From: Aequorivita viscosa
GTDB lineage: Bacteria; Bacteroidota; Bacteroidia; Flavobacteriales; Flavobacteriaceae
Direction of reading: 5' to 3'
Assembly (NCBI RefSeq): GCF_900106795.1
Contig: NZ_FNNS01000023.1
Span: forward strand, 1 to 60,786
DNA length: 60,786 nt
In this document: piece by piece, positions 1 to 60,786 of the stretch
How positions within the stretch are numbered: the first letter of the stretch is position 1
How the letters are laid out: each line of letters begins with the position of its first letter
Made by a program: the position numbers and the translations under genes
Notes under the pieces: generated by a model
The model's database searches: none
What the model saw: the letters and a program-made list of their open reading frames with translations, nothing else
Told to the model about the DNA's origin: nothing

Positions 1-228
1 CCAGGAAAACCAACTCAAAATGCTTTTATAGAACGTTTCAACGGCTCATATAGGCGTGGGGTGCTAAACAAATATATTTTTGAAGACCTACACCAAGTGC
101 GTGAACAAACTCAAATTTGGATGGATGATTATAACCATAAAAGACCACACGATAGCTTAGGGAAAATACCACCAGTAAAATATGCTGAAAACAAACGTGT
201 CGCTGCCGCTAGGCTCATTTTAAAATAA
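1..228 (+). CDS. IS3 family transposase OrfB, C-terminal part (5' truncated by window)
   Basis: Frame 1 is open from the first base to a TAA at 226-228 and encodes 75 residues. The motif [12 protein letters not shown] contains the last acidic residue (E) of the DDE catalytic triad of rve-type integrases. It is followed by the usual IS3 tail with a [12 protein letters not shown] motif. The DDE transposase would cut and join the element's ends in the cytoplasm. Only the end of the protein is visible, so whether the element is intact cannot be judged. Family assignment is from recognised motifs. Confidence 0.85.
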
Positions 229-331
229 AATGGCTTTAAAGAAACGATATGAAGAGAAAGCCATTCTATTTTAAAACGTAAAAAATTATATATTTGGAAA
301 AACTAACAGTTCTAAATAGGGGAAGCTTACA
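1..331 (+). mobile_element. Right end of an IS3-family insertion sequence (left end outside window)
   Basis: The stretch holds the C-terminus of an IS3 OrfB-type transposase and about 100 bases of non-coding end sequence. The outer end appears to be the ACA at 329-331; read inward on the minus strand it begins TGTAAGCTTCCCC, which fits the TGT-type ends of several IS3 subgroups. From base 332 the frame continues as a different, already open protein (the DUF2357 remnant), so the element has inserted into that gene. The exact end is inferred, because the left end and target duplication are not in the window. Confidence 0.75.
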
Positions 332-1362
332 GGTTCAACTATAATCGCTCTTTCTCGGGTAAAAGTAATTATCCTAATGCAGGAAGTTGGACAACTACAC
401 TGCGACCTGATTACACACTTTCATTTTGGCCTTTAGGTATTTCGGAGCAAGAAGCCGAAAAGCAAGAATTAATCGTGCATATTCATTTTGATGCCAAGTA
501 TAAGATTGCAAATTTCACTCATTTAATAGAAAAGAAATCTGATACGGAACTGGATGATGAGAAAGTAGAAAATCTAAAGGGTATTTACAAAAATGCCGAT
601 TTAATGAAAATGCATGCTTATAAAGATGCTATTAGAAGGACAGGCGGTGCATATGTTTTATATCCTGGCGATAAATCTGTAAAACGCAAAGGCTTCCATG
701 AGATTATCCCAGGTTTAGGTGCATTCCCTGTACGTCCTTCGAAGACAGATGATGGTATTACCGATTTAAAAGGCTTTATATTAGAAATAATAGAACACTT
801 CATAAATAGAGCTTCTCAAAGAGAAAAAATAGCATCCAGAACTTATGATATTTTCAAAAGTAAACCAAGTGAAGAAGATTGTGTAAAAGAAGTTCTACCC
901 GAAACTTATGGCAAGAATCGCGGTTTACTTCCTGATGAAACTTTTGTATTAATCGGTTACTGTAAATCTAAAGAACATCTTGATTGGATTAATAGTAGAC
1001 TACTTTATAATTTCAGAATGAACAATAATCGAGGAGCATTAAAACTCACTCAAGAAACTTTAAACGCAAAGTATTTACTATTACACATGAAAGGTGAAGA
1101 ATCATCATCAAGATTATATCGTATTCCAAAACCTGAATATAGAGTAACAAATAAAAAAACTTTAGAGCGCTTAAACTACCCAGAACCTCGGCAACAAGCC
1201 TACTTAGTACTTAAATTAGAACGATGTACTGACATAGAATTTAAAAATATAACATGGAGTTTTAAGGAGTTAGAAAAATATAAATCAGGAAGAGCCGCTG
1301 CAATACCTTATACCGCAAGTCTTTCGGAACTAATGAAAGTAAAAGCAGTTCCAGATGAATAA
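332..1362 (+). pseudogene. DUF2357 (McrC-like PD-(D/E)XK) restriction nuclease, 3' part cut by IS3
   Basis: The frame is open straight from the IS end, with no sensible start; the first possible start, a GTG at 475, lies inside the domain. Residues read IHFDAKYKI, a D-x-K pattern expected of a PD-(D/E)XK nuclease core. Next comes MHAYKDAIRRTGGAYVLYPG, a hallmark of DUF2357 proteins related to LlaJI-type enzymes. Further on are an IGYCKSKEHLDWI stretch and a PYTASLSELMK tail typical of the family. Such proteins usually act with an McrB-like AAA+ GTPase in modification-dependent restriction. The 5' half and any McrB partner are not in the window, so the system here is probably inactive. The overlapping downstream ORF may have been its operon partner. 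Confidence 0.75.
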
Positions 1363-1591
1363 ATTTAACTCCCACACAGATTACATTACCCCCAACAGAA
1401 CGCTCGAAACCATAAGATTCGATGGGAGCGACACATACTTATATATTTATAATTACAAAGGAGTTCATTTCCGTTTATTTATGGACCTAGTACAATTAGC
1501 TCAGTTTTTTCAATTGGGGACAGAGCCTAAATATGATTTTTCGGAGGAGGGGGAGTTGGATTTGTTTATAGAGGAACACGTTTTTGTGTAA
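1355..1591 (+). CDS. Small hypothetical protein next to the DUF2357 remnant
   Basis: A 78-residue ORF whose ATG overlaps the last 8 bases of the DUF2357 gene, a sign of translational coupling. It is acidic at the C-terminus (EEGELDLFIEEH) and has several aromatic residues in the middle (YLYIYNYKGVHFRLF). I see no signal peptide, membrane segment or known motif. A bidirectional terminator follows at 1645-1677. Its position suggests an accessory role in the same defence operon, but that is inference. With the upstream gene broken it may no longer be usefully expressed. Confidence 0.5.
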   Translation: MNKFNSHTDYITPNRTLETIRFDGSDTYLYIYNYKGVHFRLFMDLVQLAQFFQLGTEPKYDFSEEGELDLFIEEHVFV

Positions 1592-1644
1592 ACCTATTTT
1601 AGGACAAGTTGTTATATACAACGCGCTGAATATGATTAAATAAG

Positions 1645-1677
1645 AAAGGCCAAAGCAGAGTTTGCTTTGACCTTTTT
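1645..1677. terminator. Bidirectional intrinsic terminator
   Basis: Left arm AAAGGCCAAAGCA at 1645-1657 pairs with TGCTTTGACCTTT at 1662-1674 with one mismatch. T-rich sequence follows on the plus side and A-rich sequence precedes. It lies between the plus-strand DUF2357 unit and the minus-strand T9SS cargo gene, so it can end both transcripts. Confidence 0.75.
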
Positions 1678-1714
1678 TATTTAAAAATTGGGGAGGTTTA
1701 TAGAATCGAGGAAA

Positions 1715-4297
1715 TTATTGTTTTACCAATTTCTGAACTATTTTAGAACCATCTTCAAAAGTCGCATTCATGAAATATATTCCATTGGAAAAGTTTGAAA
1801 TATTTAATTGAAGAACATTTGCATCTACTGCAACTTCTTTAAGAATTGCTCCATTTATTGCGAAGAATTGAACATTGCTCATCCGTTTATTACTATGTAT
1901 AATAAAGCTATTTTGAACTGGATTTGGATAGTAGGTAAACGACAGCAAATTTGATTGGTCTACAGACAGTGTGATAGTGCTGAAAGAATGGGGGCCTTCA
2001 AAATCACTTTGGGTATTGGCGTCGCATAAAGCGCGCACGAATACATCATAAGCTGAATCTACTTCCAAATCTGTTAATATTTCATTTGGCACTCCATCAT
2101 TATCAAATACACTTTCTCCATTAACTAATGGGTCAAAACCCGTTGGTCCGTATTTAATTTCCCATTCAGTTTCATCTCCAACAGGAGTCCAATTAACTAA
2201 GGCTGTTGTAGCTGTGATATCAGAAACCGAAATATTTGATGGGGTTATACAGTCTACACCATCGTCTTGTACTTCTATACAAAAAGTTCCTTCAAAAGTA
2301 CCCTCTCCAAAACTTTCAAAGCCGTTAACTTGAATAAAGTAAGTATTCCCTTCAACTAGATTTGTTAAGGTTACGACTGATAAAAAGCCATCGCCTATAA
2401 TACCTCCATCTTCATCGCAACCTATTTCGGTTCCTAAAGTATCAAGGTTGTTACAATCTGTGGCAGATTCAAAGACTGCTACTTCTGTATCTTCTAATGT
2501 TCCTCCTTCAAAATCTGTAGTAACAGTTACATTACCGCTGCTTGGGGCAACAAAACTAAACCATACTGTTTGGCTTCCTGCAGCATCATAGCATGAGCCT
2601 TGAGGTTCGTCTCGCTGTAAAGTAGCTCCAACATTGGTATATGAACCATTGACGCATAAGCCATCGACAGTAAGTGCGGTAGCATTACACAAATCGTCAT
2701 TTATTGGTGTAGTTTTAAGGGTAATTGGTCCAGCAAAAAAACTATTACCATCAGTTCCGCCACAAAGAGATTGAACAAAAACACTGTAAATATTTGCAGG
2801 TATTAGGTTTGTAATTGTGGCATTCGGATTACCATTAACTTGCAATGATGAACCTTCAATAATAGGGTTAAAGCCCGGTTCTCCATATTTAATTAACCAT
2901 TCGGTTTCACTGTTTTCAGGATTCCAACTAATAGTAGCTGTATCTGGTGTGACATTATCTATTTGAAGACTTGTTGGTTTAAGACAGGTTTGACTTTCAG
3001 TAATAGAAATATCGTCTACCGATAAATAAAATGGAAAAAAACCTGAGATTAAATGCCCTCTAATACCTATATAAATGACTCCTGAATTGGCTGACATAAA
3101 GCTACCGCTTACTTCTTGATAGTCACCATTGGTTATTTCGGTTGTTGGAAATATTTCGTGGATCATATCTTCAGCGTTTTCAGAATTACCATAGCTAGCG
3201 GCAATATCTGCTCCTTCTGTATTACTTTGTCTAGCGTGTAAACTTAGTGTGTAGCTTATCCCGCTTTGTACTTCTATAGGGTAAAACATCCACGTATCGC
3301 TACCTTTCGGCAAATAAATATTAAAGAGGCCTGTGCGTGGGCCTCTATTTCCAGCGACAATTGAATTATTTACTTTCCAATGTGTATTTGAAATAACTTC
3401 TTGGGACCAGCAATTTTCAAGATTGGCTCCATTTAAATAATTTTCTTCAAATCCTTCAAGAAATGGAAGAGTAGCGGGTGTACAAAGTGTTTTAAAAGTA
3501 AAAGGTCCTGCCATTTCGCTTTCTCCTTGTGTACCACAAATAGCTTGAATATAAACATCGTAGCTATTTGCTTCTTCTAGGTTATCAATGAATGAGTTAG
3601 GAGTTCCAGTAACTGCGATTAGGTCTCCCTGTGTTTCTGGGTTAAATCCTTGGGGTCCATATTTTACACTCCATTCATCTTCGTTACCTCCGAGGTTCCA
3701 ATTTAAATCGACCGAACTATCTGTTAAGTTCTGTATATTTAAACTTGATGGTTTTGGGCATCTAGGCAAAGCATCTACGGTAAATTCGTCAAGATATAAA
3801 CGAAATGATCTTGTAGAAGTAGCTACAACAGCAACATACACCTCTTGTCCGTCAAAAGCGGATAGGTTGTAAGCATAGTTTACATAATCTCCTTGGGTAT
3901 CTACATTGGCAATTGTAGTTTCAGAACCGAGCACTGTATTGAAATCTGAGGGATTAGCACCTGTGGTAGATACTTTCACCTCAAAGGATTCAAGAAAATT
4001 AACTCCAGAGCCACCTGCATAGAACGAGATATGGTCTGTAAGACCTGAGGTGACTATAAACTGGGGTGATATGAGGTAATCATCATGCTCAAAATCTTCT
4101 TGGTATATCCATAAGCCCCCATCTCCAAGATATCCATTACCGGCGTGGAACTGCCAAGATGTTCCTTGTCCATCATTATCTATAACTGTCCATTCTGATG
4201 GTATATTGGTATCAAAGCTTTCAGTGAATTGAGCTTCAGCTTGCCAATAAGATAAGCTAAGCAGGATTGTTATAGTAAGGAATATTGTTTTATTCAT
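1715..4297 (-). CDS. T9SS type A sorted surface protein with choice-of-anchor J and fibronectin III domains
   Basis: About 860 residues from the ATG at 4297; an upstream TTG at 4306 adds only three residues and is less likely. An N-terminal signal peptide ends near AEAQ (residue 23). A choice-of-anchor J/cleaved-adhesin-like domain follows (about 24-175, with SFDTNIPSEWTVIDNDGQG). Next come three fibronectin type III modules, each with a WxxKYGxxGF-type motif, and a second MAM-like block. A Cys-containing pre-peptidase-like domain (NDDLCNATAL) precedes the third module. The last 70 or so residues are a type A sorting domain (YYPNPVQNSF to the C-terminus). It should be exported by Sec and T9SS and attached to or released from the surface. 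It lies 30 bases behind the FG-GAP gene and is probably in one operon with it. No catalytic domain is recognised; adhesion is the likeliest role. Confidence 0.85.
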   Translation of the reverse strand: MNKTIFLTITILLSLSYWQAEAQFTESFDTNIPSEWTVIDNDGQGTSWQFHAGNGYLGDGGLWIYQEDFEHDDYLISPQFIVTSGLTDHISFYAGGSGVNFLESFEVKVSTTGANPSDFNTVLGSETTIANVDTQGDYVNYAYNLSAFDGQEVYVAVVATSTRSFRLYLDEFTVDALPRCPKPSSLNIQNLTDSSVDLNWNLGGNEDEWSVKYGPQGFNPETQGDLIAVTGTPNSFIDNLEEANSYDVYIQAICGTQGESEMAGPFTFKTLCTPATLPFLEGFEENYLNGANLENCWSQEVISNTHWKVNNSIVAGNRGPRTGLFNIYLPKGSDTWMFYPIEVQSGISYTLSLHARQSNTEGADIAASYGNSENAEDMIHEIFPTTEITNGDYQEVSGSFMSANSGVIYIGIRGHLISGFFPFYLSVDDISITESQTCLKPTSLQIDNVTPDTATISWNPENSETEWLIKYGEPGFNPIIEGSSLQVNGNPNATITNLIPANIYSVFVQSLCGGTDGNSFFAGPITLKTTPINDDLCNATALTVDGLCVNGSYTNVGATLQRDEPQGSCYDAAGSQTVWFSFVAPSSGNVTVTTDFEGGTLEDTEVAVFESATDCNNLDTLGTEIGCDEDGGIIGDGFLSVVTLTNLVEGNTYFIQVNGFESFGEGTFEGTFCIEVQDDGVDCITPSNISVSDITATTALVNWTPVGDETEWEIKYGPTGFDPLVNGESVFDNDGVPNEILTDLEVDSAYDVFVRALCDANTQSDFEGPHSFSTITLSVDQSNLLSFTYYPNPVQNSFIIHSNKRMSNVQFFAINGAILKEVAVDANVLQLNISNFSNGIYFMNATFEDGSKIVQKLVKQ

Positions 4298-4327
4298 TAG
4301 TATCAATTTAATTATGAAACTTTTTGA

Positions 4328-5821
4328 TTAGTTTTTAATTATTTTCTTTGATACTGATGAACCGTCTTCGAAATTAATTTCTAAGAAGTACATTCCGTTG
4401 CTGTAGTTTGATGTATTTAGGACACTAAAATTAGTATTAAGATTAGTAAATTCTTGTAAAAGTGTGCCATTTACACTGTACACACTGTAAGCAGAAATCA
4501 TTTTTGAAATACTTTCAATTTTAATATCTGTACGTGTAGGATTTGGATATAACTGAATAAGATTACTATTGATTTCATTATCTGTAACTCCTAATATGTC
4601 TGTATTCATAAAGATATAAGCGGCACCAGCATCCCCCATTTCGTTGTCACCATTTGCATCGAAGTCTACCCTCGGAGCTCCAACAATCATTTCATTGTTG
4701 AACATGGCAATACTCCATCCATAAAAATCTTCACCTACGGTATCATCACCTTGTATTATTTGATCTTCTATCCACGTTCCATCAGCATCTTTTTTATAGA
4801 AATAAACTTCGGCCACTTCATTGCCATAAATATGGGGTGCTGTTACGGCAATATAATCTTCATTAATAGCAGTGGCCCATCCAAATTGCACTCTGTCTGT
4901 TGACGGGTTAGCGTTTAGAATTTGTACTTCTTCAAAAGTACCTTCGGTATTCTTTTCAAAAATATATGCTGTTCCTACTTCTAAGTCGGTGCCATAAGCC
5001 CCCACTACTATTTTATCATCTTGGATAGTTACTGAACTTCCAAAGTAATCTTCCACTTCTCCATTTGAGGCTGCAATTGTTTGGTTGTATTCCCAAAGGC
5101 CGCTTGCATTTTTAATGTATAAATAGGCTACTCCTACACGGTCGTTAACGCCTTGTGCTCCTACTAATAATTGATCGCCTGAGATAGAAACTCCTATTCC
5201 AAAAATATCATTTGCTAGCGGGTCTGGGCTCATAATTTTTTGAGTTTCTTCCCATACGCCATCAACCTTTGTAAATACATATACTGAGCCTGTCCAAGAG
5301 TCTTCTCCAGGAGCACCTGCAATGATTGTATTCCCTTCTACATCTAGTGAGGTTGGGTTCATCGCTAACTTGGCATCGCCACTTAAATCGGACGCAACTA
5401 TTTTTGTGCTGAATTCCCAGCTATTATTTTGATAATCGTATACGTATAAGGCACCTGCTCTAATTGTACCATTTACATCTGCTCTACCTGCCGCTACTAC
5501 TAAATAATCGTCAGAAAATTTTACACCACCACCGTATTCTGCACCTTCGTTCGAATCATCAGCTGACAATGTTTGCGTATAGGCCCAAGTACCTTGAGTG
5601 TCTTTACTATATATATATGCAGCACCAGAGGCGCCATTTTCTCTTGAAGCTCCAACTATTGCGAAGTTTTCTTTAAGCGCTACTGAAGTACCATATTCAG
5701 CTCGACCTTCTCTATTTTCGCTTACAATTTTTGATGTTTGCGTAAACTGAGCATTTGCAGATGTGATTCCAAATAGGCAAGCAAGAATAAGCATGCTCTT
5801 AATAATATTGATTTTTTTCAT
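4328..5821 (-). CDS. FG-GAP repeat protein with T9SS type A sorting domain
   Basis: 497 residues starting at the ATG at 5819-5821, with a signal peptide ending near SANAQ. The body consists of about seven repeats of the form GAxxxxxxGxAYIYxxxxxGxW, the FG-GAP/integrin-like beta-propeller blade pattern. The last 75 or so residues (LIQLYPNPTRTDIKI onward) are a type A sorting domain that targets the protein to the type IX secretion system. It is therefore likely a surface-exposed or released propeller protein. It is the first gene of a two-gene unit with the cargo gene downstream. No enzymatic motif is visible, and the ligand is unknown. Confidence 0.85.
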   Translation of the reverse strand: MKKINIIKSMLILACLFGITSANAQFTQTSKIVSENREGRAEYGTSVALKENFAIVGASRENGASGAAYIYSKDTQGTWAYTQTLSADDSNEGAEYGGGVKFSDDYLVVAAGRADVNGTIRAGALYVYDYQNNSWEFSTKIVASDLSGDAKLAMNPTSLDVEGNTIIAGAPGEDSWTGSVYVFTKVDGVWEETQKIMSPDPLANDIFGIGVSISGDQLLVGAQGVNDRVGVAYLYIKNASGLWEYNQTIAASNGEVEDYFGSSVTIQDDKIVVGAYGTDLEVGTAYIFEKNTEGTFEEVQILNANPSTDRVQFGWATAINEDYIAVTAPHIYGNEVAEVYFYKKDADGTWIEDQIIQGDDTVGEDFYGWSIAMFNNEMIVGAPRVDFDANGDNEMGDAGAAYIFMNTDILGVTDNEINSNLIQLYPNPTRTDIKIESISKMISAYSVYSVNGTLLQEFTNLNTNFSVLNTSNYSNGMYFLEINFEDGSSVSKKIIKN

Positions 5822-6014
5822 TTGATAGTTTTTTAGAATTAGTTGTTTTTAAATAAAATAGAATAGAAAGAGAATAGATACAGGTTTTATAACATTCCCT
5901 TATACACTTTATGCGCAATAAATGATTCGATAAAAATAGACAGAAGCAGAATTATTGTCCAAAAAAGCAGGTGGACATTATGTGACATGTAGTGTTTAAA
6001 TACGTGACAGGACT

Positions 6015-7673
6015 CTAAATACGGGAAAGATAGCTGTGAAGCGGAAGATTTTCAGGAACTTCCATTTTTTTAGAAATACGCTCTTTTCTCTTTCGGCAGG
6101 ATTGTGGTGTAATATTTAATAGGGATGCAATTTCTTTATAACTTAAATTCATATAAAGGAATGTGATAAACCGAATATCATTGGTTGTTAATTTTGGGTG
6201 TTTTGTTTTTAATCTATCTAAAAAACCTTGGTTCAATTCTTCGAAATGCACAAAAAAACTATCCCATTGAGTATCTTTTTTTAAGTACTTTTTTAAATCG
6301 TTTATTTGATTTTTTAAAGATGTGTTGGTTGCTATTTGGTTGTTTATTGACAACGATTGAATTACTTCTTCTATAAGCTCATTTTTACTGGCTAGATACA
6401 TTGCCTTTGCTGTTAATTCTCTGTTTTTACTATCTAGTTCATTTTTAAGTCGCTCTTTTTCCAACAAAACTAAAGCTTCTTTCTCTCGATGTTGTCTTTC
6501 CACTAACAGGTGATCGCTTTTCTCTTTAGCCAATTCTAATTCGATAATCTTTTTTCGCTGTTTATGTTTTAAGGAGTTGTTTTTATACACCCAAACTAAA
6601 AGTCCCATAAATAGAACGACACAAATAATCAGTGTATAGAAAAACTGTTTTTCTCGCTTGAGTGTTTTTTTGCTTTCTAAAAGTTCGTGTTGGTAATTCT
6701 GGATTTGGAATTTCACCTTATCACTTTTAAATAATGCACTATTCTTAATAGAATATAAGGTATCTGTGGCAATGATAACTGAATCTTTATAAGCCATTGC
6801 CTTTTGGAATTCGTTTGTATTGCCGTAGAGGTTTGCCAGACTCCCGTAAATAGCTATACGCCCCTCGATATCTTTCTGAGCATCTCGGGCCAGTAGGGCA
6901 TATTTTTGGGCTGTTTTGTATTGATTTTGCTGTTCATAAATCTTGCTAATAATAAGCAGGAGCGTAATTTTATCATTAACCGTAACGCTTTCCTTTAAGA
7001 GGTATAGGTTGTTTATTTCTGGCAAAATTTCTAATGCGAGTTTTTCGGCTTGCAAAAATTTGTTTCGGAGGAGGAGATTTTCAGCTTTTGCAGTTTTTGC
7101 GAGTAAAAGAACGTTGGGTTTATCTTTCAATAATGGCAGCGCCTCTTCAATATATTTTTCAGCGAGATCTAAATCGCCCATTCGGTTTAACACCAAGGCC
7201 AGATTAATACCGTAAGTACCTATCTGTTCATCTTCGTCAAGCTTTTTAGCAATTTCATATGCTTTAAAAAAAGATTCCATAGACTTTTGTACCTCTTTTT
7301 CTTCAATATACAATCCACCTATATTATTGAATACCGCCATCTGTTGGCGTGCACCTAGATGTTTAATCGCAATTTCATAAGCTTGTAGGTAATATTGAAA
7401 TGCCTCACCATAATCCAACATTAAATAATAGTTGGTTCCTATATTCAAGGTTGCATTAAAAGCTTGTGAATACCATCCATTTCTGACTGCTGCTTCTTTT
7501 GCCTCAAGCAACTCTTCAATAGACTTAACATGGTCTTTTTCTGACAAGTATTTTACTCCCAGATTAATACGGTCTATAACGTCTGATTGGGTTTCGGTTT
7601 GAGCTAGAAGCTGAAAAGGTAATAATAGAGCTAGCAATAAAGGAACAGCATAATAAATCCTTTTTATTCTCAT
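6015..7673 (-). CDS. TPR protein with transmembrane segment, coiled coil and C-terminal HTH (putative regulator)
   Basis: 552 residues. A signal peptide (residues 1-25, ending LLAQ) is followed by about 300 residues of tetratricopeptide repeats. One membrane segment lies near 345-365 (FFYTLIICVVLFMGLLVWVY), then a charged coiled coil. The C-terminal helix-turn-helix of LuxR/GerE-like type (LTTNDIRFITFLYMNLSYKE, then IASLLNITPQSCRKRKERI) should be cytoplasmic, with the TPRs in the periplasm. This architecture is common in Bacteroidota as a one-protein signalling regulator. It sits 193 bases upstream of the two T9SS cargo genes on the same strand, so these are its most obvious candidate targets; that is inference. 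Domain calls are firm, target and signal unknown. Confidence 0.8.
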   Translation of the reverse strand: MRIKRIYYAVPLLLALLLPFQLLAQTETQSDVIDRINLGVKYLSEKDHVKSIEELLEAKEAAVRNGWYSQAFNATLNIGTNYYLMLDYGEAFQYYLQAYEIAIKHLGARQQMAVFNNIGGLYIEEKEVQKSMESFFKAYEIAKKLDEDEQIGTYGINLALVLNRMGDLDLAEKYIEEALPLLKDKPNVLLLAKTAKAENLLLRNKFLQAEKLALEILPEINNLYLLKESVTVNDKITLLLIISKIYEQQNQYKTAQKYALLARDAQKDIEGRIAIYGSLANLYGNTNEFQKAMAYKDSVIIATDTLYSIKNSALFKSDKVKFQIQNYQHELLESKKTLKREKQFFYTLIICVVLFMGLLVWVYKNNSLKHKQRKKIIELELAKEKSDHLLVERQHREKEALVLLEKERLKNELDSKNRELTAKAMYLASKNELIEEVIQSLSINNQIATNTSLKNQINDLKKYLKKDTQWDSFFVHFEELNQGFLDRLKTKHPKLTTNDIRFITFLYMNLSYKEIASLLNITPQSCRKRKERISKKMEVPENLPLHSYLSRI

Positions 7674-7959
7674 TAAAAAATTAAATATTAGTAAATAGAT
7701 ATGCTTGCTTTTTAGGGATAGATTAAGATTATGAAGACTATAGCTTATAGCCAGAACTAATTTAAGAATAGACTAACATACTATTGTGTTGGAAATTCTT
7801 GTAAATATATTAAATAAAGGATTAAGATTCAATGGTGCTTTGGACTGTAACCTACTACGCTTTGTTATAATTTATTGGGGTTCAGTATTTCTGAAGGGAA
7901 TTATTTTTGGCAAAATAGATAGTGTACCCTATAGGATTAATATAAATAAATCGAGGTAT

Positions 7960-7979
7960 GGACAGGTCGCGAAGTACCC
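7960..7979 (+). repeat. Degenerate REP1 half-palindrome
   Basis: GGACAGGTCGCGA at 7960-7972 matches the left half of the palindrome found inside RAYT-1 (10759-10778). The right half is missing, and AGTACCCA follows in place of the usual GTACGG tail. Confidence 0.5.
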
Positions 7980-8275
7980 ACCCCAAATGGCGCGCTTTTG
8001 AAAAACATGTCTATTTATTGTTGCATTTGTAATGCATATCACATGCTTTTGACACTGAGAATATAATTATTTTTGGTATTACTCATACTTAAACTCTTGC
8101 TGTCTGTAGTTTATACAAGGTTTTTTTAACGTTTGATTTATAATGGAAAGAATATCTAAACTATCCTGCACACAAGTGTAAGATAAGCATTGTATGTTTT
8201 TTTGAAATGCGAATCTTTATTTGCTTTTTAGGTTTTGAGCACAGCCCACTTGGAGAAGCTTGGGGAGCGTAGAAA

Positions 8276-8337
8276 TGAATTGGGGAGGAATTGGGGAGGA
8301 ATTGGGGAATTGGGAGAATTGGGGAATTGGGGAATTG
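8276..8337 (+). repeat. G-rich imperfect tandem repeat (GGGGAGGAATT / GGGGAATT units)
   Basis: Repeated units of GGGGAGGAATT and GGGGAATT run directly up to the first base of the REP1 palindrome at 8338. Runs of three or four G at short intervals could form a G-quadruplex on the plus strand. No protein-coding meaning is apparent. Confidence 0.8.
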
Positions 8338-8364
8338 GGACAGCTCTCGAGCTGTCCGTACGGG
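8338..8364 (+). repeat. REP1 palindrome with GTACGGG tail
   Basis: GGACAGCTCTCGAGCTGTCC at 8338-8357 has 8-base arms around CTCG and is followed by GTACGGG. The same arrangement (palindrome then GTACGG, same orientation) recurs at 10207, 10759 and, with one change, 11051, all around RAYT-1. Confidence 0.85.
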
Positions 8365-8574
8365 ATATCCAAGATTTGGAAATGAAAGATTGGGTGCAAA
8401 GGCTTATTTATTCTATCGAAATACAGGATTTTGCACAGGAGATATTGGATAGACTATCTTGTTTAGTATTTGTGAAATTGTGGCTCCCAGCCAGCATTAA
8501 ATTATAAAAAATAATATCCTTATAATTTTTAAGTGCAAGTAAGAGTTACAATATATTCCCCGATTAATTGATGG

Positions 8575-8612
8575 AAAGCCGCCTCTATAATTAAACTGAG
8601 ACGGCTTTTTTC
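8575..8612 (+). terminator. Terminator-like hairpin
   Basis: AAAGCCGCCTC (8575-8585) pairs with GAGACGGCTTT (8598-8608) with one mismatch, followed by a run of T. No clear gene ends upstream of it, which hints that a transcript, perhaps from a lost gene, once ended here. Confidence 0.55.
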
Positions 8613-8920
8613 ATTTTTATTTAATGGTATTGAGTATTCAAAGCCCTTGTATTCCCAACTACATATCGACCGACCCATTTTTTCTCCTCGCTTAATGTTA
8701 CAAAATAAGTATTGACAGAAAAGCTTGTATGTCCGCTACAGTCTTTTTGACAATGGTCTTTTTTATTAGTCCTTCGCAGAAATACAGGTGCAATATGAGG
8801 CAAGAAATACAAATCTCAACATTAAACCACATACCTTTAAGGAGGCTTGCGACAACATCTTTCCGGAATCTATTTCCCACAATTTCCATACAGCTATATT
8901 AATGTGGGGACTTAACAGGA

Positions 8921-10144
8921 ATGGCTTTTGTAGGTTTGCAAACTTTTAAAAATGCAATGCAAAACAATAAACGAACTCTTGTAATCCTCATCCTGGGCCT
9001 GCTTTCTGCGCTTGGACCATTTTCTATAGATTTATACTTGCCAGGATTCCCAGAGATAGCACGCGATTTAAATTCTACTACTGGCCGGGTGGCACTTTCC
9101 TTATCGAGTTATTTTATAGGTGTGAGCATTGGACAAATGATTTATGGCCCTCTACTAGACCGATTTGGTAGACGGATTCCGCTATTGATTGGCCTGTTTA
9201 TTTATTTATTTGCTTCTGTGTATATTGTATATGTTACGTCTGTAGATTCCCTGATCCTCGTCCGATTTGTACAAGCACTAGGAGGATGCGCCGGAATGGT
9301 GGCTGCCCGAGCTTTGGTTCGCGATCTTTTTCCTGTAACTGAAACAGCAAAAGTATTCAGTCTGCTGATGCTGGTAATTGCTGTTTCGCCAATTGTTGCC
9401 CCTACCCTAGGCGGATTTGCAACGGCGCATTGGGGCTGGCATTCTATTTTTATAATTTTAGCCGTGTTGGCGGCAATCAATATTCTTCTGGTCTATTTCT
9501 GGCTTCCCCTAGGGGCACAACCAGATACCACAATGTCTTTAAAACCAAGGCCGATCATTACCAAGTTTTGGACTGTGTTTAAAACACCCCAATTCTACAC
9601 ATACACTCTCACGGGATCGTTTGCTGCCAGTGGACTATATGCCTATATCGCCGGATCGCCACATGTGTTTATGGAACTTTATGGGGTTTCTGAAAAACAA
9701 TATGGATGGATTTTTGGGATTATCGCCTTGGGATTGGTTATTGCTAGCCAAGTAAATACTGTTCTTCTCAAAAAATACACAAGCCAGAAAATTGTAAAAA
9801 CTACTCTTATCTGCCAAGTTTTCGCTGGTGCACTTTTGTTTTTTGGTACTATACTCAACCTTATTGAAATGTACTCGATGATCGTCCTAGTTTTTCTATT
9901 TCTCAGCACTCAAGGTTTCGCTTTTCCAAATACCTCAGCGCTGTCATTAGCACCTTTTGAAAAGAACGCAGGAACAGCTTCTGCACTTATGGGGGCGCTC
10001 CAACTTGGAATCGGGGCGATGATTACTGCTTTGGTTTCTATGCTGAGCAATGAAACGGCTCTCCCGATGACAGGGATTATGTTTTTATGTGCGCTCGCGG
10101 CTTTTGGTATGCTGTATTGGGGACAACGGAGGGTAAAGGAATGA
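8921..10144 (+). CDS. Bcr/CflA family MFS drug efflux transporter
   Basis: 407 residues with twelve hydrophobic segments. The N-terminal signature LGPFSIDLYLPGFPEIARDL is diagnostic of the Bcr/CflA branch of the major facilitator superfamily. The MFS loop 2-3 motif follows as GPLLDRFGRRIPL. Such carriers export bicyclomycin, sulfonamides or similar compounds, or amino acids and dipeptides, by proton antiport in the inner membrane. The start at 8921 gives a 12-residue leader before a second ATG at 8957 (MQNNKRT), which is an equally possible start. The gene stands alone inside the REP1 island, and a purine-rich tract begins at its stop codon. Substrate cannot be told from sequence. Confidence 0.88.
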   Translation: MAFVGLQTFKNAMQNNKRTLVILILGLLSALGPFSIDLYLPGFPEIARDLNSTTGRVALSLSSYFIGVSIGQMIYGPLLDRFGRRIPLLIGLFIYLFASVYIVYVTSVDSLILVRFVQALGGCAGMVAARALVRDLFPVTETAKVFSLLMLVIAVSPIVAPTLGGFATAHWGWHSIFIILAVLAAINILLVYFWLPLGAQPDTTMSLKPRPIITKFWTVFKTPQFYTYTLTGSFAASGLYAYIAGSPHVFMELYGVSEKQYGWIFGIIALGLVIASQVNTVLLKKYTSQKIVKTTLICQVFAGALLFFGTILNLIEMYSMIVLVFLFLSTQGFAFPNTSALSLAPFEKNAGTASALMGALQLGIGAMITALVSMLSNETALPMTGIMFLCALAAFGMLYWGQRRVKE

Positions 10145-10206
10145 GGAAAGGGAGGAAGAAATGGCGAAAAAGAGGAGAAAAAGAGGAGAAAGGGAGGAGA
10201 AAGGGA
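10141..10206 (+). repeat. Purine-rich (GA) imperfect repeat abutting a REP1 palindrome
   Basis: Almost uninterrupted purine sequence built of AGAGGAGAAA and AGGGAGGAGAA-like units runs from the transporter stop codon to the palindrome at 10207. It parallels the G-rich tracts before the palindromes at 8338 and 10759, although the unit differs. Confidence 0.8.
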
Positions 10207-10233
10207 GGACAGCTCGCGAGCTGTCCGTACGGG
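10207..10233 (+). repeat. REP1 palindrome with GTACGGG tail
   Basis: GGACAGCTCGCGAGCTGTCC at 10207-10226 is a perfect 20-base palindrome, followed by GTACGGG at 10227-10233. It lies 19 bases beyond the 3' end of RAYT-1. Confidence 0.9.
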
Positions 10234-10251
10234 ATTCGGCGGGGGAGGCAA

Positions 10252-10899
10252 TTATGATGTGGGGAAAAATTTGTCGGTTTGCCATTTTGATGGATTCTGA
10301 TCGATGTAATCTGAAATTATTTGATAACTCTTATCACTCCTTATAATATGATCGTGAAATGAGCGATGCCACGCAAAACTTGAAAACCCTGCTTCGTGTA
10401 TCATTTTTGATGATGTTGTTTTAAAAGCACCTACCAAACTGGATAAGGATTTTATTTTTATCGGCTTGTCAACAACTTTCGAACTGTCAATTTCTATTAT
10501 CGCATGTACGTGATTGGGCATAACCACATAATTATGCAACACTACATAACGGTATTGTTCTGCCAACCACAGCAATCTGTTTTTAACTATTTCGCCATAT
10601 TCATTTAACTCATTTATTTGATTTTGGATTTGTGTGGAGGAAGTAGGGCTTGGAAGATGGTGGTTTGAAGAGGAGCTGCTTGGGGAGGAGCTGCTTGGGG
10701 AGGAGCTGCTTGGGGAGGAGCTGCTTGGGGAGGAGCTGCTTGGGGAGGAGCTGCTTGGGGACAGGTCGCGACCTGTCCGTACGGAGGGAGTGATATTTCC
10801 TAGGCAGCAGAGCATTTTCTTCACGCAGATAGTGATGAAATATAGATCGTCTTGGGAGTAATCATATCCCTTTAATCTATTTCTCTTTCTGTTCTTCAT
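10252..10899 (-). CDS. REP-associated tyrosine transposase (RAYT-1), Y1/HUH family, with Ser/Pro-rich insert
   Basis: 215 residues from the ATG at 10897-10899. The start GYDYSQDDLYFITICVKK, the HUH metal-binding motif HVH (residues 130-132, in MPNHVHAII) and the late tyrosine Y198 in SDYIDQNPSKW are those of IS200/RAYT transposases. These enzymes nick and rejoin single-stranded REP palindromes. All catalytic parts appear present. Between GNIT (about residue 37) and NELNEYG (about 96), where I expect relatives to have only a short link, lies an insert. Its first part reads PSVRTGRDL and is encoded by a REP1 palindrome. Its second part is six copies of a five-residue PSSSS unit encoded by a 15-base tandem repeat. 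REP1 copies lie on both sides and inside the gene, which makes it the likely cognate enzyme. Activity with the insert is unknown. Confidence 0.85.
   Translation of the reverse strand: MKNRKRNRLKGYDYSQDDLYFITICVKKMLCCLGNITPSVRTGRDLSPSSSSPSSSSPSSSSPSSSSPSSSSPSSSSSNHHLPSPTSSTQIQNQINELNEYGEIVKNRLLWLAEQYRYVVLHNYVVMPNHVHAIIEIDSSKVVDKPIKIKSLSSLVGAFKTTSSKMIHEAGFSSFAWHRSFHDHIIRSDKSYQIISDYIDQNPSKWQTDKFFPTS
10671..10760 (+). repeat. 15-bp minisatellite, six copies, inside RAYT-1
   Basis: The unit AGGAGCTGCTTGGGG is repeated six times without a mismatch (10671, 10686, 10701, 10716, 10731, 10746). The period keeps the RAYT-1 frame and encodes PSSSS on the minus strand. The array runs directly into the REP1 palindrome at 10759. 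Perfect identity suggests recent expansion. Confidence 0.95.
10759..10784 (+). repeat. REP1 palindrome within the RAYT-1 reading frame
   Basis: GGACAGGTCGCGACCTGTCC at 10759-10778 is a perfect 20-base palindrome followed by GTACGG. It differs from the neighbouring copies by compensating changes in both arms (CAGGT/ACCTG instead of CAGCT/AGCTG). On the minus strand it is translated as part of SVRTGRDLSP. Confidence 0.93.
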
Positions 10900-10966
10900 G
10901 ATAATTCTTATTGGAATTTGTGCTGCTTCTTAGTATCGACAGCTTTCTCTAGTTTTCACTATTTTA

Positions 10967-11000
10967 GATTTATTCCCCTTATTTTTGACAGCTCTCGAGC
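10967..11000 (+). repeat. Truncated REP1 copy, direct repeat of 11031-11065
   Basis: GATTTATTCCCCTT followed by ATTTTTGACAGCTCTCGAGC. The left arm and centre of the palindrome are kept, the right arm is lost, and the sequence runs into AAGCTAGGACAG. The flank and half-palindrome are repeated 64 bases later. Confidence 0.7.
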
Positions 11001-11030
11001 AAGCTAGGACAGTTCTGCCTGTGCCTCGTG

Positions 11031-11077
11031 GATTTATGCCCCTTTATTTTGGACAGCTCTCGAGCTGTACGTACGGG
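11031..11077 (+). repeat. REP1 copy with upstream flank duplicated
   Basis: The flank GATTTATGCCCCTTTATTTT leads into GGACAGCTCTCGAGCTGTAC (11051-11070), one arm base changed from consensus, then GTACGGG. Together with 10967-11000 it forms a direct repeat. It lies 27 bases from the 3' end of the DUF1206 gene. Confidence 0.8.
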
Positions 11078-11103
11078 ATATAAATATATGAAATTTTGGT
11101 ATT

Positions 11104-11880
11104 TTAATCCTCCTCAAAAGACCGATACCGTGAAAGTAGGATAAAGAAAAGTCCGTAGGAAATAAACCCAATAGCCGTTAAAGCCATTAATATCCTTCCT
11201 GTTAGCGATTGATCTAAAAATGAAAAAGCATCGGCAATACCTTTAATTTCATGATTACCTGAATAAATACCTGCTCTTAAAAAAAAATAAGCGATTATAA
11301 ATACGATAAAAGCCCTGGAGTAAAAGCCAAACTTCCCTCCTAACCGAATTAAATGAGAGCCGCTACGCCCCTCTAGATTAAATTGATCCAACACTCCGCC
11401 TTTAAAAACACCAATTACTAGGATAACCGCTTGCGCCGCCAAAATAATACCTATTAAAATAAAAAGTATAGATACAGTTACAGGCCCCAAGAAATCTAAA
11501 TATTGCCCTTGAGAAGCTTCCCCAGAGGGACCAAAAAGATGATAAAAAGCTAAGAGCGCTAAAAAAGTATATACGAGTCCGGTGATAAAAACTCCAATTC
11601 GCATCATCACGTCCATGCTATCACCACCCATGTTTTCTGGGTTTTTTATGCTGCGAACAAACATCCAATATGAATAACACAGCAATCCTATTCCGAGGGC
11701 AATCAGTAGAAATTGACCGAACATCTGTTTTTTAACAAATAGTAACGCCTGACTGGTTCCAGAACTCTCTCCTCCCAAATTTAGTGCTGCTAATAAAGAA
11801 AGAACACCTACTATTACATAAACAAATCCTTTGGCTATAAAACCAATAATAGCGGTTCGTTGCATCGACTTTTTTACCAT
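11104..11880 (-). CDS. DUF1206 domain-containing membrane protein
   Basis: 258 residues with six predicted membrane segments arranged as three two-helix repeats. Each repeat starts with a pattern like RxGFxxxGxVYxxxGxLA (GFIAKGFVYVIVGVLSLLAA, then VFITGLVYTFLALLAFYHLF, then GFYSRAFIVFIIAYFFLRAG), the layout of DUF1206. The protein would sit in the inner membrane. The function of the family is not established. It is a single gene transcribed toward RAYT-1, with REP1 copies just after its stop. Length and repeat structure agree with the family. Confidence 0.82.
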   Translation of the reverse strand: MVKKSMQRTAIIGFIAKGFVYVIVGVLSLLAALNLGGESSGTSQALLFVKKQMFGQFLLIALGIGLLCYSYWMFVRSIKNPENMGGDSMDVMMRIGVFITGLVYTFLALLAFYHLFGPSGEASQGQYLDFLGPVTVSILFILIGIILAAQAVILVIGVFKGGVLDQFNLEGRSGSHLIRLGGKFGFYSRAFIVFIIAYFFLRAGIYSGNHEIKGIADAFSFLDQSLTGRILMALTAIGFISYGLFFILLSRYRSFEED

Positions 11881-11975
11881 TCCAAATCAAGGTTTTTATA
11901 AATTGTGAAAATACAATTTGTTTTGAAAAAAAGGGTGTGAAATTTGGTGGTTTGGGGTTAGTACGTATTAACAGT

Positions 11976-12003
11976 GGTTAGAGGTTAGAGGTTAGAGGTC
12001 AGG
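11976..12003 (+). repeat. 7-bp tandem repeat GGTTAGA
   Basis: GGTTAGA occurs three times, followed by the variant GGTCAGG, in the 249-base gap between the DUF1206 and DUF805 genes. Nothing else of note is visible in this AT-rich gap. Confidence 0.7.
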
Positions 12004-12129
12004 AAAATAAAAATAGTCGATACTAAATTTGAGATTTTGTTTTTTGTTGTTTTATTTGGGAGTTTGGAATTTGTTATTTGGAATTATTTTGGAGGATTGT
12101 TTTATATTGCACATTAGTTGTTTTAACAA

Positions 12130-12903
12130 ATGTTTAAAAATCCTTTTTCATTTCGGGGCAGAATTCGCAGGACGGAGTTTGGGGTTAGCTATGTGATAGT
12201 GCTGGTGAGCATTTTCAGCATGGTTTTTCTCGTGGATTGGCTAGAAATTACCGGGGTACACCTGTCTATCCACTTGGCTACTATTTATTGGTTCTCGTTT
12301 TCTCAAGGAGCTAAGCGCTGTCACGATATGGGAAAAAATGGTTTTTATCAACTTATACCCTTTTACATATTTGTAATGATTTTCTCAAAAGGGGAAAACC
12401 GACGAAACAAATATGGCCAAGATCCCATTTTGACCGAACTCCGTGATAAGGAATCCCCACCACCAGTTAAGTCACAAAAAATTATCCTTCCCCAAGGAAA
12501 ACAAATGCAGGCGCTGGGAAGTGAACTCTTAAGCGGCGTATTGTTGACCGTATTGGCAGTGGCGTTTGTGATTTATTTTTATGACAAAATAGGATGGCTG
12601 TATTTCATACTGCAGTCAATATTAATAATGGGAGGCTACTATTTAGTACTTATTTTCAGTTTCCGAACTATAGCGTTTTCGCAATTGACTAAGTTCTTTT
12701 TAATCCATCGTGCGCTATTCAGCTTGGGATTTTATCTGTTTCTTAGAAGTTTTGAAAGCTATAGCTATCAAGTTACCGATTTCAATTTTTCAACACTTGC
12801 AGGTGATATTAGTAATTTCATTGCCATATTCACCCTCACCTATTTGCCGTATCTAATTTTTAAACCCAAGCAAACACCAAGTCTTATCCCTCTTGAAGCC
12901 TAA
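12130..12903 (+). CDS. DUF805 domain-containing membrane protein
   Basis: 257 residues. The N-terminal 100 residues match DUF805 (FKNPFSFRGRIRRTEFGVSY, a membrane region, then GAKRCHDMGKNGFYQLIPFY and GENRRNKYGQDP). After a hydrophilic linker there are four more membrane segments (about 135-250) that are not part of DUF805. The molecular function of DUF805 is unknown; it is an inner-membrane protein. Its stop overlaps the start of the next gene by 11 bases, so the two are probably co-translated. Confidence 0.82.
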   Translation: MFKNPFSFRGRIRRTEFGVSYVIVLVSIFSMVFLVDWLEITGVHLSIHLATIYWFSFSQGAKRCHDMGKNGFYQLIPFYIFVMIFSKGENRRNKYGQDPILTELRDKESPPPVKSQKIILPQGKQMQALGSELLSGVLLTVLAVAFVIYFYDKIGWLYFILQSILIMGGYYLVLIFSFRTIAFSQLTKFFLIHRALFSLGFYLFLRSFESYSYQVTDFNFSTLAGDISNFIAIFTLTYLPYLIFKPKQTPSLIPLEA

Positions 12904-15532
12904 GTACCACATCCTCATTTCAATTATTGCCTTAGCTTGTTTGCTAGGCTTAGCCTATGCCAAAAAAGCAGAGGTCACTCGCAGTATTCGATGGAGCGAA
13001 CGGCTTTTAACTTGGGATGATTTCCCTATCGTAGAGAGTATTTCGGGAGATTATAACGCAATGGTGTATTCAGACATACAATTTGAAGGAAACAGGGAGG
13101 ATAATTCGCTTCGCATCTACGCTCAAATGCTGCCTCACCAATCTGGACGTGTACCCCTGCATGAAACGAAAAGCGAACAATTACTAATACACGAACAGAA
13201 TCATTTTAACATCACCGAATACCACGCCCGTCTGTTTCGAAAGGAAGCTATTGCAGTAGGAAAAGAGGAGTTAACGAATGACGATTTACAACGACTGGGG
13301 AAAAAATATTTAAAAAGGATTGCACTAATGCAAACTATGTATGATAAGGAATCGGACCATAACCTTAATATGCCCAAACAACGCTATTGGGAATTGTACA
13401 TTGCTGGATTACTTAGAGAAACCGCTTATTATTCTGAAGAAGACATTTATCAATACCAAGAATTTACAAAAGGAAACACTCATTGGTTCCGAAAAGTATA
13501 TGTAACCCTTCAAGGTGAACTCCTAACCTCCTATCCCGAAAACAACAAGAACAGCATATATGGCGAAGTATATAAAGTAAAAAAATCAAAAGACAGTATT
13601 GTAGTCAGCTTTTATAAGAATGGAAAGCCTACCACTGGAGGTTATTTTGAATCGCCAATATGTATAATGACATATCCAAGCGAAAAAGTCCTCGAACAAC
13701 ATTTCTTAGATGCAGACGGAGCTTACTATTTATCCAAAGCAACAGCTCCGATAATTCGCATCCAATGGGATTCGAACGGCAATATCACACATACTTATTT
13801 TAACGAAAAAAGAGGGCGAATTTCGCATAAAGGCGTATTCACCAAAAAAGGAAAATGGGACGCAAAACAACAAAGTTATTACTTCAGCTACTACAATGAT
13901 AGTGAAGAACAGATAACCTATGACAACGCTTTTTACGAATTGCGGGAAATAGGATATAATAAAGTTACAAAAAGAATATCGTATTTTGACAATGAAGGGA
14001 AACCTACATACGACAGCAATTTCATTTCTATATACGAATATGAAACCGATAATAATTTTACCATATCACGGGCCAAATATTATGACAAAGAAGGAAAACT
14101 CGCGGTATTTAAAGACGGCTATCATACCGTTTATGAATATAACGAAAGGGGGAAAATTGTAAGTGTGAGTTATCACGATAGACGGGGCGACAATATAGCA
14201 GATATTAACGGTATTCATAAATACACTTATGCGTATGATATATATGACAACGAAACAGACATGCGGAAATTTAATACCCGAAAGCTTGCTTCAAATGGCG
14301 AAGACGAGTATCACCACGCTGTAAACCTATACGATAGCTTGGGCAGAATTCGTTTTGCCGCCAAATATCATCCCGACTATATTTTAAAATTCAGCGAAGA
14401 AAAAGAAGGCGCATTGGTGTATGAATATTTAGGAGATTCAATCATAAAGATTAAAAACGAAGATGTATTTGGAATAGAAACCAATAATAATTCTGGGGTT
14501 TGCTTAACCAAGAAAAAACTCAATTCAAAAAAAGAAGTACTTACAACACAGTTTTATAATGCCGATGGTTATTGGGCAAAAACACCCGATTCGGTAGCTA
14601 CCTACGCGTATAAATACGATGAGCGCGGAAACCAAATTGAAATGACTGCTTTAGATTCCTTAGGAAAACCTCAAAACTGGACCGAGGATGTCGCAACAAC
14701 TAGATGGGAATACGACGAACGGAACAACAAAATAAAAACCACCTATTTTACAAGTGAAAACGAATTAGCCAATGCCACTCAAGGCACAACCTACAATATA
14801 TTTAAGTACGACAAAAATGACGTCATAATCGAGACATCCTACTATGACAAGGCTATGAAACCCACTCTTTTTGATGGGGCACATAAAAAAATATATTTGT
14901 TTAACCAATTTGGAAGGGATTCAATTATTAAAAAGTATGATACTGCAAACCGCTTGATAAAAGGCACTGGGAATACTAAATACCTATACACCTACCATGG
15001 ATTTGCGATATCCGAAGCTTATTTTGACGAAAACGATACACCTATATTAAACAGCGATGGTGTTCACAAAATAGTTTACAACTACGATAAAAACTGGAGG
15101 TATATTGGGGATAGCTTCAAAGGCAAATACGGAGAAAGTGTAAATGACAATCGAGGCATATCAAACATTGTCTTTACTCTAAATCCTTCTGGGTATTTGT
15201 GGATTCTTTCATACGGAGACAAAAATAAAAAAGAGGTTATAGGTCCTGAAGGATTTCACTCCATGTACAACCACTATAACGATATGGATGTGGTGCAACG
15301 AACTTCATTTTTTGGCGCAGATAAAAAATTAATTAACGATGAAGATGGAATTGCAGATTATGTTTACAGTATTAATAGCAGTGGTCAAACAACCCGTATC
15401 TCCTTTTACGACGCCGATTCCAATCTTACTGAAGATTCGGAAGGCGTGGCAGAATATTACTACGATTCTTCTTTGAACGGTTTATACTACTTGGATAAGA
15501 AATTAAATGCGCAAGGAGAAGAACTGCCTTAA
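12893..15532 (+). CDS. Exported HExxH protein (DUF922-like) with YD-type repeats
   Basis: 879 residues from a TTG at 12893, which overlaps the DUF805 gene; no ATG start lies before the conserved N-terminus. Residues 5-23 form a signal peptide or membrane anchor. Residues 30-190 resemble DUF922-type predicted secreted zinc peptidases, with HEQNH at 100-104 (an HExxH motif) in LLIHEQNHFNITEYHARLFR. From about 340 to the end the protein consists of roughly 40-residue repeats with the pattern Y-x-YDxxxNxxxxxYYDxxGxxx (for example YAYKYDERGNQIEMTALD and WEYDERNNKIKTTYF). These resemble YD/RHS or WG-like repeats but form no recognisable RHS core. It probably acts outside the inner membrane. The peptidase function is inferred from one motif only. 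Confidence 0.7.
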   Translation: MKPKYHILISIIALACLLGLAYAKKAEVTRSIRWSERLLTWDDFPIVESISGDYNAMVYSDIQFEGNREDNSLRIYAQMLPHQSGRVPLHETKSEQLLIHEQNHFNITEYHARLFRKEAIAVGKEELTNDDLQRLGKKYLKRIALMQTMYDKESDHNLNMPKQRYWELYIAGLLRETAYYSEEDIYQYQEFTKGNTHWFRKVYVTLQGELLTSYPENNKNSIYGEVYKVKKSKDSIVVSFYKNGKPTTGGYFESPICIMTYPSEKVLEQHFLDADGAYYLSKATAPIIRIQWDSNGNITHTYFNEKRGRISHKGVFTKKGKWDAKQQSYYFSYYNDSEEQITYDNAFYELREIGYNKVTKRISYFDNEGKPTYDSNFISIYEYETDNNFTISRAKYYDKEGKLAVFKDGYHTVYEYNERGKIVSVSYHDRRGDNIADINGIHKYTYAYDIYDNETDMRKFNTRKLASNGEDEYHHAVNLYDSLGRIRFAAKYHPDYILKFSEEKEGALVYEYLGDSIIKIKNEDVFGIETNNNSGVCLTKKKLNSKKEVLTTQFYNADGYWAKTPDSVATYAYKYDERGNQIEMTALDSLGKPQNWTEDVATTRWEYDERNNKIKTTYFTSENELANATQGTTYNIFKYDKNDVIIETSYYDKAMKPTLFDGAHKKIYLFNQFGRDSIIKKYDTANRLIKGTGNTKYLYTYHGFAISEAYFDENDTPILNSDGVHKIVYNYDKNWRYIGDSFKGKYGESVNDNRGISNIVFTLNPSGYLWILSYGDKNKKEVIGPEGFHSMYNHYNDMDVVQRTSFFGADKKLINDEDGIADYVYSINSSGQTTRISFYDADSNLTEDSEGVAEYYYDSSLNGLYYLDKKLNAQGEELP

Positions 15533-15662
15533 CCTATTTAATAACATATAATTTCTTCTATTTAGGTTAACTACAATTTTTGCAAAAACACAACAATTGT
15601 CTTGATTCCCTGATCCTTGATCCTCAGTTCGACAGCGGGTTATTTTAAATAGAATTTGAACC

Positions 15663-15702
15663 AAAAAAGAAAACCCCGTAAATCTAGGATTTACAGGGTT
15701 TC
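15663..15702 (-). terminator. Intrinsic terminator of tRNA-Phe
   Basis: The arms 15671-15684 and 15689-15702 pair over 14 bases with one mismatch (CCCCGTAAATC against GATTTACAGGG). Read on the minus strand the hairpin is followed by a T-rich run (TTTTCTTTTTT). It lies 5 bases after the tRNA 3' end. Confidence 0.8.
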
Positions 15703-15707
15703 TAAGG

Positions 15708-15780
15708 TGGTGCCTCCAAGAATCGAACTAGGGACACATGGATTTTCAGTCCATTGCTCTACCAACTGAGCTAAGGCACC
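15708..15780 (-). tRNA. tRNA-Phe (anticodon GAA)
   Basis: Read on the minus strand, GGTGCCT at the 5' end pairs with AGGCACC before discriminator A. The D-arm GCTCAGTTGGTAGAGC is present. The anticodon stem-loop ATGGA-CTGAAAA-TCCAT has GAA at 15745-15747, and the T-arm TTCGATT is standard. The body is 73 nt and CCA is not encoded (CCT follows). A promoter lies just upstream and a terminator just downstream, so it is a single-gene unit. Confidence 0.95.
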
Positions 15781-15794
15781 TTTTAATGAGACGG

Positions 15795-15825
15795 CAAATA
15801 TAAAGCATTTTTCGTTTTCACAAAA
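15795..15825 (-). promoter_or_regulatory. Flavobacterial promoter of tRNA-Phe
   Basis: On the minus strand TTTTG (15821-15825) and TATATTTG (15795-15802) are separated by 18 bases, a full match to the Bacteroidota -33/-7 consensus (TTTG, TAnnTTTG). It ends 15 bases before the tRNA 5' end. Confidence 0.7.
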
Positions 15826-15926
15826 CAAAATTCGAAAAATATCAATTATTTTTTTTAGTCAATTTAATAACATCTTAACAAAGAGTTAGATAACCAAACA
15901 GTAATTTTATCGGCTTAAATAAAAAA

Positions 15927-16655
15927 ATGAATCTCGTAATAGATGTAGGCAACACCTTTATCAAATTCGGTGTTTTTGACGTACAACAATTAAAACATAA
16001 GAAAAGCTGCGTAAAGAATGACTTTTTACTCGTTCTCGAGGAGGTATCTCAAAGTTTTCCCGATATAAAAAACACAATTATAGCTTCTGTAGGCAAGCTT
16101 GAGAAGGAACACTTAGCAAAACTAGAGCTGTTATACGATGTTTTGCAACTAGATCAACATACAAAAGTACCGTTTTTTAATAAATACAGCACACCCACAA
16201 CCTTGGGCGTTGATCGCATTGCCGTAATTAGCGCTGCCGCACAACAATTTACCAACAAGAACGTTTTGGTGATTGATGCTGGTACTTGCATTACTTACGA
16301 TTTTATAAATTCAAAAAACGAATATTTTGGAGGCGCCATTTCACCAGGGATAACACTTCGATATCAAGCACTTAATTCATTTACTGCCAAATTACCTTTA
16401 TTGGAAGCGCAACATCCACAAAATCTAATAGGCAACAGTACCGTAAGTTCTATTCATTCGGGAGTTGTAAATGGAATTTTATTTGAAATTGATGGCATTA
16501 TAGAAACCTATAAAAAGGAATTCACCGATTTAACAGTTATTTTAACAGGTGGTGATACACATTTTTTGCGTGATAGTATAAAAAATGACATCTTTGCCAA
16601 CTCAAATTTTCTATTGGAAGGTTTGAACCAAATATTGGAATATAACATACGTTGA
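15927..16655 (+). CDS. coaX: Type III pantothenate kinase
   Basis: 242 residues. It phosphorylates pantothenate with ATP, the first step of coenzyme A synthesis, in the cytoplasm. The ASKHA phosphate-binding motif is DVGNTFIKFG (residues 6-15). The second conserved motif is DAGTCITYDF, with GGAISPGI following, all typical of CoaX. Length fits the family (about 240-260). It starts a tight gene run: its stop codon overlaps the ATG of the next gene by one base (TGATG). Confidence 0.95.
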   Translation: MNLVIDVGNTFIKFGVFDVQQLKHKKSCVKNDFLLVLEEVSQSFPDIKNTIIASVGKLEKEHLAKLELLYDVLQLDQHTKVPFFNKYSTPTTLGVDRIAVISAAAQQFTNKNVLVIDAGTCITYDFINSKNEYFGGAISPGITLRYQALNSFTAKLPLLEAQHPQNLIGNSTVSSIHSGVVNGILFEIDGIIETYKKEFTDLTVILTGGDTHFLRDSIKNDIFANSNFLLEGLNQILEYNIR

Positions 16656-17893
16656 TGTTTAGAAAAATAATAGTAGGAGTATTTTTACTGATTTCGGCCA
16701 GTTTGTTGGCACAAGAAGGAACCACATCGCCCTATTCTTTTTACGGCATTGGTATTCTCAAGTTTCGTGGAACAGCCGAAAACAGGACAATGGGCGGTGT
16801 CGGTGTTTTTTCAGACAGTATCCACCTGAACCTCCAAAACCCAGCCTCTTATGCTGGACTAAAGTTGATTAACTTTTCAATGGGGGCAAGTCATAAAAAT
16901 ACAAAACAGAAAACAGCCACCGATGACCAACGTGTTTCAGCTACTTCGCTAGACTACATTGCTATGGGAATTCCAATGGGCAAACTAGGTTTAGGGTTTG
17001 GACTTATGCCCTACACGTCTGTTGGGTATCACTTTTATTCAAACCAAGAGGATGGAGTAACAGAATATTCTGGTAGCGGCGGACTTAACAAGGCTTTCCT
17101 TTCGTTGGCATATCAAATTACACCCGAACTATCACTTGGAGTTGAAAGCAATTATAACTTCGGAATGATAGAGAATACCGGTACTTCTAGCAAAGAAAAT
17201 ATAGAATACGGAACACGCGCCTACAATAGCTCAGAACTATATGGTTTCAGTTTTAACATTGGAGCTATTTACAAACGAATGATTACCGAAAAACTAGAGT
17301 TATCAGGTTCTGTTACGTATACACCAGGAACAAGTTTTAACTCAAATAACTACAGAAAATTGGCTACTGTTTCTATAAGACCTACTGGGATTTTTACGGT
17401 AGATGAACGAGAAATAGATATGCCAAATACAAGCTTTACCTTCCCTTCTCAATTTACAGTAGGTGTAGGCATTACAGAACAAAAATACTGGGGAATTGGG
17501 GCAGAATACACCCTACAAGAAACAAGTAATTTTAGCAATAGAGCTTTTGAAACCGAAAACGTAAGTTACTCCAACGCCTCTAAATTTCGGTTAGGAGGAT
17601 ATATAATTCCAAATTACAATTCGTTTGGTGACTACTTTAAACGTATGTCTTACAGAGGAGGAGTGCGATTTGAACAAACAGGCCTAAGGATAGATGGACA
17701 CGAGATTAACGAGTTTGGCATATCTTTTGGAGTTGGAATGCCAGTAGGCCGATTATTCTCAAACTTTAACTTAGGATTTGAAATTGGTCAACGCGGAACA
17801 ACGGATTCTGGATTAATTCAAGAAAACTTTTTCAATACTTTCTTAAGCTTTTCTCTAAACGACCGTTGGTTCGAAAAAAGATTATACGATTAA
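16655..17893 (+). CDS. Putative outer-membrane beta-barrel protein
   Basis: 412 residues from the ATG at 16655, which overlaps the coaX stop; an upstream TTG at 16652 is less likely. A signal peptide ends near SLLAQ. The N-terminal part (TSPYSFYGIGILKFRGTAEN, then RTMGGVGVFSDS) and NPASYAGL resemble the start of PorV/FadL-like Bacteroidota outer-membrane proteins. The rest alternates polar and aromatic residues as in beta strands. Proteins of this kind commonly lie between coaX and TPR/lptC genes in Flavobacteriaceae, and the link with lptC suggests envelope biogenesis. Function is not known. Confidence 0.7.
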   Translation: MFRKIIVGVFLLISASLLAQEGTTSPYSFYGIGILKFRGTAENRTMGGVGVFSDSIHLNLQNPASYAGLKLINFSMGASHKNTKQKTATDDQRVSATSLDYIAMGIPMGKLGLGFGLMPYTSVGYHFYSNQEDGVTEYSGSGGLNKAFLSLAYQITPELSLGVESNYNFGMIENTGTSSKENIEYGTRAYNSSELYGFSFNIGAIYKRMITEKLELSGSVTYTPGTSFNSNNYRKLATVSIRPTGIFTVDEREIDMPNTSFTFPSQFTVGVGITEQKYWGIGAEYTLQETSNFSNRAFETENVSYSNASKFRLGGYIIPNYNSFGDYFKRMSYRGGVRFEQTGLRIDGHEINEFGISFGVGMPVGRLFSNFNLGFEIGQRGTTDSGLIQENFFNTFLSFSLNDRWFEKRLYD

Positions 17894-17912
17894 TACCACT
17901 AACATTACTATT

Positions 17913-19277
17913 ATGAAATTTAGAACCCTAGTATTCCTTTCAACTTTATTCCTTTCTTTTTCAGGAAGTACATTTGCTCAGGCGCCAGACGACTGTGCAA
18001 TTACTCTATCTTACTTTATTGAGCCTGCAAAATCGAAGAATTATGAAGCAGCACTTCCTCATTATGAAAAGGTAATAAAAGAATGTCCTAAGGCTAGTTT
18101 GGCTACCTACCAGTATGCTGTTAGAATGTTCGAGTATTTTATCGACGAAAAGAAAGACACTTCTAAAATCAATGATTTAATTGAGGTTTGGAACCTTCGT
18201 TTAGAAAACTTCCCTGAAAAAACTTCAGAAGGTGAAGTGTTAATGACTATTGCTCAATTAAAATACGACCACAATATGGGCACCAAAGATGTCCAATACA
18301 AAGCTTTTGACGATGCTTTTAAAAAGGATCCAGAGAACTTTACAAGTGGTAAAAGCCTGTACACCTATTTCTCTTTAGCTGTTGATCTTTTTAACGAAGG
18401 AAAAATGGAACTTCAGGATATCTTCTCGCTATACGATGTTGTTATTTCTAAAATTGATCAGGAAAAGAACAACCTTGCCGAAAAACTGACTCCTTTAATG
18501 GATAAAGAAGAAGCAGGAACAGACCTAAGCAGTAAAGAGCAACGTGCAAAACGCGTTTACGAAAACAACTTAGGAGTTTATTCTACTGTAGAAAGCAGTG
18601 TTAACGGAAAGCTAGGACAGCTTGCAGATTGTGAGAACCTTATTCCTTTCTACGAGAAAGATTACGAAAACAAAAAAGATGATATCGATTGGATAAAAAG
18701 TGCAAGTAACCGTCTTGACTCTAAAGAATGTGAAACTCCACTTTCATCTAAATTAGCTGTACGACTTCACGAATTAGAGCCTAGTTCTACTTCTGCTTAC
18801 CTATTAGGAAAGCAAGCCGAAGCTGAAGGAAAAGCATCTAAAGCGTTAGAGTATTTTACACAAGCGGTAGATCTTGAAAAAGACAACTCTAAAAAAGCAA
18901 GAATCTATTACAGTCTTGCCGAAAACTACCGTAAAAAAGGAAGCTACGGAACTGCTAGAACGTACTACAACAGAATGCTAGAAGTAAAACCTTCTGCCGG
19001 GATGGCTTATTACAAAATAGGAACAATGTATGCTGACAGTGCTGACAACTGTGGTAGCACAGTATTTGAAAAAAGAGCAATGTACTGGTTGGCTGCAGAT
19101 ATGATGGATAAAGCAGCTCGGGTTGATGGCACATTATCATCAAGCGCAAAAGCAGCAGCAAATAGCTACAGGCAACGTGCTCCACAAAAAAGTGATATCT
19201 TTAGCGAAGGAATGGCCGGCAAAACCATTAAATTTAACTGTTGGGTTGGCGGAAGCGTTCGAGTACCTAATCTATAA
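17913..19277 (+). CDS. Exported tetratricopeptide repeat protein
   Basis: 454 residues with a signal peptide ending near TFAQ (residue 23). A TPR lies near 40-75 (EAALPHYEKVIKECPKASLATY) and a clear pair of TPRs lies in the last third (ASKALEYFTQAVDLEKDNSK, then ARIYYSLAENYRKKGSYGTA). A coiled-coil-like charged segment occupies the middle. It starts 19 bases after the outer-membrane protein gene and ends 2 bases before lptC, so it belongs to the same transcription unit. Likely a periplasmic or outer-membrane-associated scaffold; no enzyme motif is seen. Confidence 0.8.
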   Translation: MKFRTLVFLSTLFLSFSGSTFAQAPDDCAITLSYFIEPAKSKNYEAALPHYEKVIKECPKASLATYQYAVRMFEYFIDEKKDTSKINDLIEVWNLRLENFPEKTSEGEVLMTIAQLKYDHNMGTKDVQYKAFDDAFKKDPENFTSGKSLYTYFSLAVDLFNEGKMELQDIFSLYDVVISKIDQEKNNLAEKLTPLMDKEEAGTDLSSKEQRAKRVYENNLGVYSTVESSVNGKLGQLADCENLIPFYEKDYENKKDDIDWIKSASNRLDSKECETPLSSKLAVRLHELEPSSTSAYLLGKQAEAEGKASKALEYFTQAVDLEKDNSKKARIYYSLAENYRKKGSYGTARTYYNRMLEVKPSAGMAYYKIGTMYADSADNCGSTVFEKRAMYWLAADMMDKAARVDGTLSSSAKAAANSYRQRAPQKSDIFSEGMAGKTIKFNCWVGGSVRVPNL

Positions 19278-19279
19278 TA

Positions 19280-19858
19280 ATGCATAACACATTAAACATG
19301 TATAAAAGCGTGATGGCCCTGTTTTTAGCCGTCACGTTTTTTGCATGTGAAAGCAATTACCAAAATGTAAAAAAGTTAAATCTTTCAGACGGTGCGCCCA
19401 TTGCAGTAGGCAAGAATGTTAATTTTAAATATACAGATTCGGGCAGATTGGTAACCAATCTTTTAACCGAAAAATTATTAGACTACTCCAATCTTGAGTT
19501 TCCGTACAAGGAATTTCCCAACGGAATAGAAGTCCATTTTTGGGACGAAAAAAACAAAGAAAACATAGTTACTGCCGATTACGCAATCCAATTTGACGGC
19601 ACTGGATTAGTGGACCTTCAACAGAATGTAGTTGTAACAACCTCGGATAGCGTAATTTTAAAAGCCGATCAACTATACTGGGATCAAAAAAACGCTTGGA
19701 TATTCACCGACCAACCGTATCAAATTATTTTTAAAGACGGCTCCTATAACCGCGGCGCCGTAGGGTTTGACAGCAATCAAGACTTCACCTTCTTTTTATC
19801 GCGACGAAACCAAGGAGTGCAATTAATAGATCAAAAAATAACAGAAAATGATAAATAA
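19280..19858 (+). CDS. lptC: LPS export ABC transporter periplasmic protein LptC
   Basis: 192 residues from the ATG at 19280; a second ATG at 19298 (MYKSVMALFL) gives a more normal lipoprotein signal and may be the true start. The lipobox is TFFAC. The remainder has the single beta-jellyroll pattern of LptC (GKNVNFKYTDSGRLVTNLL, VTADYAIQF, LKADQLYWDQKNAWIFTDQP). LptC takes lipopolysaccharide from the LptBFG transporter and passes it to LptA across the periplasm. It overlaps the next small gene by 11 bases. Confidence 0.88.
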   Translation: MHNTLNMYKSVMALFLAVTFFACESNYQNVKKLNLSDGAPIAVGKNVNFKYTDSGRLVTNLLTEKLLDYSNLEFPYKEFPNGIEVHFWDEKNKENIVTADYAIQFDGTGLVDLQQNVVVTTSDSVILKADQLYWDQKNAWIFTDQPYQIIFKDGSYNRGAVGFDSNQDFTFFLSRRNQGVQLIDQKITENDK

Positions 19859-20045
19859 AATATATAAAGTTGTAGAATACTTATATTTGGTAATGGCAGT
19901 TTTCTTTGCTTATGAAGCTATAAACAACTGGTCCGAAAACCCTACTAGAGCCTATCTATTTCTTGCCTTTGTAGGAGTTTCTATCTTTATGTTTTTCTTC
20001 AGAAGAAATTTTAGAAAGAAAATGGAAGAACGAAATAAAAAATAG
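19848..20045 (+). CDS. Small two-helix membrane protein
   Basis: 65 residues, starting inside the end of lptC (11-base overlap, so translationally coupled). Two hydrophobic segments (VVEYLYLVMAVFFAYEAI and AYLFLAFVGVSIFMFFF) are followed by a strongly basic tail (RRNFRKKMEERNKK). Small proteins of this kind sit between lptC and the CNNM gene in other flavobacteria, as I recall, but no function is known to me. The overlap and membrane pattern make it a real gene rather than a chance ORF. Confidence 0.7.
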   Translation: MINKIYKVVEYLYLVMAVFFAYEAINNWSENPTRAYLFLAFVGVSIFMFFFRRNFRKKMEERNKK

Positions 20046-20116
20046 TCCAACGCAAAGCGTTAAAATAAAAACTAGAACAATTCATAACGCAGACCTAATA
20101 ACTAGAAACTTCAAAA

Positions 20117-21370
20117 TTGGATTACAGTATATTAATAATAGTAAGCATGCTTATCCTCTCCGCATTTTTCTCGGGGATGGAAATTGCTTACGTTTCCTCT
20201 AACAAAATCCATATCGAGATTGAAAAGAAACAAAATAGTTTCTTAGCTGGCATTCTCAAAAAAATAACCAGACGCCCTTCAAAATTTATTGCCACAATGC
20301 TCGTGGGAAATAATATTGCGCTGGTGATCTACGGATTCTTTATGGGCGATTTACTCATGAAATTCGTGCCATTAGTCGGATTTAGCGGGTTATTAGTTCA
20401 GACTATTATTTCTACTTTAATAATACTACTAACGGCAGAATTTCTTCCAAAGGTATTTTTTCAGATATATGCCAATAGCCTATTCAAAGTCTTTGCCGTT
20501 CCAGCATATTTCTTTTATGTATTGTTTTCGTTTATTTCTGAATTCATAATTTGGATTTCAGACCTTTTACTTAAAGTTGTATTTAAATCGGAAGGCGATA
20601 CGGTACAATTAACTTTCAGCAAATTGGAGTTGGGGAATTACATTTCTGAACAAATGGACATTGTTGAAACTAAAGAAGAAATAGATTCCGAAATACAGAT
20701 ATTTCAAAATGCATTAGACTTTTCAGAAATTAAAAGTCGCGAGGCAATGATTCCCCGAACTGAAGTAGTAGCTGTCGACATTGAAACCAGTACCAAAGAA
20801 CTGGTAAAAATATTTACAGAAACAGGACTTTCAAAATTATTGGTCTATAACGACAATATTGATGATATCTTGGGATACATCCATTCGTTTGAGCTTTTTA
20901 AAAAACCTGCGTGCATCAAAGACATATTGATGCCTGTTATTTTTGTGCCCGAAACCATGCTCGCAAAAGATGTCTTGAACATTTTAAGTAAAAAAAGAAA
21001 AAGTATTGCCGTGGTAATTGATGAATACGGAGGTACAAGCGGCATTATTACCGTTGAAGATATTATTGAAGAGCTGTTTGGCGAAATTGAAGACGAACAC
21101 GACAGCATAGCCTTAGTAGAAGAAGAGCTTGGTGAAGGCCATTATAAGTTTTCTGCCCGTTTAGAGGTCGATTATCTAAACGAAGAATACGATTTAGACC
21201 TAGAAGAAAGTGAAAATTATGAAACGCTCGGTGGGCTTATCGTTAACCATACCGAAGAAATTCCAAACAAAGGAGAGACAGTAAAAATAGACGATTACAT
21301 CTTTGTTATCCTTGAAGTTTCTAGCACAAAAATCGAATTGGTTGAACTAAATATTCCAAACCAAAATTAG
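20117..21370 (+). CDS. CNNM/CorC-HlyC family (hemolysin-like) transporter
   Basis: 417 residues from a TTG at 20117; the next ATG (20150) would remove part of the first membrane helix. An N-terminal DUF21/CNNM membrane domain (about 1-190, with SAFFSGMEIAYVSSNKIHIE) is followed by a CBS pair (EAMIPRTEVVAVDIE, then IAVVIDEYGGTSGIITVEDIIEELFGEI). A C-terminal CorC_HlyC transporter-associated domain ends the protein. The family exports magnesium or other cations in an ATP-sensing manner; the old name hemolysin is historical. It is the seventh gene in the run begun by coaX, with a 71-base gap in front. Confidence 0.9.
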   Translation: MDYSILIIVSMLILSAFFSGMEIAYVSSNKIHIEIEKKQNSFLAGILKKITRRPSKFIATMLVGNNIALVIYGFFMGDLLMKFVPLVGFSGLLVQTIISTLIILLTAEFLPKVFFQIYANSLFKVFAVPAYFFYVLFSFISEFIIWISDLLLKVVFKSEGDTVQLTFSKLELGNYISEQMDIVETKEEIDSEIQIFQNALDFSEIKSREAMIPRTEVVAVDIETSTKELVKIFTETGLSKLLVYNDNIDDILGYIHSFELFKKPACIKDILMPVIFVPETMLAKDVLNILSKKRKSIAVVIDEYGGTSGIITVEDIIEELFGEIEDEHDSIALVEEELGEGHYKFSARLEVDYLNEEYDLDLEESENYETLGGLIVNHTEEIPNKGETVKIDDYIFVILEVSSTKIELVELNIPNQN

Positions 21371-21567
21371 TTTTTTAACTCTTGATTGTTTTTTTCCATT
21401 ATACCTTTTTATTAATGACAGGAAAATGGTATTTTCGCCCCCTGAATAATTGAAAGGAAACTCCTTAGAGCCCTCTTTTCAGTTCTAGGAAAACGAGTGA
21501 TTCACAACCAAAACCTTTTCCATTTATATGATTTAGATGGGAAAAAGAATAAAAATTCGAACATCAA

Positions 21568-23682
21568 ATGGCAATCTTAAACAGCATTAGACAAAGAGGA
21601 ATTTTCCTTATCCTTATTATCGCATTGGCACTTTTCGCCTTTATTTTGAGTGATATTTTAACAACTGGGAATACTGGCCCAAAAGGACAGAACAATATTG
21701 CCACCATAAACGGCACCGATATTCCTCGCCAAAGTTTCATGGAAGAAGTAGAAATGGTTCAACGAAACTATGGCCCAAATGCATCAACCACCCAAGTAAT
21801 GAATATGGTTTGGGAGCAAGAATTACGAAGAGTAATTCTTCAAGAGCAAATGGAAAAAGCAGGCATCGCCGTTGAAAAAGCACAACTAGACAATGCACTA
21901 AAATCTTCTCTTGCAAACAACCCAACTTTTTTAAACGAAGCGGGTCAAGTTGACGATGGCAAAATCCAAGAATATATTGCTAGTATCAAAACTTCTTCTC
22001 CACAAATGTACCAACAATGGATTCAGTTTGAAGAAGGAACTGCCGAAGGTGTAATGCAGAATACTTATTTCAACCTAATTAAAGGTGGTTTAAGAAGCAC
22101 AATTGCCGAAGGAGAACAAGAATATCATTTCCAAAATGACAATATCGACTTAAGCTATGCTTTAGTTCCTTATTCTTCTATTGAAGATGCAGACATCACA
22201 ATTACCGACAGCGAAATAGAAAAGTATGTAGCTGCTCATAAAAACCAATATCAAACTGAAGCTAAAGCAGACATTCAATATGTTCTTTTCTCTGAAGAGC
22301 CATCAGAAACTGATATTGCAGACGCGAAAGAAGCTACCGCAGTACTTTTAAACCAAAAAGTTGAATTCAACAACCAAACAAAAACCAACGATACTATTTC
22401 TGGGTTCAAAAATGTTGAAGATTATGAAGACTTCGTAAACCAACATTCAGACGCGCCTTTCTTTGACCAATGGTTATTTAAAAAAGATTTAACCCCTTCA
22501 GTGGCCGATACACTTATCAATCTAAATAAAGGTGATGTTTACGGTCCTTACAAAGTTGACAACACCTTTAACTTGACTAAAGTTATTGATACGAAAAAAA
22601 TGCCTGATTCGGCTGAATCAAAGCATATCTTAATTCGTTATGTCGGTACTATGCGTGCTCCAGAAACTGTAACGCGCACCAAAGAAGAAGCACAAAAATT
22701 AGCCGACAGCCTTTTAACTGTTGTGAAAAAAGACAAGACTAAATTCGCAGATCTTGCAACAGAATTTTCAGACGACGGCTCGAAAGATAACGGCGGTGAC
22801 CTTGGAAATTCAACTCCAGGTAGAATGGTTCCTCCATTTGATGCATTTATTTTTAACAACCCAACGGGAACCATTGGTTTAGTTGAAACCGATTTCGGAT
22901 TCCACGTTGTAGAAGTTGGCAAACAATCCGAGCCAAAGAAAGCTATTAAAGTAGCTACAGTTGTTAAAAACATCGAAGCCTCAGAAAAGACTATGAACAA
23001 CATCTTTTCAGAAGCTTCTAAATTTGAAGTAGCAGTAAGCAAAGCAGATTTTACTGAAACGGCTACAGCGCAAAACCTTGAAATAAAGCCAGTAAACAAA
23101 ATTGGTATTATGGATGCAACTATTCCGGGTATTGAAAACAACCGTACAATAGTTACTTGGGCTTTTAACGAAGACACTAAGGTTGGAGATACCAAGCGCT
23201 TTAACGTTAACAATGGTTACGTTGTTGCACAGTTAACCCGCAAAAACCCAAAAGGTCTTATGCCAGTTTCAGAAGCCTCTGCTACGGTTAAGCCTATTCT
23301 TTTAAAAGAGAAAAAAGCTAAGAAAATTCGTGAATCTATTTCGGGAACTACCATTGAAGAAGTTGCAAAAAATCAGAATGTATCTGTAAAACCTGCAAAA
23401 GGAATTAACATGGCAAACCCTAGACTTGGTTCTGCATCTGAACCAAAGGTTGTAGGAATGGCTTTTGGAACTAAAGCTGGAGAAACTACGCCACTTATAG
23501 ATGGTAATGAAGGTGTTTATATGGTAAAGGTAACAGCCTTTAATCCTGCACCTAAAATGGAGTCGTACGTAAACCAAGCGAACCAACTTAATACCAAAGC
23601 AGCTCCAGCAGCACAAGGTAAAGTACTTGAAGCACTTAAAAAGAAGGCTGAGATTGAAGATCACCGAGCTAACTTCTACTAA
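21568..23682 (+). CDS. PpiD-like membrane-anchored peptidyl-prolyl isomerase / chaperone
   Basis: 704 residues. An N-terminal membrane anchor (MAILNSIRQRGIFLILIIAL and following) is typical of PpiD. A SurA_N-like chaperone region follows (TINGTDIPRQSFMEEVEMVQ). A parvulin rotamase domain lies at about 345-465 (SKHILIRYVG, FADLATEFSDDGSKDNGGDL, FGFHVVEV). A second incomplete parvulin-like region with an IEDHRANFY C-terminus completes it. It folds newly exported proteins at the periplasmic face of the inner membrane. It is separated from the CNNM gene by 197 bases and ends at a strong terminator. Confidence 0.88.
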   Translation: MAILNSIRQRGIFLILIIALALFAFILSDILTTGNTGPKGQNNIATINGTDIPRQSFMEEVEMVQRNYGPNASTTQVMNMVWEQELRRVILQEQMEKAGIAVEKAQLDNALKSSLANNPTFLNEAGQVDDGKIQEYIASIKTSSPQMYQQWIQFEEGTAEGVMQNTYFNLIKGGLRSTIAEGEQEYHFQNDNIDLSYALVPYSSIEDADITITDSEIEKYVAAHKNQYQTEAKADIQYVLFSEEPSETDIADAKEATAVLLNQKVEFNNQTKTNDTISGFKNVEDYEDFVNQHSDAPFFDQWLFKKDLTPSVADTLINLNKGDVYGPYKVDNTFNLTKVIDTKKMPDSAESKHILIRYVGTMRAPETVTRTKEEAQKLADSLLTVVKKDKTKFADLATEFSDDGSKDNGGDLGNSTPGRMVPPFDAFIFNNPTGTIGLVETDFGFHVVEVGKQSEPKKAIKVATVVKNIEASEKTMNNIFSEASKFEVAVSKADFTETATAQNLEIKPVNKIGIMDATIPGIENNRTIVTWAFNEDTKVGDTKRFNVNNGYVVAQLTRKNPKGLMPVSEASATVKPILLKEKKAKKIRESISGTTIEEVAKNQNVSVKPAKGINMANPRLGSASEPKVVGMAFGTKAGETTPLIDGNEGVYMVKVTAFNPAPKMESYVNQANQLNTKAAPAAQGKVLEALKKKAEIEDHRANFY

Positions 23683-23705
23683 GCCGATATATTAACAATT
23701 TTACG

Positions 23706-23737
23706 AAAACCCTGTTCCTTTTGGATCAGGGTTTTTT
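23706..23737 (+). terminator. Intrinsic terminator after the PpiD-like gene
   Basis: AAAACCCTGTTCC pairs with GGATCAGGGTTTT with one mismatch around a TTTT loop and is followed by a T run. It closes the coaX to ppiD-like gene run. Confidence 0.8.
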
Positions 23738-23811
23738 GCTTTAAATTTTTTATTCAAATTATGGTTGAATAGAGAATTATAAACTAATTTTAGACATTAA
23801 TACCCGAAATT

Positions 23812-24717
23812 ATGAATCAAGACGACCTAATAAAATCTATAAACGAGAAGTACAAAGACCTAGGCGAAAACCCAGATACCTATTTTGCAGGGCTTTTACA
23901 AACCAAACCCATTACGTATTGGGATTATATTCAAGTGGACACTTTACTCTCCCTTCAAAAAACGCAAACTGAATTTAAGGATGAGAAAATATTTGTGATG
24001 TATCATCAGGTTACCGAACTCACCTTAAAAATGATGATTCACGAAATACAACAACTTTCGGAAGGCGAAAACCTCCCTGAAGATGTTTGGATTACAAAAT
24101 TAGACAGATTGAAAAGATATACCCGTATGCTTATTACTTCGTTCGACATCATGAAAGACGGGATGAGCTATGAGGACTACAATATATTCCGAGCTGCATT
24201 AACCCCTGCTAGTGGCTTCCAAAGCGCCCAATTTAGAATCTTAGAGCTCTACACTACCCGCCTAAAAAACCTGATTAATTCGCAAGGAAGAGAACGACTC
24301 CCAGAAGACCCAGGATTGGATGACTATTTTGACAATATTTATTGGAAAGATGCTGGATTAAACAGAAAAACGGGTAAAATGTCGTTAACACTTCGTCTGT
24401 TTATCGAAAAATATGAAGCCGATTTTAAGCGACTTGCTATAGAGGTTAAAGGAAAAACGCTAGAAGAACGTGTGGAGCAAATGGAAAATCCCTCGGAAGA
24501 ATTGAAAGAGAAGTTGAAGCAATTTGACCATTTCTACAACGTTGCTTGGCCTATCGTTCACTTAGATACTGCCCAACACTTTTTAGACAGTAAAGGCGAA
24601 AACAAAGCCGCTACAGGAGGCTCGGAGTGGAAAAAGTATTTACACCCTAAATACCAACAACGTAAATTTTTTCCAAATCTATGGACAGCTGAGGAAATTC
24701 AAAACTGGGGAAGTTAG
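23812..24717 (+). CDS. kynA: Tryptophan 2,3-dioxygenase family protein
   Basis: 301 residues, nearly all helical. Family motifs are TYWDYIQVDTLLSLQ, FVMYHQVTELTLKMMIHEIQ (with the distal active-site histidine region) and AAGG-type ATGGSEWKKYLHPKYQQRKF near the end. The enzyme uses heme and O2 to open the indole ring of tryptophan, giving N-formylkynurenine, the first step of the kynurenine pathway. No other kynurenine gene is adjacent, so the exact substrate in this branch is inferred from family membership. It stands in its own unit after a terminator, with the DUF488 gene 34 bases downstream. Confidence 0.87.
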   Translation: MNQDDLIKSINEKYKDLGENPDTYFAGLLQTKPITYWDYIQVDTLLSLQKTQTEFKDEKIFVMYHQVTELTLKMMIHEIQQLSEGENLPEDVWITKLDRLKRYTRMLITSFDIMKDGMSYEDYNIFRAALTPASGFQSAQFRILELYTTRLKNLINSQGRERLPEDPGLDDYFDNIYWKDAGLNRKTGKMSLTLRLFIEKYEADFKRLAIEVKGKTLEERVEQMENPSEELKEKLKQFDHFYNVAWPIVHLDTAQHFLDSKGENKAATGGSEWKKYLHPKYQQRKFFPNLWTAEEIQNWGS

Positions 24718-24751
24718 GTCTTAAAAAAAACCTGACTTTCCATTTAATACT

Positions 24752-25099
24752 ATGGAAATAGAGATTAAACGTGTTTATGAAGATGCCGAAAATGATGATG
24801 GCATCAGAATTCTAGTTGACAGGATTTGGCCAAGAGGTTTGAGCAAAGAAGAAGCTCAATTAGATGATTGGATGAAAGAAATCGCCCCTTCCACCGAACT
24901 TCGAAAATGGTTTAACCACGAGGAAGATCGTTTTCCTGAATTTTCTAAAAAGTATAAAAAAGAACTCGAAAGTCATAAAGACTTAACCGAAACCTTGCTT
25001 AAAGAAGCCAAAAAACACAAACTCACTTTGGTTTATAGCGCTAAGGACGAAGCACATAACCAAGCCGTTGTATTAAAGGAGTTTTTGGAAAAAAGCTAA
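24752..25099 (+). CDS. DUF488 family protein
   Basis: 115 residues. The motif RILVDRIWPRGLSKEEAQLD is diagnostic of the short DUF488/YeaO-type family, followed by WMKEIAPSTELRKWFNHEED and a final LVYSAKDEAHNQAVVLKEFL. Family members are small cytoplasmic proteins of unknown biochemical function. The gene is complete and lies close behind the dioxygenase gene, probably in the same transcript. Confidence 0.87.
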   Translation: MEIEIKRVYEDAENDDGIRILVDRIWPRGLSKEEAQLDDWMKEIAPSTELRKWFNHEEDRFPEFSKKYKKELESHKDLTETLLKEAKKHKLTLVYSAKDEAHNQAVVLKEFLEKS

Positions 25100-25253
25100 A
25101 CTTTTTGCCCCTTACAATCTTAGGTGAGGAACGTTGTCACAAAGTCTCCAATCGTTCTTTATACTTACGATAAGCTTAACAACAGCGCACTCGGTATAAT
25201 TGTCTGTACAAACCGTTCAAATAGAATGGTCACATTTCGGAAGCGTCCCTATC

Positions 25254-25287
25254 CCCTATCTTTCTTCTCCAGAATACATTAAATTTG
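25254..25287 (+). promoter_or_regulatory. Possible promoter for the DUF481 gene
   Basis: TAAATTTG at 25280-25287 matches the -7 consensus TAnnTTTG; a weak TTTC lies about 17 bases upstream. The same octamer recurs at 25317-25324, too close to the start codon (25332) to leave a normal leader. The rest of the 232-base gap shows nothing I recognise. Confidence 0.4.
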
Positions 25288-25331
25288 CAAATCATAAATA
25301 CAAATTATTAAGACCATAAATTTGCATCCTG

Positions 25332-26084
25332 ATGAAGCATTTTGCATTATTTCTTATTCTTTTAACTTCTTTTCAAGCTACCTCTCAAGTCCTCAACGCC
25401 GAATCTTTACGAAAAGTAACAGACACCTCTGGTTTTACCGGCTCTGCAAGTTTAGATTTTTCTATTAAAAAAGATGTAAACGACTATTTTGGTTTTCGAA
25501 GCAATGTTCATTTACAATATAAAATGAACAATCATTTGGTATTACTGAAAAACGATATTGAATTTCAGAGAATAGAAGGCAACAAATTTTCAAACAGTGG
25601 AATAACCCATCTACGCTATAATTACAAAATTTTTCCAAAAGTTCGTTGGGAAATTTTTGGACAAGCGCAGTACAATAAAGTCTCAAAAATTAACTTTAGA
25701 GGATTAATAGGCACAGGTCCTAGATTTAAGCTCAGCAATTCGGAAGCTTATAATATTTACCTCGGAACGTTGGTAATGTATGAACAAGAAGAGCTCGACG
25801 ACGGGGTTACACCACTCCAAAGAGATTTTCGTGGCAGTGCATATTTCTCATTCTCACTATATCCTCGAGAAAACATTACTATTATAAGCACCACCTATTA
25901 CCAACCACGCATAGATTTAATAAGTGATTACAGAGTTTCAAGTCAGTCGTCATTATTGATAAAAATGTTTGATGATTTTTCCTTCAAAACCACATATACA
26001 TTTATTTATGATCGGTTTCCAGCGGTTGGTATCCCCAATTCCCAATACAACTTTTCAAGCGGAATTGCCTATATTTTTGATTAA
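25332..26084 (+). CDS. DUF481 family outer-membrane protein
   Basis: 250 residues with a signal peptide ending near QATSQ. The pattern GFTGSASLDFSIKKDVNDYF, then HLVLLKNDIEFQRIEGNKFS and FPKVRWEIFGQAQYNKVSKI, followed by alternating beta strands and a terminal aromatic region, is that of DUF481 proteins. These are predicted outer-membrane barrels. A specific role (salt-stress or adhesion has been proposed for relatives) cannot be assigned here. It is a single gene preceding the arsenosugar locus. Confidence 0.8.
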   Translation: MKHFALFLILLTSFQATSQVLNAESLRKVTDTSGFTGSASLDFSIKKDVNDYFGFRSNVHLQYKMNNHLVLLKNDIEFQRIEGNKFSNSGITHLRYNYKIFPKVRWEIFGQAQYNKVSKINFRGLIGTGPRFKLSNSEAYNIYLGTLVMYEQEELDDGVTPLQRDFRGSAYFSFSLYPRENITIISTTYYQPRIDLISDYRVSSQSSLLIKMFDDFSFKTTYTFIYDRFPAVGIPNSQYNFSSGIAYIFD

Positions 26085-26181
26085 TTCGTTAAAACATTCG
26101 TAAGTTATCCTAAATCTGTAGACTACCTACCTATATTTACTTATCTAAAAAATAACGCTTTTAAAATATTACAATTCTACT

Positions 26182-26520
26182 ATGGCATCTAAAAACTACT
26201 ATGACCCAGCTGATTTAAGAAAATTTGGAAATATTACAGAATGGAGCAAAGAGCTCGGTGAAAAATTCTTCGAATACTACAACAGTGTTTTTCAGGAAGG
26301 CGCCTTAACAGCCCGTGAAAAATCGTTAATTGCGCTTGCTGTCGCACATACCGAAATGTGCCCGTATTGTATTGATGCCTATTCTAAAGACGGACTACAA
26401 CGCGGTATTACCAAAGAAGAAATGATGGAAGCGGTTCACGTTGGTGCGGCAATAAAAAGCGGTGCGAGTTTGGTCCACGGAGTTCAAATGATGAATAAAA
26501 TCAACAAATTAGAAATGTAG
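26182..26520 (+). CDS. Arsenosugar biosynthesis-associated peroxidase-like protein (carboxymuconolactone decarboxylase family)
   Basis: 112 residues. The AhpD-like active site CPYC is at residues 60-63 with the conserved H56 and E58 before it (AHTEMCPYCIDAYSK), and the helix EEMMEAVHVGAAIKSGASLV follows. This variant of the CMD/AhpD fold is the one that accompanies arsS. It probably handles thiol redox chemistry or protects the arsenic intermediates; its exact reaction is not established. The stop codon lies inside an 18-base perfect inverted repeat, and arsS starts 92 bases later. Confidence 0.9.
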   Translation: MASKNYYDPADLRKFGNITEWSKELGEKFFEYYNSVFQEGALTAREKSLIALAVAHTEMCPYCIDAYSKDGLQRGITKEEMMEAVHVGAAIKSGASLVHGVQMMNKINKLEM

Positions 26521-26550
26521 ATACACAATGCTTTGTGTATCTACATTTCT
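26511..26550. repeat. Perfect 18-bp inverted repeat spanning a stop codon (REP3 type)
   Basis: AGAAATGTAGATACACAA (26511-26528) and its exact complement (26533-26550) flank the 4-base loop TGCT. The left arm includes the last codons and TAG of the peroxidase-like gene. It has no T run, so it is more likely a REP-type palindrome or an mRNA-stabilising hairpin than a terminator. Confidence 0.85.
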
Positions 26551-26567
26551 AGATCATACTAAATAAA

Positions 26568-26586
26568 CGATGCATCGCGTATTCAC
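26568..26586. repeat. Second, partial REP3-like palindrome
   Basis: CGATGCATCGCGTATTCAC holds the core palindrome CGATGCATCG and one arm. It resembles a rearranged half of the hairpin at 26511-26550, which has ATGC/GCTT at its centre. Confidence 0.45.
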
Positions 26587-26612
26587 ATTTTCAAAAAAAT
26601 CAGAAAGATTTT

Positions 26613-27689
26613 ATGTTAAAAGAAAAAAAACCAACATTACAATCACTTCATAAAAGAGAAAGCAATCTCGCCAAAGGAAAAGCTCAGCTAGAATACTTAT
26701 CCAATGGCATCTTTGCAAATGGAGAGCTCCCTACATTTGCGCAAAAAATAAAGGAAAGCGATGATTTTCCGCTTCGACCTAATTCTTTAGAAATTCTGCA
26801 AATTAACTTGGGGTATATGTGCAATCAAGTTTGCGCGCATTGCCACGTGGACGCAGGACCTGACCGAAAAGAGATTATGACCATAGAGACAATGGAGCAA
26901 TGCTTGGAAGTAATCAAAAACACCTCGGCCCACACGCTTGATTTGACAGGTGGAGCACCCGAAATGAACCCTAATTTTAGATGGTTTGTAGAGGAAGCGA
27001 GCAAAGCTGGCATAAAAGATTTTATTGTCCGAAGCAATTTAACCATCATCCGCGCCAACAAAAAAAATTACGATCTCCCCGAATTTTTCAAACAACACAA
27101 CGTTCATGTAGTAAGCAGCATGCCCCATTGGACACGTGGAAAAACAGATAAACAAAGAGGTTCTGGAGTTTTTGATCAATCTATAAAAGCACTACAAGAA
27201 TTAAATGCCGTGGGTTATGGCATGCCAGAAAGCAATCTTAAATTAGATTTGGTTTACAATCCGAGTGGCGCATTTTTACCTGGAGATCAAAAAAGCATGG
27301 AGCAGGATTTTAAAAAAGCCCTATTAGAAGATTTCGGAATTCATTTTCACGAGCTTTTCGCAATTACCAACCTTCCTATTTCACGGTTTTTAGACTATCT
27401 TATCGCTTCAGACAACTATGAAGATTATATGTATCAATTAGTAGAAGCATACAATCAAGCAGCAGTTAAAAATGTAATGTGCCGCAATACACTTTCGGTA
27501 AGTTGGGATGGCTTTTTATACGACTGCGATTTTAACCAAATGCTAGAGCTGAAAGTCGCAAGCAAAACGCAACACATTTCAGAATACAACGAAAGTTTAT
27601 TACAAAACAGAAATATTATAATTTCTCAACACTGCTATGGATGTACGGCAGGGGCAGGAAGCAGTTGCCAAGGGGCAGTGACAAATTAG
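26613..27689 (+). CDS. arsS: Arsenosugar biosynthesis radical SAM protein ArsS
   Basis: 358 residues. The [4Fe-4S]/SAM motif CNQVCAHC is at C70, C74 and C77. A SAM-binding DLTGGAPEMNP follows, and the C-terminal Cys motif CYGCTAGAGSSCQG is characteristic of ArsS (DUF3641 end; some relatives carry selenocysteine in this protein, here the codons are Cys). ArsS joins the 5'-deoxyadenosyl group to dimethylarsenite, giving a dimethylarsinoyl-deoxyadenosine, the committed step to arsenosugars. It is cytoplasmic and oxygen sensitive. The start ATG at 26613 is clear. REP-type palindromes lie on both sides. Confidence 0.93.
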   Translation: MLKEKKPTLQSLHKRESNLAKGKAQLEYLSNGIFANGELPTFAQKIKESDDFPLRPNSLEILQINLGYMCNQVCAHCHVDAGPDRKEIMTIETMEQCLEVIKNTSAHTLDLTGGAPEMNPNFRWFVEEASKAGIKDFIVRSNLTIIRANKKNYDLPEFFKQHNVHVVSSMPHWTRGKTDKQRGSGVFDQSIKALQELNAVGYGMPESNLKLDLVYNPSGAFLPGDQKSMEQDFKKALLEDFGIHFHELFAITNLPISRFLDYLIASDNYEDYMYQLVEAYNQAAVKNVMCRNTLSVSWDGFLYDCDFNQMLELKVASKTQHISEYNESLLQNRNIIISQHCYGCTAGAGSSCQGAVTN

Positions 27690-27709
27690 CACTTACATAA
27701 ACCTAGATA

Positions 27710-27740
27710 ACCCCATAGGTCTTAAAGACCTTTGGGGTTT
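27710..27740. repeat. REP2 palindrome (AACCCC subtype)
   Basis: AACCCCATAGGTC at 27710-27722 pairs with GACCTTTGGGGTT at 27728-27740 with one mismatch. The core AGGTCTT/AAGACCT is shared with the copies near RAYT-2. It lies 20 bases after arsS and 10 bases before the rhodanese gene; the short T-rich run after it could let it act as a weak terminator. Confidence 0.8.
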
Positions 27741-27750
27741 AAAACACCTT

Positions 27751-28251
27751 ATGAGACATTTCCTTTTTTTACTAATTTATATCTTCTTCCTCGGAACTGC
27801 TTCAGGACAAGAGTCTTTAGAAAAAGTTTTAGACCGTTATAATTCACATAGCATTCCTTATATTTCAGTTGAAGAACTTGTGATGTTTCAAAAGACAAGC
27901 AACCTAGTAATTCTGGATGCACGCGAAAAAATTGAGTTTGACGTAAGTCATATTCCATCGGCAATATATATTGGTTTTGATAATTTCACTGTTAATGACA
28001 AACATCTACAAAAACTAAATAAAGATTCTCAAATAATTGTTTCTTGTTCCATAGGAATCCGATCTGAGCAGATAGGGGAAAAGCTTAAAAAAGCGGGATT
28101 CACTAATGTTAAAAATCTATACGGCGGCATTTTTGAATGGAAGAACAAAGGGCTTCGTGTGGTTGACTCTATAGGGCTGCCAACCGAAAACGTGCACACC
28201 TATTCCAAAAAATGGAGTAAATGGTTACGCTCCGGGAATCCTGTTTATTGA
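27751..28251 (+). CDS. Exported rhodanese-like domain protein
   Basis: 166 residues with a signal peptide ending near TASGQ (residue 20). A rhodanese domain (about 35-145) contains ILDAREKIEFDVSHIPSAIY and the active-site loop CSIGIRSEQIG with C99. Rhodaneses move sulfur or act on thiol or arsenic oxyanion substrates (the related Cdc25/Acr2 fold reduces arsenate). Placement between arsS and the glycosyltransferase gene implies a role with arsenic or sulfur in the periplasm, but that is inference. The active-site cysteine is present. Confidence 0.85.
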   Translation: MRHFLFLLIYIFFLGTASGQESLEKVLDRYNSHSIPYISVEELVMFQKTSNLVILDAREKIEFDVSHIPSAIYIGFDNFTVNDKHLQKLNKDSQIIVSCSIGIRSEQIGEKLKKAGFTNVKNLYGGIFEWKNKGLRVVDSIGLPTENVHTYSKKWSKWLRSGNPVY

Positions 28252-28321
28252 AAGACTTAGGATGATGGTCAACAGGTTTTTAAAAACCGATATTTGAAAA
28301 CTGATTTTAAATAAACACGCT

Positions 28322-28364
28322 CCTGCAAGGTGTTCCGCGCTTTTTCTGCGAAGCTCCTTGCAGG
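28322..28364. repeat. Inverted repeat CCTGCAAGG ... CCTTGCAGG (REP4 type)
   Basis: CCTGCAAGG at 28322-28330 and its complement at 28356-28364 flank a 25-base centre. It lies between the rhodanese and glycosyltransferase genes. Because the longest ORF of the next gene (GTG at 28330) begins inside it, the repeat argues for the later ATG as the true start. Confidence 0.65.
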
Positions 28365-28383
28365 TGTTACATCAAGAAACAAA

Positions 28384-29070
28384 ATGGCTTTATTAACTTC
28401 AAAAGATACCAACAGCGATAAGGAAATGGCATTTGATTTTCATTTCCCGACTTCTAAAAAAGCGTTGATTATCTTCACTAGAAACCCTGAATTGGGAAAG
28501 GTAAAAACTCGTTTAGCAAAAACAGTGGGCGATGAAAGTGCCTTGAATATCTATAAATTCCTATTGAAGCATACTGTTAAAATCACCAAGAACTTGCACG
28601 TGGATAAGTATGTTTTTTATTCAGATGAAATTCACAAAAACGACATTTGGGATGCTGATATTTTCAGAAAAAGAGTACAGTCTGGGGAGGATCTAGGCGA
28701 AAAAATGCACAATGCCTTTATAGAGATTTTTAATATGGGTTACGAAATGGCAATTGTAATTGGGTCTGACATGTTCGAACTAAACTCAGAAGACTTAAAC
28801 GGTGCTTTTACTGTATTACAAACCAATAATTTTGTTATCGGCCCTGCCCAAGATGGCGGATATTATTTACTTGGAATGAAGAGTCCAATAGAGAAAGTTT
28901 TTCAAAAGAAAGATTGGGGCACAGCCACCGTTCTGGAACAGACTTTGAAGGATTTAGAAGGCGAAAAGTTCGTACTTTTAGAGGAACGAAATGACATTGA
29001 TTATTATGAAGATATTGAAGGAAACAAAGCCTTCGAACAATTTTTACCAGCTATTATAAAAAAGAATTAG
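28384..29070 (+). CDS. TIGR04282 family arsenosugar biosynthesis glycosyltransferase (DUF2064)
   Basis: 228 residues from the ATG at 28384 (MALLTSKDTN). The frame is open further back to a GTG at 28330, but that part is the inverted repeat. Family motifs are ALIIFTRNPELGKVKTRLAK, a GSD motif (VIGSDMFELNSEDL) and GPAQDGGYYLLGM, the pattern of DUF2064 GT-A-like transferases found with arsS. It is thought to help convert the arsenic-bearing ribose to the glycosylated arsenosugar; the donor and acceptor are not proven. It is 18 bases ahead of the phosphorylase gene. Confidence 0.88.
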   Translation: MALLTSKDTNSDKEMAFDFHFPTSKKALIIFTRNPELGKVKTRLAKTVGDESALNIYKFLLKHTVKITKNLHVDKYVFYSDEIHKNDIWDADIFRKRVQSGEDLGEKMHNAFIEIFNMGYEMAIVIGSDMFELNSEDLNGAFTVLQTNNFVIGPAQDGGYYLLGMKSPIEKVFQKKDWGTATVLEQTLKDLEGEKFVLLEERNDIDYYEDIEGNKAFEQFLPAIIKKN

Positions 29071-29088
29071 ATATAAAATTTAAGGTTT

Positions 29089-29898
29089 ATGAAATACACA
29101 GAAGAAGCTGCTAGCTACTTAAAACAGCGAGGTTTTGAAAATCCTGAAATAGGAATTATTCTAGGAAGTGGTCTTGGCAGAATGTTAGAATATATGAAAA
29201 TTGAAAAGGAAGTGAGTTATAACCACATTCCAAATTTCCCAACTGCAACAGTTGAATTTCACCGAGGCAAGTTAATTTACGGCACTTTGGAAGGAAAGAA
29301 AGTCGTGGTAATGCAAGGACGTTTTCACCTTTACGAAGGATATTCGCTACAAGATGTTACTTTTCCAGTTCGTGTAATGCGATCGCTTGGTATTAAAAAA
29401 CTTTTGGTTAGTAATGCGGCAGGAGCAATTAACCCAAATTTTAAAAAAGGGGAATTGATGCTTATTGACGATCATATTAACCTTCAAGGAAGTTCTCCTC
29501 TTGCTTTTAAAGGCGTGGAACATCTGGGGGAGCGGTTTGTAGATATGAGTGCACCTTATAACGCTACTATGAATCAGCGATTGCAGCAAATAGCCGATGA
29601 AAAGAAAATTAAACTCAATAAAGGGGTGTATGCAAGCGTTGTTGGGCCACAATTAGAAACACGTGCCGAATACCGTTATTTAAAAATTATCGGCGCGGAT
29701 GCCGTTGGAATGAGCACAGTGCCCGAAATAATCGTTGCCAACCATCTTGGATTGCCAGTTGTGGCCATTTCGGCATTAACTGATGAGTGCGACCCTGACA
29801 ACCTAAAACCTGTGAACATTGAGGAGATTTTGGAAATGGCAGCCAAGGCCGAACCCAATTTAATTACGTTGTACATGGAATTGTTAAAGGGATTTTAA
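29089..29898 (+). CDS. Purine-nucleoside phosphorylase
   Basis: 269 residues. Motifs are GIILGSGLGRMLEYM (phosphate-binding glycine loop), FHRGKLIYGTLEGKKVVVMQ, VSNAAGAINPNFKKGELMLI, GVYASVVGPQLETRAEYR and AVGMSTVPEIIVANHLGLP, all of the trimeric PNP/MTAP family. The usual reaction is phosphorolysis of purine nucleosides. In this locus the likely substrate is the dimethylarsinoyl-deoxyadenosine made by ArsS: removal of adenine would leave the arsenic-ribose phosphate for glycosyl transfer. That substrate is inferred from the neighbours. It lies 18 bases after the TIGR04282 gene, so one transcript is likely. Confidence 0.92.
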   Translation: MKYTEEAASYLKQRGFENPEIGIILGSGLGRMLEYMKIEKEVSYNHIPNFPTATVEFHRGKLIYGTLEGKKVVVMQGRFHLYEGYSLQDVTFPVRVMRSLGIKKLLVSNAAGAINPNFKKGELMLIDDHINLQGSSPLAFKGVEHLGERFVDMSAPYNATMNQRLQQIADEKKIKLNKGVYASVVGPQLETRAEYRYLKIIGADAVGMSTVPEIIVANHLGLPVVAISALTDECDPDNLKPVNIEEILEMAAKAEPNLITLYMELLKGF

Positions 29899-30082
29899 TG
29901 AAAATTAGTCGTGTCCGCCTAAGATGTAAGACCGCTGCGCTAAAAGACGTAAGACATAAGACTTGCTTCTTAATAGGTTGATAATTGGGTCAAATTGATT
30001 AAGCATACTTTTTAATTCTTAATTTCAATGGTAAACTTAATAACAAGCTTTCGCTTAATAAAAATGTAAAATAACAAAATCT

Positions 30083-30142
30083 GACAGGTCTCCCCTTGTC
30101 TTCCGAAGCTTCTCAGCGTAGGAGGAAGACCTGTTAGGTCTG
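30083..30142. repeat. Rearranged REP2 copy
   Basis: GACAGGTCT at 30083-30091 and AAGACCTGTTAGGTCT at 30126-30141 are REP2 arms, here separated by about 35 unrelated bases that contain their own short pairing (CTTCCGAAG). The remaining 256-base gap after the phosphorylase gene shows nothing I recognise. Confidence 0.55.
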
Positions 30143-30154
30143 AGTAAAAATTAA

Positions 30155-31057
30155 ATGGAAAAATACTTCACCATATTCAAAGATTCCTATTATGGATATT
30201 TTAATTATCTGTGGAATGAAATAACCCATTTTCATTGGGAAAATTACTTCTACGGATTGATTCTAGTATCTCTATTGGTTTGGGGTTTGGAACTGCTCTT
30301 CCCGTGGAGAAAAGATCAAAAAGTGTTTAGAAAAGATTTTTGGTTGGACACTTTTTATATGTTTTTCAATTTCTTTTTGCTGAATTTAATCGTATTGATA
30401 TTTCTTTCTAATGCAACAGCAGAAATATTTAACGATATTCTTGGTCTTGTAGGAATGAAGCTCTCCGACTTTCAAATTGTAGATTTAAATGCCTTTCCGT
30501 TTGGTTTCGGATTATTGATTTTCTTTTTAGTTACCGATTTTGTACAATGGAATACGCATAGGTTATTGCATCGCGTGCCTTTTCTTTGGAATTTCCATAA
30601 GGTGCATCATTCAGTCACCGAAATGGGATTTGCCGCACATCTTCGCTATCATTGGATGGAACCCGTAGTATACAAATCTATACTTTACATTCCTTTGGCG
30701 ATTATTGGCGGATTTAACGTGGAAGCGGTGGCGATTGTCCATTTTAGTTCGCTAACCATCGGACATTTAAACCACGCCAACCTTGGGTGGGATTATGGAA
30801 TACTGAAGTACATTTTCAACAATCCAAAAATGCACATTTGGCATCACGTTAAAGATTTGCCTAAAGAAGCAAAACACGGAATAAATTACGGAATAAGCCT
30901 TAGCATCTGGGATTACATTTTTAGAACAGATTATGTACCCTACGACGGCAGGGATATTGAATTAGGCTTTGACGGAGATGACGAATTTCCTAAAAATTTT
31001 GCAAACCAGATTATTTACCCAATTAAATCTAAACCCTCAAAACTGGATAAAGATTGA
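30155..31057 (+). CDS. Sterol desaturase / fatty acid hydroxylase family protein
   Basis: 300 residues with about four membrane segments. The three di-iron histidine clusters are complete: HRLLH (HX3H), HKVHH (HX2HH) and HIWHH (HX2HH), plus an extra H in NHANLGW. Such enzymes insert oxygen into or desaturate a lipid or alcohol in the membrane. Related proteins often accompany arsenosugar genes in flavobacteria, as I recall, so a lipid or glycerol-moiety substrate linked to arsenolipids is possible, but unproven. The DUF547 gene follows with almost no gap. Confidence 0.87.
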   Translation: MEKYFTIFKDSYYGYFNYLWNEITHFHWENYFYGLILVSLLVWGLELLFPWRKDQKVFRKDFWLDTFYMFFNFFLLNLIVLIFLSNATAEIFNDILGLVGMKLSDFQIVDLNAFPFGFGLLIFFLVTDFVQWNTHRLLHRVPFLWNFHKVHHSVTEMGFAAHLRYHWMEPVVYKSILYIPLAIIGGFNVEAVAIVHFSSLTIGHLNHANLGWDYGILKYIFNNPKMHIWHHVKDLPKEAKHGINYGISLSIWDYIFRTDYVPYDGRDIELGFDGDDEFPKNFANQIIYPIKSKPSKLDKD

Positions 31058-31071
31058 AAATACATTTCAAA

Positions 31072-31860
31072 ATGATAAAAATCTTTAATATTGGCACTTT
31101 GTTTTTAGCCACTTTAATTTTATACAGTTGTAGTCTTTTTTCAGCGGGACACATTCAGCCAATAAAAGAAGTAACAACCGAACTTATATCTACTACCTCA
31201 AATTCGACCGTAAATTTGGACCATTCCCAATGGGACAAACTGCTTAAAAAACACGTGAACGAAGAAGGGTTTGTAAATTATGCGGGCTTTAAAAAAGACG
31301 TTGCTCTATTGGATTCCTATTTAAATCTACTTTCCAAAAACGAACCTAACAAAACTTGGAGTGTTCAAGAATTGTTAGCCTACTACATAAACCTTTACAA
31401 TGCTGGTACTGTTAAATTGATAGTTGAAAACTACCCCATAAAAAGCATTAAAGATATAAGTCGGCCCTGGGGGAAAAACAGGATAGCTGTTGGCGACAAT
31501 ACGATTTCTTTAGATACTATTGAACACGATATTCTTCGCAAGATGAACGAACCGAGAATTCATTTTGCCTTAAATTGCGCTTCTATTTCCTGTCCAAAAC
31601 TTTTGAATGAAGCTTTTACAGCAAGTAAAATAAACGAACAACTGGAGCGCGCAACCAAAGAGTTTATCAACGGCAATAAAAACGATATTTCTGCTTCTAA
31701 TCCAAAAATCTCTTCACTTTTTGATTGGTATAAAAAGGATTTTAAAGTGAATGAAAAAACGGATGTTATTGGGTTTATAAATCAATATTCCAACGTCAAG
31801 ATAAGTGCAGAGGCGAAGATTTCGTATATGAAATATGACTGGAATTTGAACGGGGAATAG
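31072..31860 (+). CDS. DUF547 domain-containing lipoprotein
   Basis: 262 residues from the ATG at 31072; a TTG at 31054 is an alternative but would put a charged stretch before the signal. The signal peptide ends in a lipobox (LYSC), so the protein is probably anchored in a membrane facing the periplasm. The DUF547 core has WDKLLKKHVNEEGFVNYAGF, then LAYYINLYNAGTVKLIVENY and the Cys motif FALNCASISCPKLL with a following E. DUF547 resembles transglutaminase-like proteins, but its function is unsettled. It follows the desaturase-family gene by 14 bases and may be co-transcribed with it. Confidence 0.87.
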   Translation: MIKIFNIGTLFLATLILYSCSLFSAGHIQPIKEVTTELISTTSNSTVNLDHSQWDKLLKKHVNEEGFVNYAGFKKDVALLDSYLNLLSKNEPNKTWSVQELLAYYINLYNAGTVKLIVENYPIKSIKDISRPWGKNRIAVGDNTISLDTIEHDILRKMNEPRIHFALNCASISCPKLLNEAFTASKINEQLERATKEFINGNKNDISASNPKISSLFDWYKKDFKVNEKTDVIGFINQYSNVKISAEAKISYMKYDWNLNGE

Positions 31861-31870
31861 TTACCGCTAC

Positions 31871-31904
31871 AAACCCTAAAGGTCTTTGAGACCTTTGGGG
31901 TTTT
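31871..31904. repeat. REP2 palindrome (AACCC subtype)
   Basis: AAACCCTAAAGGTCT pairs with AGACCTTTGGGGTTT around a TTG loop with one mismatch. It lies 10 bases after the DUF547 stop; with its T-rich end it could act as a terminator for that gene. Confidence 0.8.
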
Positions 31905-31931
31905 AATCAACCAACTGATTAATTTTACCAC

Positions 31932-32690
31932 ATGTTATCCATCATTATTCCCATTTTAAACGAATCTGAAACTATTGAGGAAACAATTGGTGCGGTAATA
32001 GAAAATCTTTCAGGGGAAATTAAAACTGAAGTGATTTTGGTTGATGGCGGTAGTACTGATGGGACTATTGAGAAAATTGAGGCCATACTATCGAACCGAA
32101 AAGGTCCAAAAAAGTCTTTTTCAATTTGTCTTCTTCATTCCCCAAAAGGTCGCGCAAGGCAGATGAACTTGGGAGCTAAAAATGCCAAGTTTGAAGTTCT
32201 GTATTTCCTCCACGCAGATTCATTACCGCCGAATAATTTTGACAAATACATTTTAAAAGAAGTCGAAAGTGGAAATCTGGCAGGTTGTTTCCGAATGCGA
32301 TTTGACAGTACGCATTGGTGGCTACGGCTGGCTGGCTGGCTAACGCAATTCAACTGGAAAATCTCTCGTGGTGGCGACCAAAGCCAGTTTATCACCAAAT
32401 CTCTTTTTGAAGAAGTTGGTGGTTTTGATGAGAGCTATATTATTTACGAAGACAATATTTTGATAAGCGAACTATATAAACGAAATAAATTCGTTGTAAT
32501 TCCACATTCCCTAACTACTTCCGCACGACGTTATAGGGAACACGGGGTTTGGAGACTCCAATATCATTTTTGGCGAATTCATTTAAAGAGGCGGTTGGGA
32601 GCAGATGCCTGGGAATTATATGAGTATTACTCAAGACATATTAGTAATAAAAACCTCAACAGACTTCACAAAAAACCCCAAAAGTTTTAA
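31932..32690 (+). CDS. TIGR04283 family arsenosugar biosynthesis glycosyltransferase
   Basis: 252 residues, GT2 fold. It begins SIIIPILNESETIEETIGAV, followed by EVILVDGGSTDGTIE (the DxD-like nucleotide-sugar site region), HSPKGRARQMNLGAKNA and VLYFLHADSLPP. Then come GGDQSQFITKSLFEEVGGFD and a C-terminal RRYREHGVWR motif, typical of this family. It is the second glycosyltransferase of the arsenosugar locus; its donor and acceptor are unproven. A REP2 copy separates it from the convergent MuiA-like gene. Confidence 0.9.
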   Translation: MLSIIIPILNESETIEETIGAVIENLSGEIKTEVILVDGGSTDGTIEKIEAILSNRKGPKKSFSICLLHSPKGRARQMNLGAKNAKFEVLYFLHADSLPPNNFDKYILKEVESGNLAGCFRMRFDSTHWWLRLAGWLTQFNWKISRGGDQSQFITKSLFEEVGGFDESYIIYEDNILISELYKRNKFVVIPHSLTTSARRYREHGVWRLQYHFWRIHLKRRLGADAWELYEYYSRHISNKNLNRLHKKPQKF

Positions 32691-32731
32691 AAACCTCTTA
32701 TGTTTGAAAGTATTAAAACTTTATAAGAAAA

Positions 32732-32763
32732 AGACCTCACAGGTCTCGAAGACCTGTGGGGTC
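32732..32763. repeat. REP2 palindrome (GACCTCACAGGTC subtype)
   Basis: AGACCTCACAGGTCT pairs with AGACCTGTGGGGTCT with one mismatch around CGA. It sits between two convergent genes (the TIGR04283 glycosyltransferase and the MuiA-like gene) and may end both transcripts. Confidence 0.85.
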
Positions 32764-32771
32764 TGGGAATT

Positions 32772-34376
32772 TTACATCCCGGAAATAACCTTATCCTTTG
32801 GAAGTTTTACTGAATACGAAACCTTCAACTTCTTGGTTTCCCCTGATTTTATGTTAAGGTTCCAACTCAGTTCACCTTTATCATTATCTACTTTCGCATT
32901 GGAGGTTTCCAGAAGTTTGATCTCGATATCCTTTTCTGTCGATAATGGGAATTGTTCTTTCACATCTATATCCACCGACTCTTTTCGAGAGTTTCTAATG
33001 GAAATCTCATAGGTGTAAACTCGCTTTTGAGAAGTTCCAAAAAAGGAAGTACTCCCCTCTTCATTGATTCGTTCGCGTTTGGTTACAATGCGTTCGTCTC
33101 TTCCCAAACTCAGTGTCAACGTATCTTCTGTGGAATTAGGATTTATGTAAGAACTTCCAGCAAAATTATTGTCGATAATCAAATTGGCATTTCCTGGCAG
33201 CAGATTGTATTTTGCCCAATCGGAAACCTTTGCAACCAAGAAAGCGGCATCGTCTAACCTAGGAGCCGTGAAGTAAGAATATTTTGCTGGGAGTTGATAT
33301 TGTTTCAACTGCACCGCTTGGGGTTTTTGATTTGAATAAACATCATAAGGTGTATTTACAACAAAAGAGGTTGTCAATTGATTTTCTTCAACTACTGCCA
33401 TATCGTTACTTGGAGCAGTGACTACCGCATTTTCGATTTGAACACCCGCAGCTTTGCCTTGCAACATCATTTCCACAGTAACCTCTTGTTCTCGCTGAAA
33501 ACCAACCCACCAAGGGTTTAACTGTGGTGCATTGTTATTTCGTCTCGGATTTCCACTTGAAAATGCCATTTTTATCTGCTTCCAATCGATTCCTGTATTT
33601 TGGGAAACATTGGCTTTATAAACGAGTTGCACTGGTTCGTTCAGATTATCAACTCTAATCTCATAAAAAGGAGTCCAGTACACATTATCTGTAAAGTAAT
33701 TGATATCAAAATTCGTTTTTACTGCCTCATTTGCGTTTAATCGAACGACTAATTGTCCTGCGTTTTGACCACTTCCGCCAGCTTCTTGCATTTGTTTTTT
33801 TAGTTTATCGACAGTTTTTTGTTGCTCTTGTTCAGTGGATTTAAGTTCTACAATATTGGCCGCCAAAATTTTATATTCCGCTCGGTAATATTTTATCATT
33901 GCTGCCAAACTGGTTGGCGAAACACCATTTTGTCCTCCGAATTTGCGGTTTTCCTCCAATAACGCCAACGTACTCTCCTCCCCTTTTCTAGCATTAGTCA
34001 TAGCATCAAGAATTTCTTTTGCATCTTCATATTTCTTCTTTAGTTCCACATATTGCGAGCTCATGTTCTCGCCCTTCACCAAATAATCCCGTTCAAATGA
34101 AACAGATAGAATTGTTATCTGATTGCTTTCACTCGTTACACGAATACTCTGTGGATTTACATTTTGCGCGATTTGGTTGATGACCAATTCAGAATTTCCA
34201 CTTGGAATGGATAGTTGTTTGGCAGTGTGATGCAAGCTGGCACCCCGACTATAAATAGTGGCATCCAATAAGGAAGCGTTGGTTTCTAAAACTGTTTGTG
34301 CGGAGGTGAATTGTAAACCAGAAACTAAAAAAAGAATGATTAAAATTGGAGAAATAGACTGCGAAAAGGTTTTCAT
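32772..34376 (-). CDS. MuiA-like protein (DUF4140/DUF4139)
   Basis: 534 residues with a signal peptide ending near TSAQ (residue 27). The DUF4140 N-terminal domain (about 30-120) has LLDATIYSRGASLHHTAKQL. A coiled coil follows (about 105-200), then the DUF4139 C-terminal domain (about 215-530) with DNVYWTPFYEIRVDNLNEPV and the final SWNLNIKSGETKKLKVSYSV. The family includes the mucoidy inhibitor MuiA; its function is not defined. Residues 304-317 read MLQGKAAGVQIENA, which looks like the plug motif of SusC/TonB-dependent receptors. It is a periplasmic or surface protein on the strand opposite the arsenosugar genes and may be an unrelated neighbour. Confidence 0.83.
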   Translation of the reverse strand: MKTFSQSISPILIILFLVSGLQFTSAQTVLETNASLLDATIYSRGASLHHTAKQLSIPSGNSELVINQIAQNVNPQSIRVTSESNQITILSVSFERDYLVKGENMSSQYVELKKKYEDAKEILDAMTNARKGEESTLALLEENRKFGGQNGVSPTSLAAMIKYYRAEYKILAANIVELKSTEQEQQKTVDKLKKQMQEAGGSGQNAGQLVVRLNANEAVKTNFDINYFTDNVYWTPFYEIRVDNLNEPVQLVYKANVSQNTGIDWKQIKMAFSSGNPRRNNNAPQLNPWWVGFQREQEVTVEMMLQGKAAGVQIENAVVTAPSNDMAVVEENQLTTSFVVNTPYDVYSNQKPQAVQLKQYQLPAKYSYFTAPRLDDAAFLVAKVSDWAKYNLLPGNANLIIDNNFAGSSYINPNSTEDTLTLSLGRDERIVTKRERINEEGSTSFFGTSQKRVYTYEISIRNSRKESVDIDVKEQFPLSTEKDIEIKLLETSNAKVDNDKGELSWNLNIKSGETKKLKVSYSVKLPKDKVISGM

Positions 34377-34522
34377 AAAATAGATGATTTCAAATTATTG
34401 AATACGTAAGTCAAATTTTGTGCCGAGTATAAAAGAGCCTAAGTTAACATAACAATTAAAGTACACCACTAGAAAATGCGTACTTTTAAAACTTAGTAAA
34501 ATTCTTCACATATTTCAAACTT

Positions 34523-35830
34523 ATGGAACATATAGTCATAATCGGAAATGGTATTGCAGGAATAACTGCTGCTCGACACATTCGAAAACTTTCCGACAAA
34601 AAAATAACTATTATTTCCGCCGAAACCGATTATTTTTTCTCGCGCACCGCACTTATGTACGTATATATGGGACATATGCGCTGGCAAGACATTAAACCCT
34701 ATGAAGATTGGTTTTGGAAAAAGAACCGATTGGAATTAAAAAAAGGATATGTAGAATTTGTAGATACCGACAATAAAACGCTTCATTTTAAAGAAGGCGA
34801 TAAACTTATTTACGACAAACTTATTCTTGCAACTGGCTCCACCACGAACACCTTTGGATGGGAAGGCTTAGCCCTTAACGGAGTACAAGGAATGGTTACC
34901 AAGCAGGATTTAGAAATGCTGGAGAAAAACGCACCGAATAATAAGGTTTGTCCTGAAGCAGTAATTATCGGTGGTGGTTTGATCGGGATTGAAATTGCTG
35001 AAATGCTTAGAACTCGAGACATTAAAGTTACAATGCTCATTCGGGAACCTGCTTTTTGGGAAAATGTACTTCCTCTTGCAAATGCAGAAATGATTTCCCG
35101 ACATATAGAATCGCACGAAGTTAACTTAAAACACAACACGCAACTAGACAAAATTCTTGGCGATGAAAACGGAAATGTTCGTGCTGTTCTAACTACTTCG
35201 GGAGAAGAAATTCCCTGTCGCGTGGTTGGTATTGCCACAGGTGTAAAACCCAACATTTCGTTTTTAAAAGATTCAAAAATTGAAACGGAGAGAGGGACTT
35301 TGGTAAATCGGAAATTGGAAACAAATATTCCAGATGTATATGCCATAGGTGATTGCGCGCAACAACGAGTACCAATTGATCTGCGACCACCTATAGAAGC
35401 CGTTTGGTACACGAGTAGAATGATGGGCGAAGCTTTAGCACAGACCATCTGTGGCAATCCGTTTGAATACAATCCCGGCCATTGGTTTAACAGCGCCAAG
35501 TTTTTCGACATTGAATACCAAACCTACGGATGGGTATTTTCAAATGAAAGAAGAAAGGAAAACGAAGCGCAGTTTCATTGGAAATGCGATAGTGATTTAA
35601 GAGCTATTACCTTTTCATACCATAAAGAAACTGGAGAATTCCTAGGAATAAACACTTTCGGGATAAGGATGAAACACGAAGTTTTTGATATGTGGTTGAG
35701 TGAAAAGCGAAGTGTGGACTATGTAGTTGAAAACCTGAAAGAAGCTAATTTTGATCCTGAGTTTTTTAGGAGGTATGAGGGAGAGGTTTTGAAAGAGTAT
35801 TTATTATTAAAGCAAACGGTTAGATCGTAA
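34523..35830 (+). CDS. NAD(P)/FAD-dependent oxidoreductase
   Basis: 435 residues of the pyridine nucleotide-disulphide reductase fold. The FAD-binding GxGxxG is in IVIIGNGIAGITAARHIRKL, the second Rossmann motif is AVIIGGGLIGIEIAEMLRTR (NADH site), and the C-terminal FAD motif is VYAIGDCAQ. It resembles the N-terminal part of NirB and rubredoxin-type reductases. The redox-active CxxC of disulphide reductases is absent, so electron transfer to another protein is more likely than thiol reduction. It is followed, across RAYT-2, by a membrane polyferredoxin on the same strand that may be its partner. Confidence 0.88.
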   Translation: MEHIVIIGNGIAGITAARHIRKLSDKKITIISAETDYFFSRTALMYVYMGHMRWQDIKPYEDWFWKKNRLELKKGYVEFVDTDNKTLHFKEGDKLIYDKLILATGSTTNTFGWEGLALNGVQGMVTKQDLEMLEKNAPNNKVCPEAVIIGGGLIGIEIAEMLRTRDIKVTMLIREPAFWENVLPLANAEMISRHIESHEVNLKHNTQLDKILGDENGNVRAVLTTSGEEIPCRVVGIATGVKPNISFLKDSKIETERGTLVNRKLETNIPDVYAIGDCAQQRVPIDLRPPIEAVWYTSRMMGEALAQTICGNPFEYNPGHWFNSAKFFDIEYQTYGWVFSNERRKENEAQFHWKCDSDLRAITFSYHKETGEFLGINTFGIRMKHEVFDMWLSEKRSVDYVVENLKEANFDPEFFRRYEGEVLKEYLLLKQTVRS

Positions 35831-35831
35831 T

Positions 35832-35862
35832 GACCTCACAGGTCTCAAAGACCTGTGAGGTC
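35832..35862. repeat. REP2 palindrome upstream of RAYT-2
   Basis: GACCTCACAGGTC at 35832-35844 and its exact complement at 35850-35862 flank TCAAA; the core AGGTCT/AGACCT continues the stem. It lies directly after the oxidoreductase stop codon and 46 bases before the RAYT-2 start. Confidence 0.92.
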
Positions 35863-35907
35863 TGGCGAACAGTGATATTTTTATTGTGTGATAAAAAACT
35901 ATAGATT

Positions 35908-36468
35908 ATGAAATACGAGCCTATAACTTCTGAACAATATTATCATATTTATAATCGGGGAAATAACCGAGAGGATATATTTTTGGAAGAAAAGAATTAT
36001 TTCTATTTCCTAGACCTGATGAAAAAACACGTCCATCCCATCGCAGATATATTGGCGTATTGCTTATTGAAGAATCATTTCCATCTGCTTATCTGGACAA
36101 AACCAGTCGAATCAGACGATATGATTTCCAGAAAATTCTCCAATTTTTTTAATGCTTATGCCAAGGCCATAAACAAGCAATATCAAAGAAGTGGTAGCTT
36201 ATTTCAAGATCGATTTTCAAGAAAGATTGTTACGGACGAAAAGCAATTGAGAAACTTGATATTGTATATTCACACCAACCCCACACACCACGGATTTGTA
36301 GAAGATTTTTCAACTTATAAATACTCTTCGTATCATTCGCATCTGTCCCATCAAAAAACTTTATTAGACAGGGAGTTTGTATTGGATCAATTTGATGGAA
36401 GGGAGAATTTTAGATATGTTCATCAATCTAAAAACTTTGATATAAATGAAGACTTGACCTTGGAGTAA
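35908..36468 (+). CDS. REP-associated tyrosine transposase (RAYT-2)
   Basis: 186 residues. The start YYHIYNRGNNREDIFLEEKN is the standard opening of IS200/RAYT proteins. The HUH motif is HFH in AYCLLKNHFHLLIW, the catalytic tyrosine lies in RNLILYIHTNP, and GSLFQDRFSRKIV is the conserved middle motif. These enzymes act on REP palindromes as single-stranded DNA nucleases and are usually single-copy and not self-mobile. REP2 palindromes stand 46 bases upstream and 10-13 bases downstream, which identifies the probable substrate. It differs clearly in sequence from RAYT-1 and has no Ser/Pro insert. Confidence 0.92.
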   Translation: MKYEPITSEQYYHIYNRGNNREDIFLEEKNYFYFLDLMKKHVHPIADILAYCLLKNHFHLLIWTKPVESDDMISRKFSNFFNAYAKAINKQYQRSGSLFQDRFSRKIVTDEKQLRNLILYIHTNPTHHGFVEDFSTYKYSSYHSHLSHQKTLLDREFVLDQFDGRENFRYVHQSKNFDINEDLTLE

Positions 36469-36477
36469 GGACGGTAA

Positions 36478-36514
36478 TAAGACCTCACAGGTCTCGAAGA
36501 CCTGTGAGGTCTTA
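36478..36514. repeat. REP2 palindrome downstream of RAYT-2
   Basis: TAAGACCTCACAGGTC and its complement GACCTGTGAGGTCTTA flank TCGAA; the arms pair without mismatch. It lies 10 bases after the RAYT-2 stop and 32 bases before the polyferredoxin gene. Confidence 0.92.
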
Positions 36515-36545
36515 CTAGGAAATTTAGGTCTAAAAACCAACAAAA

Positions 36546-38132
36546 ATGAGTACAGTACAAAGAAACATGTCCCTTACTGGGGAGCCGCCAAAGACGATTA
36601 ATACACAGCAGAAAATAGCATCTGCTATTGGGTTGTTGGGGTTAACAATATTGGTATTGGCTATTTTTAATGTAGACTTTCCAAATAAAAGTTTGTGGCT
36701 TACCGCTTCATTGACCGCTATTGCGGCAGGGACTATCTGGTTTTCCATTGCTGCATACGCCAATAAGCACGAAGGAATTAAAAACGATGGCATCTACTTT
36801 AAATCGCTCACCTCGAAAGGATTTTGGGCTTGGATTCTAGGAATTGGACTTACCCTTTTTTACGTGCTCCTATATTGGTTTCCACAATATTTAGGCTTGT
36901 CCGGAAATGGTAATAACACGGGACTGGTCGCTCTTTTTGACCCTTTAAGTCAATTTATTAGCGGGAATCCCGCTAGCCAATGGTTTGTTTATGGAACGCT
37001 TTATACCTTGGCGATTTTGGCTTTTGGAATAAAATTCCTAATGAAATATCGCCACAGTAGATATCAAAGGCTTCGGACTTTTTCTGTTATGTTTTTCCAA
37101 CTTGGATTCGCATTTTTAATTCCGGAATTAATGTCGCGTTTAAATAGCGAAACCTTTTCCCTTCCGTATTACGATCTTAAAAACATTTGGCCGCTCAACC
37201 ATTATAATTTTGAACAATACAGAGTTGATGCGTTTATTTCCGCTGGCAACATAGGAGTTGGTTTATTGATATTTGGAGTTGCTTCCATTTTGATAATAAC
37301 TCCCATTCTAACGTATAAATACGGCAAGCGATGGTATTGCAGCTGGGTTTGTGGATGTGGAGGCTTAGCCGAAACTGCTGGAGATCCGTTTAGACATTTA
37401 AGTGACAAACGGGTTGTGGCTTGGAAAATAGAACGCTGGGTGGTTCACAGTGTTTTGGTGTTTGTGGTCGTAATGACTACAGCAGTTATTTATAGTTATT
37501 TAGGTGACGACACTTCAAAGTATTGGTTTACGAAAAACACTTTTTTAATAAGTGTGACAGTATTGCTCACCGCTATTTTTCTATGGATTTGGATTTATAA
37601 GCGAGAAGAATTAAAGACAGATGCCAAGATTGGCGCTGTGGGATATTTCGTTATTATTATTGCGCTTATCACGCTACACTACAGCACTGGAAACAAACTA
37701 TTTCTCTTTGATGCCGAGACATTGCGGTCTTCGTATGGCTTTTTAATTGGAGCTGTATTTAGTGGGGTTATAGGAGTAGGATTTTACCCAATCTTCGGAA
37801 ATAGAGTTTGGTGCCGATTTGGTTGCCCGATGGCGGCAATATTGGGGATTCAGCAACGACTGTTTTCAAAATTCAGGATAACCACAAATGGAGGACAGTG
37901 CATCAGTTGTGGTAATTGCTCCACGCATTGCGAAATGGGAATCGACGTTCGCGCGTATGCCCAAAAAGGAGAGAACATTGTTCGTGCAAGTTGCGTGGGT
38001 TGTGGAATATGCTCTGCTGTTTGTCCACGAGGGGTTTTAAAGCTTGAGAATGGTCCTTTGGAAAACCGCATTAATCCCAATGAAGTATTGTTGGGAAATG
38101 ATGTTGATTTAATGCAATATGTAAACAAATAA
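36546..38132 (+). CDS. Membrane polyferredoxin (NapH/NosR/RdxA-like 4Fe-4S protein)
   Basis: 528 residues with roughly eight to ten membrane segments. Between them lie the conserved Cys sites WYCSWVCGCGG and WCRFGCPMA of NapH/NosR-type proteins. The C-terminus holds two classic [4Fe-4S] motifs: CISCGNCSTHCEMGIDV and CVGCGICSAVCPRG. It moves electrons across or along the inner membrane. The NAD(P)/FAD oxidoreductase gene lies upstream in the same direction, split from it only by RAYT-2 and its palindromes, so an electron chain from NAD(P)H to a periplasmic or membrane acceptor is plausible. The acceptor is unknown. A hairpin terminator follows. Confidence 0.88.
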   Translation: MSTVQRNMSLTGEPPKTINTQQKIASAIGLLGLTILVLAIFNVDFPNKSLWLTASLTAIAAGTIWFSIAAYANKHEGIKNDGIYFKSLTSKGFWAWILGIGLTLFYVLLYWFPQYLGLSGNGNNTGLVALFDPLSQFISGNPASQWFVYGTLYTLAILAFGIKFLMKYRHSRYQRLRTFSVMFFQLGFAFLIPELMSRLNSETFSLPYYDLKNIWPLNHYNFEQYRVDAFISAGNIGVGLLIFGVASILIITPILTYKYGKRWYCSWVCGCGGLAETAGDPFRHLSDKRVVAWKIERWVVHSVLVFVVVMTTAVIYSYLGDDTSKYWFTKNTFLISVTVLLTAIFLWIWIYKREELKTDAKIGAVGYFVIIIALITLHYSTGNKLFLFDAETLRSSYGFLIGAVFSGVIGVGFYPIFGNRVWCRFGCPMAAILGIQQRLFSKFRITTNGGQCISCGNCSTHCEMGIDVRAYAQKGENIVRASCVGCGICSAVCPRGVLKLENGPLENRINPNEVLLGNDVDLMQYVNK

Positions 38133-38171
38133 CCACGAATAAAATCGTGAAAGATTTTACCCGTGGTTATT
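38128..38171. terminator. Hairpin between convergent genes
   Basis: AATAACCACG-A-ATAAAATC pairs with GATTTTA-CC-CGTGGTTATT around GTGAAA. It covers the stop codon of the polyferredoxin gene and lies 28 bases from the tyrS 3' end, so it probably ends both transcripts, although the T run is short. Confidence 0.65.
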
Positions 38172-38198
38172 ACCAACTAACGCCTACTAAAACTTTTA

Positions 38199-39497
38199 TT
38201 ATTTTACGGAAATAATGAAGTAGTTTCGTTTTCCTCTTTGAAGAAGTACAAATTGTCCATTTATTAAATCGTTTTCAGAGATTTGAAAATCGTCTGAAAC
38301 CTTCTCTTTATTTACTGAAATTGAGTTTTCCTTTAAAGCTCTTCGTGCTTCGCCATTAGATTTCAAAAAGCCGGTCTTTTCTGCTAAAGCACCTATAATA
38401 TCGAGTCCGTTTACTATTTCTTCTTTTGAAATTTCTGCTTGTGGCACACCATCAAAAACATCCAGAAAAGTTTTTTCGTCTAGCGTTTTTAAATCTTCTG
38501 AGGTAGAATTACCAAACAAAATTTGTGAAGCTTTTTCTGCTTTTTCCAATTCTGCTTCGTTATGAACAGTTGTTGTTACTTCTGCTGCCAATCGCCTTTG
38601 AAGCAAGCGTTGATGTGGCGCTTCCCTGTGTTCGGAAATTAATTGTTCTATCGTTTCTTGATCTAAAAAAGTAAAGATTTTAATGTATTTTTCGGCATCT
38701 TCATCACTACTGTTCAACCAGTATTGGTAAAATTTGTAAGGGGAGGTTTTATTGGCATCTAGCCAAATATTACCGCCTTCGCTCTTTCCAAATTTGCTGC
38801 CATCACTTTTTGTAATTAGTGGACAGGTAAGTGCGTATCCTTTTCCACCTTCCATCCTTCTAATCAGTTCAGTTCCCGTGGTGATGTTCCCCCATTGGTC
38901 GCTTCCGCCCATTTGAAGACTACAATCTAGACTTCTGTATAAATGAACAAAATCGTACCCTTGAATTAATTGGTAGGTAAATTCAGTAAAGGAAAGCCCA
39001 TCGGCACTTTCGCCACTCAATCGGGTTTTTACAGAGTCCTTTGCCATCATATAGTTGACAGTAATGTGCTTCCCAACATTTCGAATAAAATCGAGGAAAG
39101 AAAACTCCTTCATCCAATCGTAATTATTTACCAATACTGCAGGGTTCTCTATATTGGATGAAAAATCCAGGAATTGAGAAAGCTGATTCCGAACGCCTTC
39201 TTGATTTTTTCTCAATGTTTCCTCGTCAAGTAAATTACGCTCACTATTTTTCATTGAAGGATCCCCGATCATTCCCGTAGCGCCCCCAACTAATGCAACT
39301 GGTTTATGTCCGCAGCGTTGATAAAATGACAATAACATTATAGGCACTAAATTGCCTATGTGCAACGAATCAGCAGTTGGATCGAACCCAACATATGCAG
39401 AACGCATACGCTCCATTAGGTGTTCCTCTGTTTCGGGCATTACATCGTGAATCATGCCTCGCCATTTTAATTCTTCAACGAAATTTTTCAGCTTCAT
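38199..39497 (-). CDS. tyrS: Tyrosyl-tRNA synthetase
   Basis: 432 residues. Class I signatures: HIGN (in [14 protein letters not shown]) and KFGKS (in [18 protein letters not shown]). The tyrosine-binding [25 protein letters not shown] and the C-terminal S4-like RNA-binding domain (about 365-430, [20 protein letters not shown]) are complete. It charges tRNA-Tyr with tyrosine in the cytoplasm. Length matches the bacterial TyrS family. It has its own promoter-like element just upstream and a hairpin just downstream. Confidence 0.97.
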
Positions 39498-39545
39498 TTT
39501 ATTGTTATTTTACTTTAGCCATGCTGGCTTTAAATTATGAGGGTG

Positions 39546-39553
39546 CAAAGATA
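39546..39553 (-). promoter_or_regulatory. Probable tyrS -7 element
   Basis: On the minus strand TATCTTTG followed by C matches TAnnTTTG exactly, 49 bases before the tyrS start codon. No TTG is found 17-19 bases upstream, so only the -7 box is supported. Confidence 0.45.
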
Positions 39554-39690
39554 ATGTTCTAAATTAAGAATTAGGACGGATGCTTTCAGATTTGACAGAC
39601 TTTAGTAATTATTTGGGTTTTTATAATATCTGAGCAATTTCAATAGGAACAATATTTATTTCATCTACCAAAAAGCAGTATTTTCGTCGT

Positions 39691-40701
39691 ATGATTTTAG
39701 TTACTGGCGGAACTGGTATAGTTGGCTCACATTTGCTGTATTCTCTTTTAAAAGAAAACAAGCAAGTGCGCGCCATTCATAGGGCAAATAGCGATATTGA
39801 AGCGGTAAAAACGGTTTTTAAGTGTTATACTACTAATATTGACGCTTTATACGATAAAATTGAATGGGTTGAAGCCGACATCACGAACATTCCCGACTTA
39901 ACAGTAGCTTTTGAAAATGTTACACAAGTTTATCACTGTGCCGCGTTTATTAATTTTGATCCTTCAAATTATAAAACATTAAAAAAGATTAATGTTGAGG
40001 GCACGGCGAATGTTGTAAACCTCTGCTTAGCCAAAAAAGTTGAAAAAATATGTTACGTTAGTTCTGTTGCTACTTTGGGGAGTGTTCCAAAGGGACAACT
40101 GATTAGTGAAGAAACTTTCTGGAACCCTGACAAAAAAAACAATGTTTACGCTATCACGAAATACGGGGCGGAAATGGAAATATGGCGAGGTACACAAGAA
40201 GGATTGGACGCGGTAATTGTAAATCCTGGAATTATTTTTGGAATATCCCCCAATGCCGAAGGAAGCGGAATTATAGCCAAGCTTGGAGCCCGAGGCGTTT
40301 CATATTATCCTACTGGTGGTATGGGCGTAGTAGACGTTCAAGATGTGGTAAAAGCGATGGTTGCGCTAATGGAATCTTCAATTAAAAATGAAAGATATAT
40401 TCTTGTAGGCAAAAACGTATCATATCACGAAATACTCACCAAATTTGCTCTTTTATATGATAAAAAGCCACCAACAAAGAAGTTGTCGAAAACAGCAATG
40501 TTATTTTTCAGCTTTCTGGATTGGCTTTCAAGTAAAATTTTTAGAACAAAAAGAAGATTAGTAAAAGCCACCGTACGGTCTATGTTTTCTAATTCTATTT
40601 ATGATTCTTCTAAAATAAAAGAACAATTGGATTTTAAATTTACTCCTGTAGAAGTAACGTTAAAACGAATTTTCAATGCGAGCAAAAAACCGTCGAATTA
40701 G
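39691..40701 (+). CDS. NAD-dependent epimerase/dehydratase family protein (extended SDR)
   Basis: 336 residues. The N-terminal Rossmann motif is MILVTGGTGIVGSHLLYSLL, the catalytic Y-x-x-x-K is in VYAITKYGAEMEIW, and CYVSSVATLGSVP supplies the catalytic serine region. The substrate is unknown; dihydroflavonol reductase-like and 3-beta-HSD-like enzymes share the fold. It is convergent with the DUF4296 gene, with a short inverted repeat (AATTAGG/CCTAATT) in the 28-base gap. Confidence 0.88.
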   Translation: MILVTGGTGIVGSHLLYSLLKENKQVRAIHRANSDIEAVKTVFKCYTTNIDALYDKIEWVEADITNIPDLTVAFENVTQVYHCAAFINFDPSNYKTLKKINVEGTANVVNLCLAKKVEKICYVSSVATLGSVPKGQLISEETFWNPDKKNNVYAITKYGAEMEIWRGTQEGLDAVIVNPGIIFGISPNAEGSGIIAKLGARGVSYYPTGGMGVVDVQDVVKAMVALMESSIKNERYILVGKNVSYHEILTKFALLYDKKPPTKKLSKTAMLFFSFLDWLSSKIFRTKRRLVKATVRSMFSNSIYDSSKIKEQLDFKFTPVEVTLKRIFNASKKPSN

Positions 40702-40729
40702 GAAGTCGTTTTAGTATCGCGCCTAATTT

Positions 40730-41125
40730 CTACTTTTCATCTACAGCTCTATTTGGAATGCTGTCGTTTAGTTTAATTCCGGCGTTACGGATACTATCTA
40801 AGTGTTTCACTTTATTGTCGAGCCTTGTTTCAACCTCCTTAAAAATATCTATATACATATTTACATCGGCAGCGTAGTAAGCATTACTTTTCGCAAACTG
40901 AAGGCTATCAATTCCAAATTTTGAATACAGCAAAGAATCCATTTTAATCCCCTCCTCCAGAATGGAATTGTTGTTTATACTCCGTGCAGCGTTAGTAAGA
41001 TATGCTTCGGTTAAAACGTCAATCATCTTATCTTTTGCAATAAGATTTTTTGGCTTTTCGGGTTTTTGCACATTCTGGCAAGCCCCGAGACCTATAGCAA
41101 ATATCAAAATTAACCAGTACTTCAT
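40730..41125 (-). CDS. DUF4296 domain-containing lipoprotein
   Basis: 131 residues with a lipobox (LGACQN) after a short signal peptide. The DUF4296 core is KPKNLIAKDKMIDVLTEAYL followed by a small helical region (YSKFGIDSLQFAKSNAYYAA). The family is restricted to Bacteroidota and its function is unknown. Its start overlaps the pyrC stop by one base, so it is translated from the pyrC transcript; this pairing recurs in flavobacteria, as I recall. Confidence 0.85.
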   Translation of the reverse strand: MKYWLILIFAIGLGACQNVQKPEKPKNLIAKDKMIDVLTEAYLTNAARSINNNSILEEGIKMDSLLYSKFGIDSLQFAKSNAYYAADVNMYIDIFKEVETRLDNKVKHLDSIRNAGIKLNDSIPNRAVDEK

Positions 41126-42465
41126 TATCTATTAAATGTTAGTCTTTCTGCTTTGCCCTTGTTTGGGAATTTTGAGTTTTCATAAACCACTGTTCCGTTA
41201 ATTAACGTATGGGTAACGCGTGATTTGAATGTTATGCCTTCAAAAGGTGACCAACCACATTTATATAAAATATTTTCTTTTTTTACTGTTCGCGGCGAAT
41301 TCAAATCGACCAAAACTAAATCGGCTTTATACCCTTCTCTAATAAATCCCCTATCTTTTATTTGAAATAGAATAGCTGGATTATGAGCGGTTTTTTCAAC
41401 TATTTTTTCTAGAGAAATCTTTCCTTTATGATGCATTTCCAGAAGTGCAACCAATGCGTGTTGTACCAATGGACCACCTGAAGGAGCATTACTATAATTA
41501 TTTGTTTTTTCTTCTAACGTATGGGGAGCGTGATCTGTGGCAATAACGTCTATTCGATCATCCAATAAAGCCTTAAGCAATCCATCTCTATCGTTTTTTG
41601 TTTTAACCGCAGGATTCCATTTAATTTTAGACCCTTTCGTTTTATAATCTTCATCCGAAAACCAAAGATGATGAATACATACTTCGGCAGTAATCTTCTT
41701 TTCTGCAAGCGGTTTCTTATTTGAGAAAAGATGTGTTTCCTTTTCTGTTGAAACGTGAAAAACGTGAAGTCGAGCCCCGGTTTTTTCAGCTAATTTAATT
41801 GCACTAGATGATGATATATAACAAGCTTCCTCGCTTCGGATAATAGGGTGACACTCCATTGGGATATCATCGCCATATTGAGCTTGGTGTGCTGCTAGAT
41901 TTGTTTTAATGGTTGCTTCGTCTTCACAATGAGCCGAAATTAACAACTTCGTTTTGCTGAAAATATTCTCTAATGTTTTTGGATCGTCAACAAGCATATT
42001 TCCGGTAGAGGAGCCTAAAAACAACTTCAATCCAGCTACTTTTTTAGGATCCACCTTTAAAATTTCATCAAGATTATCATTTGTACCTCCAAACATAAAG
42101 GAATAGTTTGCCCAAGAGGTTTTTGCTGCAATTTCAAATTTTTCTTCCAACAATTCTATAGTTGTAGCCTGCGGGTTGGTATTGGGCATTTCGATAAACG
42201 AGGTTATACCGCCGGCGACCGCAGCTTTTGATTCCGTTTCAATAGTTGCCTTATGAGTAAGTCCTGGCTCTCTAAAGTGAACCTGATCGTCTATCATTCC
42301 TGGTAACAAATAGCATTCATCTGCATCAATAATCTTTGTGTCGGCAGATTTCATACTAATGGTGCTAGAAATTTCTGCAATCCGATCTCCTTCTATAAGT
42401 ACATCACCTTTAATTATTTGTCCTTCATTGACAATTTTTGCATTCTTGATCAAAACTGATTTCAT
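41125..42465 (-). CDS. pyrC: Dihydroorotase
   Basis: 446 residues of the amidohydrolase superfamily. Metal ligands are in DDQVHFREPGLTHKATIETE, SAHCEDE, HVFHVS and IATDHAPHT. The SFIEMPNTNPQATT motif is typical of type I dihydroorotases. It closes carbamoyl aspartate to dihydroorotate in de novo pyrimidine synthesis. The H-x-H motif is present as HFR preceded by QVH rather than the usual D-x-H-x-H (the first histidine is Q), a feature I would check against other Bacteroidota sequences. It is followed without gap by the DUF4296 gene. Confidence 0.88.
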   Translation of the reverse strand: MKSVLIKNAKIVNEGQIIKGDVLIEGDRIAEISSTISMKSADTKIIDADECYLLPGMIDDQVHFREPGLTHKATIETESKAAVAGGITSFIEMPNTNPQATTIELLEEKFEIAAKTSWANYSFMFGGTNDNLDEILKVDPKKVAGLKLFLGSSTGNMLVDDPKTLENIFSKTKLLISAHCEDEATIKTNLAAHQAQYGDDIPMECHPIIRSEEACYISSSSAIKLAEKTGARLHVFHVSTEKETHLFSNKKPLAEKKITAEVCIHHLWFSDEDYKTKGSKIKWNPAVKTKNDRDGLLKALLDDRIDVIATDHAPHTLEEKTNNYSNAPSGGPLVQHALVALLEMHHKGKISLEKIVEKTAHNPAILFQIKDRGFIREGYKADLVLVDLNSPRTVKKENILYKCGWSPFEGITFKSRVTHTLINGTVVYENSKFPNKGKAERLTFNR

Positions 42466-42556
42466 CAGGCTGTTATTTTATTTTATTGGTTGGAATAACC
42501 TAAATTCGATATAAAGGTTTGGTGTAAAATTTATTAATCTGAACTTTTATTCAAAT

Positions 42557-43306
42557 TCAATGAAACGATGTTCTGTTGAATTTTCGTTTACGGAATATGC
42601 TTTTAAACTTTAAAATGAGTACCCCAAAAATAGCTTCGGAAATAATCCCTGAACTCATTTTAGATTCTCCTTGTGTTCTGTCCCTAAAAATTACTGGAAC
42701 TTCCTTTATTTTAAAATTACTTAAATGAGCTTTAAACTTCATTTCAATTTGAAAAGCGTATCCCACGAAACGAATGTTATCCAAATTTATTTTTTCGAGC
42801 ACTTTTCTTTTGTAACAAATAAATCCAGCGGTTGTATCAAAAATATCAATCCGCATTACAAATTGAACGTATTTTGAAGCCAGCCACGACATTAAAACCC
42901 TGCTCATTGGCCAATTAACTACGTTTACTCCTTTAACGTATCTCGACCCAATAGCCATGTCATAATCATCTTTGTAGCAGGCATTAAATAGTCGGATTAA
43001 ATCGTTTGGATTGTGCGAGAAATCGGCGTCCATTTCAAAAACATAATCGTATCCATGCTGCAAAGCCCATTTAAAACCAGCAATATATGCTGTACCGAGC
43101 CCTGTTTTTCCCTCTCTATGAATCACGAAAAGTCTGTTGGGGTAATTTTTTATGTTTTCTTCTACACATTGTCCTGTGCCATCGGGAGAGTTATCATCAA
43201 CAACCAAAATGTGGAACTCGCGTTGCAAAGAAAAAACAGTGCGCAACAAACGTTCTATATTTTCAATTTCATTGTAAGTCGGTACAACTACCACCGCCTT
43301 GGACAT
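42557..43306 (-). CDS. Polyprenol monophosphomannose synthase (GT2, Dpm1-like)
   Basis: 249 residues from the ATG at 43306 (MSKAVVVVPTYNE); a TTG at 43324 would add six residues. GT2 motifs are VVPTYNEIENIERLLRTVF, VVDDNSPDGTGQCVEENI, GLGTAYIAGFKWAL and EMDADFSHNP (DxD). It transfers mannose from GDP-mannose to a polyprenyl phosphate at the inner membrane, feeding O-glycosylation or glycan assembly. No C-terminal membrane domain is present, so it is the soluble catalytic type. A TACATTTG box lies 16 bases upstream of the start. Confidence 0.9.
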   Translation of the reverse strand: MSKAVVVVPTYNEIENIERLLRTVFSLQREFHILVVDDNSPDGTGQCVEENIKNYPNRLFVIHREGKTGLGTAYIAGFKWALQHGYDYVFEMDADFSHNPNDLIRLFNACYKDDYDMAIGSRYVKGVNVVNWPMSRVLMSWLASKYVQFVMRIDIFDTTAGFICYKRKVLEKINLDNIRFVGYAFQIEMKFKAHLSNFKIKEVPVIFRDRTQGESKMSSGIISEAIFGVLILKFKSIFRKRKFNRTSFH

Positions 43307-43321
43307 ACTCCCATTTTTGCG

Positions 43322-43329
43322 CAAATGTA
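43322..43329 (-). promoter_or_regulatory. Probable -7 element of the mannosyltransferase gene
   Basis: TACATTTG followed by CGC on the minus strand fits TAnnTTTG. It lies 16 bases before the ATG at 43306, so a very short leader is implied. No good -33 box is seen. It also supports 43306 over the upstream TTG, which falls within this box. Confidence 0.45.
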
Positions 43330-43395
43330 CCTATTTCTGAGGAATTAAGTGTAAATGAAAATCCAATTTGAGTAAGAAAAGAAAATATTAATTTG

Positions 43396-44091
43396 ATGTA
43401 CCTTTACCCCAAAATTGATTCCTTGGACTACACTGAAAGAATAATAGAAACCAATGATTGGGCTACTTACCTATTGGTCGGTTGTTTTCTACTTCTCGCT
43501 GTGGCCAAATACTTCTACCCAAAACGCTTTGATGAATTTGTGCTAATGCCATTAAGCAATAAGTATTTGAGCGTTTATGGAAAAGATGACGCTATTTATC
43601 ACCCTTTTAGCATGATTTTATTTGTAGTTCAGGTGGTATGCGTATCTATTTTTATCTATCTTCTTTTTGAAGCTTTCAACCCTACAGAAGCACAGGAAAA
43701 CCCTTGGTTATTTGTTCAAATAGCTACAGGGTATGCAACTTTTGTCCTCATTAAACTTTCGATAGAGAAAATAGTTGCTAATATTTTTTCAATGGATGCT
43801 ATTATAGATCAATATCTGCATCAAAAACTAAGTCATCGGAATTTTTTAGCGCTTTTAATATTTTTAGGAAATCTATTTTTTCTTTATTTCTATCCCGGAA
43901 CATCGTTTTCATTACTCATTTTTGCGCTCACGATCCTACTGTTTAATACAATTGCGCTAATTTCCAGCTATAAAAAAAACGGAAATTTGGTTGTCTCTAA
44001 TTTCTTTCATTTTATTGTGTATCTTTGCGCACTTGAAATATCACCGTATATTATCCTTTATAAAGTGTTCTTTACAGAGGTTAGTATCTAA
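43396..44091 (+). CDS. DUF4271 domain-containing membrane protein
   Basis: 231 residues from the ATG at 43396; the TTG at 43393 is immediately before it. Five or six membrane segments follow a short N-terminal region (WATYLLVGCFLLLAVAKYFY, ILFVVQVVCVSIFIYLLFEA, and so on). This is the usual DUF4271 layout, located next to hemD in Flavobacteriaceae. Function is unknown. hemD starts 15 bases downstream, so the two are likely co-transcribed. Confidence 0.82.
   Translation: MYLYPKIDSLDYTERIIETNDWATYLLVGCFLLLAVAKYFYPKRFDEFVLMPLSNKYLSVYGKDDAIYHPFSMILFVVQVVCVSIFIYLLFEAFNPTEAQENPWLFVQIATGYATFVLIKLSIEKIVANIFSMDAIIDQYLHQKLSHRNFLALLIFLGNLFFLYFYPGTSFSLLIFALTILLFNTIALISSYKKNGNLVVSNFFHFIVYLCALEISPYIILYKVFFTEVSI
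44020..44027 (+). promoter_or_regulatory. Possible internal promoter box for hemD
   Basis: TATCTTTG, a perfect TAnnTTTG, lies within the end of the DUF4271 gene, 80 bases before the hemD start. The -33 region is weak (TTTC), so this could be chance. Confidence 0.3.
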
Positions 44092-44106
44092 AAATCTGGA
44101 ATAAAT

Positions 44107-44856
44107 ATGAAAGTGAAAACCATTTTGGTTTCCCAGCCAGAACCTAAAGTCGAAAATTCTCCCTATTTCGATCTAATAGAAAAACAAAAAGTTAAGATTG
44201 ATTTCGTGCCATTCATTCACGTAGAAGGGATGTCTGGAAAAGATGTCCGTTCTCAAAAGATTGACTTGGCACAATACACAGCTATTATCTTAACCAGCAG
44301 AAATTCTGTAGATCATTTTTTTAGGATTACAGAGGAGTTACGCTTTAAGGTTCCAGACAGTATGAAGTACTTTTGCTTGAGTGAAGCGGTTGCTTACTAT
44401 CTTCAAAAGTATGTAGTTTACAGGAAAAGAAAAATCTATGTGGGAAAAAGAACTTTTCCTGAATTAGTGCCGCTTATTAAAAAGTACAAAAGCGAGAAGT
44501 TTTTACTTCCTTCTTCTGACAAACTCAAAGCAGATATACCTATTATTCTGAATGAGCTTAAGGTGGATTGGAAAGAAGCTACCTTTTACAAAACAGTAAT
44601 TAGTGACCTTTCTGGATTACGTGATGTTTACTACGATGTTTTGGTGTTTTTTAGCCCAAGCGGAATTGAATCATTGTTTGAAAATTTCCCAGACTTTAAA
44701 CAAAACAAAACACGTATTGCCGTATTCGGAAACACTACTGTAAAAGCTGCAACAGAAATGGGGCTTAGAGTTGATATTCAAGCACCCACTCCTGAAACTC
44801 CGTCCATGACAATGGCTTTGGAGAAATACATCAAGGAGGTGAATAACAAGAAGTAA
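44107..44856 (+). CDS. hemD: Uroporphyrinogen-III synthase
   Basis: 249 residues with the two-domain HemD fold. Recognisable stretches are TILVSQPEPKVENSPYFDLI, YTAIILTSRNSVDHFFRI, and in the second domain FFSPSGIESLFENFPDF and AVFGNTTVKAATEMGLRVDI. It closes and inverts ring D of hydroxymethylbilane to uroporphyrinogen III in tetrapyrrole synthesis. Sequence conservation in this family is low, but the order of motifs and the DUF4271 neighbour support the call. It ends at a strong bidirectional terminator. Confidence 0.88.
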   Translation: MKVKTILVSQPEPKVENSPYFDLIEKQKVKIDFVPFIHVEGMSGKDVRSQKIDLAQYTAIILTSRNSVDHFFRITEELRFKVPDSMKYFCLSEAVAYYLQKYVVYRKRKIYVGKRTFPELVPLIKKYKSEKFLLPSSDKLKADIPIILNELKVDWKEATFYKTVISDLSGLRDVYYDVLVFFSPSGIESLFENFPDFKQNKTRIAVFGNTTVKAATEMGLRVDIQAPTPETPSMTMALEKYIKEVNNKK

Positions 44857-44871
44857 TTTTATTTTATTAGT

Positions 44872-44915
44872 AACAAAAAAGGCTCGCTAAATTTATTCAG
44901 CGAGCCTTTTTTGTT
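44872..44915. terminator. Bidirectional terminator between hemD and pckA
   Basis: AACAAAAAAGGCTCGCT pairs perfectly with AGCGAGCCTTTTTTGTT around a 10-base loop. The hairpin has a T run on both strands and lies between convergent genes. Confidence 0.9.
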
Positions 44916-44928
44916 ATTATAATCGAAA

Positions 44929-46530
44929 TTATTCTGAAATAGGAGCTCCAGAAAGTATTTCGTCGTTTGCGTAAGATTCGTATTTAGAAAAATTCTCTTT
45001 AAAGGATTTTGCCAATGCTTTTGCCTTCGCATCATATTTATCCTTATCTGCCCAAGTTTCTCTAGGGTTCAACACCTCAGAAGGCACATTAGGACAAGAT
45101 TTAGGCATCATTAGGTTGAATATAGGATGCTTTTCAAACTCAACATCCTTCAATCCTCCTTCAAGCGCAGCTGCAATCATAGCGCGGGTGTATTTAAGCT
45201 TCATTCTGCTTCCTACACCATAAGGACCACCTGTCCATCCAGTGTTCACCAACCATACATTTACTCCAGCATCTTTCATTTTTTTGCTGAGCATCTCTGC
45301 ATACTTAGTGGGGTGAAGTGGCATAAACGGAGCACCAAAACAAGCTGAGAAGTTTGGAGTTGGTTCGTTTACTCCTTCTTCAGTACCTGCAACTTTAGCT
45401 GTATATCCACTTATAAAATGATATGCTGCTTGGCCTGGGGTTAGTTTAGAAATTGGAGGCAATACACCAAAAGCGTCTGCTGTTAGAAAGAATATATTCT
45501 TTGGATTATGACCAACTGATGGTTCTTGAATGTTATTTATATGGTAAATTGGATAACTAACTCTTGTGTTTTGTGTTATTGAAGTGTCGGCAAAATCGAC
45601 ATCTCCATTTTTATCTAACACAACATTTTCGAGTATAGCTCCTCGTTTTATTGCATTGTAAATATCTGGTTCGTGTTCTTGAGAAAGGTTAATTACTTTC
45701 GCATAACAACCACCTTCAAAATTAAAAACACTGTTTTCGGAAGTCCAACCGTGTTCGTCGTCTCCTATTAACTTACGGTCAGGATCTGCAGAAAGTGTTG
45801 TTTTACCTGTTCCTGAAAGGCCAAAGAAAATAGCCGTTTCACCGTTATCTCCCACATTTGCCGAACAGTGCATTGGCAGGGTGTTTTTATCTACTGGCAT
45901 TATAAAGTTAAGTGCCGAGAATATACCTTTTTTAATTTCGCCTGTATATCCAGTTCCACCAATAAGAACGATTTTTCGGGAAAAGTTTAAAATAGCAAAG
46001 TTATGTTGGCGTGTACCGTCTATTTCCGGATCTGCCATAAAGCTAGGAACATTAAGAATTAACCACTCTGGGTCAAAATCTTTTAATTCTTCTTCTGTTG
46101 GGCGAAGAAACATATTATGAGCAAACATATTTGCCCAAGGGGTTTCTGTAACCACTCTAATATTCAATCCGCGGGTTCTGTCAGCACACGCATAACTGTC
46201 GCGCACAAAAACCTCTTTTCCAGAAATATATTTCGCAACCTTGTCGTAAAGCGCATCAAATTTTTCGGGAGAAAAAGGAATATTAATATTTCCCCACCAC
46301 ACTTTATCTTCAGTAATACTGTCCCTAACGATAAATCTATCCTTCGGACTTCTTCCGGTAAATTCACCAGTATTTACGGCAACAGCACCGTTAGCGGCTT
46401 CTACTCCCTGTCCTAATTCAATTGTTTTGTCGTGTAGTTCTTGTGAAGAAAGTTGGTACTGTACCTTTACGTTTTCGATTCCATACTCTTTTAATGAAAC
46501 CGTTTTTGTAGTCTGATTATTATCCACCAT
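44929..46530 (-). CDS. pckA: Phosphoenolpyruvate carboxykinase (ATP)
   Basis: 533 residues. The kinase P-loop is GLSGTGKTTLSADPDRKL, with the neighbouring IGDDEHGW and the substrate motif GEFTGRSPKDRFIVRD. It turns oxaloacetate and ATP into phosphoenolpyruvate and CO2 in gluconeogenesis, in the cytoplasm. Length and motif order are those of the ATP-dependent type (the GTP type lacks this P-loop context). It has a full flavobacterial promoter upstream at 46556-46584 and a terminator downstream, so it is a single-gene unit. Confidence 0.97.
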   Translation of the reverse strand: MVDNNQTTKTVSLKEYGIENVKVQYQLSSQELHDKTIELGQGVEAANGAVAVNTGEFTGRSPKDRFIVRDSITEDKVWWGNINIPFSPEKFDALYDKVAKYISGKEVFVRDSYACADRTRGLNIRVVTETPWANMFAHNMFLRPTEEELKDFDPEWLILNVPSFMADPEIDGTRQHNFAILNFSRKIVLIGGTGYTGEIKKGIFSALNFIMPVDKNTLPMHCSANVGDNGETAIFFGLSGTGKTTLSADPDRKLIGDDEHGWTSENSVFNFEGGCYAKVINLSQEHEPDIYNAIKRGAILENVVLDKNGDVDFADTSITQNTRVSYPIYHINNIQEPSVGHNPKNIFFLTADAFGVLPPISKLTPGQAAYHFISGYTAKVAGTEEGVNEPTPNFSACFGAPFMPLHPTKYAEMLSKKMKDAGVNVWLVNTGWTGGPYGVGSRMKLKYTRAMIAAALEGGLKDVEFEKHPIFNLMMPKSCPNVPSEVLNPRETWADKDKYDAKAKALAKSFKENFSKYESYANDEILSGAPISE

Positions 46531-46555
46531 TTCCTTATTTAGATTTTGTAGATCA

Positions 46556-46584
46556 CAAAAATAAGAAATCTAAAACAGATTCAA
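46556..46584 (-). promoter_or_regulatory. Promoter of pckA
   Basis: On the minus strand TTG (46582-46584) and TATTTTTG (46556-46563) are spaced by 18 bases, matching the Bacteroidota consensus. The -7 box is 25 bases before the pckA start codon. Confidence 0.6.
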
Positions 46585-46601
46585 GAGTTTAAAAAAGACA
46601 A

Positions 46602-47000
46602 TTATTCTTTTCTTGATTTTATCATCCCAAAGCCCCAATAGAGCCATCCAACGATAAAAAGCACCCCTCCTATTGGGGTAATAAACCCAATTTTTGCAGC
46701 ATTAAATGGCAAAACTGAGTTTAAAGAAAGTAAATATATTGACCCCGAAAAGAATAAAATTCCTACTATAAATAACAAAAAGATTGTTTTTTTTAACCTT
46801 GACGAAATCCAGGGTGCAAAACCGAGTATTAAAATTGCCAAAGCGTGATACATTTGATATCGCACTCCTACTTCAAAAGTATCCAAAGCTGCTCCATCGA
46901 CTAATTGCTTTAACCCATGTGCCCCAAAAGCCCCAATTGCAATGGTAAACGCCATGGTAAAGACTCCCGTTGCTACTATATTTCTATCAAAAACCTTCAT
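46602..47000 (-). CDS. DUF423 family membrane protein
   Basis: 132 residues with four membrane segments. The motif AIGAFGAHGLKQLVDGAALD followed by FEVGVRYQMYHALAILILGF is diagnostic of DUF423 (YgdD-like). Function is not established. It is complete and transcribed on the strand opposite the divergent saccharopine dehydrogenase gene. Confidence 0.88.
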   Translation of the reverse strand: MKVFDRNIVATGVFTMAFTIAIGAFGAHGLKQLVDGAALDTFEVGVRYQMYHALAILILGFAPWISSRLKKTIFLLFIVGILFFSGSIYLLSLNSVLPFNAAKIGFITPIGGVLFIVGWLYWGFGMIKSRKE

Positions 47001-47069
47001 TAAAACAATGTATAATTAGTAAATTCGCCAATCTTAAAATTATCTTCAAAGTTAACGAAAAACCCCTAC

Positions 47070-48443
47070 ATGAGAAACATATTAATAATAGGCGCAGGTC
47101 GATCAGCAACAAGTTTAATTCGATACCTATTGGAAAAAAGTCGGCAAGAAAATCTGTTTATTACCATTGGTGATATTTCTGAAGAAGCTGCTCAAAAATT
47201 TACAAAAAACCATAGTAACGCTCGTGGAATACAACTAGATGTTTTTAATGAAGCACAACGAAAAGAGGCTGTAAAAAGCAGTGATTTGGTAATCTCTATG
47301 TTGCCAGCACGTTTTCATTTTGAAGTTGCAAAAGACTGTATTGAATTTGAAAAACATATGGTAACTGCTTCATATATTAGCAAGGAAATGGAATCCCTTA
47401 ATAACGATGCAGTAAGAAAGGGACTGGTAATGATGAACGAAATTGGATTAGATCCAGGCGTAGACCATATGAGCGCTATGCAAGTTATAGACCGCATTCG
47501 GGCAAAAGGAGGGAAAATGCTTTTATTTGAATCATTTTGCGGCGGATTAATCGCTCCTGAAAGTGATAATAATTTATGGAATTATAAATTCACTTGGAAT
47601 CCAAGAAACGTGGTTTTGGCCGGTCAAGGCGGAGCAGCTGAATTTATCCAGGAAGGAAAGTTTAAATACATTCCGTACCACAGACTTTTTAGAAGAACCG
47701 AATTTATCAATATCGAAGGGTACGGGAAGTTTGAGGTTTTAGCCAACAGAAATTCTTTAAAATACCAATCGGTTTATGGCTTAGAGAATGCACTTACGTT
47801 GTATCGCGGTACTATTAGACGTGTAGGCTTCAGCAAAGCTTGGAATATGTTTGTGCAATTAGGAATGACTGATGACACCTATACTATTCCAGATTCTGAA
47901 AATCTTAGCTATCGCGAATTTGTAAACTTATTTTTAGCGTATTCGCCCACAGATTCAGTAGAGTTAAAACTTCGGTATGCTCTAAAAATTGACCAAGATG
48001 ATTTAATGTGGGAAAAACTGGAAGAGTTGGATATATTCAACAACAAAAAAACCATCGGAATCAAAAATGCTACTCCAGCCATGGCACTTCAAAAAATATT
48101 AGAAGACAAATGGACATTAGCTCCTGAAGACAAGGATATGATAGTAATGTATCATAAATTTGGGTATGAGTTGGACGGAAAAAAACACCAAATCGACAGT
48201 CAAATGGCGTTGATTGGTGAAGACCAAACCCATACTGCAATGGCCAAAACAGTAGGACTTCCCGTGGCCATAGCGGCTTTAAAAATCCTAAATGGAGAAA
48301 TTACAACCCCTGGCGTACAACTTCCAATTGCTAAAGAAGTATACGAACCAATTTTAGAAGAATTGAAAGAAAACGGAGTAATTTTTACAGAAGAAGAGGT
48401 TACGTATTTAGGATATAACCCAGAGAATCTTCATTTGGGATAA
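47070..48443 (+). CDS. Saccharopine dehydrogenase family protein
   Basis: 457 residues. The N-terminal Rossmann motif is ILIIGAGRSATSLIRYLLEK, followed by the LVISMLPARFHFEVAKDCI block, MNEIGLDPGVDHMSAMQVID and a C-terminal saccharopine dehydrogenase domain (GGLIAPESDNNLWNYKFTWN). The family catalyses NAD(P)-dependent oxidation of saccharopine in lysine breakdown or related carbon-nitrogen chemistry; the exact substrate is not proven here. It is a single gene with a terminator after it. Confidence 0.88.
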   Translation: MRNILIIGAGRSATSLIRYLLEKSRQENLFITIGDISEEAAQKFTKNHSNARGIQLDVFNEAQRKEAVKSSDLVISMLPARFHFEVAKDCIEFEKHMVTASYISKEMESLNNDAVRKGLVMMNEIGLDPGVDHMSAMQVIDRIRAKGGKMLLFESFCGGLIAPESDNNLWNYKFTWNPRNVVLAGQGGAAEFIQEGKFKYIPYHRLFRRTEFINIEGYGKFEVLANRNSLKYQSVYGLENALTLYRGTIRRVGFSKAWNMFVQLGMTDDTYTIPDSENLSYREFVNLFLAYSPTDSVELKLRYALKIDQDDLMWEKLEELDIFNNKKTIGIKNATPAMALQKILEDKWTLAPEDKDMIVMYHKFGYELDGKKHQIDSQMALIGEDQTHTAMAKTVGLPVAIAALKILNGEITTPGVQLPIAKEVYEPILEELKENGVIFTEEEVTYLGYNPENLHLG

Positions 48444-48456
48444 TTTGCAGCTGGTT

Positions 48457-48483
48457 ATCGGTTGTCGGTTGTCGGTTGTCGGT
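48457..48483 (+). repeat. 7-bp tandem repeat CGGTTGT
   Basis: CGGTTGT occurs three times in a row, continued by CGGT, between the stop of the saccharopine dehydrogenase family gene and its terminator. It resembles in size and position the GGTTAGA repeat at 11976. Confidence 0.75.
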
Positions 48484-48489
48484 AAAAAT

Positions 48490-48521
48490 AAAAAAGGTTC
48501 GCAAAATTGCGAACCTTTTTT
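48490..48521. terminator. Bidirectional terminator
   Basis: AAAAAGGTTCGCAA pairs perfectly with TTGCGAACCTTTTT around a 2-base loop, between two convergent genes. It has T runs on both strands. Confidence 0.9.
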
Positions 48522-48541
48522 AAAATATCGTAAATGGTACA

Positions 48542-49237
48542 TTAATCATTCCCTCTTCCCAAGAAAATTGAGATAAAGTACAGCAAAGTAGCCAGAGAGC
48601 CTAATGCTGCCACGACATAAGTTCTAGCTGCCCATTTCAAGGCATCTTTTGCCCCTTCGTGCTCTTGTGGTGTTACCATATTTTCACTTTCTAACCATAC
48701 CAAAGCGCGCTTACTAGCATCAAATTCTACTGGAAGGGTAATAAATGCAAAGGCAGTAGTTATTGCAAAAAGCAATATACCGATTCCAAAAATCCAAGTT
48801 CCAAAAGCCGATCCTGTAGCAAAAAGAATTATACCCGCCATTATTACAAAGTTTGACAACTTACTAGAAACACTTACCGCTGGAACAATAGTAGATCGAA
48901 GTTTCAACCAACTATAAGCTGTAGCGTGTTGCACAGCGTGTCCGCATTCGTGTGCCGCAACGGCAGCCGCGGCAGCATTTCGTTGCATATATACCGCTTC
49001 ACTCAAGTTTACTGTTTTATCTGCTGGATTGTAATGGTCTGTTAATTGGCCTGGCACAGAAATAACCTTTACATCGTAGATTCCGTTATCAGCCAGCATT
49101 TTTTCAGCAATTTCCTTCCCGCTCATTCCATTTTGAAGATGGATTTTGCTGTATTCCTTAAACTTAGATTTTAGCTTGTGGCTTACATACCAACTCACCA
49201 AAAAGATAATTCCTGCAATTAAATAATATCCTAACAT
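48542..49237 (-). CDS. Zinc metallopeptidase, YugP-like membrane protein
   Basis: 231 residues. An N-terminal membrane segment precedes the DUF-type zinc peptidase motif AAHECGHAVQHA (HExxH). Two hydrophobic hairpins follow and the glutamate-containing LPVEFDASKRAL motif lies downstream (the conserved EFDAS of the family). The enzyme is predicted to be an inner-membrane metalloprotease; its substrates are unknown. It is a single gene between a terminator and leuS. Confidence 0.88.
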   Translation of the reverse strand: MLGYYLIAGIIFLVSWYVSHKLKSKFKEYSKIHLQNGMSGKEIAEKMLADNGIYDVKVISVPGQLTDHYNPADKTVNLSEAVYMQRNAAAAAVAAHECGHAVQHATAYSWLKLRSTIVPAVSVSSKLSNFVIMAGIILFATGSAFGTWIFGIGILLFAITTAFAFITLPVEFDASKRALVWLESENMVTPQEHEGAKDALKWAARTYVVAALGSLATLLYFISIFLGRGND

Positions 49238-49357
49238 ATTTTATAGTTTCTTTTTTATTTATTTTTAATTGTGCTCTTTTTACCTCTATCAGTCCAATTG
49301 GCGGTTTGATACAGACGTTTAAAGCGCAAATTATATTGCAAATAACGTGCAAAATTT

Positions 49358-52300
49358 TTAACCTACAATATTTACAATTTTCCCTGGCACAACAATAATC
49401 TTTTTAGGTGTACGGCCTTCTAAATATTGGGCTGTCTTCGCATGTGACATTACGGCAGATTCTATTTCATCCTTAGTCAAATCTAGTGGTAATTCTAGTG
49501 TGAAACGCATTTTTCCGTTAAAGGAAATTGGATATTCCTTATTACTTTCTACCAAATACTTTTCCTCAAATTTTGGATACGGTGCTGTAGATACACTTTC
49601 TTTGTTCCCTAAATTTTCCCATAATTCCTCGGCAATATGAGGAGCATAGGGTGCTATAAGGACTATTAAAGGCTCCAATATTTCTCTGGAAGTACATTTT
49701 TGCGAAGTCAGTTCATTCACCGCAATCATAAAAGTAGAAACCGAAGTATTAAAACTAAACGCTTCAATATCTTCTTGTACTTTTTTAATTGTTTTATGAA
49801 GTGTTTTTAAACCGTCTTTAGATGCTTCTTCTTCGGAAACATAAAAACTATCGTCGGGTCCGGAATGATATAATTTCCAAAGTTTTTTAAGGAAACCGTG
49901 AACACCCGTTATACCCGCAGTATTCCAGGGTTTAGCTTGTTCTAGCGGCCCAAGGAACATTTCGTACATTCGTAATGTATCGGCGCCATATTTCTGACAA
50001 ATTTCATCGGGATTTACAACGTTATATTTCGATTTGGACATTTTTTCAACTTCGCGACCTACAATGTATTTTTCATTATTATCCCTAGTTATTTCCAGAC
50101 CATTTTCACCAATTAAAACTGCTTTTTCAAATTCTTTTTTGGACTCGAGACTTTGGTATAATTTAAAAACCTCCAATTCATTTGAAACGGTTACAAAGTT
50201 TACATCAACGTGAACAGGAACAATTTTTAATCTCAATTTGTCTAGTATATCACTCTTAAACGTCACTTTTCTCTTTACGTGTGCTATAACAATATCTTTT
50301 GGAGAATCACTTTTATAAATTTTATGAGAGATAAACAAACTCTTGATTGTATCGAGTAATACATTAAGGTCTTCTTTTTCTTCTGAAGAATAATTTTTCT
50401 GATTCTTTACAAGAATTTCTTCCACTTGATCATTGTCGAGGTACACCCTATAAGCGAATGCACTTTCGCCCAGAATCATCCCTTGATTAATCAATTTTTT
50501 TATCGGCTCTTCAACAGGTACCAACCCACGGTCGTGCATGAATTTCACCCAAAAACGTGCGTAAAGCAGGTGTCCGGTAGCGTGCTCACTACCCCCAATA
50601 TATAAATCCACGTCCTTCCAATAATTCATTGCATCTTTTGAAGCAAAAACCGTATCGCGGTTTTTCTCTTCCATATATCGGAAAAAATACCAGCTACTTC
50701 CTGCCCAACCTGGCATGGTATTTAACTCAAGTGGAAATACGGTTTTGTTATCTGCCAATTTATTGCCAACAACAGCGCATTTTTCAGTATCCCAACTCCA
50801 AATGTCGGCACGTCCTAACGGTGGCTCTCCGGTTTCTGTAGGCAGGTATTTTTCTACATCCGGAAGTCGCAATGGTAAATGTTCGGTAGGGATGGCTTGT
50901 GGCATTCCGTCTTTATAATAAATCGGGAATGGTTCGCCCCAATAACGCTGACGACTGAAAACAGCATCGTGCAAACGATAATTTACCTTGCCTTTTCCTA
51001 TACCTTTTTCTTCCAAAACTGCGATAATTTTATCGGTGGCTTGAGAATACGTCAGGTTGTTTAAGAAATCACTATTCGTAATTACTGTATTTTCTTTTTC
51101 AGAATATGCTTCTTCAGAAATATCTACATCTTTAAAAATATTTGGAATAGGAATATTGAAGTGCTTCGCGAAATCATAATCCCGTTGGTCACCACAAGGT
51201 ACACTCATTACTGCGCCAGTTCCGTAACTTGCTAATACGTAATCGCCAATCCAAATAGGCAGCGCTTCTCCAGTAAAAGGATGTTCAACATAAGCTCCTG
51301 TAAACGCTCCTGAAATGGTTTTAACATCGGCCATTCGGTCGCGTTCACTTCGTTTTGCCGTTTTTTCGATGTAATTCTTAATTTCTTCTTTCTGTTCAGC
51401 AGTAGTGATTTTTGAAACCAATTCGTGTTCTGGCGCTAGAACCATAAAGCTCACACCAAAAATAGTGTCCGGGCGCGTTGTAAAAACAGGAATTTTGAAT
51501 TCTGAATTCTTGACTTTAAACTCAACAGAGGCCCCTTTGCTTCTTCCAATCCAGTTAGTTTGAGAATCCTTTAAAGGTTGTGGCCAATCTAGTTTGTCTA
51601 ATCCGTCGAGCAAACGTTGTGCGTAGGCAGTAATACGCATACTCCACTGTTTCATTTTTTTACGAACTACAGGGAAACCACCCCGTTCAGAAACACCGTT
51701 TACTATTTCGTCATTTGCCAAAACGGTTCCTAATTCTGGACACCAGTTCACTTCGGTTTCGGCCAAATATGTCAATCTATATTTTAAAAGTATCTCTTGT
51801 TTTTCAATGTCAGAAAAACTCAACCATTCTGAAGCTGTAAACTTCACAGTATTTTCATCACAAACGGCATTGATTTTCACATTTCCTTCCGCAGAAAAAA
51901 TACTACGTAATTCATCAATAGCTCTTGCTTTGTCCTTATCAATATCATACCAACTTTCAAAAAGTTGTAGAAAAATCCATTGCGTCCACTTGTAATATTC
52001 TGGATTACTCGTTCTCACTTCACGGCTCCAATCGAAGGAAAAACCAATTTTGTCGAGTTGTTCACGATAGCGCGCAATGTTTTCCTCTGTGGTTTCCGCA
52101 GGATGTTGCCCTGTTTTAATAGCGTATTGTTCGGCAGGAAGCCCAAATGAATCATACCCCATTGGGTGAAGGACGTTGAAACCTTGATGGCGTTTGAAGC
52201 GCGCATAGATATCACTAGCAATGTAACCTAGTGGATGCCCGACGTGCAGACCAGCGCCTGAAGGATAAGGAAACATGTCTAATACGTAATATTTCGGCTT

Positions 52301-52414
52301 TTCGTTATCTCCTTCGACTCCGCTCAGGGTAGGGTTTTCAGCTTTGAACGTCTGGTTTTCGGCCCAATATTTTTGCCATTTGGCTTCTATTTCGTTGAAG
52401 TGATATTTGCTCAT
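49358..52414 (-). CDS. leuS: Leucyl-tRNA synthetase
   Basis: 1018 residues from the ATG at 52414 (MSKYHFNEIEAKW); the TTG at 52462 lies upstream of the conserved start and overlaps the promoter. HIGH motif HVGH is at residues 57-60 (in GAGLHVGHPLGY) and KMSKS in VEKMSKSKYNVVNPDEI. The editing domain and C-terminal anticodon-binding domain are complete. Large family-specific insertions lie after the ELFESWYD region (about 170-225) and before KMSKS (AYRVYLDNDQVEEILV onward). Residues 27-36 (NPTLSGVEGD), just before KPKYYVLDMFPYPSG, are encoded by a short dispersed repeat and look inserted. Confidence 0.96.
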   Translation of the reverse strand: MSKYHFNEIEAKWQKYWAENQTFKAENPTLSGVEGDNEKPKYYVLDMFPYPSGAGLHVGHPLGYIASDIYARFKRHQGFNVLHPMGYDSFGLPAEQYAIKTGQHPAETTEENIARYREQLDKIGFSFDWSREVRTSNPEYYKWTQWIFLQLFESWYDIDKDKARAIDELRSIFSAEGNVKINAVCDENTVKFTASEWLSFSDIEKQEILLKYRLTYLAETEVNWCPELGTVLANDEIVNGVSERGGFPVVRKKMKQWSMRITAYAQRLLDGLDKLDWPQPLKDSQTNWIGRSKGASVEFKVKNSEFKIPVFTTRPDTIFGVSFMVLAPEHELVSKITTAEQKEEIKNYIEKTAKRSERDRMADVKTISGAFTGAYVEHPFTGEALPIWIGDYVLASYGTGAVMSVPCGDQRDYDFAKHFNIPIPNIFKDVDISEEAYSEKENTVITNSDFLNNLTYSQATDKIIAVLEEKGIGKGKVNYRLHDAVFSRQRYWGEPFPIYYKDGMPQAIPTEHLPLRLPDVEKYLPTETGEPPLGRADIWSWDTEKCAVVGNKLADNKTVFPLELNTMPGWAGSSWYFFRYMEEKNRDTVFASKDAMNYWKDVDLYIGGSEHATGHLLYARFWVKFMHDRGLVPVEEPIKKLINQGMILGESAFAYRVYLDNDQVEEILVKNQKNYSSEEKEDLNVLLDTIKSLFISHKIYKSDSPKDIVIAHVKRKVTFKSDILDKLRLKIVPVHVDVNFVTVSNELEVFKLYQSLESKKEFEKAVLIGENGLEITRDNNEKYIVGREVEKMSKSKYNVVNPDEICQKYGADTLRMYEMFLGPLEQAKPWNTAGITGVHGFLKKLWKLYHSGPDDSFYVSEEEASKDGLKTLHKTIKKVQEDIEAFSFNTSVSTFMIAVNELTSQKCTSREILEPLIVLIAPYAPHIAEELWENLGNKESVSTAPYPKFEEKYLVESNKEYPISFNGKMRFTLELPLDLTKDEIESAVMSHAKTAQYLEGRTPKKIIVVPGKIVNIVG
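52311..52334. repeat. Short dispersed-repeat sequence within leuS
   Basis: The plus-strand stretch contains CCTTCGACTCCGCTCAGGGT, the core of a repeat that I recall as widespread in Bacteroidota and other genomes. It falls in the leuS frame and encodes TLSGVEG, right before a strictly conserved block. Only one copy is in this window. Confidence 0.6.
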
Positions 52415-52459
52415 TTCTCTTTTTATTAAATGTCTACTACTATAATTGTTAGACAGGCG

Positions 52460-52490
52460 CAAATTTACGTCTATTGTACTAAAGACAAAA
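52460..52490 (-). promoter_or_regulatory. Promoter of leuS
   Basis: On the minus strand TTTTG (52486-52490) and TAAATTTG (52460-52467) are spaced by 18 bases, an exact match to the Bacteroidota consensus. The start codon at 52414 lies 46 bases downstream. The box supports 52414 as the start, because the TTG at 52462 overlaps the -7 element. Confidence 0.7.
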
Positions 52491-52556
52491 CTTTAAACGT
52501 TGTTTAGCGTAGGATACAAAATTACTTGTATTTTTACCTCCAAATTTAAAAAACGT

Positions 52557-53435
52557 ATGAGTTCCAATTTTGAAAAATATCAAAAGCGTCGTTTAATATC
52601 GTCGTATTTTTCAGTTGTCATCAGTATATCGCTGGTGCTTTTCTTGTTGGGGCTATTAGGACTCTTGGTTTTGAATTCGAAAAAAGTGGCTGATTATTTT
52701 AAAGAACAAATCGCTATTACGGTTTTTCTAAAAGATTCGGCTAAAGAAGTAGAAATCACTCAACTTAAACAAAGTCTTGCCCTTGCAGAATATACCAAAA
52801 GTGCAGCATTTGTTTCTAAGGAAGAAGCAGCTAAAGCCCACCAAGAGACTCTAGGAGAAAATTTTATAGAGTACCTAGGCGAAAACCCATTACAGAATAG
52901 TATCGATGTTTATATTTTGGCAGATTTTGTTACGCCTGGAAAAATGGAAGAGATTACTAATGAACTGAAAAGCAAGGCTTTTGTAGACGATGTAATTTAC
53001 GACAAACCGCTGATTGCTCAACTTACCGAAAACGTTAGTCGCATTAGTTTTTGGATATTAGTCATAAGTGGAATTTTTACTTTTATAGCTGTTTTATTAA
53101 TAAATAGTAGCATTCGACTTTCCATTTACTCAAAACGATTTACCATTAAAACCATGCAAATGGTGGGTGCTACCAAGACTTTTATACGCCGACCTTTTGT
53201 TTGGAAAAGCGTAAGATTAGGAATTTTAGGTGCAATAGTAGCAATGATAGGAATGGGGCTTGTGCTTTATTATTTTAACAAAAGCTTTCCGCAATTACAA
53301 ATATTGAGAGACCCACTATTGCTGGGAGGGCTTTTTGCTTTCATTCTTTTAATGGGTGTAATTATAACCTGGATTAGCACATTTATAGCTACCCAACGAT
53401 TTTTGAATTTACGCACAGACGATTTGTATTATTAG
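52557..53435 (+). CDS. ftsX: Cell division protein FtsX
   Basis: 293 residues from the ATG at 52557; the longer frame from a TTG at 52500 includes the leuS-side promoter region and is rejected. A first membrane segment (SVVISISLVLFLLGLLGLLV) is followed by the periplasmic loop with ITVFLKDSAKEVEITQLKQS. Three C-terminal membrane segments include the conserved SIYSKRFTIKTMQMVGATKT motif of the FtsX/ABC permease domain. FtsX with FtsE controls peptidoglycan hydrolases at the division site. FtsE is not in the window. It begins a run of DUF3098, uppP, truB and a TonB-like gene. Confidence 0.92.
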   Translation: MSSNFEKYQKRRLISSYFSVVISISLVLFLLGLLGLLVLNSKKVADYFKEQIAITVFLKDSAKEVEITQLKQSLALAEYTKSAAFVSKEEAAKAHQETLGENFIEYLGENPLQNSIDVYILADFVTPGKMEEITNELKSKAFVDDVIYDKPLIAQLTENVSRISFWILVISGIFTFIAVLLINSSIRLSIYSKRFTIKTMQMVGATKTFIRRPFVWKSVRLGILGAIVAMIGMGLVLYYFNKSFPQLQILRDPLLLGGLFAFILLMGVIITWISTFIATQRFLNLRTDDLYY

Positions 53436-53579
53436 TCCCCTTAACCCCCAAAGGGGAAATGAAGATTATAAAACTGAAATTTAAAAAAATAAAGATCACA
53501 TTTGAAATGATTGCGAGATTAATTATGTGACAATCGATAAACTTGAAACCTGAAACATTTAACCTGAAATCATTCAATA

Positions 53580-53849
53580 ATGGGAGAAAAAAAACGAAGA
53601 GAAGAAGAAGTGGGAATGCAAGAATTTATTTTTCATCGCAAGAACTACAAGTTTATGCTCATTGGTATTGCGGTTATCGCCTTAGGCTTCATTTTAATGG
53701 CCGGAGGTGGTAGTGATGACCCCAACGTTTTTAACCCAGAAATTTACAGTTGGCGACGCATTCGATTAGCTCCCGCCCTAGTGCTCATTGGGTTTGCAAT
53801 TGAAGTGTATGCTATATTGTTGAATCCTGATTCTAAAAAAGAAAATTAG
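53580..53849 (+). CDS. DUF3098 family membrane protein
   Basis: 89 residues. The motif EFIFHRKNYKFMLIGIAVIA, then GFILMAGGGSDDPNVFNPEI and YSWRRIRLAPALVLIGFAIE, with two membrane segments, is diagnostic of DUF3098. The gene is regularly found between ftsX and uppP in flavobacteria. Function is unknown. Its stop overlaps the GTG start of uppP by one base. Confidence 0.9.
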   Translation: MGEKKRREEEVGMQEFIFHRKNYKFMLIGIAVIALGFILMAGGGSDDPNVFNPEIYSWRRIRLAPALVLIGFAIEVYAILLNPDSKKEN

Positions 53850-54643
53850 TGGATTATCTAGACGCCATCATCCTTGGGGTTGTTCAGGGTTTTACTGAAT
53901 TTTTACCAGTTTCCTCTAGCGGTCATCTTGAAATTGGAAAAGTGATTTTAGGAGACACTTCATTACCGGAGGAAAGCTTATTATTTACTGTAATTCTCCA
54001 CTTCGCCACCGCCTTGAGTACAATTGTAGTTTTCAGAAAAGACATCATTCAAATTATTAGTGGAATCTTTAAATTTGAATGGAATGAAGAAACACAGTTT
54101 TCTTTAAAAATTGTCCTTTCAATGATTCCAGCTGTACTAATCGGTTTATTTTTTGAAAAAGAATTAGAATCGTTTTTCGGAGGAAGTATTGCTTTTGTCG
54201 GTGCTATGCTAATAATAACAGCTCTGTTATTATGGTTGGCGGATCGGTCAAAAAACACTGGAAAACCTGTAACTATTAAGGATTCAATAATAATAGGTGT
54301 AGCACAGGCCATTGCTATGCTGCCAGGTATTTCGCGAAGTGGCGCTACAATTTCAACTTCTGTACTCTTAGGAAATGACAAAACGAGAGCAGCCAGATTT
54401 TCATTTTTAATGGTTGTACCCCTAATTTTTGGAAAAATAGCTAAAGATATTCTTAGTGGCGATATTACTACAGAAAGCGCTAATTTAGGAATTATGGGCG
54501 TTGGATTTATTGCTGCATTTATTAGCGGACTTATTGCTTGTACTTGGATGATTTCCCTTGTAAAAAAGAGCAAACTTCGATATTTTTCAATCTACTGTGT
54601 AATAGTTGGTGTTATTGCAATAGTAGCCAGCTTTTACATATAA
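53849..54643 (+). CDS. uppP: Undecaprenyl-diphosphate phosphatase
   Basis: 264 residues from a GTG at 53849, which overlaps the preceding stop. Catalytic motifs are VQGFTEFLPVSSSGHLEIGK and LPGISRSGATISTSVLLG, with about eight membrane segments. UppP removes a phosphate from undecaprenyl diphosphate to recycle the lipid carrier for peptidoglycan; loss gives bacitracin sensitivity. truB starts directly after its stop codon. Confidence 0.96.
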   Translation: MDYLDAIILGVVQGFTEFLPVSSSGHLEIGKVILGDTSLPEESLLFTVILHFATALSTIVVFRKDIIQIISGIFKFEWNEETQFSLKIVLSMIPAVLIGLFFEKELESFFGGSIAFVGAMLIITALLLWLADRSKNTGKPVTIKDSIIIGVAQAIAMLPGISRSGATISTSVLLGNDKTRAARFSFLMVVPLIFGKIAKDILSGDITTESANLGIMGVGFIAAFISGLIACTWMISLVKKSKLRYFSIYCVIVGVIAIVASFYI

Positions 54644-55333
54644 ATGACAGGAGAAGACTACAAAGAAGGTCAAGTAATTCTAATTGACAAACCGCTTGAA
54701 TGGACATCGTTTCAAGCTGTTAACAAGGTGCGGTGGCTTATTAGAAAACAGTTTAATATTAAAAAAATTAAAGTAGGTCATGCAGGAACACTCGATCCGT
54801 TGGCGACCGGACTTTTAATTATTTGTAGCGGAAAATTCACCAAACAGATAGAAACCTATCAAGCCCAAGAAAAGGAATATACAGGAACTTTTACGTTGGG
54901 AGCAACAACCCCTAGCTACGATTTAGAAACTGAAATTGACCAAACTTTTGAAACCTCCGAACTTACTTCAGAAAAAATACACGCGGCTACAAAACAGTTT
55001 CTTGGTGAAATACAACAACAACCTCCTGTCTTTTCGGCTTTAAAAAAAGAAGGAAAACGACTCTATGAATACGCTAGAAATGGTGAAGAAGTAGCAATTC
55101 CAACCAGAAGTGTGACAATTTCAGAGTTTGAAATAACCAAGATTGACCTACCAAAGGTAGATTTTAGAGTTGTTTGTAGCAAGGGTACTTATATTCGTTC
55201 ATTGGCAAATGATTTCGGAAAAGCTTTAAACAATGGCGCACACCTTTCGGCACTACGCAGAACCAAAATTGGTGAGTTTTCTGTAGAAAAAGCTTTGGGA
55301 ATCAGCGAGTTTGAAGATTCTCTTACAAGTTAA
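54644..55333 (+). CDS. truB: tRNA pseudouridine(55) synthase TruB
   Basis: 229 residues. The active-site aspartate is in VGHAGTLDPLATGLLIICSG. RNA-binding motifs follow (QQPPVFSALKKEGKRLYEYA, RVVCSKGTYIRSLANDFGKA). It makes pseudouridine 55 in the T-loop of tRNAs. The C-terminal PUA part is short, as in other Bacteroidota. It follows uppP with no gap, so uppP and truB share a transcript. Confidence 0.95.
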   Translation: MTGEDYKEGQVILIDKPLEWTSFQAVNKVRWLIRKQFNIKKIKVGHAGTLDPLATGLLIICSGKFTKQIETYQAQEKEYTGTFTLGATTPSYDLETEIDQTFETSELTSEKIHAATKQFLGEIQQQPPVFSALKKEGKRLYEYARNGEEVAIPTRSVTISEFEITKIDLPKVDFRVVCSKGTYIRSLANDFGKALNNGAHLSALRRTKIGEFSVEKALGISEFEDSLTS

Positions 55334-55404
55334 AGTATCGCTAAGGCCACCTAGATTTCGCAGGTTTTTGTGGAATTTTGCATAAAAATTCAGTACTTGC
55401 ATTC

Positions 55405-56127
55405 ATGAATTTCAATTATTCATACAGATCTTTTCTAATAACTTCTTTGTTAACGGGTATTTTAGTGCTGTTTCTGGTTAGCATCAAGCTTTCAAAAGCA
55501 CCCGATGCATACGAAGAAGAAACCTACGATATGATCATTGCTCCTAAGGAATTAATGGAGGAAAAAGACGTTGCATCGGCCACATCTGAAAGGGCAGAGA
55601 TAGAGACCAACAAGGCATATAATGAAGCGGAGAAGTTTATTTCTTCTATTGAAAACGAAAACCGACAACTCACAGAAACAACTGAAGGAAAGCTAAAGGA
55701 AATGAATGAAGCTATGGAAAATTCCAAACTCGATTATGAAAGTGACGGAAATGCGGCTATTGCCAAAGCTGAATTTAAGAAAACGCAAGATTTCTCTAAT
55801 AGCGAAAGTGAAAAACAACAACAAGCAATTGTGGAAGGTGGTAATAAAAACACGACCATAAGCTATCGCTTGGTTGGAAGACAAGACTTAAACCTTCCCA
55901 ATCCTGTTTACACCTGTTTTGGTTCGGGCAGAGTTGTGATAAATATTGAAGTAAACGATCTGGGGAATATAACAAAAGCAACGTATAATAAAGCAGCTTC
56001 TACAACTTCTAACGAGTGTTTGATTGATGCAGCAATCGAGTACGCCCTTGAAGCTACATTTTCTAGCGATGCATCGCGTAAGGAGCAATTGGGCTCTATT
56101 ACTTTTAATTTTCCTGGACAGAAGTGA
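55405..56127 (+). CDS. TonB-like energy transducer domain protein
   Basis: 240 residues from the ATG at 55405 (MNFNYSYRSF); a TTG at 55378 is less likely. One N-terminal membrane segment (FLITSLLTGILVLFLVSIKL) anchors a long charged coiled coil (about 45-150). The C-terminal 85 residues resemble the TonB C-terminal fold, with GRQDLNLPNPVYTCFGSGRV, VNDLGNITKATYNKAAS and a final beta strand. TonB-type proteins connect the inner membrane to outer-membrane receptors, but no ExbBD genes are adjacent, so this may be a non-canonical member. Confidence 0.72.
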   Translation: MNFNYSYRSFLITSLLTGILVLFLVSIKLSKAPDAYEEETYDMIIAPKELMEEKDVASATSERAEIETNKAYNEAEKFISSIENENRQLTETTEGKLKEMNEAMENSKLDYESDGNAAIAKAEFKKTQDFSNSESEKQQQAIVEGGNKNTTISYRLVGRQDLNLPNPVYTCFGSGRVVINIEVNDLGNITKATYNKAASTTSNECLIDAAIEYALEATFSSDASRKEQLGSITFNFPGQK

Positions 56128-56155
56128 TTTTTTAGTAACCAGCAATAAGTGAAAT

Positions 56156-56725
56156 ATGAATTCAGAAAAGATACGTTGTGAGTGGTGCGGGAACGATCCA
56201 CTTTATGTAAAATATCACGATGAGGAATGGGGTGTTCCTGTAACAGATGACGCTATATTTTTCGAATTTTTAATTTTAGAAACTTTTCAGGCGGGTTTAA
56301 GCTGGATAACTATTCTTCGGAAAAGAGAAAATTTTAGAGTAGCTTTTGACGATTTTGATTATAAAAAAATCGCAGAATACGATCAAACTAAAATTGATTC
56401 ATTACTTCAAAACGAAGGAATTATTCGCAATAAATTAAAGGTTAATTCGGCAATTTCAAACGCAATTGCCTTTATGGAAATCCAAAAAGAATTTGGAAGT
56501 TTTTCCCAATACATTTGGAAGTTCGTCGACCATAAGCCAATTAAAGGTATTTGGAAAACTCATCAAGAAGCTCCTGTAACTACTAAAGAAAGTGATGCAT
56601 TGAGCAAAGATTTAAAGAAACGAGGATTCAAATTTGTAGGAAGTACAACTATGCTTGCTTATATGCAAGCCACAGGACTAGTAAACGATCATATTAAAAG
56701 CTGTTTTCGTTACAACCAAGTTTAA
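56156..56725 (+). CDS. tag: DNA-3-methyladenine glycosylase I
   Basis: 189 residues. The zinc-binding start CEWCGNDPLYVKYHDEEWGV, the motif FEFLILETFQAGLSWITILR and the C-terminal TGLVNDHIKSCFRYN are diagnostic of Tag. It removes 3-methyladenine from alkylated DNA, the first step of base excision repair. It is convergent with the OmpA-family gene. Confidence 0.96.
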   Translation: MNSEKIRCEWCGNDPLYVKYHDEEWGVPVTDDAIFFEFLILETFQAGLSWITILRKRENFRVAFDDFDYKKIAEYDQTKIDSLLQNEGIIRNKLKVNSAISNAIAFMEIQKEFGSFSQYIWKFVDHKPIKGIWKTHQEAPVTTKESDALSKDLKKRGFKFVGSTTMLAYMQATGLVNDHIKSCFRYNQV

Positions 56726-56786
56726 TAAAACGACCTCTATTTGTTATTAATTACAGCAAAAAATCAATTCTTCTATAAACTAACTT

Positions 56787-58655
56787 CTACTTCAAAATTA
56801 AGAACTCACAGCGTCTATTTATAGAGTGCTCTGCTTCTGAGCAATTTCCGCCACAAGCTACCAACGGTTTAGTTTCACCAAATCCTTTTGATTTAAGTCG
56901 GTTTCTGTCAATTCCGTTTTCAACAAGATACTCAAGAGTTGCATTTGCCCTTCTGTTTGAAAGTCGCAAGTTATATTCTTCCGAAGCCCGAGAATCTGTG
57001 TGTGCTCCTAATTGAATTTCCATCCGAGGGTATTTGTTTAACAAATCTACTAAAACATCAAGGGTTCTGGCTGCTTGTGGTTTTATGTCCCATTGATTTA
57101 GATCGAAATAAATATTTTCTAATTCAATATAGGTATACCCATCATCTTTGGTTACAACAATACTTTCGGCATCGTCATACGATTCTATTTCCAGTTCAAT
57201 ACTAAATACGAGTCTTCCGTCATCATCGGTGTAAAACTCTTCAATCGTTGGTATGTAAAGAGCTCTATGGCCTTCAATTTTATATTTTGTATTCGGTTTT
57301 GTGTTGAAAACATATTCTGCGTTTAAGCCCACAACCATTTCGCCAACTAATATATCATTCTCATCAAACAAAGTAACAGTGGTACCTGGGAGCAGTTTTT
57401 TAGTATGTTTATCGCGCACGTCTCCTTCTACTATAAAACGTCTTTCATTATCCATTCGTTTAAAAGCATACAGATTATCCGCGCCCTCTCTATTGGACGC
57501 CAAATAGCCTTTTTCTAATATCTCGCTATACACAAAACCAAAATCGTCTGCTTCAGAATTAATAGTTTCACCCAAATTTAATGGTTTGACGAAGCCTTGA
57601 TTCCGAAGCTGGCTCATAAAAATATCCAAGCCTCCCATTCCCTGATGACCATCTGAAGCAAAATAAAGCGTTTCGTTATCATCGACAAAAGGAAATTGCT
57701 CGCGATGTGCAGTGTTAATTGTTTCACCAAGATTTTTTGGTTCGCTAAATCCATCACCAATTATATCGACCGAGTAAATATCAAATGAACCGAAACCACC
57801 AGGCATATCACTTGAAAAATAAAGTTTAGAATTATCGGAATTTAAATATGGATGTTGCACGGAGTAGGTATCGCTCGAAAAAGAAGTTTCAACAACATTT
57901 GTCCATACACTATCTACCAACTCAGCCTTAAAAATTTTTACAGTAGCAATTTTTTCATCCCCAATTTTAACTCGCTCGTGGTTAGTTCTAGAGAAGTACA
58001 TTGTTTTTCCATCTTTAGAAAAGGTTGCATTGCTTTCGTGGGTTTTAGTATTAATTTCTTCAGAAAAAGGCGTGATATCAATTAGCTGCTCATTTAAATC
58101 TACTGAAGCTTCATAAAGATCTAGATAGGGTTTCCCGTTCCATTTATAGATAGGGTTTTCGGCATTTCGAGGTGATGAAAAAACCACCTTTTCACCATAA
58201 AACGAAATTCCAAAATCGCCAGTTGAATTGGTTGGAGTCATTCGTTTTAACTCATAAACGTAAGGAACAATATTGTTTAAATTTTCAATAAACTTTCGTG
58301 TATCAATTTCGTAGCCTAAATATTCGGACATTATTTCATCTGCTTTTTCATAATTTTTGATTGCCAATAATGTTTGTGCAAATCTGAAATAAACTTCGGG
58401 TTTTATACTGTCTTTGTATTCTGTAAATAAGAAGGTGTACGGAGGTCGTGCCAATTCCATTTGGTGATTATAATAATATGAATCTCCGAGATTTTGCAAA
58501 ATATGTGCATCAGACTTTAGTGCCTTGTACATCTTTGCTGCTTCCACATACGACTTTTGAGCAAATAGTTTATCAGCCCTTTTCACTGTCGGCCTTTGAG
58601 CCAAAATTGTGAGTGGTGTAAGAATTATTATAATAAGAAAAAATAAATTTTTCAT
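56787..58655 (-). CDS. OmpA family protein with TPR and beta-propeller (T9SS-associated)
   Basis: 622 residues from the ATG at 58655; the frame is open further to 58718 but the added part lacks a signal pattern. A signal peptide (residues 1-19, ending ILAQ) is followed by TPRs (about 22-140), then PD40/WD40-like beta-propeller repeats (SFDIYSVDIIGDGFSEPKNL and GGLDIFMSQLRNQGFVKPLN). A carboxypeptidase-regulatory-like domain (about 420-500) precedes an OmpA C-terminal peptidoglycan-binding domain (LGAHTDSRASEEYNLRLSNR). This is the PorE/OmpA architecture found next to PorP/SprF. It probably tethers the secretion complex to the cell wall. Confidence 0.9.
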   Translation of the reverse strand: MKNLFFLIIIILTPLTILAQRPTVKRADKLFAQKSYVEAAKMYKALKSDAHILQNLGDSYYYNHQMELARPPYTFLFTEYKDSIKPEVYFRFAQTLLAIKNYEKADEIMSEYLGYEIDTRKFIENLNNIVPYVYELKRMTPTNSTGDFGISFYGEKVVFSSPRNAENPIYKWNGKPYLDLYEASVDLNEQLIDITPFSEEINTKTHESNATFSKDGKTMYFSRTNHERVKIGDEKIATVKIFKAELVDSVWTNVVETSFSSDTYSVQHPYLNSDNSKLYFSSDMPGGFGSFDIYSVDIIGDGFSEPKNLGETINTAHREQFPFVDDNETLYFASDGHQGMGGLDIFMSQLRNQGFVKPLNLGETINSEADDFGFVYSEILEKGYLASNREGADNLYAFKRMDNERRFIVEGDVRDKHTKKLLPGTTVTLFDENDILVGEMVVGLNAEYVFNTKPNTKYKIEGHRALYIPTIEEFYTDDDGRLVFSIELEIESYDDAESIVVTKDDGYTYIELENIYFDLNQWDIKPQAARTLDVLVDLLNKYPRMEIQLGAHTDSRASEEYNLRLSNRRANATLEYLVENGIDRNRLKSKGFGETKPLVACGGNCSEAEHSINRRCEFLILK

Positions 58656-58772
58656 CTGTATAGAATATTTGAGAAATAGGAAGATGCCAGCCTGGAGGAC
58701 GGACAGGGAATGCCCCAATATTCGTTGTCGGTTCGTTTACTATATGTTTGTGGGCATTTCATTCTATATCTT

Positions 58773-59717
58773 TTAAAAGAACCTCGGGGATTTATCGTAT
58801 CCTTTTTCCGATGTATTTATATCAAACAAAATCATGATTTCGTGCGAACCAGAATTAAACTTCCCTAAATTACTCAATGTGTAATCGTAGGAGTATCCAA
58901 TTCTAATTGGTGGAGCAACGCGTATGTTTACTAAAGCACTCACTGAGTCGTCGAATCGATAACCTACTCCTAATTCAAAGTTATCGTTAAGCAAGGCATT
59001 AAGTGTAAGGTCTAATGATAATGGTGCGCCAGACACCATCTTCGACATAAAAGCGGGTTTGAGTTTTAAATTGCTATTCGCCTGAAAAACATAGCCACCC
59101 GTCATAAACATATGTATTTCTTCAACACCATTCATAACCACGCCACTTTCTTTTTCGAGATGTTTTGTTCGCAATAAATTTGGCGCAGAAAAACCAAGAT
59201 AAAATTGATTTCCGAAATAAAAAGCCCCTGCCCCAATGTTTGGAAATGTTTTGCTTAGGTTAGAAGCAAAAGCAGGATCTGGAAGTGGATCCGAATATAC
59301 AAATCCGTTAAAATTGGTGCTGAAAAATGTTGCTCCTGCCTTTATTCCTAATGACAATCTATGTGTTTCGCCTACAGGAAGAACATATGCTATATCTGCG
59401 AAAGCTTTCGTTTCCTTTACTACACCGCCAATTTCATCGTGTACAATTGAGATACCCCCTTCAACCCTATTTGTTATCGATGAATGAGCAAAAAAACTCG
59501 CCGTGGTTGGCCCCCCAACAGATCCCACCCATTGTGCGCGATACAACAATCCTAAATTTATTGTTTCAGAATCATCTGTAGCATACCCAGGGTTTAGAAC
59601 GCTCATATTGTACATATACTGCGTGTATTGAGGGTCTTGTTGGGCTAATGTAGTCACACCCGCAAGGAGCAGGAGTAAATGGATAATATATGTTGTTTTT
59701 TTATATATCATTATCAT
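58773..59717 (-). CDS. Type IX secretion system membrane protein, PorP/SprF family
   Basis: 314 residues. A signal peptide ends at TTLAQ, and the family opening QDPQYTQYMYNMSVLNPGYA is diagnostic of PorP/SprF. The rest is a beta-barrel pattern, with VGYRFDDSVSALVNIRVAPP and IRIGYSYDYTLSNLGKFNSG near the end. These proteins anchor type B secreted cargo at the outer membrane. The OmpA-family gene follows 117 bases downstream and the type B cargo gene lies directly upstream, a standard trio. Start is at 59717; an in-frame ATG at 59711 is possible. Confidence 0.93.
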   Translation of the reverse strand: MIMIYKKTTYIIHLLLLLAGVTTLAQQDPQYTQYMYNMSVLNPGYATDDSETINLGLLYRAQWVGSVGGPTTASFFAHSSITNRVEGGISIVHDEIGGVVKETKAFADIAYVLPVGETHRLSLGIKAGATFFSTNFNGFVYSDPLPDPAFASNLSKTFPNIGAGAFYFGNQFYLGFSAPNLLRTKHLEKESGVVMNGVEEIHMFMTGGYVFQANSNLKLKPAFMSKMVSGAPLSLDLTLNALLNDNFELGVGYRFDDSVSALVNIRVAPPIRIGYSYDYTLSNLGKFNSGSHEIMILFDINTSEKGYDKSPRFF

Positions 59718-59727
59718 TCTATTTCAT

Positions 59728-60786
59728 CTACCTACTTAGGTAAACTCTACCTTGAACTGAATCTTTCCCGTCTTGGTTAAAATTCAGTATATAGAAATAA
59801 ACACCTACTGGCATTTGAGAACCAGTTTTATTAGTACCATCCCAATTCGAATTGTTTTTATTACCATTATATAACACATTACCATAGCGATTATAAATTT
59901 CTAATGTGAAGTCGGGATACTGCTCCGCAAGATTTTTTATTGTAAACGTATCGTTGATACCATCACCATTTGGAGAAAATCCGTCAGGAATAATTACTTG
60001 CGGATTACAATCTATAATTGAAACTGTTACTTCCAATCTATTTTCACTGTCGCATCCATTTATAGTTGTAGTAGACGCGTAATATGTTTCTCCATTTACG
60101 AGCATTGCAGTTTCAGGATAAGAATTTCCTCCTGAAGGTGAATCATACCAAACTATCGATGTTGGGTCGATAATATTGGCAGTTAAATCAGAAATAGTTG
60201 GGTTATCGGCAATACAAAATATACTTCCATCCGAAGTGATTTGTGGTGTAGCTGCTGTTTCAACCAAAAATTGAACTGGTGTAATCGAAGCAACACTAGC
60301 ACCGCAATTATTTCCAATGATAAAAAGATCGGTTATAGTTAGTGTTGTTATTCCTGCATTACTCAATTGGAATACTGGAAGCGTAAATGTTGAATTACCA
60401 TCTATAAAAGAAGTTTCTATTGAATCTACATAAGAATTTGCACCCGTTAGTTGATAACTTAGAGTGTAAAGTCCATCAGATAGAAAGTTTGCTCCCGTAA
60501 TTTCTATGGTATTTGAAGAATTTAAACAAATTGGGTTCGTTGCGGTCATAAAAGCTCCCGTAACATCAGGTGCAGATGATATAGAAACTGAAACGCTCGA
60601 ACTGTCACTACCGCTGCAAGGGGATATTCCTGATACTGTATAAACGTAAATACCAGGTACATCAAGGGTTGGGTCAAAAATACCTGAACCGCTTGAAAGC
60701 GCTGGACTCCAAGTTCCACCTGCATCTGGCGAACCATTAAGGATTGTAAATAAATCTATGGAATTATCGCCTTCACATACATCCAC
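59728..60786 (-). CDS. Large T9SS type B sorted protein, C-terminal part (cut by window edge)
   Basis: At least 352 residues; the N-terminus lies beyond base 60786. Repeated Ig-like/PKD-like modules with Cys-containing motifs (DVCEGDNSIDLFTILNG, GTWSPALSSGSGIFDPTLDV) precede a C-terminal type B sorting domain (gliding motility-associated C-terminal domain): PDGFSPNGDGINDTF, LEIYNRYGNVLY, NWDGTNKTGSQMPVGVYFYI. It is exported through T9SS and held by the PorP/SprF protein encoded next to it (10 bases downstream). Such proteins are often very long adhesins. Confidence 0.9.
   Translation of the reverse strand: MDVCEGDNSIDLFTILNGSPDAGGTWSPALSSGSGIFDPTLDVPGIYVYTVSGISPCSGSDSSSVSVSISSAPDVTGAFMTATNPICLNSSNTIEITGANFLSDGLYTLSYQLTGANSYVDSIETSFIDGNSTFTLPVFQLSNAGITTLTITDLFIIGNNCGASVASITPVQFLVETAATPQITSDGSIFCIADNPTISDLTANIIDPTSIVWYDSPSGGNSYPETAMLVNGETYYASTTTINGCDSENRLEVTVSIIDCNPQVIIPDGFSPNGDGINDTFTIKNLAEQYPDFTLEIYNRYGNVLYNGNKNNSNWDGTNKTGSQMPVGVYFYILNFNQDGKDSVQGRVYLSR

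Follow-up and report, generated by a model that had tools for sequence, protein, structure and literature searches.

Tandem arrays abutting the REP palindromes of a RAYT gene in Aequorivita viscosa and its relatives

The window analyzed here is a stretch of 60.8 kb of DNA from Aequorivita viscosa. It hosts RAYT-1, a gene flanked by its own palindromes, with four copies of REP1 within 2.6 kb and tandem arrays abutting three of them. The features of this region are:

7674..11103, no strand: block lying, by gene-order comparison, between two genes that are adjacent in two other members of the genus (separated by about 190 bp in one of them, G254)
8277..8339, plus strand: G-rich tandem array of 8/11-mer units (GGAATTGG, GAATTGGGGAG), detected with TRF and running into the REP1 at 8338
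8338..8363, plus strand: REP1 palindrome (8338-8357) with GTACGG tail, from the pattern search of window and genome
8921..10144, plus strand: neighbouring MFS transporter gene (PF07690), a candidate bystander, with a 91% identical relative in G445, another genome
10146..10209, plus strand: imperfect, purine-rich 11-mer array of GAAAGGGAGGA (76% matches), detected with TRF and running into the REP1 at 10207
10207..10232, plus strand: REP1 palindrome (10207-10226) with GTACGG tail, from the same pattern search
10252..10899, minus strand: RAYT-1, a Y1 HUH transposase of 215 aa (HxH at 130/132, Tyr198), identified by ORF, profile, alignment and structure comparison
10670..10761, plus strand: perfect 15-mer array (6.1 copies) within RAYT-1, coding for (PSSSS)n on the minus strand, detected with TRF and running into the REP1 at 10759
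10759..10784, plus strand: REP1 palindrome (10759-10778) with GTACGG tail, in frame within RAYT-1 and opposite in sense to the gene
10967..11065, plus strand: degenerate duplication in two copies, 10967-11000 and 11031-11065, set 64 bp apart and made of flank and the left half of REP1
11051..11076, plus strand: fourth REP1, with one mismatch (in the arm), from the same pattern search

RAYT-1 matches PF01797 (E 1.5e-5) and scores below the curated cut-off of the NCBIfam family REP_Tyr_transpos (56.9 bits against 80, E 2e-15), while Foldseek matches it to 2xm3, 4er8 and IS608. H130, H132, W177 and Y198 are invariant across 37 aligned RAYT sequences, out of 50 from 49 related loci and the window; L034, L040, L044, L054, L058, L059, L061, L066, L067, L068, L072, L073 and L074 were left out, some for stops or truncation. 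Its motifs are NHVH, WH and YIDQNP, compared with the published NH[IFV]H, WQ and YIxNNP, and WQ occurs in many relatives. A palindrome lies within the RAYT match at 30 of the 49 related loci, three of which (L067, L068 and L072) carry another sequence. All strict sites here have the foot GTAC on one side; GTAG or similar is found on the opposite side in many relatives and at none of this genome's sites, the published foot being 5' GT[AG]G. RAYT-1 is present once in the genome, so it is not a multicopy element of the IS200/IS605 type, and no match to it was found in the other searched members of its genus. Viral relatives were also sought, and none of the 29 stretches of Viral_contigs that matched the RAYT alignment was confirmed. 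On the best reading, RAYT-1 has REP1 as its partner palindrome and belongs with RAYT/TnpAREP subclass 2.4, as a variant of a known REP-RAYT system.

The order of the surrounding genes suggests that the block 7674..11103 is an insertion or a rearrangement. The flanking genes are neighbours in two of the five genus stretches that we fetched, and the DUF1206 gene is absent from the other three, which leaves room for a rearrangement beside an insertion. At the block borders we found no convincing trace of the short stretch that lies between the genes in the two relatives (G254 and G436). The idea that a REP composite carried the MFS gene found no support, given that this gene occurs in G445 with no match to RAYT-1 and among differently ordered genes. 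The array at 10207 begins directly after the stop codon of this gene.

An earlier note on this DNA had pointed to three REP1 palindromes with one orientation and a common GTACGG tail, each abutted by a different repeat. Our pattern search of the window recovered all three (8338, 10207 and 10759) in that orientation, with the tail and with 0 mismatches, as compared to a mean of 0.00 matches in 100 shuffles, and the three arrays are indeed unrelated to each other. They do not end exactly on the first base of the palindrome, as the note had stated, since the TRF ends lie 2, 3 and 3 bases inside. The 10759 palindrome and its 15-mer array sit in a linker of RAYT-1 that is predicted to be disordered. 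At 11051, nothing was found beyond the degenerate duplication of flank and left half-REP, and TRF returned a single further array in the whole window, at 48453. Overall, with up to 3 mismatches allowed, the genome (3.54 Mb in 62 contigs, an assembly from which repeats may be missing) contains six REP1 sites. Four of them (8338, 10207, 10759 and C14:3044) have a strong abutting array, in every case on the left. C14:3044 lies on another contig, outside the stretch in which the arrangement had been noticed, and shows the same REP1-plus-array organization; C14:3098 has no array of its own.

To quantify the association, we collected REP sites from this genome and its relatives, counting sites with identical flanks once and removing five second-strand readings, which reduced the set from 94 to 89. 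These counts exclude L067-L074 as well as site 11051, which falls outside the strict pattern; for L046, not in the genome search, its own stretch was counted. A tandem array abuts 27 of the 89 distinct sites, and 23 of 84 outside this genome, so that the proposed association of REP1 with adjacent repeats recurs in relatives far above chance. At 4,000 random positions the rate was 0.30% per side. The frequency at REPs is approximately 50 times that of the control, and chance is therefore not the explanation. The note had reasoned that the association would be fortuitous if most copies were free of arrays or if the sides were random. In the wider set 62 of the 89 sites are without array, yet the excess over the control persists. 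The side is constant for the four arrays of this genome (4 left, 0 right) and not in general (6 left and 20 right elsewhere; 10 and 20 in total). Similarly, the purine- and G-rich character holds in this genome and is not a general feature. The suggested contribution of G-quadruplexes found no support, as the strict motif (four runs of at least three G, loops of 1-7) occurs in one of 30 arrays, that at 8338. We also looked at longer periods (41-130 bp) and discarded the signal: 18 of the 89 sites were positive, but random positions scored high as well (50 of at most 1,500 draws), and CRISPR arrays in some of those loci may lie behind it.

When sites are divided by location, arrays are found at 13 of 48 distal REPs, 5 of 23 near ones and 10 of 23 in-gene ones (94 rows, with second-strand duplicates still included). 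Since distal REPs also carry arrays, the association tracks the palindrome rather than the RAYT locus. Other hairpins in the same DNA never abut an array (0 of 40, with the palindrome of a second RAYT set aside), and neither do E. coli K-12 REPs abut a short one (0 of 26 in 300 kb, in a genome with a rayT gene), although these controls differ in hairpin strength, the E. coli REPs being bulged and the other hairpins unmatched for stem or G+C. The inner edges of the arrays (31 rows, one site read twice) fall at the hairpin base in 7 cases, just outside the foot in 9, 5-6 bases inside in 5, at the dyad 9-12 bases inside in 7 and 15-16 bases inside in 3. Because arrays were required to lie within 8 bp of the REP, the outer edges cluster partly by construction. 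Many units include part of the REP, either its foot or one half, and 15-mers of half-REP plus foot are also found beyond RAYT genes (L109, L110 and L120). Units spanning a whole REP measure 63, 64 and 43 bp in L015, L041 and L016, respectively.

Comparisons between close sequences indicate when the arrays formed. Between L028 and L033, which are 92.3% identical, the arrays beside the same in-gene REP differ by two 15-bp units on the left and by three on the right; L035 and L061 differ by 125 bp, and L062 and L063 by one 21-bp unit. On contig C14, a REP segment is duplicated (19-bp repeat at 2944 and 3068) with an array in one copy only. At the place homologous to the 10207 array, a gapped alignment shows a single purine-rich stretch in G445 and no REP. 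The local repeat growth next to REPs that had been suggested is thus borne out by the species and C14 comparisons: copy number shifts around a kept REP, and arrays are secondary growth of the local flank. Arrays associate with REPs, have their inner edges at hairpin landmarks and grow after the REP has been placed.

As to how they grow, we lean towards slipped copying of the flank seeded by the REP hairpin. Once a REP is in the chromosome, its hairpin would promote tandem duplication of the adjoining DNA. The 3' end of the copied strand would stop at the hairpin base, at the 4-nt foot or at the dyad axis, slip back to a short upstream match and recopy the flank. Over repeated rounds an array would form, with the hairpin fixing its inner edge and the local flank supplying its unit. 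In this genome the stopped end would bear the initial GG or GGA of the palindrome, and growth of units that hold GG or GGA would account for the G-richness observed here. Slipped copying would then be the step, with RAYT probably placing (or exposing) REPs rather than cutting each unit. Units made of arbitrary flank go beyond what a sequence-specific nuclease alone would make. Two observations stand against slippage: in this comparison only RAYT-partner palindromes show arrays, while plain hairpin slippage should touch some of the controls, and more than two thirds of the REPs carry none.

The first of these observations is what speaks for the model of the earlier note, in which RAYT itself drives growth through a nick beside the REP that leaves a 3'-OH at the hairpin foot, followed by repair or strand transfer into tandem copies. 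RAYT-1 retains HxH, the catalytic Tyr and the TnpA fold, and the TnpAREPs known so far cut on both the 5' and the 3' side of the REP, leaving a 3'-OH (PMC8266576). CT and CA steps, where cutting takes place with a GTAG guide, are numerous on the minus strand of this genome's four arrays; however, that strand has 0 GA and 0 GT, to which a GTAC guide moved cutting in one studied RAYT (PMC8266576), a rule that may not fit this subclass. Moreover, pure-flank units lack any RAYT signal, distal and near REPs behave alike, and the E. coli REPs sampled from a rayT-bearing genome have no arrays. We regard this model as possible and rather doubtful. Unlikely, in our judgement, is a broader reading in which REPs of this RAYT subclass are sites of repeat birth, where RAYT action would turn flank into arrays and the enzyme would rewrite its own disordered linker and those of host genes that receive REPs.

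The reverse order of events, with REPs inserting preferentially into or beside pre-existing arrays, is very unlikely. IS200/IS605 relatives pick their targets by sequence, and the REP1 sites here all adjoin G- or purine-rich DNA. However, copy number varies around one REP in close species, the array is missing from one copy of the duplicated C14 segment, and units with a REP foot or half cannot predate the REP; we rejected a pre-existing target for C14 and for the species pairs. We give little credence to selection keeping the arrays as variable disordered RAYT linkers or spacers with the REP link as a by-product: in-gene arrays do keep the frame (15- and 18-bp units) within a linker predicted to be disordered, but half-REP plus foot 15-mers also lie outside RAYT genes, and distal arrays are as common as near ones. 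Chance or low-complexity composition deserves next to no weight, for although the finding was selected on appearance and repeats arise readily in G-rich DNA, C14:3044 and the 23 sites outside this genome were unpicked (binomial P ~1e-31 at 0.6%).

The association bears on how new bacterial tandem repeats arise and on what makes REP arrays differ from strain to strain. The question becomes testable with a palindrome family in which array birth can be counted as a rate, edges fall at hairpin landmarks and controls are workable. The comparisons with known systems that follow refer to the portions of the cited sources available to us. Hairpin-provoked replication slippage has been described in vitro, with the polymerase slipping on a hairpin template, in a system with no REP or RAYT and no genomic arrays (PMC4134008). 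The tandem repeats of Borg elements evolve fast and make disordered protein stretches, but they are archaeal and no REP/RAYT link was seen (PMC9879509). In enterobacterial BIMEs, RAYT-linked palindrome arrays vary between strains and the authors doubted slippage as the sole cause; there, unlike here, the unit consists of REP pairs (PMC2817692). In tandem REP/REPIN clusters, REPs recur together with the DNA beside them (PMC3733652, PMC3116915), and the whole-REP units in L015, L041 and L016 resemble these. Most units here, by contrast, consist of flank, either by itself or joined to a portion of the palindrome, and the array closes with a single intact REP.

The closest counterpart is subclass 2.4 (Bertels group 4), whose REPtrons likewise combine an HUH/Y1 protein of Bacteroidetes with its own palindromes on either side (Quentin et al. 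2018, PMC6006769). The earlier claim that this is not a described element is wrong in part: the literature already has REPs in frame within RAYT genes, short repeats in the variable domain of such genes and REPs reiterated along with adjoining DNA (PMC6006769, PMC3733652), while flank arrays abutting REPs, distal ones included, and their edges were not found in those portions of the texts. The in-gene REP of subclass 2.4 generally lies between HuH and Y (PMC6006769); that of RAYT-1 lies before HuH, and the foot here is GTAC. In these REPtrons REPs are found in genes without loss of frame, and short repeats in the variable domain (PMC6006769); array growth beside REPs would offer an origin for the variable linkers that these RAYT genes have, earlier noted as short repeats.

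In the 3.54-Mb genome of Aequorivita viscosa (62 contigs, the window being C32), six REP1 sites were found at up to three mismatches, four in the window and two on contig C14. A pattern search places the four window copies of this 20-nt palindrome at 8.3-11.1 kb, all in one orientation and with the GTACGG tail; in 100 shuffles the pattern gave a mean of 0.00 matches. These sites and the RAYT-1 gene are:

8338: REP1, exact copy; array ending at 8339
10207: REP1, exact copy; array ending at 10209
10252-10899, minus strand: RAYT-1, Y1 HUH transposase
10759: REP1, exact copy, in RAYT-1; array ending at 10761
11051: REP1, one mismatch; flank and half REP duplicated in degenerate form, the two copies lying 64 bp apart
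C14:3044: REP1; arrays of 14-mers and 19-mers with their edge 3 bases within the REP, absent from the earlier note
C14:3098: REP1, no array of its own

Tandem Repeats Finder detected four arrays in the 60.8-kb window, three of which stop at REP1 8338, 10207 and 10759. Their units are mutually unrelated. Both searches thus bear out the common orientation, the GTACGG tail and the differing units described previously for these three sites. The junction, claimed to be fixed at the first base of the palindrome, does lie consistently at the hairpin base, but the arrays run 2, 3 and 3 bases into the palindrome, taking in its GG or GGA. Genome-wide, a strong array abuts 4/6 REP1 sites, always on the side opposite GTAC. 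Two further RAYT genes of this genome each have a palindrome of their own, one occurring at two places and the other at three (up to three mismatches); at one of these five a doubled 15-mer begins 4 bases away, and at another, judged by eye, a 9-mer is doubled to the left of an in-gene palindrome. Tandem repeats also occur away from REPs: heptamers in 4-6 copies at window 48453-48483 and at 1897, 3235 and 4385 of the C14 stretch L012 (GGTTGTC, GTTAGAG, CAGGTTT, GGTTATT). An 11-mer array of 4.6 copies (L014:7521-7571) lies among similar broken repeats, some 220 bp from the third RAYT gene on its upstream side.

We collected REP sites from 49 loci (RAYT alignment search), from 31 genomes searched by pattern (24 with matches) and from region fetches. 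The resulting 94 sites were reduced to 89 by removing second-strand readings. An abutting array (self-match score of at least 12 with a period of 5-40, no more than 8 bp away) was present at 27 of them, compared with a rate of 0.30% per side at 4,000 random positions of the same loci, so that the proposed REP-array association holds across the genome and its relatives. Outside the own genome, 23/84 sites carry arrays (binomial P-value ~1e-31 at 0.6%). The association extends beyond the RAYT gene: among the 94 rows, arrays occur at 10/23 in-gene sites, 5/23 within 1 kb and 13/48 farther away. Among 143 hairpins with stems of at least 9 in 620 kb, arrays adjoin 28/102 REP-like and 1/41 other hairpins, the latter being the second RAYT's own palindrome (Fisher P-value 3.9e-4 counting it as non-REP, 3.5e-5 without it); the REP-like set overlaps the 89 sites and is not independent of them, and no matching for stem or G+C was applied to the other hairpins. 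None of the 26 REPs that a pattern search located in 300 kb of E. coli K-12 has an array (P-value 0.001).

Side and composition vary. All four arrays of the own genome lie on the left, but the constant side claimed earlier does not extend beyond it: 10 arrays of the survey are left and 20 right, with three sites having both. Purine-richness likewise describes the own genome (purine fraction 0.64-0.94 in four arrays) but not the other 26 arrays (0.31-0.68). A strict G4 motif in 1/30 arrays speaks against the suggested aid from G-quadruplexes, and the G-richness of the own-genome arrays fits units carrying the GG or GGA of the REP edge.

Comparisons between related loci show the order of events. 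L028 and L033 (92.3% identity over 1,005 aligned bases of gene and flanks) share the same in-gene REP and differ by two 15-bp units on its left and three on its right. The difference amounts to 125 bp of units between L035 and L061, and to a single 21-bp unit, taking in half the REP, between L062 and L063. A REP segment on C14 is duplicated, as marked by a 19-bp direct repeat at 2944 and 3068; the right copy has a short spacer before the REP, and the left copy has an array in that position. In the relative G445, the counterpart of 10207 consists of the homologous MFS gene end followed by a single AGAGGGGAGGA, lacking both REP and array (a gapped alignment, hence modest evidence). The arrays thus grew with the REP already in place, and the unit is local flank. 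The MFS gene of G445, related to window 8921-10144, adjoins a Cas9-like gene (HNH_4, RuvC_III; L163:8072-14250), in a gene order unlike that of the window.

Over 31 rows (one site being read on both strands, and outer edges being constrained by the 8-bp rule), the inner array edge lies at the hairpin base in 7, including all four arrays of the own genome, just outside the foot in 9, and inside by 5-6 bases in 5, by 9-12 bases, around the dyad axis, in 7 (as where the unit joins half the palindrome to the foot, CGACCTGTCCGTACA) and by 15-16 bases in 3. A copying end that meets the hairpin could halt at these positions. A RAYT nick beside the REP, as the earlier note proposed, is a possible cause of array growth and would suit the restriction of the effect, in these comparisons, to palindromes partnered with a RAYT; yet no RAYT signal is present in the units, REPs at a distance resemble near ones, and the sampled E. 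coli REPs lack arrays although that genome has rayT. For one studied RAYT, a GTAC guide is reported to have moved cutting to GA or GT (PMC8266576); the minus strand of the four own-genome arrays has no GA or GT and many CT and CA.

RAYT-1 matches PF01797 (E 1.5e-5) and NCBIfam REP_Tyr_transpos (E 2e-15; 56.9 bits, below the cut-off of 80), and H130, H132, W177 and Y198 are invariant across 37 aligned sequences. In its AlphaFold model most of the core exceeds pLDDT 90, with Foldseek matches to ISDra2, IS608 and E. coli RAYT 4er8, and a linker (about residues 41-90) is near 50. The coding sequence of this linker contains REP 10759 and the 15-mer array, reading VRTGRDLS-(PSSSS)n. A palindrome lies within the RAYT match in 30/49 related loci, although in three of these (L067, L068, L072) it is of another sequence; the tail runs in gene sense at 20/23 in-gene sites, the window's being among the three reversed. 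Only the own genome among 28 of the genus has a RAYT-1 match at E <= 1e-20. Two members have the flanking genes as direct neighbours and lack the 3.4-kb block, and three other fetched stretches lack the DUF1206 gene. The simplest reading, which falls short of proof, is that RAYT-1 arrived recently.

In 21/49 RAYT-1-family loci (L026, L027, L028, L030, L033-L036, L038-L040, L042, L043, L046-L048, L052, L053, L055, L058 and L061), the RAYT gene and cas2 converge, with the end of the match 3-90 bp from cas2, and cas1 follows; Pfam confirmed Cas1/Cas2 in L023. In ten of the 21, a single 35-nt CRISPR repeat is also present in 3-73 copies, located on the opposite side of the RAYT where inspected (L023, L035, L061). 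RAYT recurs at the cas2 end of loci of the CRISPR-Cas9 type, an arrangement for which our literature search listed no paper. On C14, both REP1 copies (3044, 3098) lie about 160-240 bp behind the stop of a Cas12f-like gene:

L012:3280-4380, minus strand: Cas12f-like protein, best match nuclease-deactivated Cas12f of 9n9c (E 4e-169)
L012:4481-5263, minus strand: sigma-70-type factor (PF04542), adjoining the Cas12f-like gene

We take this pair to be probably an RNA-guided dCas12f-sigma transcription system. REP1 clusters of two genomes are also located directly behind genes whose products are weakly related (L012:2151-2936 and L025:3005-3745; 23% identity, E 6e-5 in a single comparison).

Several elements of this picture have precedents in earlier reports: REPs lying in frame within subclass 2.4 genes, whose variable domain also holds short repeats (Quentin et al. 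2018, PMC6006769), REPs reiterated together with flanking DNA (Di Nocera et al. 2013, PMC3733652) and REPIN clusters in tandem (PMC3116915). BIME differences were considered unlikely to stem from strand slippage alone, and RAYT action was proposed (Nunvar et al. 2010, PMC2817692). Arrays derived from flank and abutting REPs at the edges of the hairpin were not reported in the literature searched, with subscription papers mostly outside it. We rate these arrays as a variation on the known REP-RAYT system.
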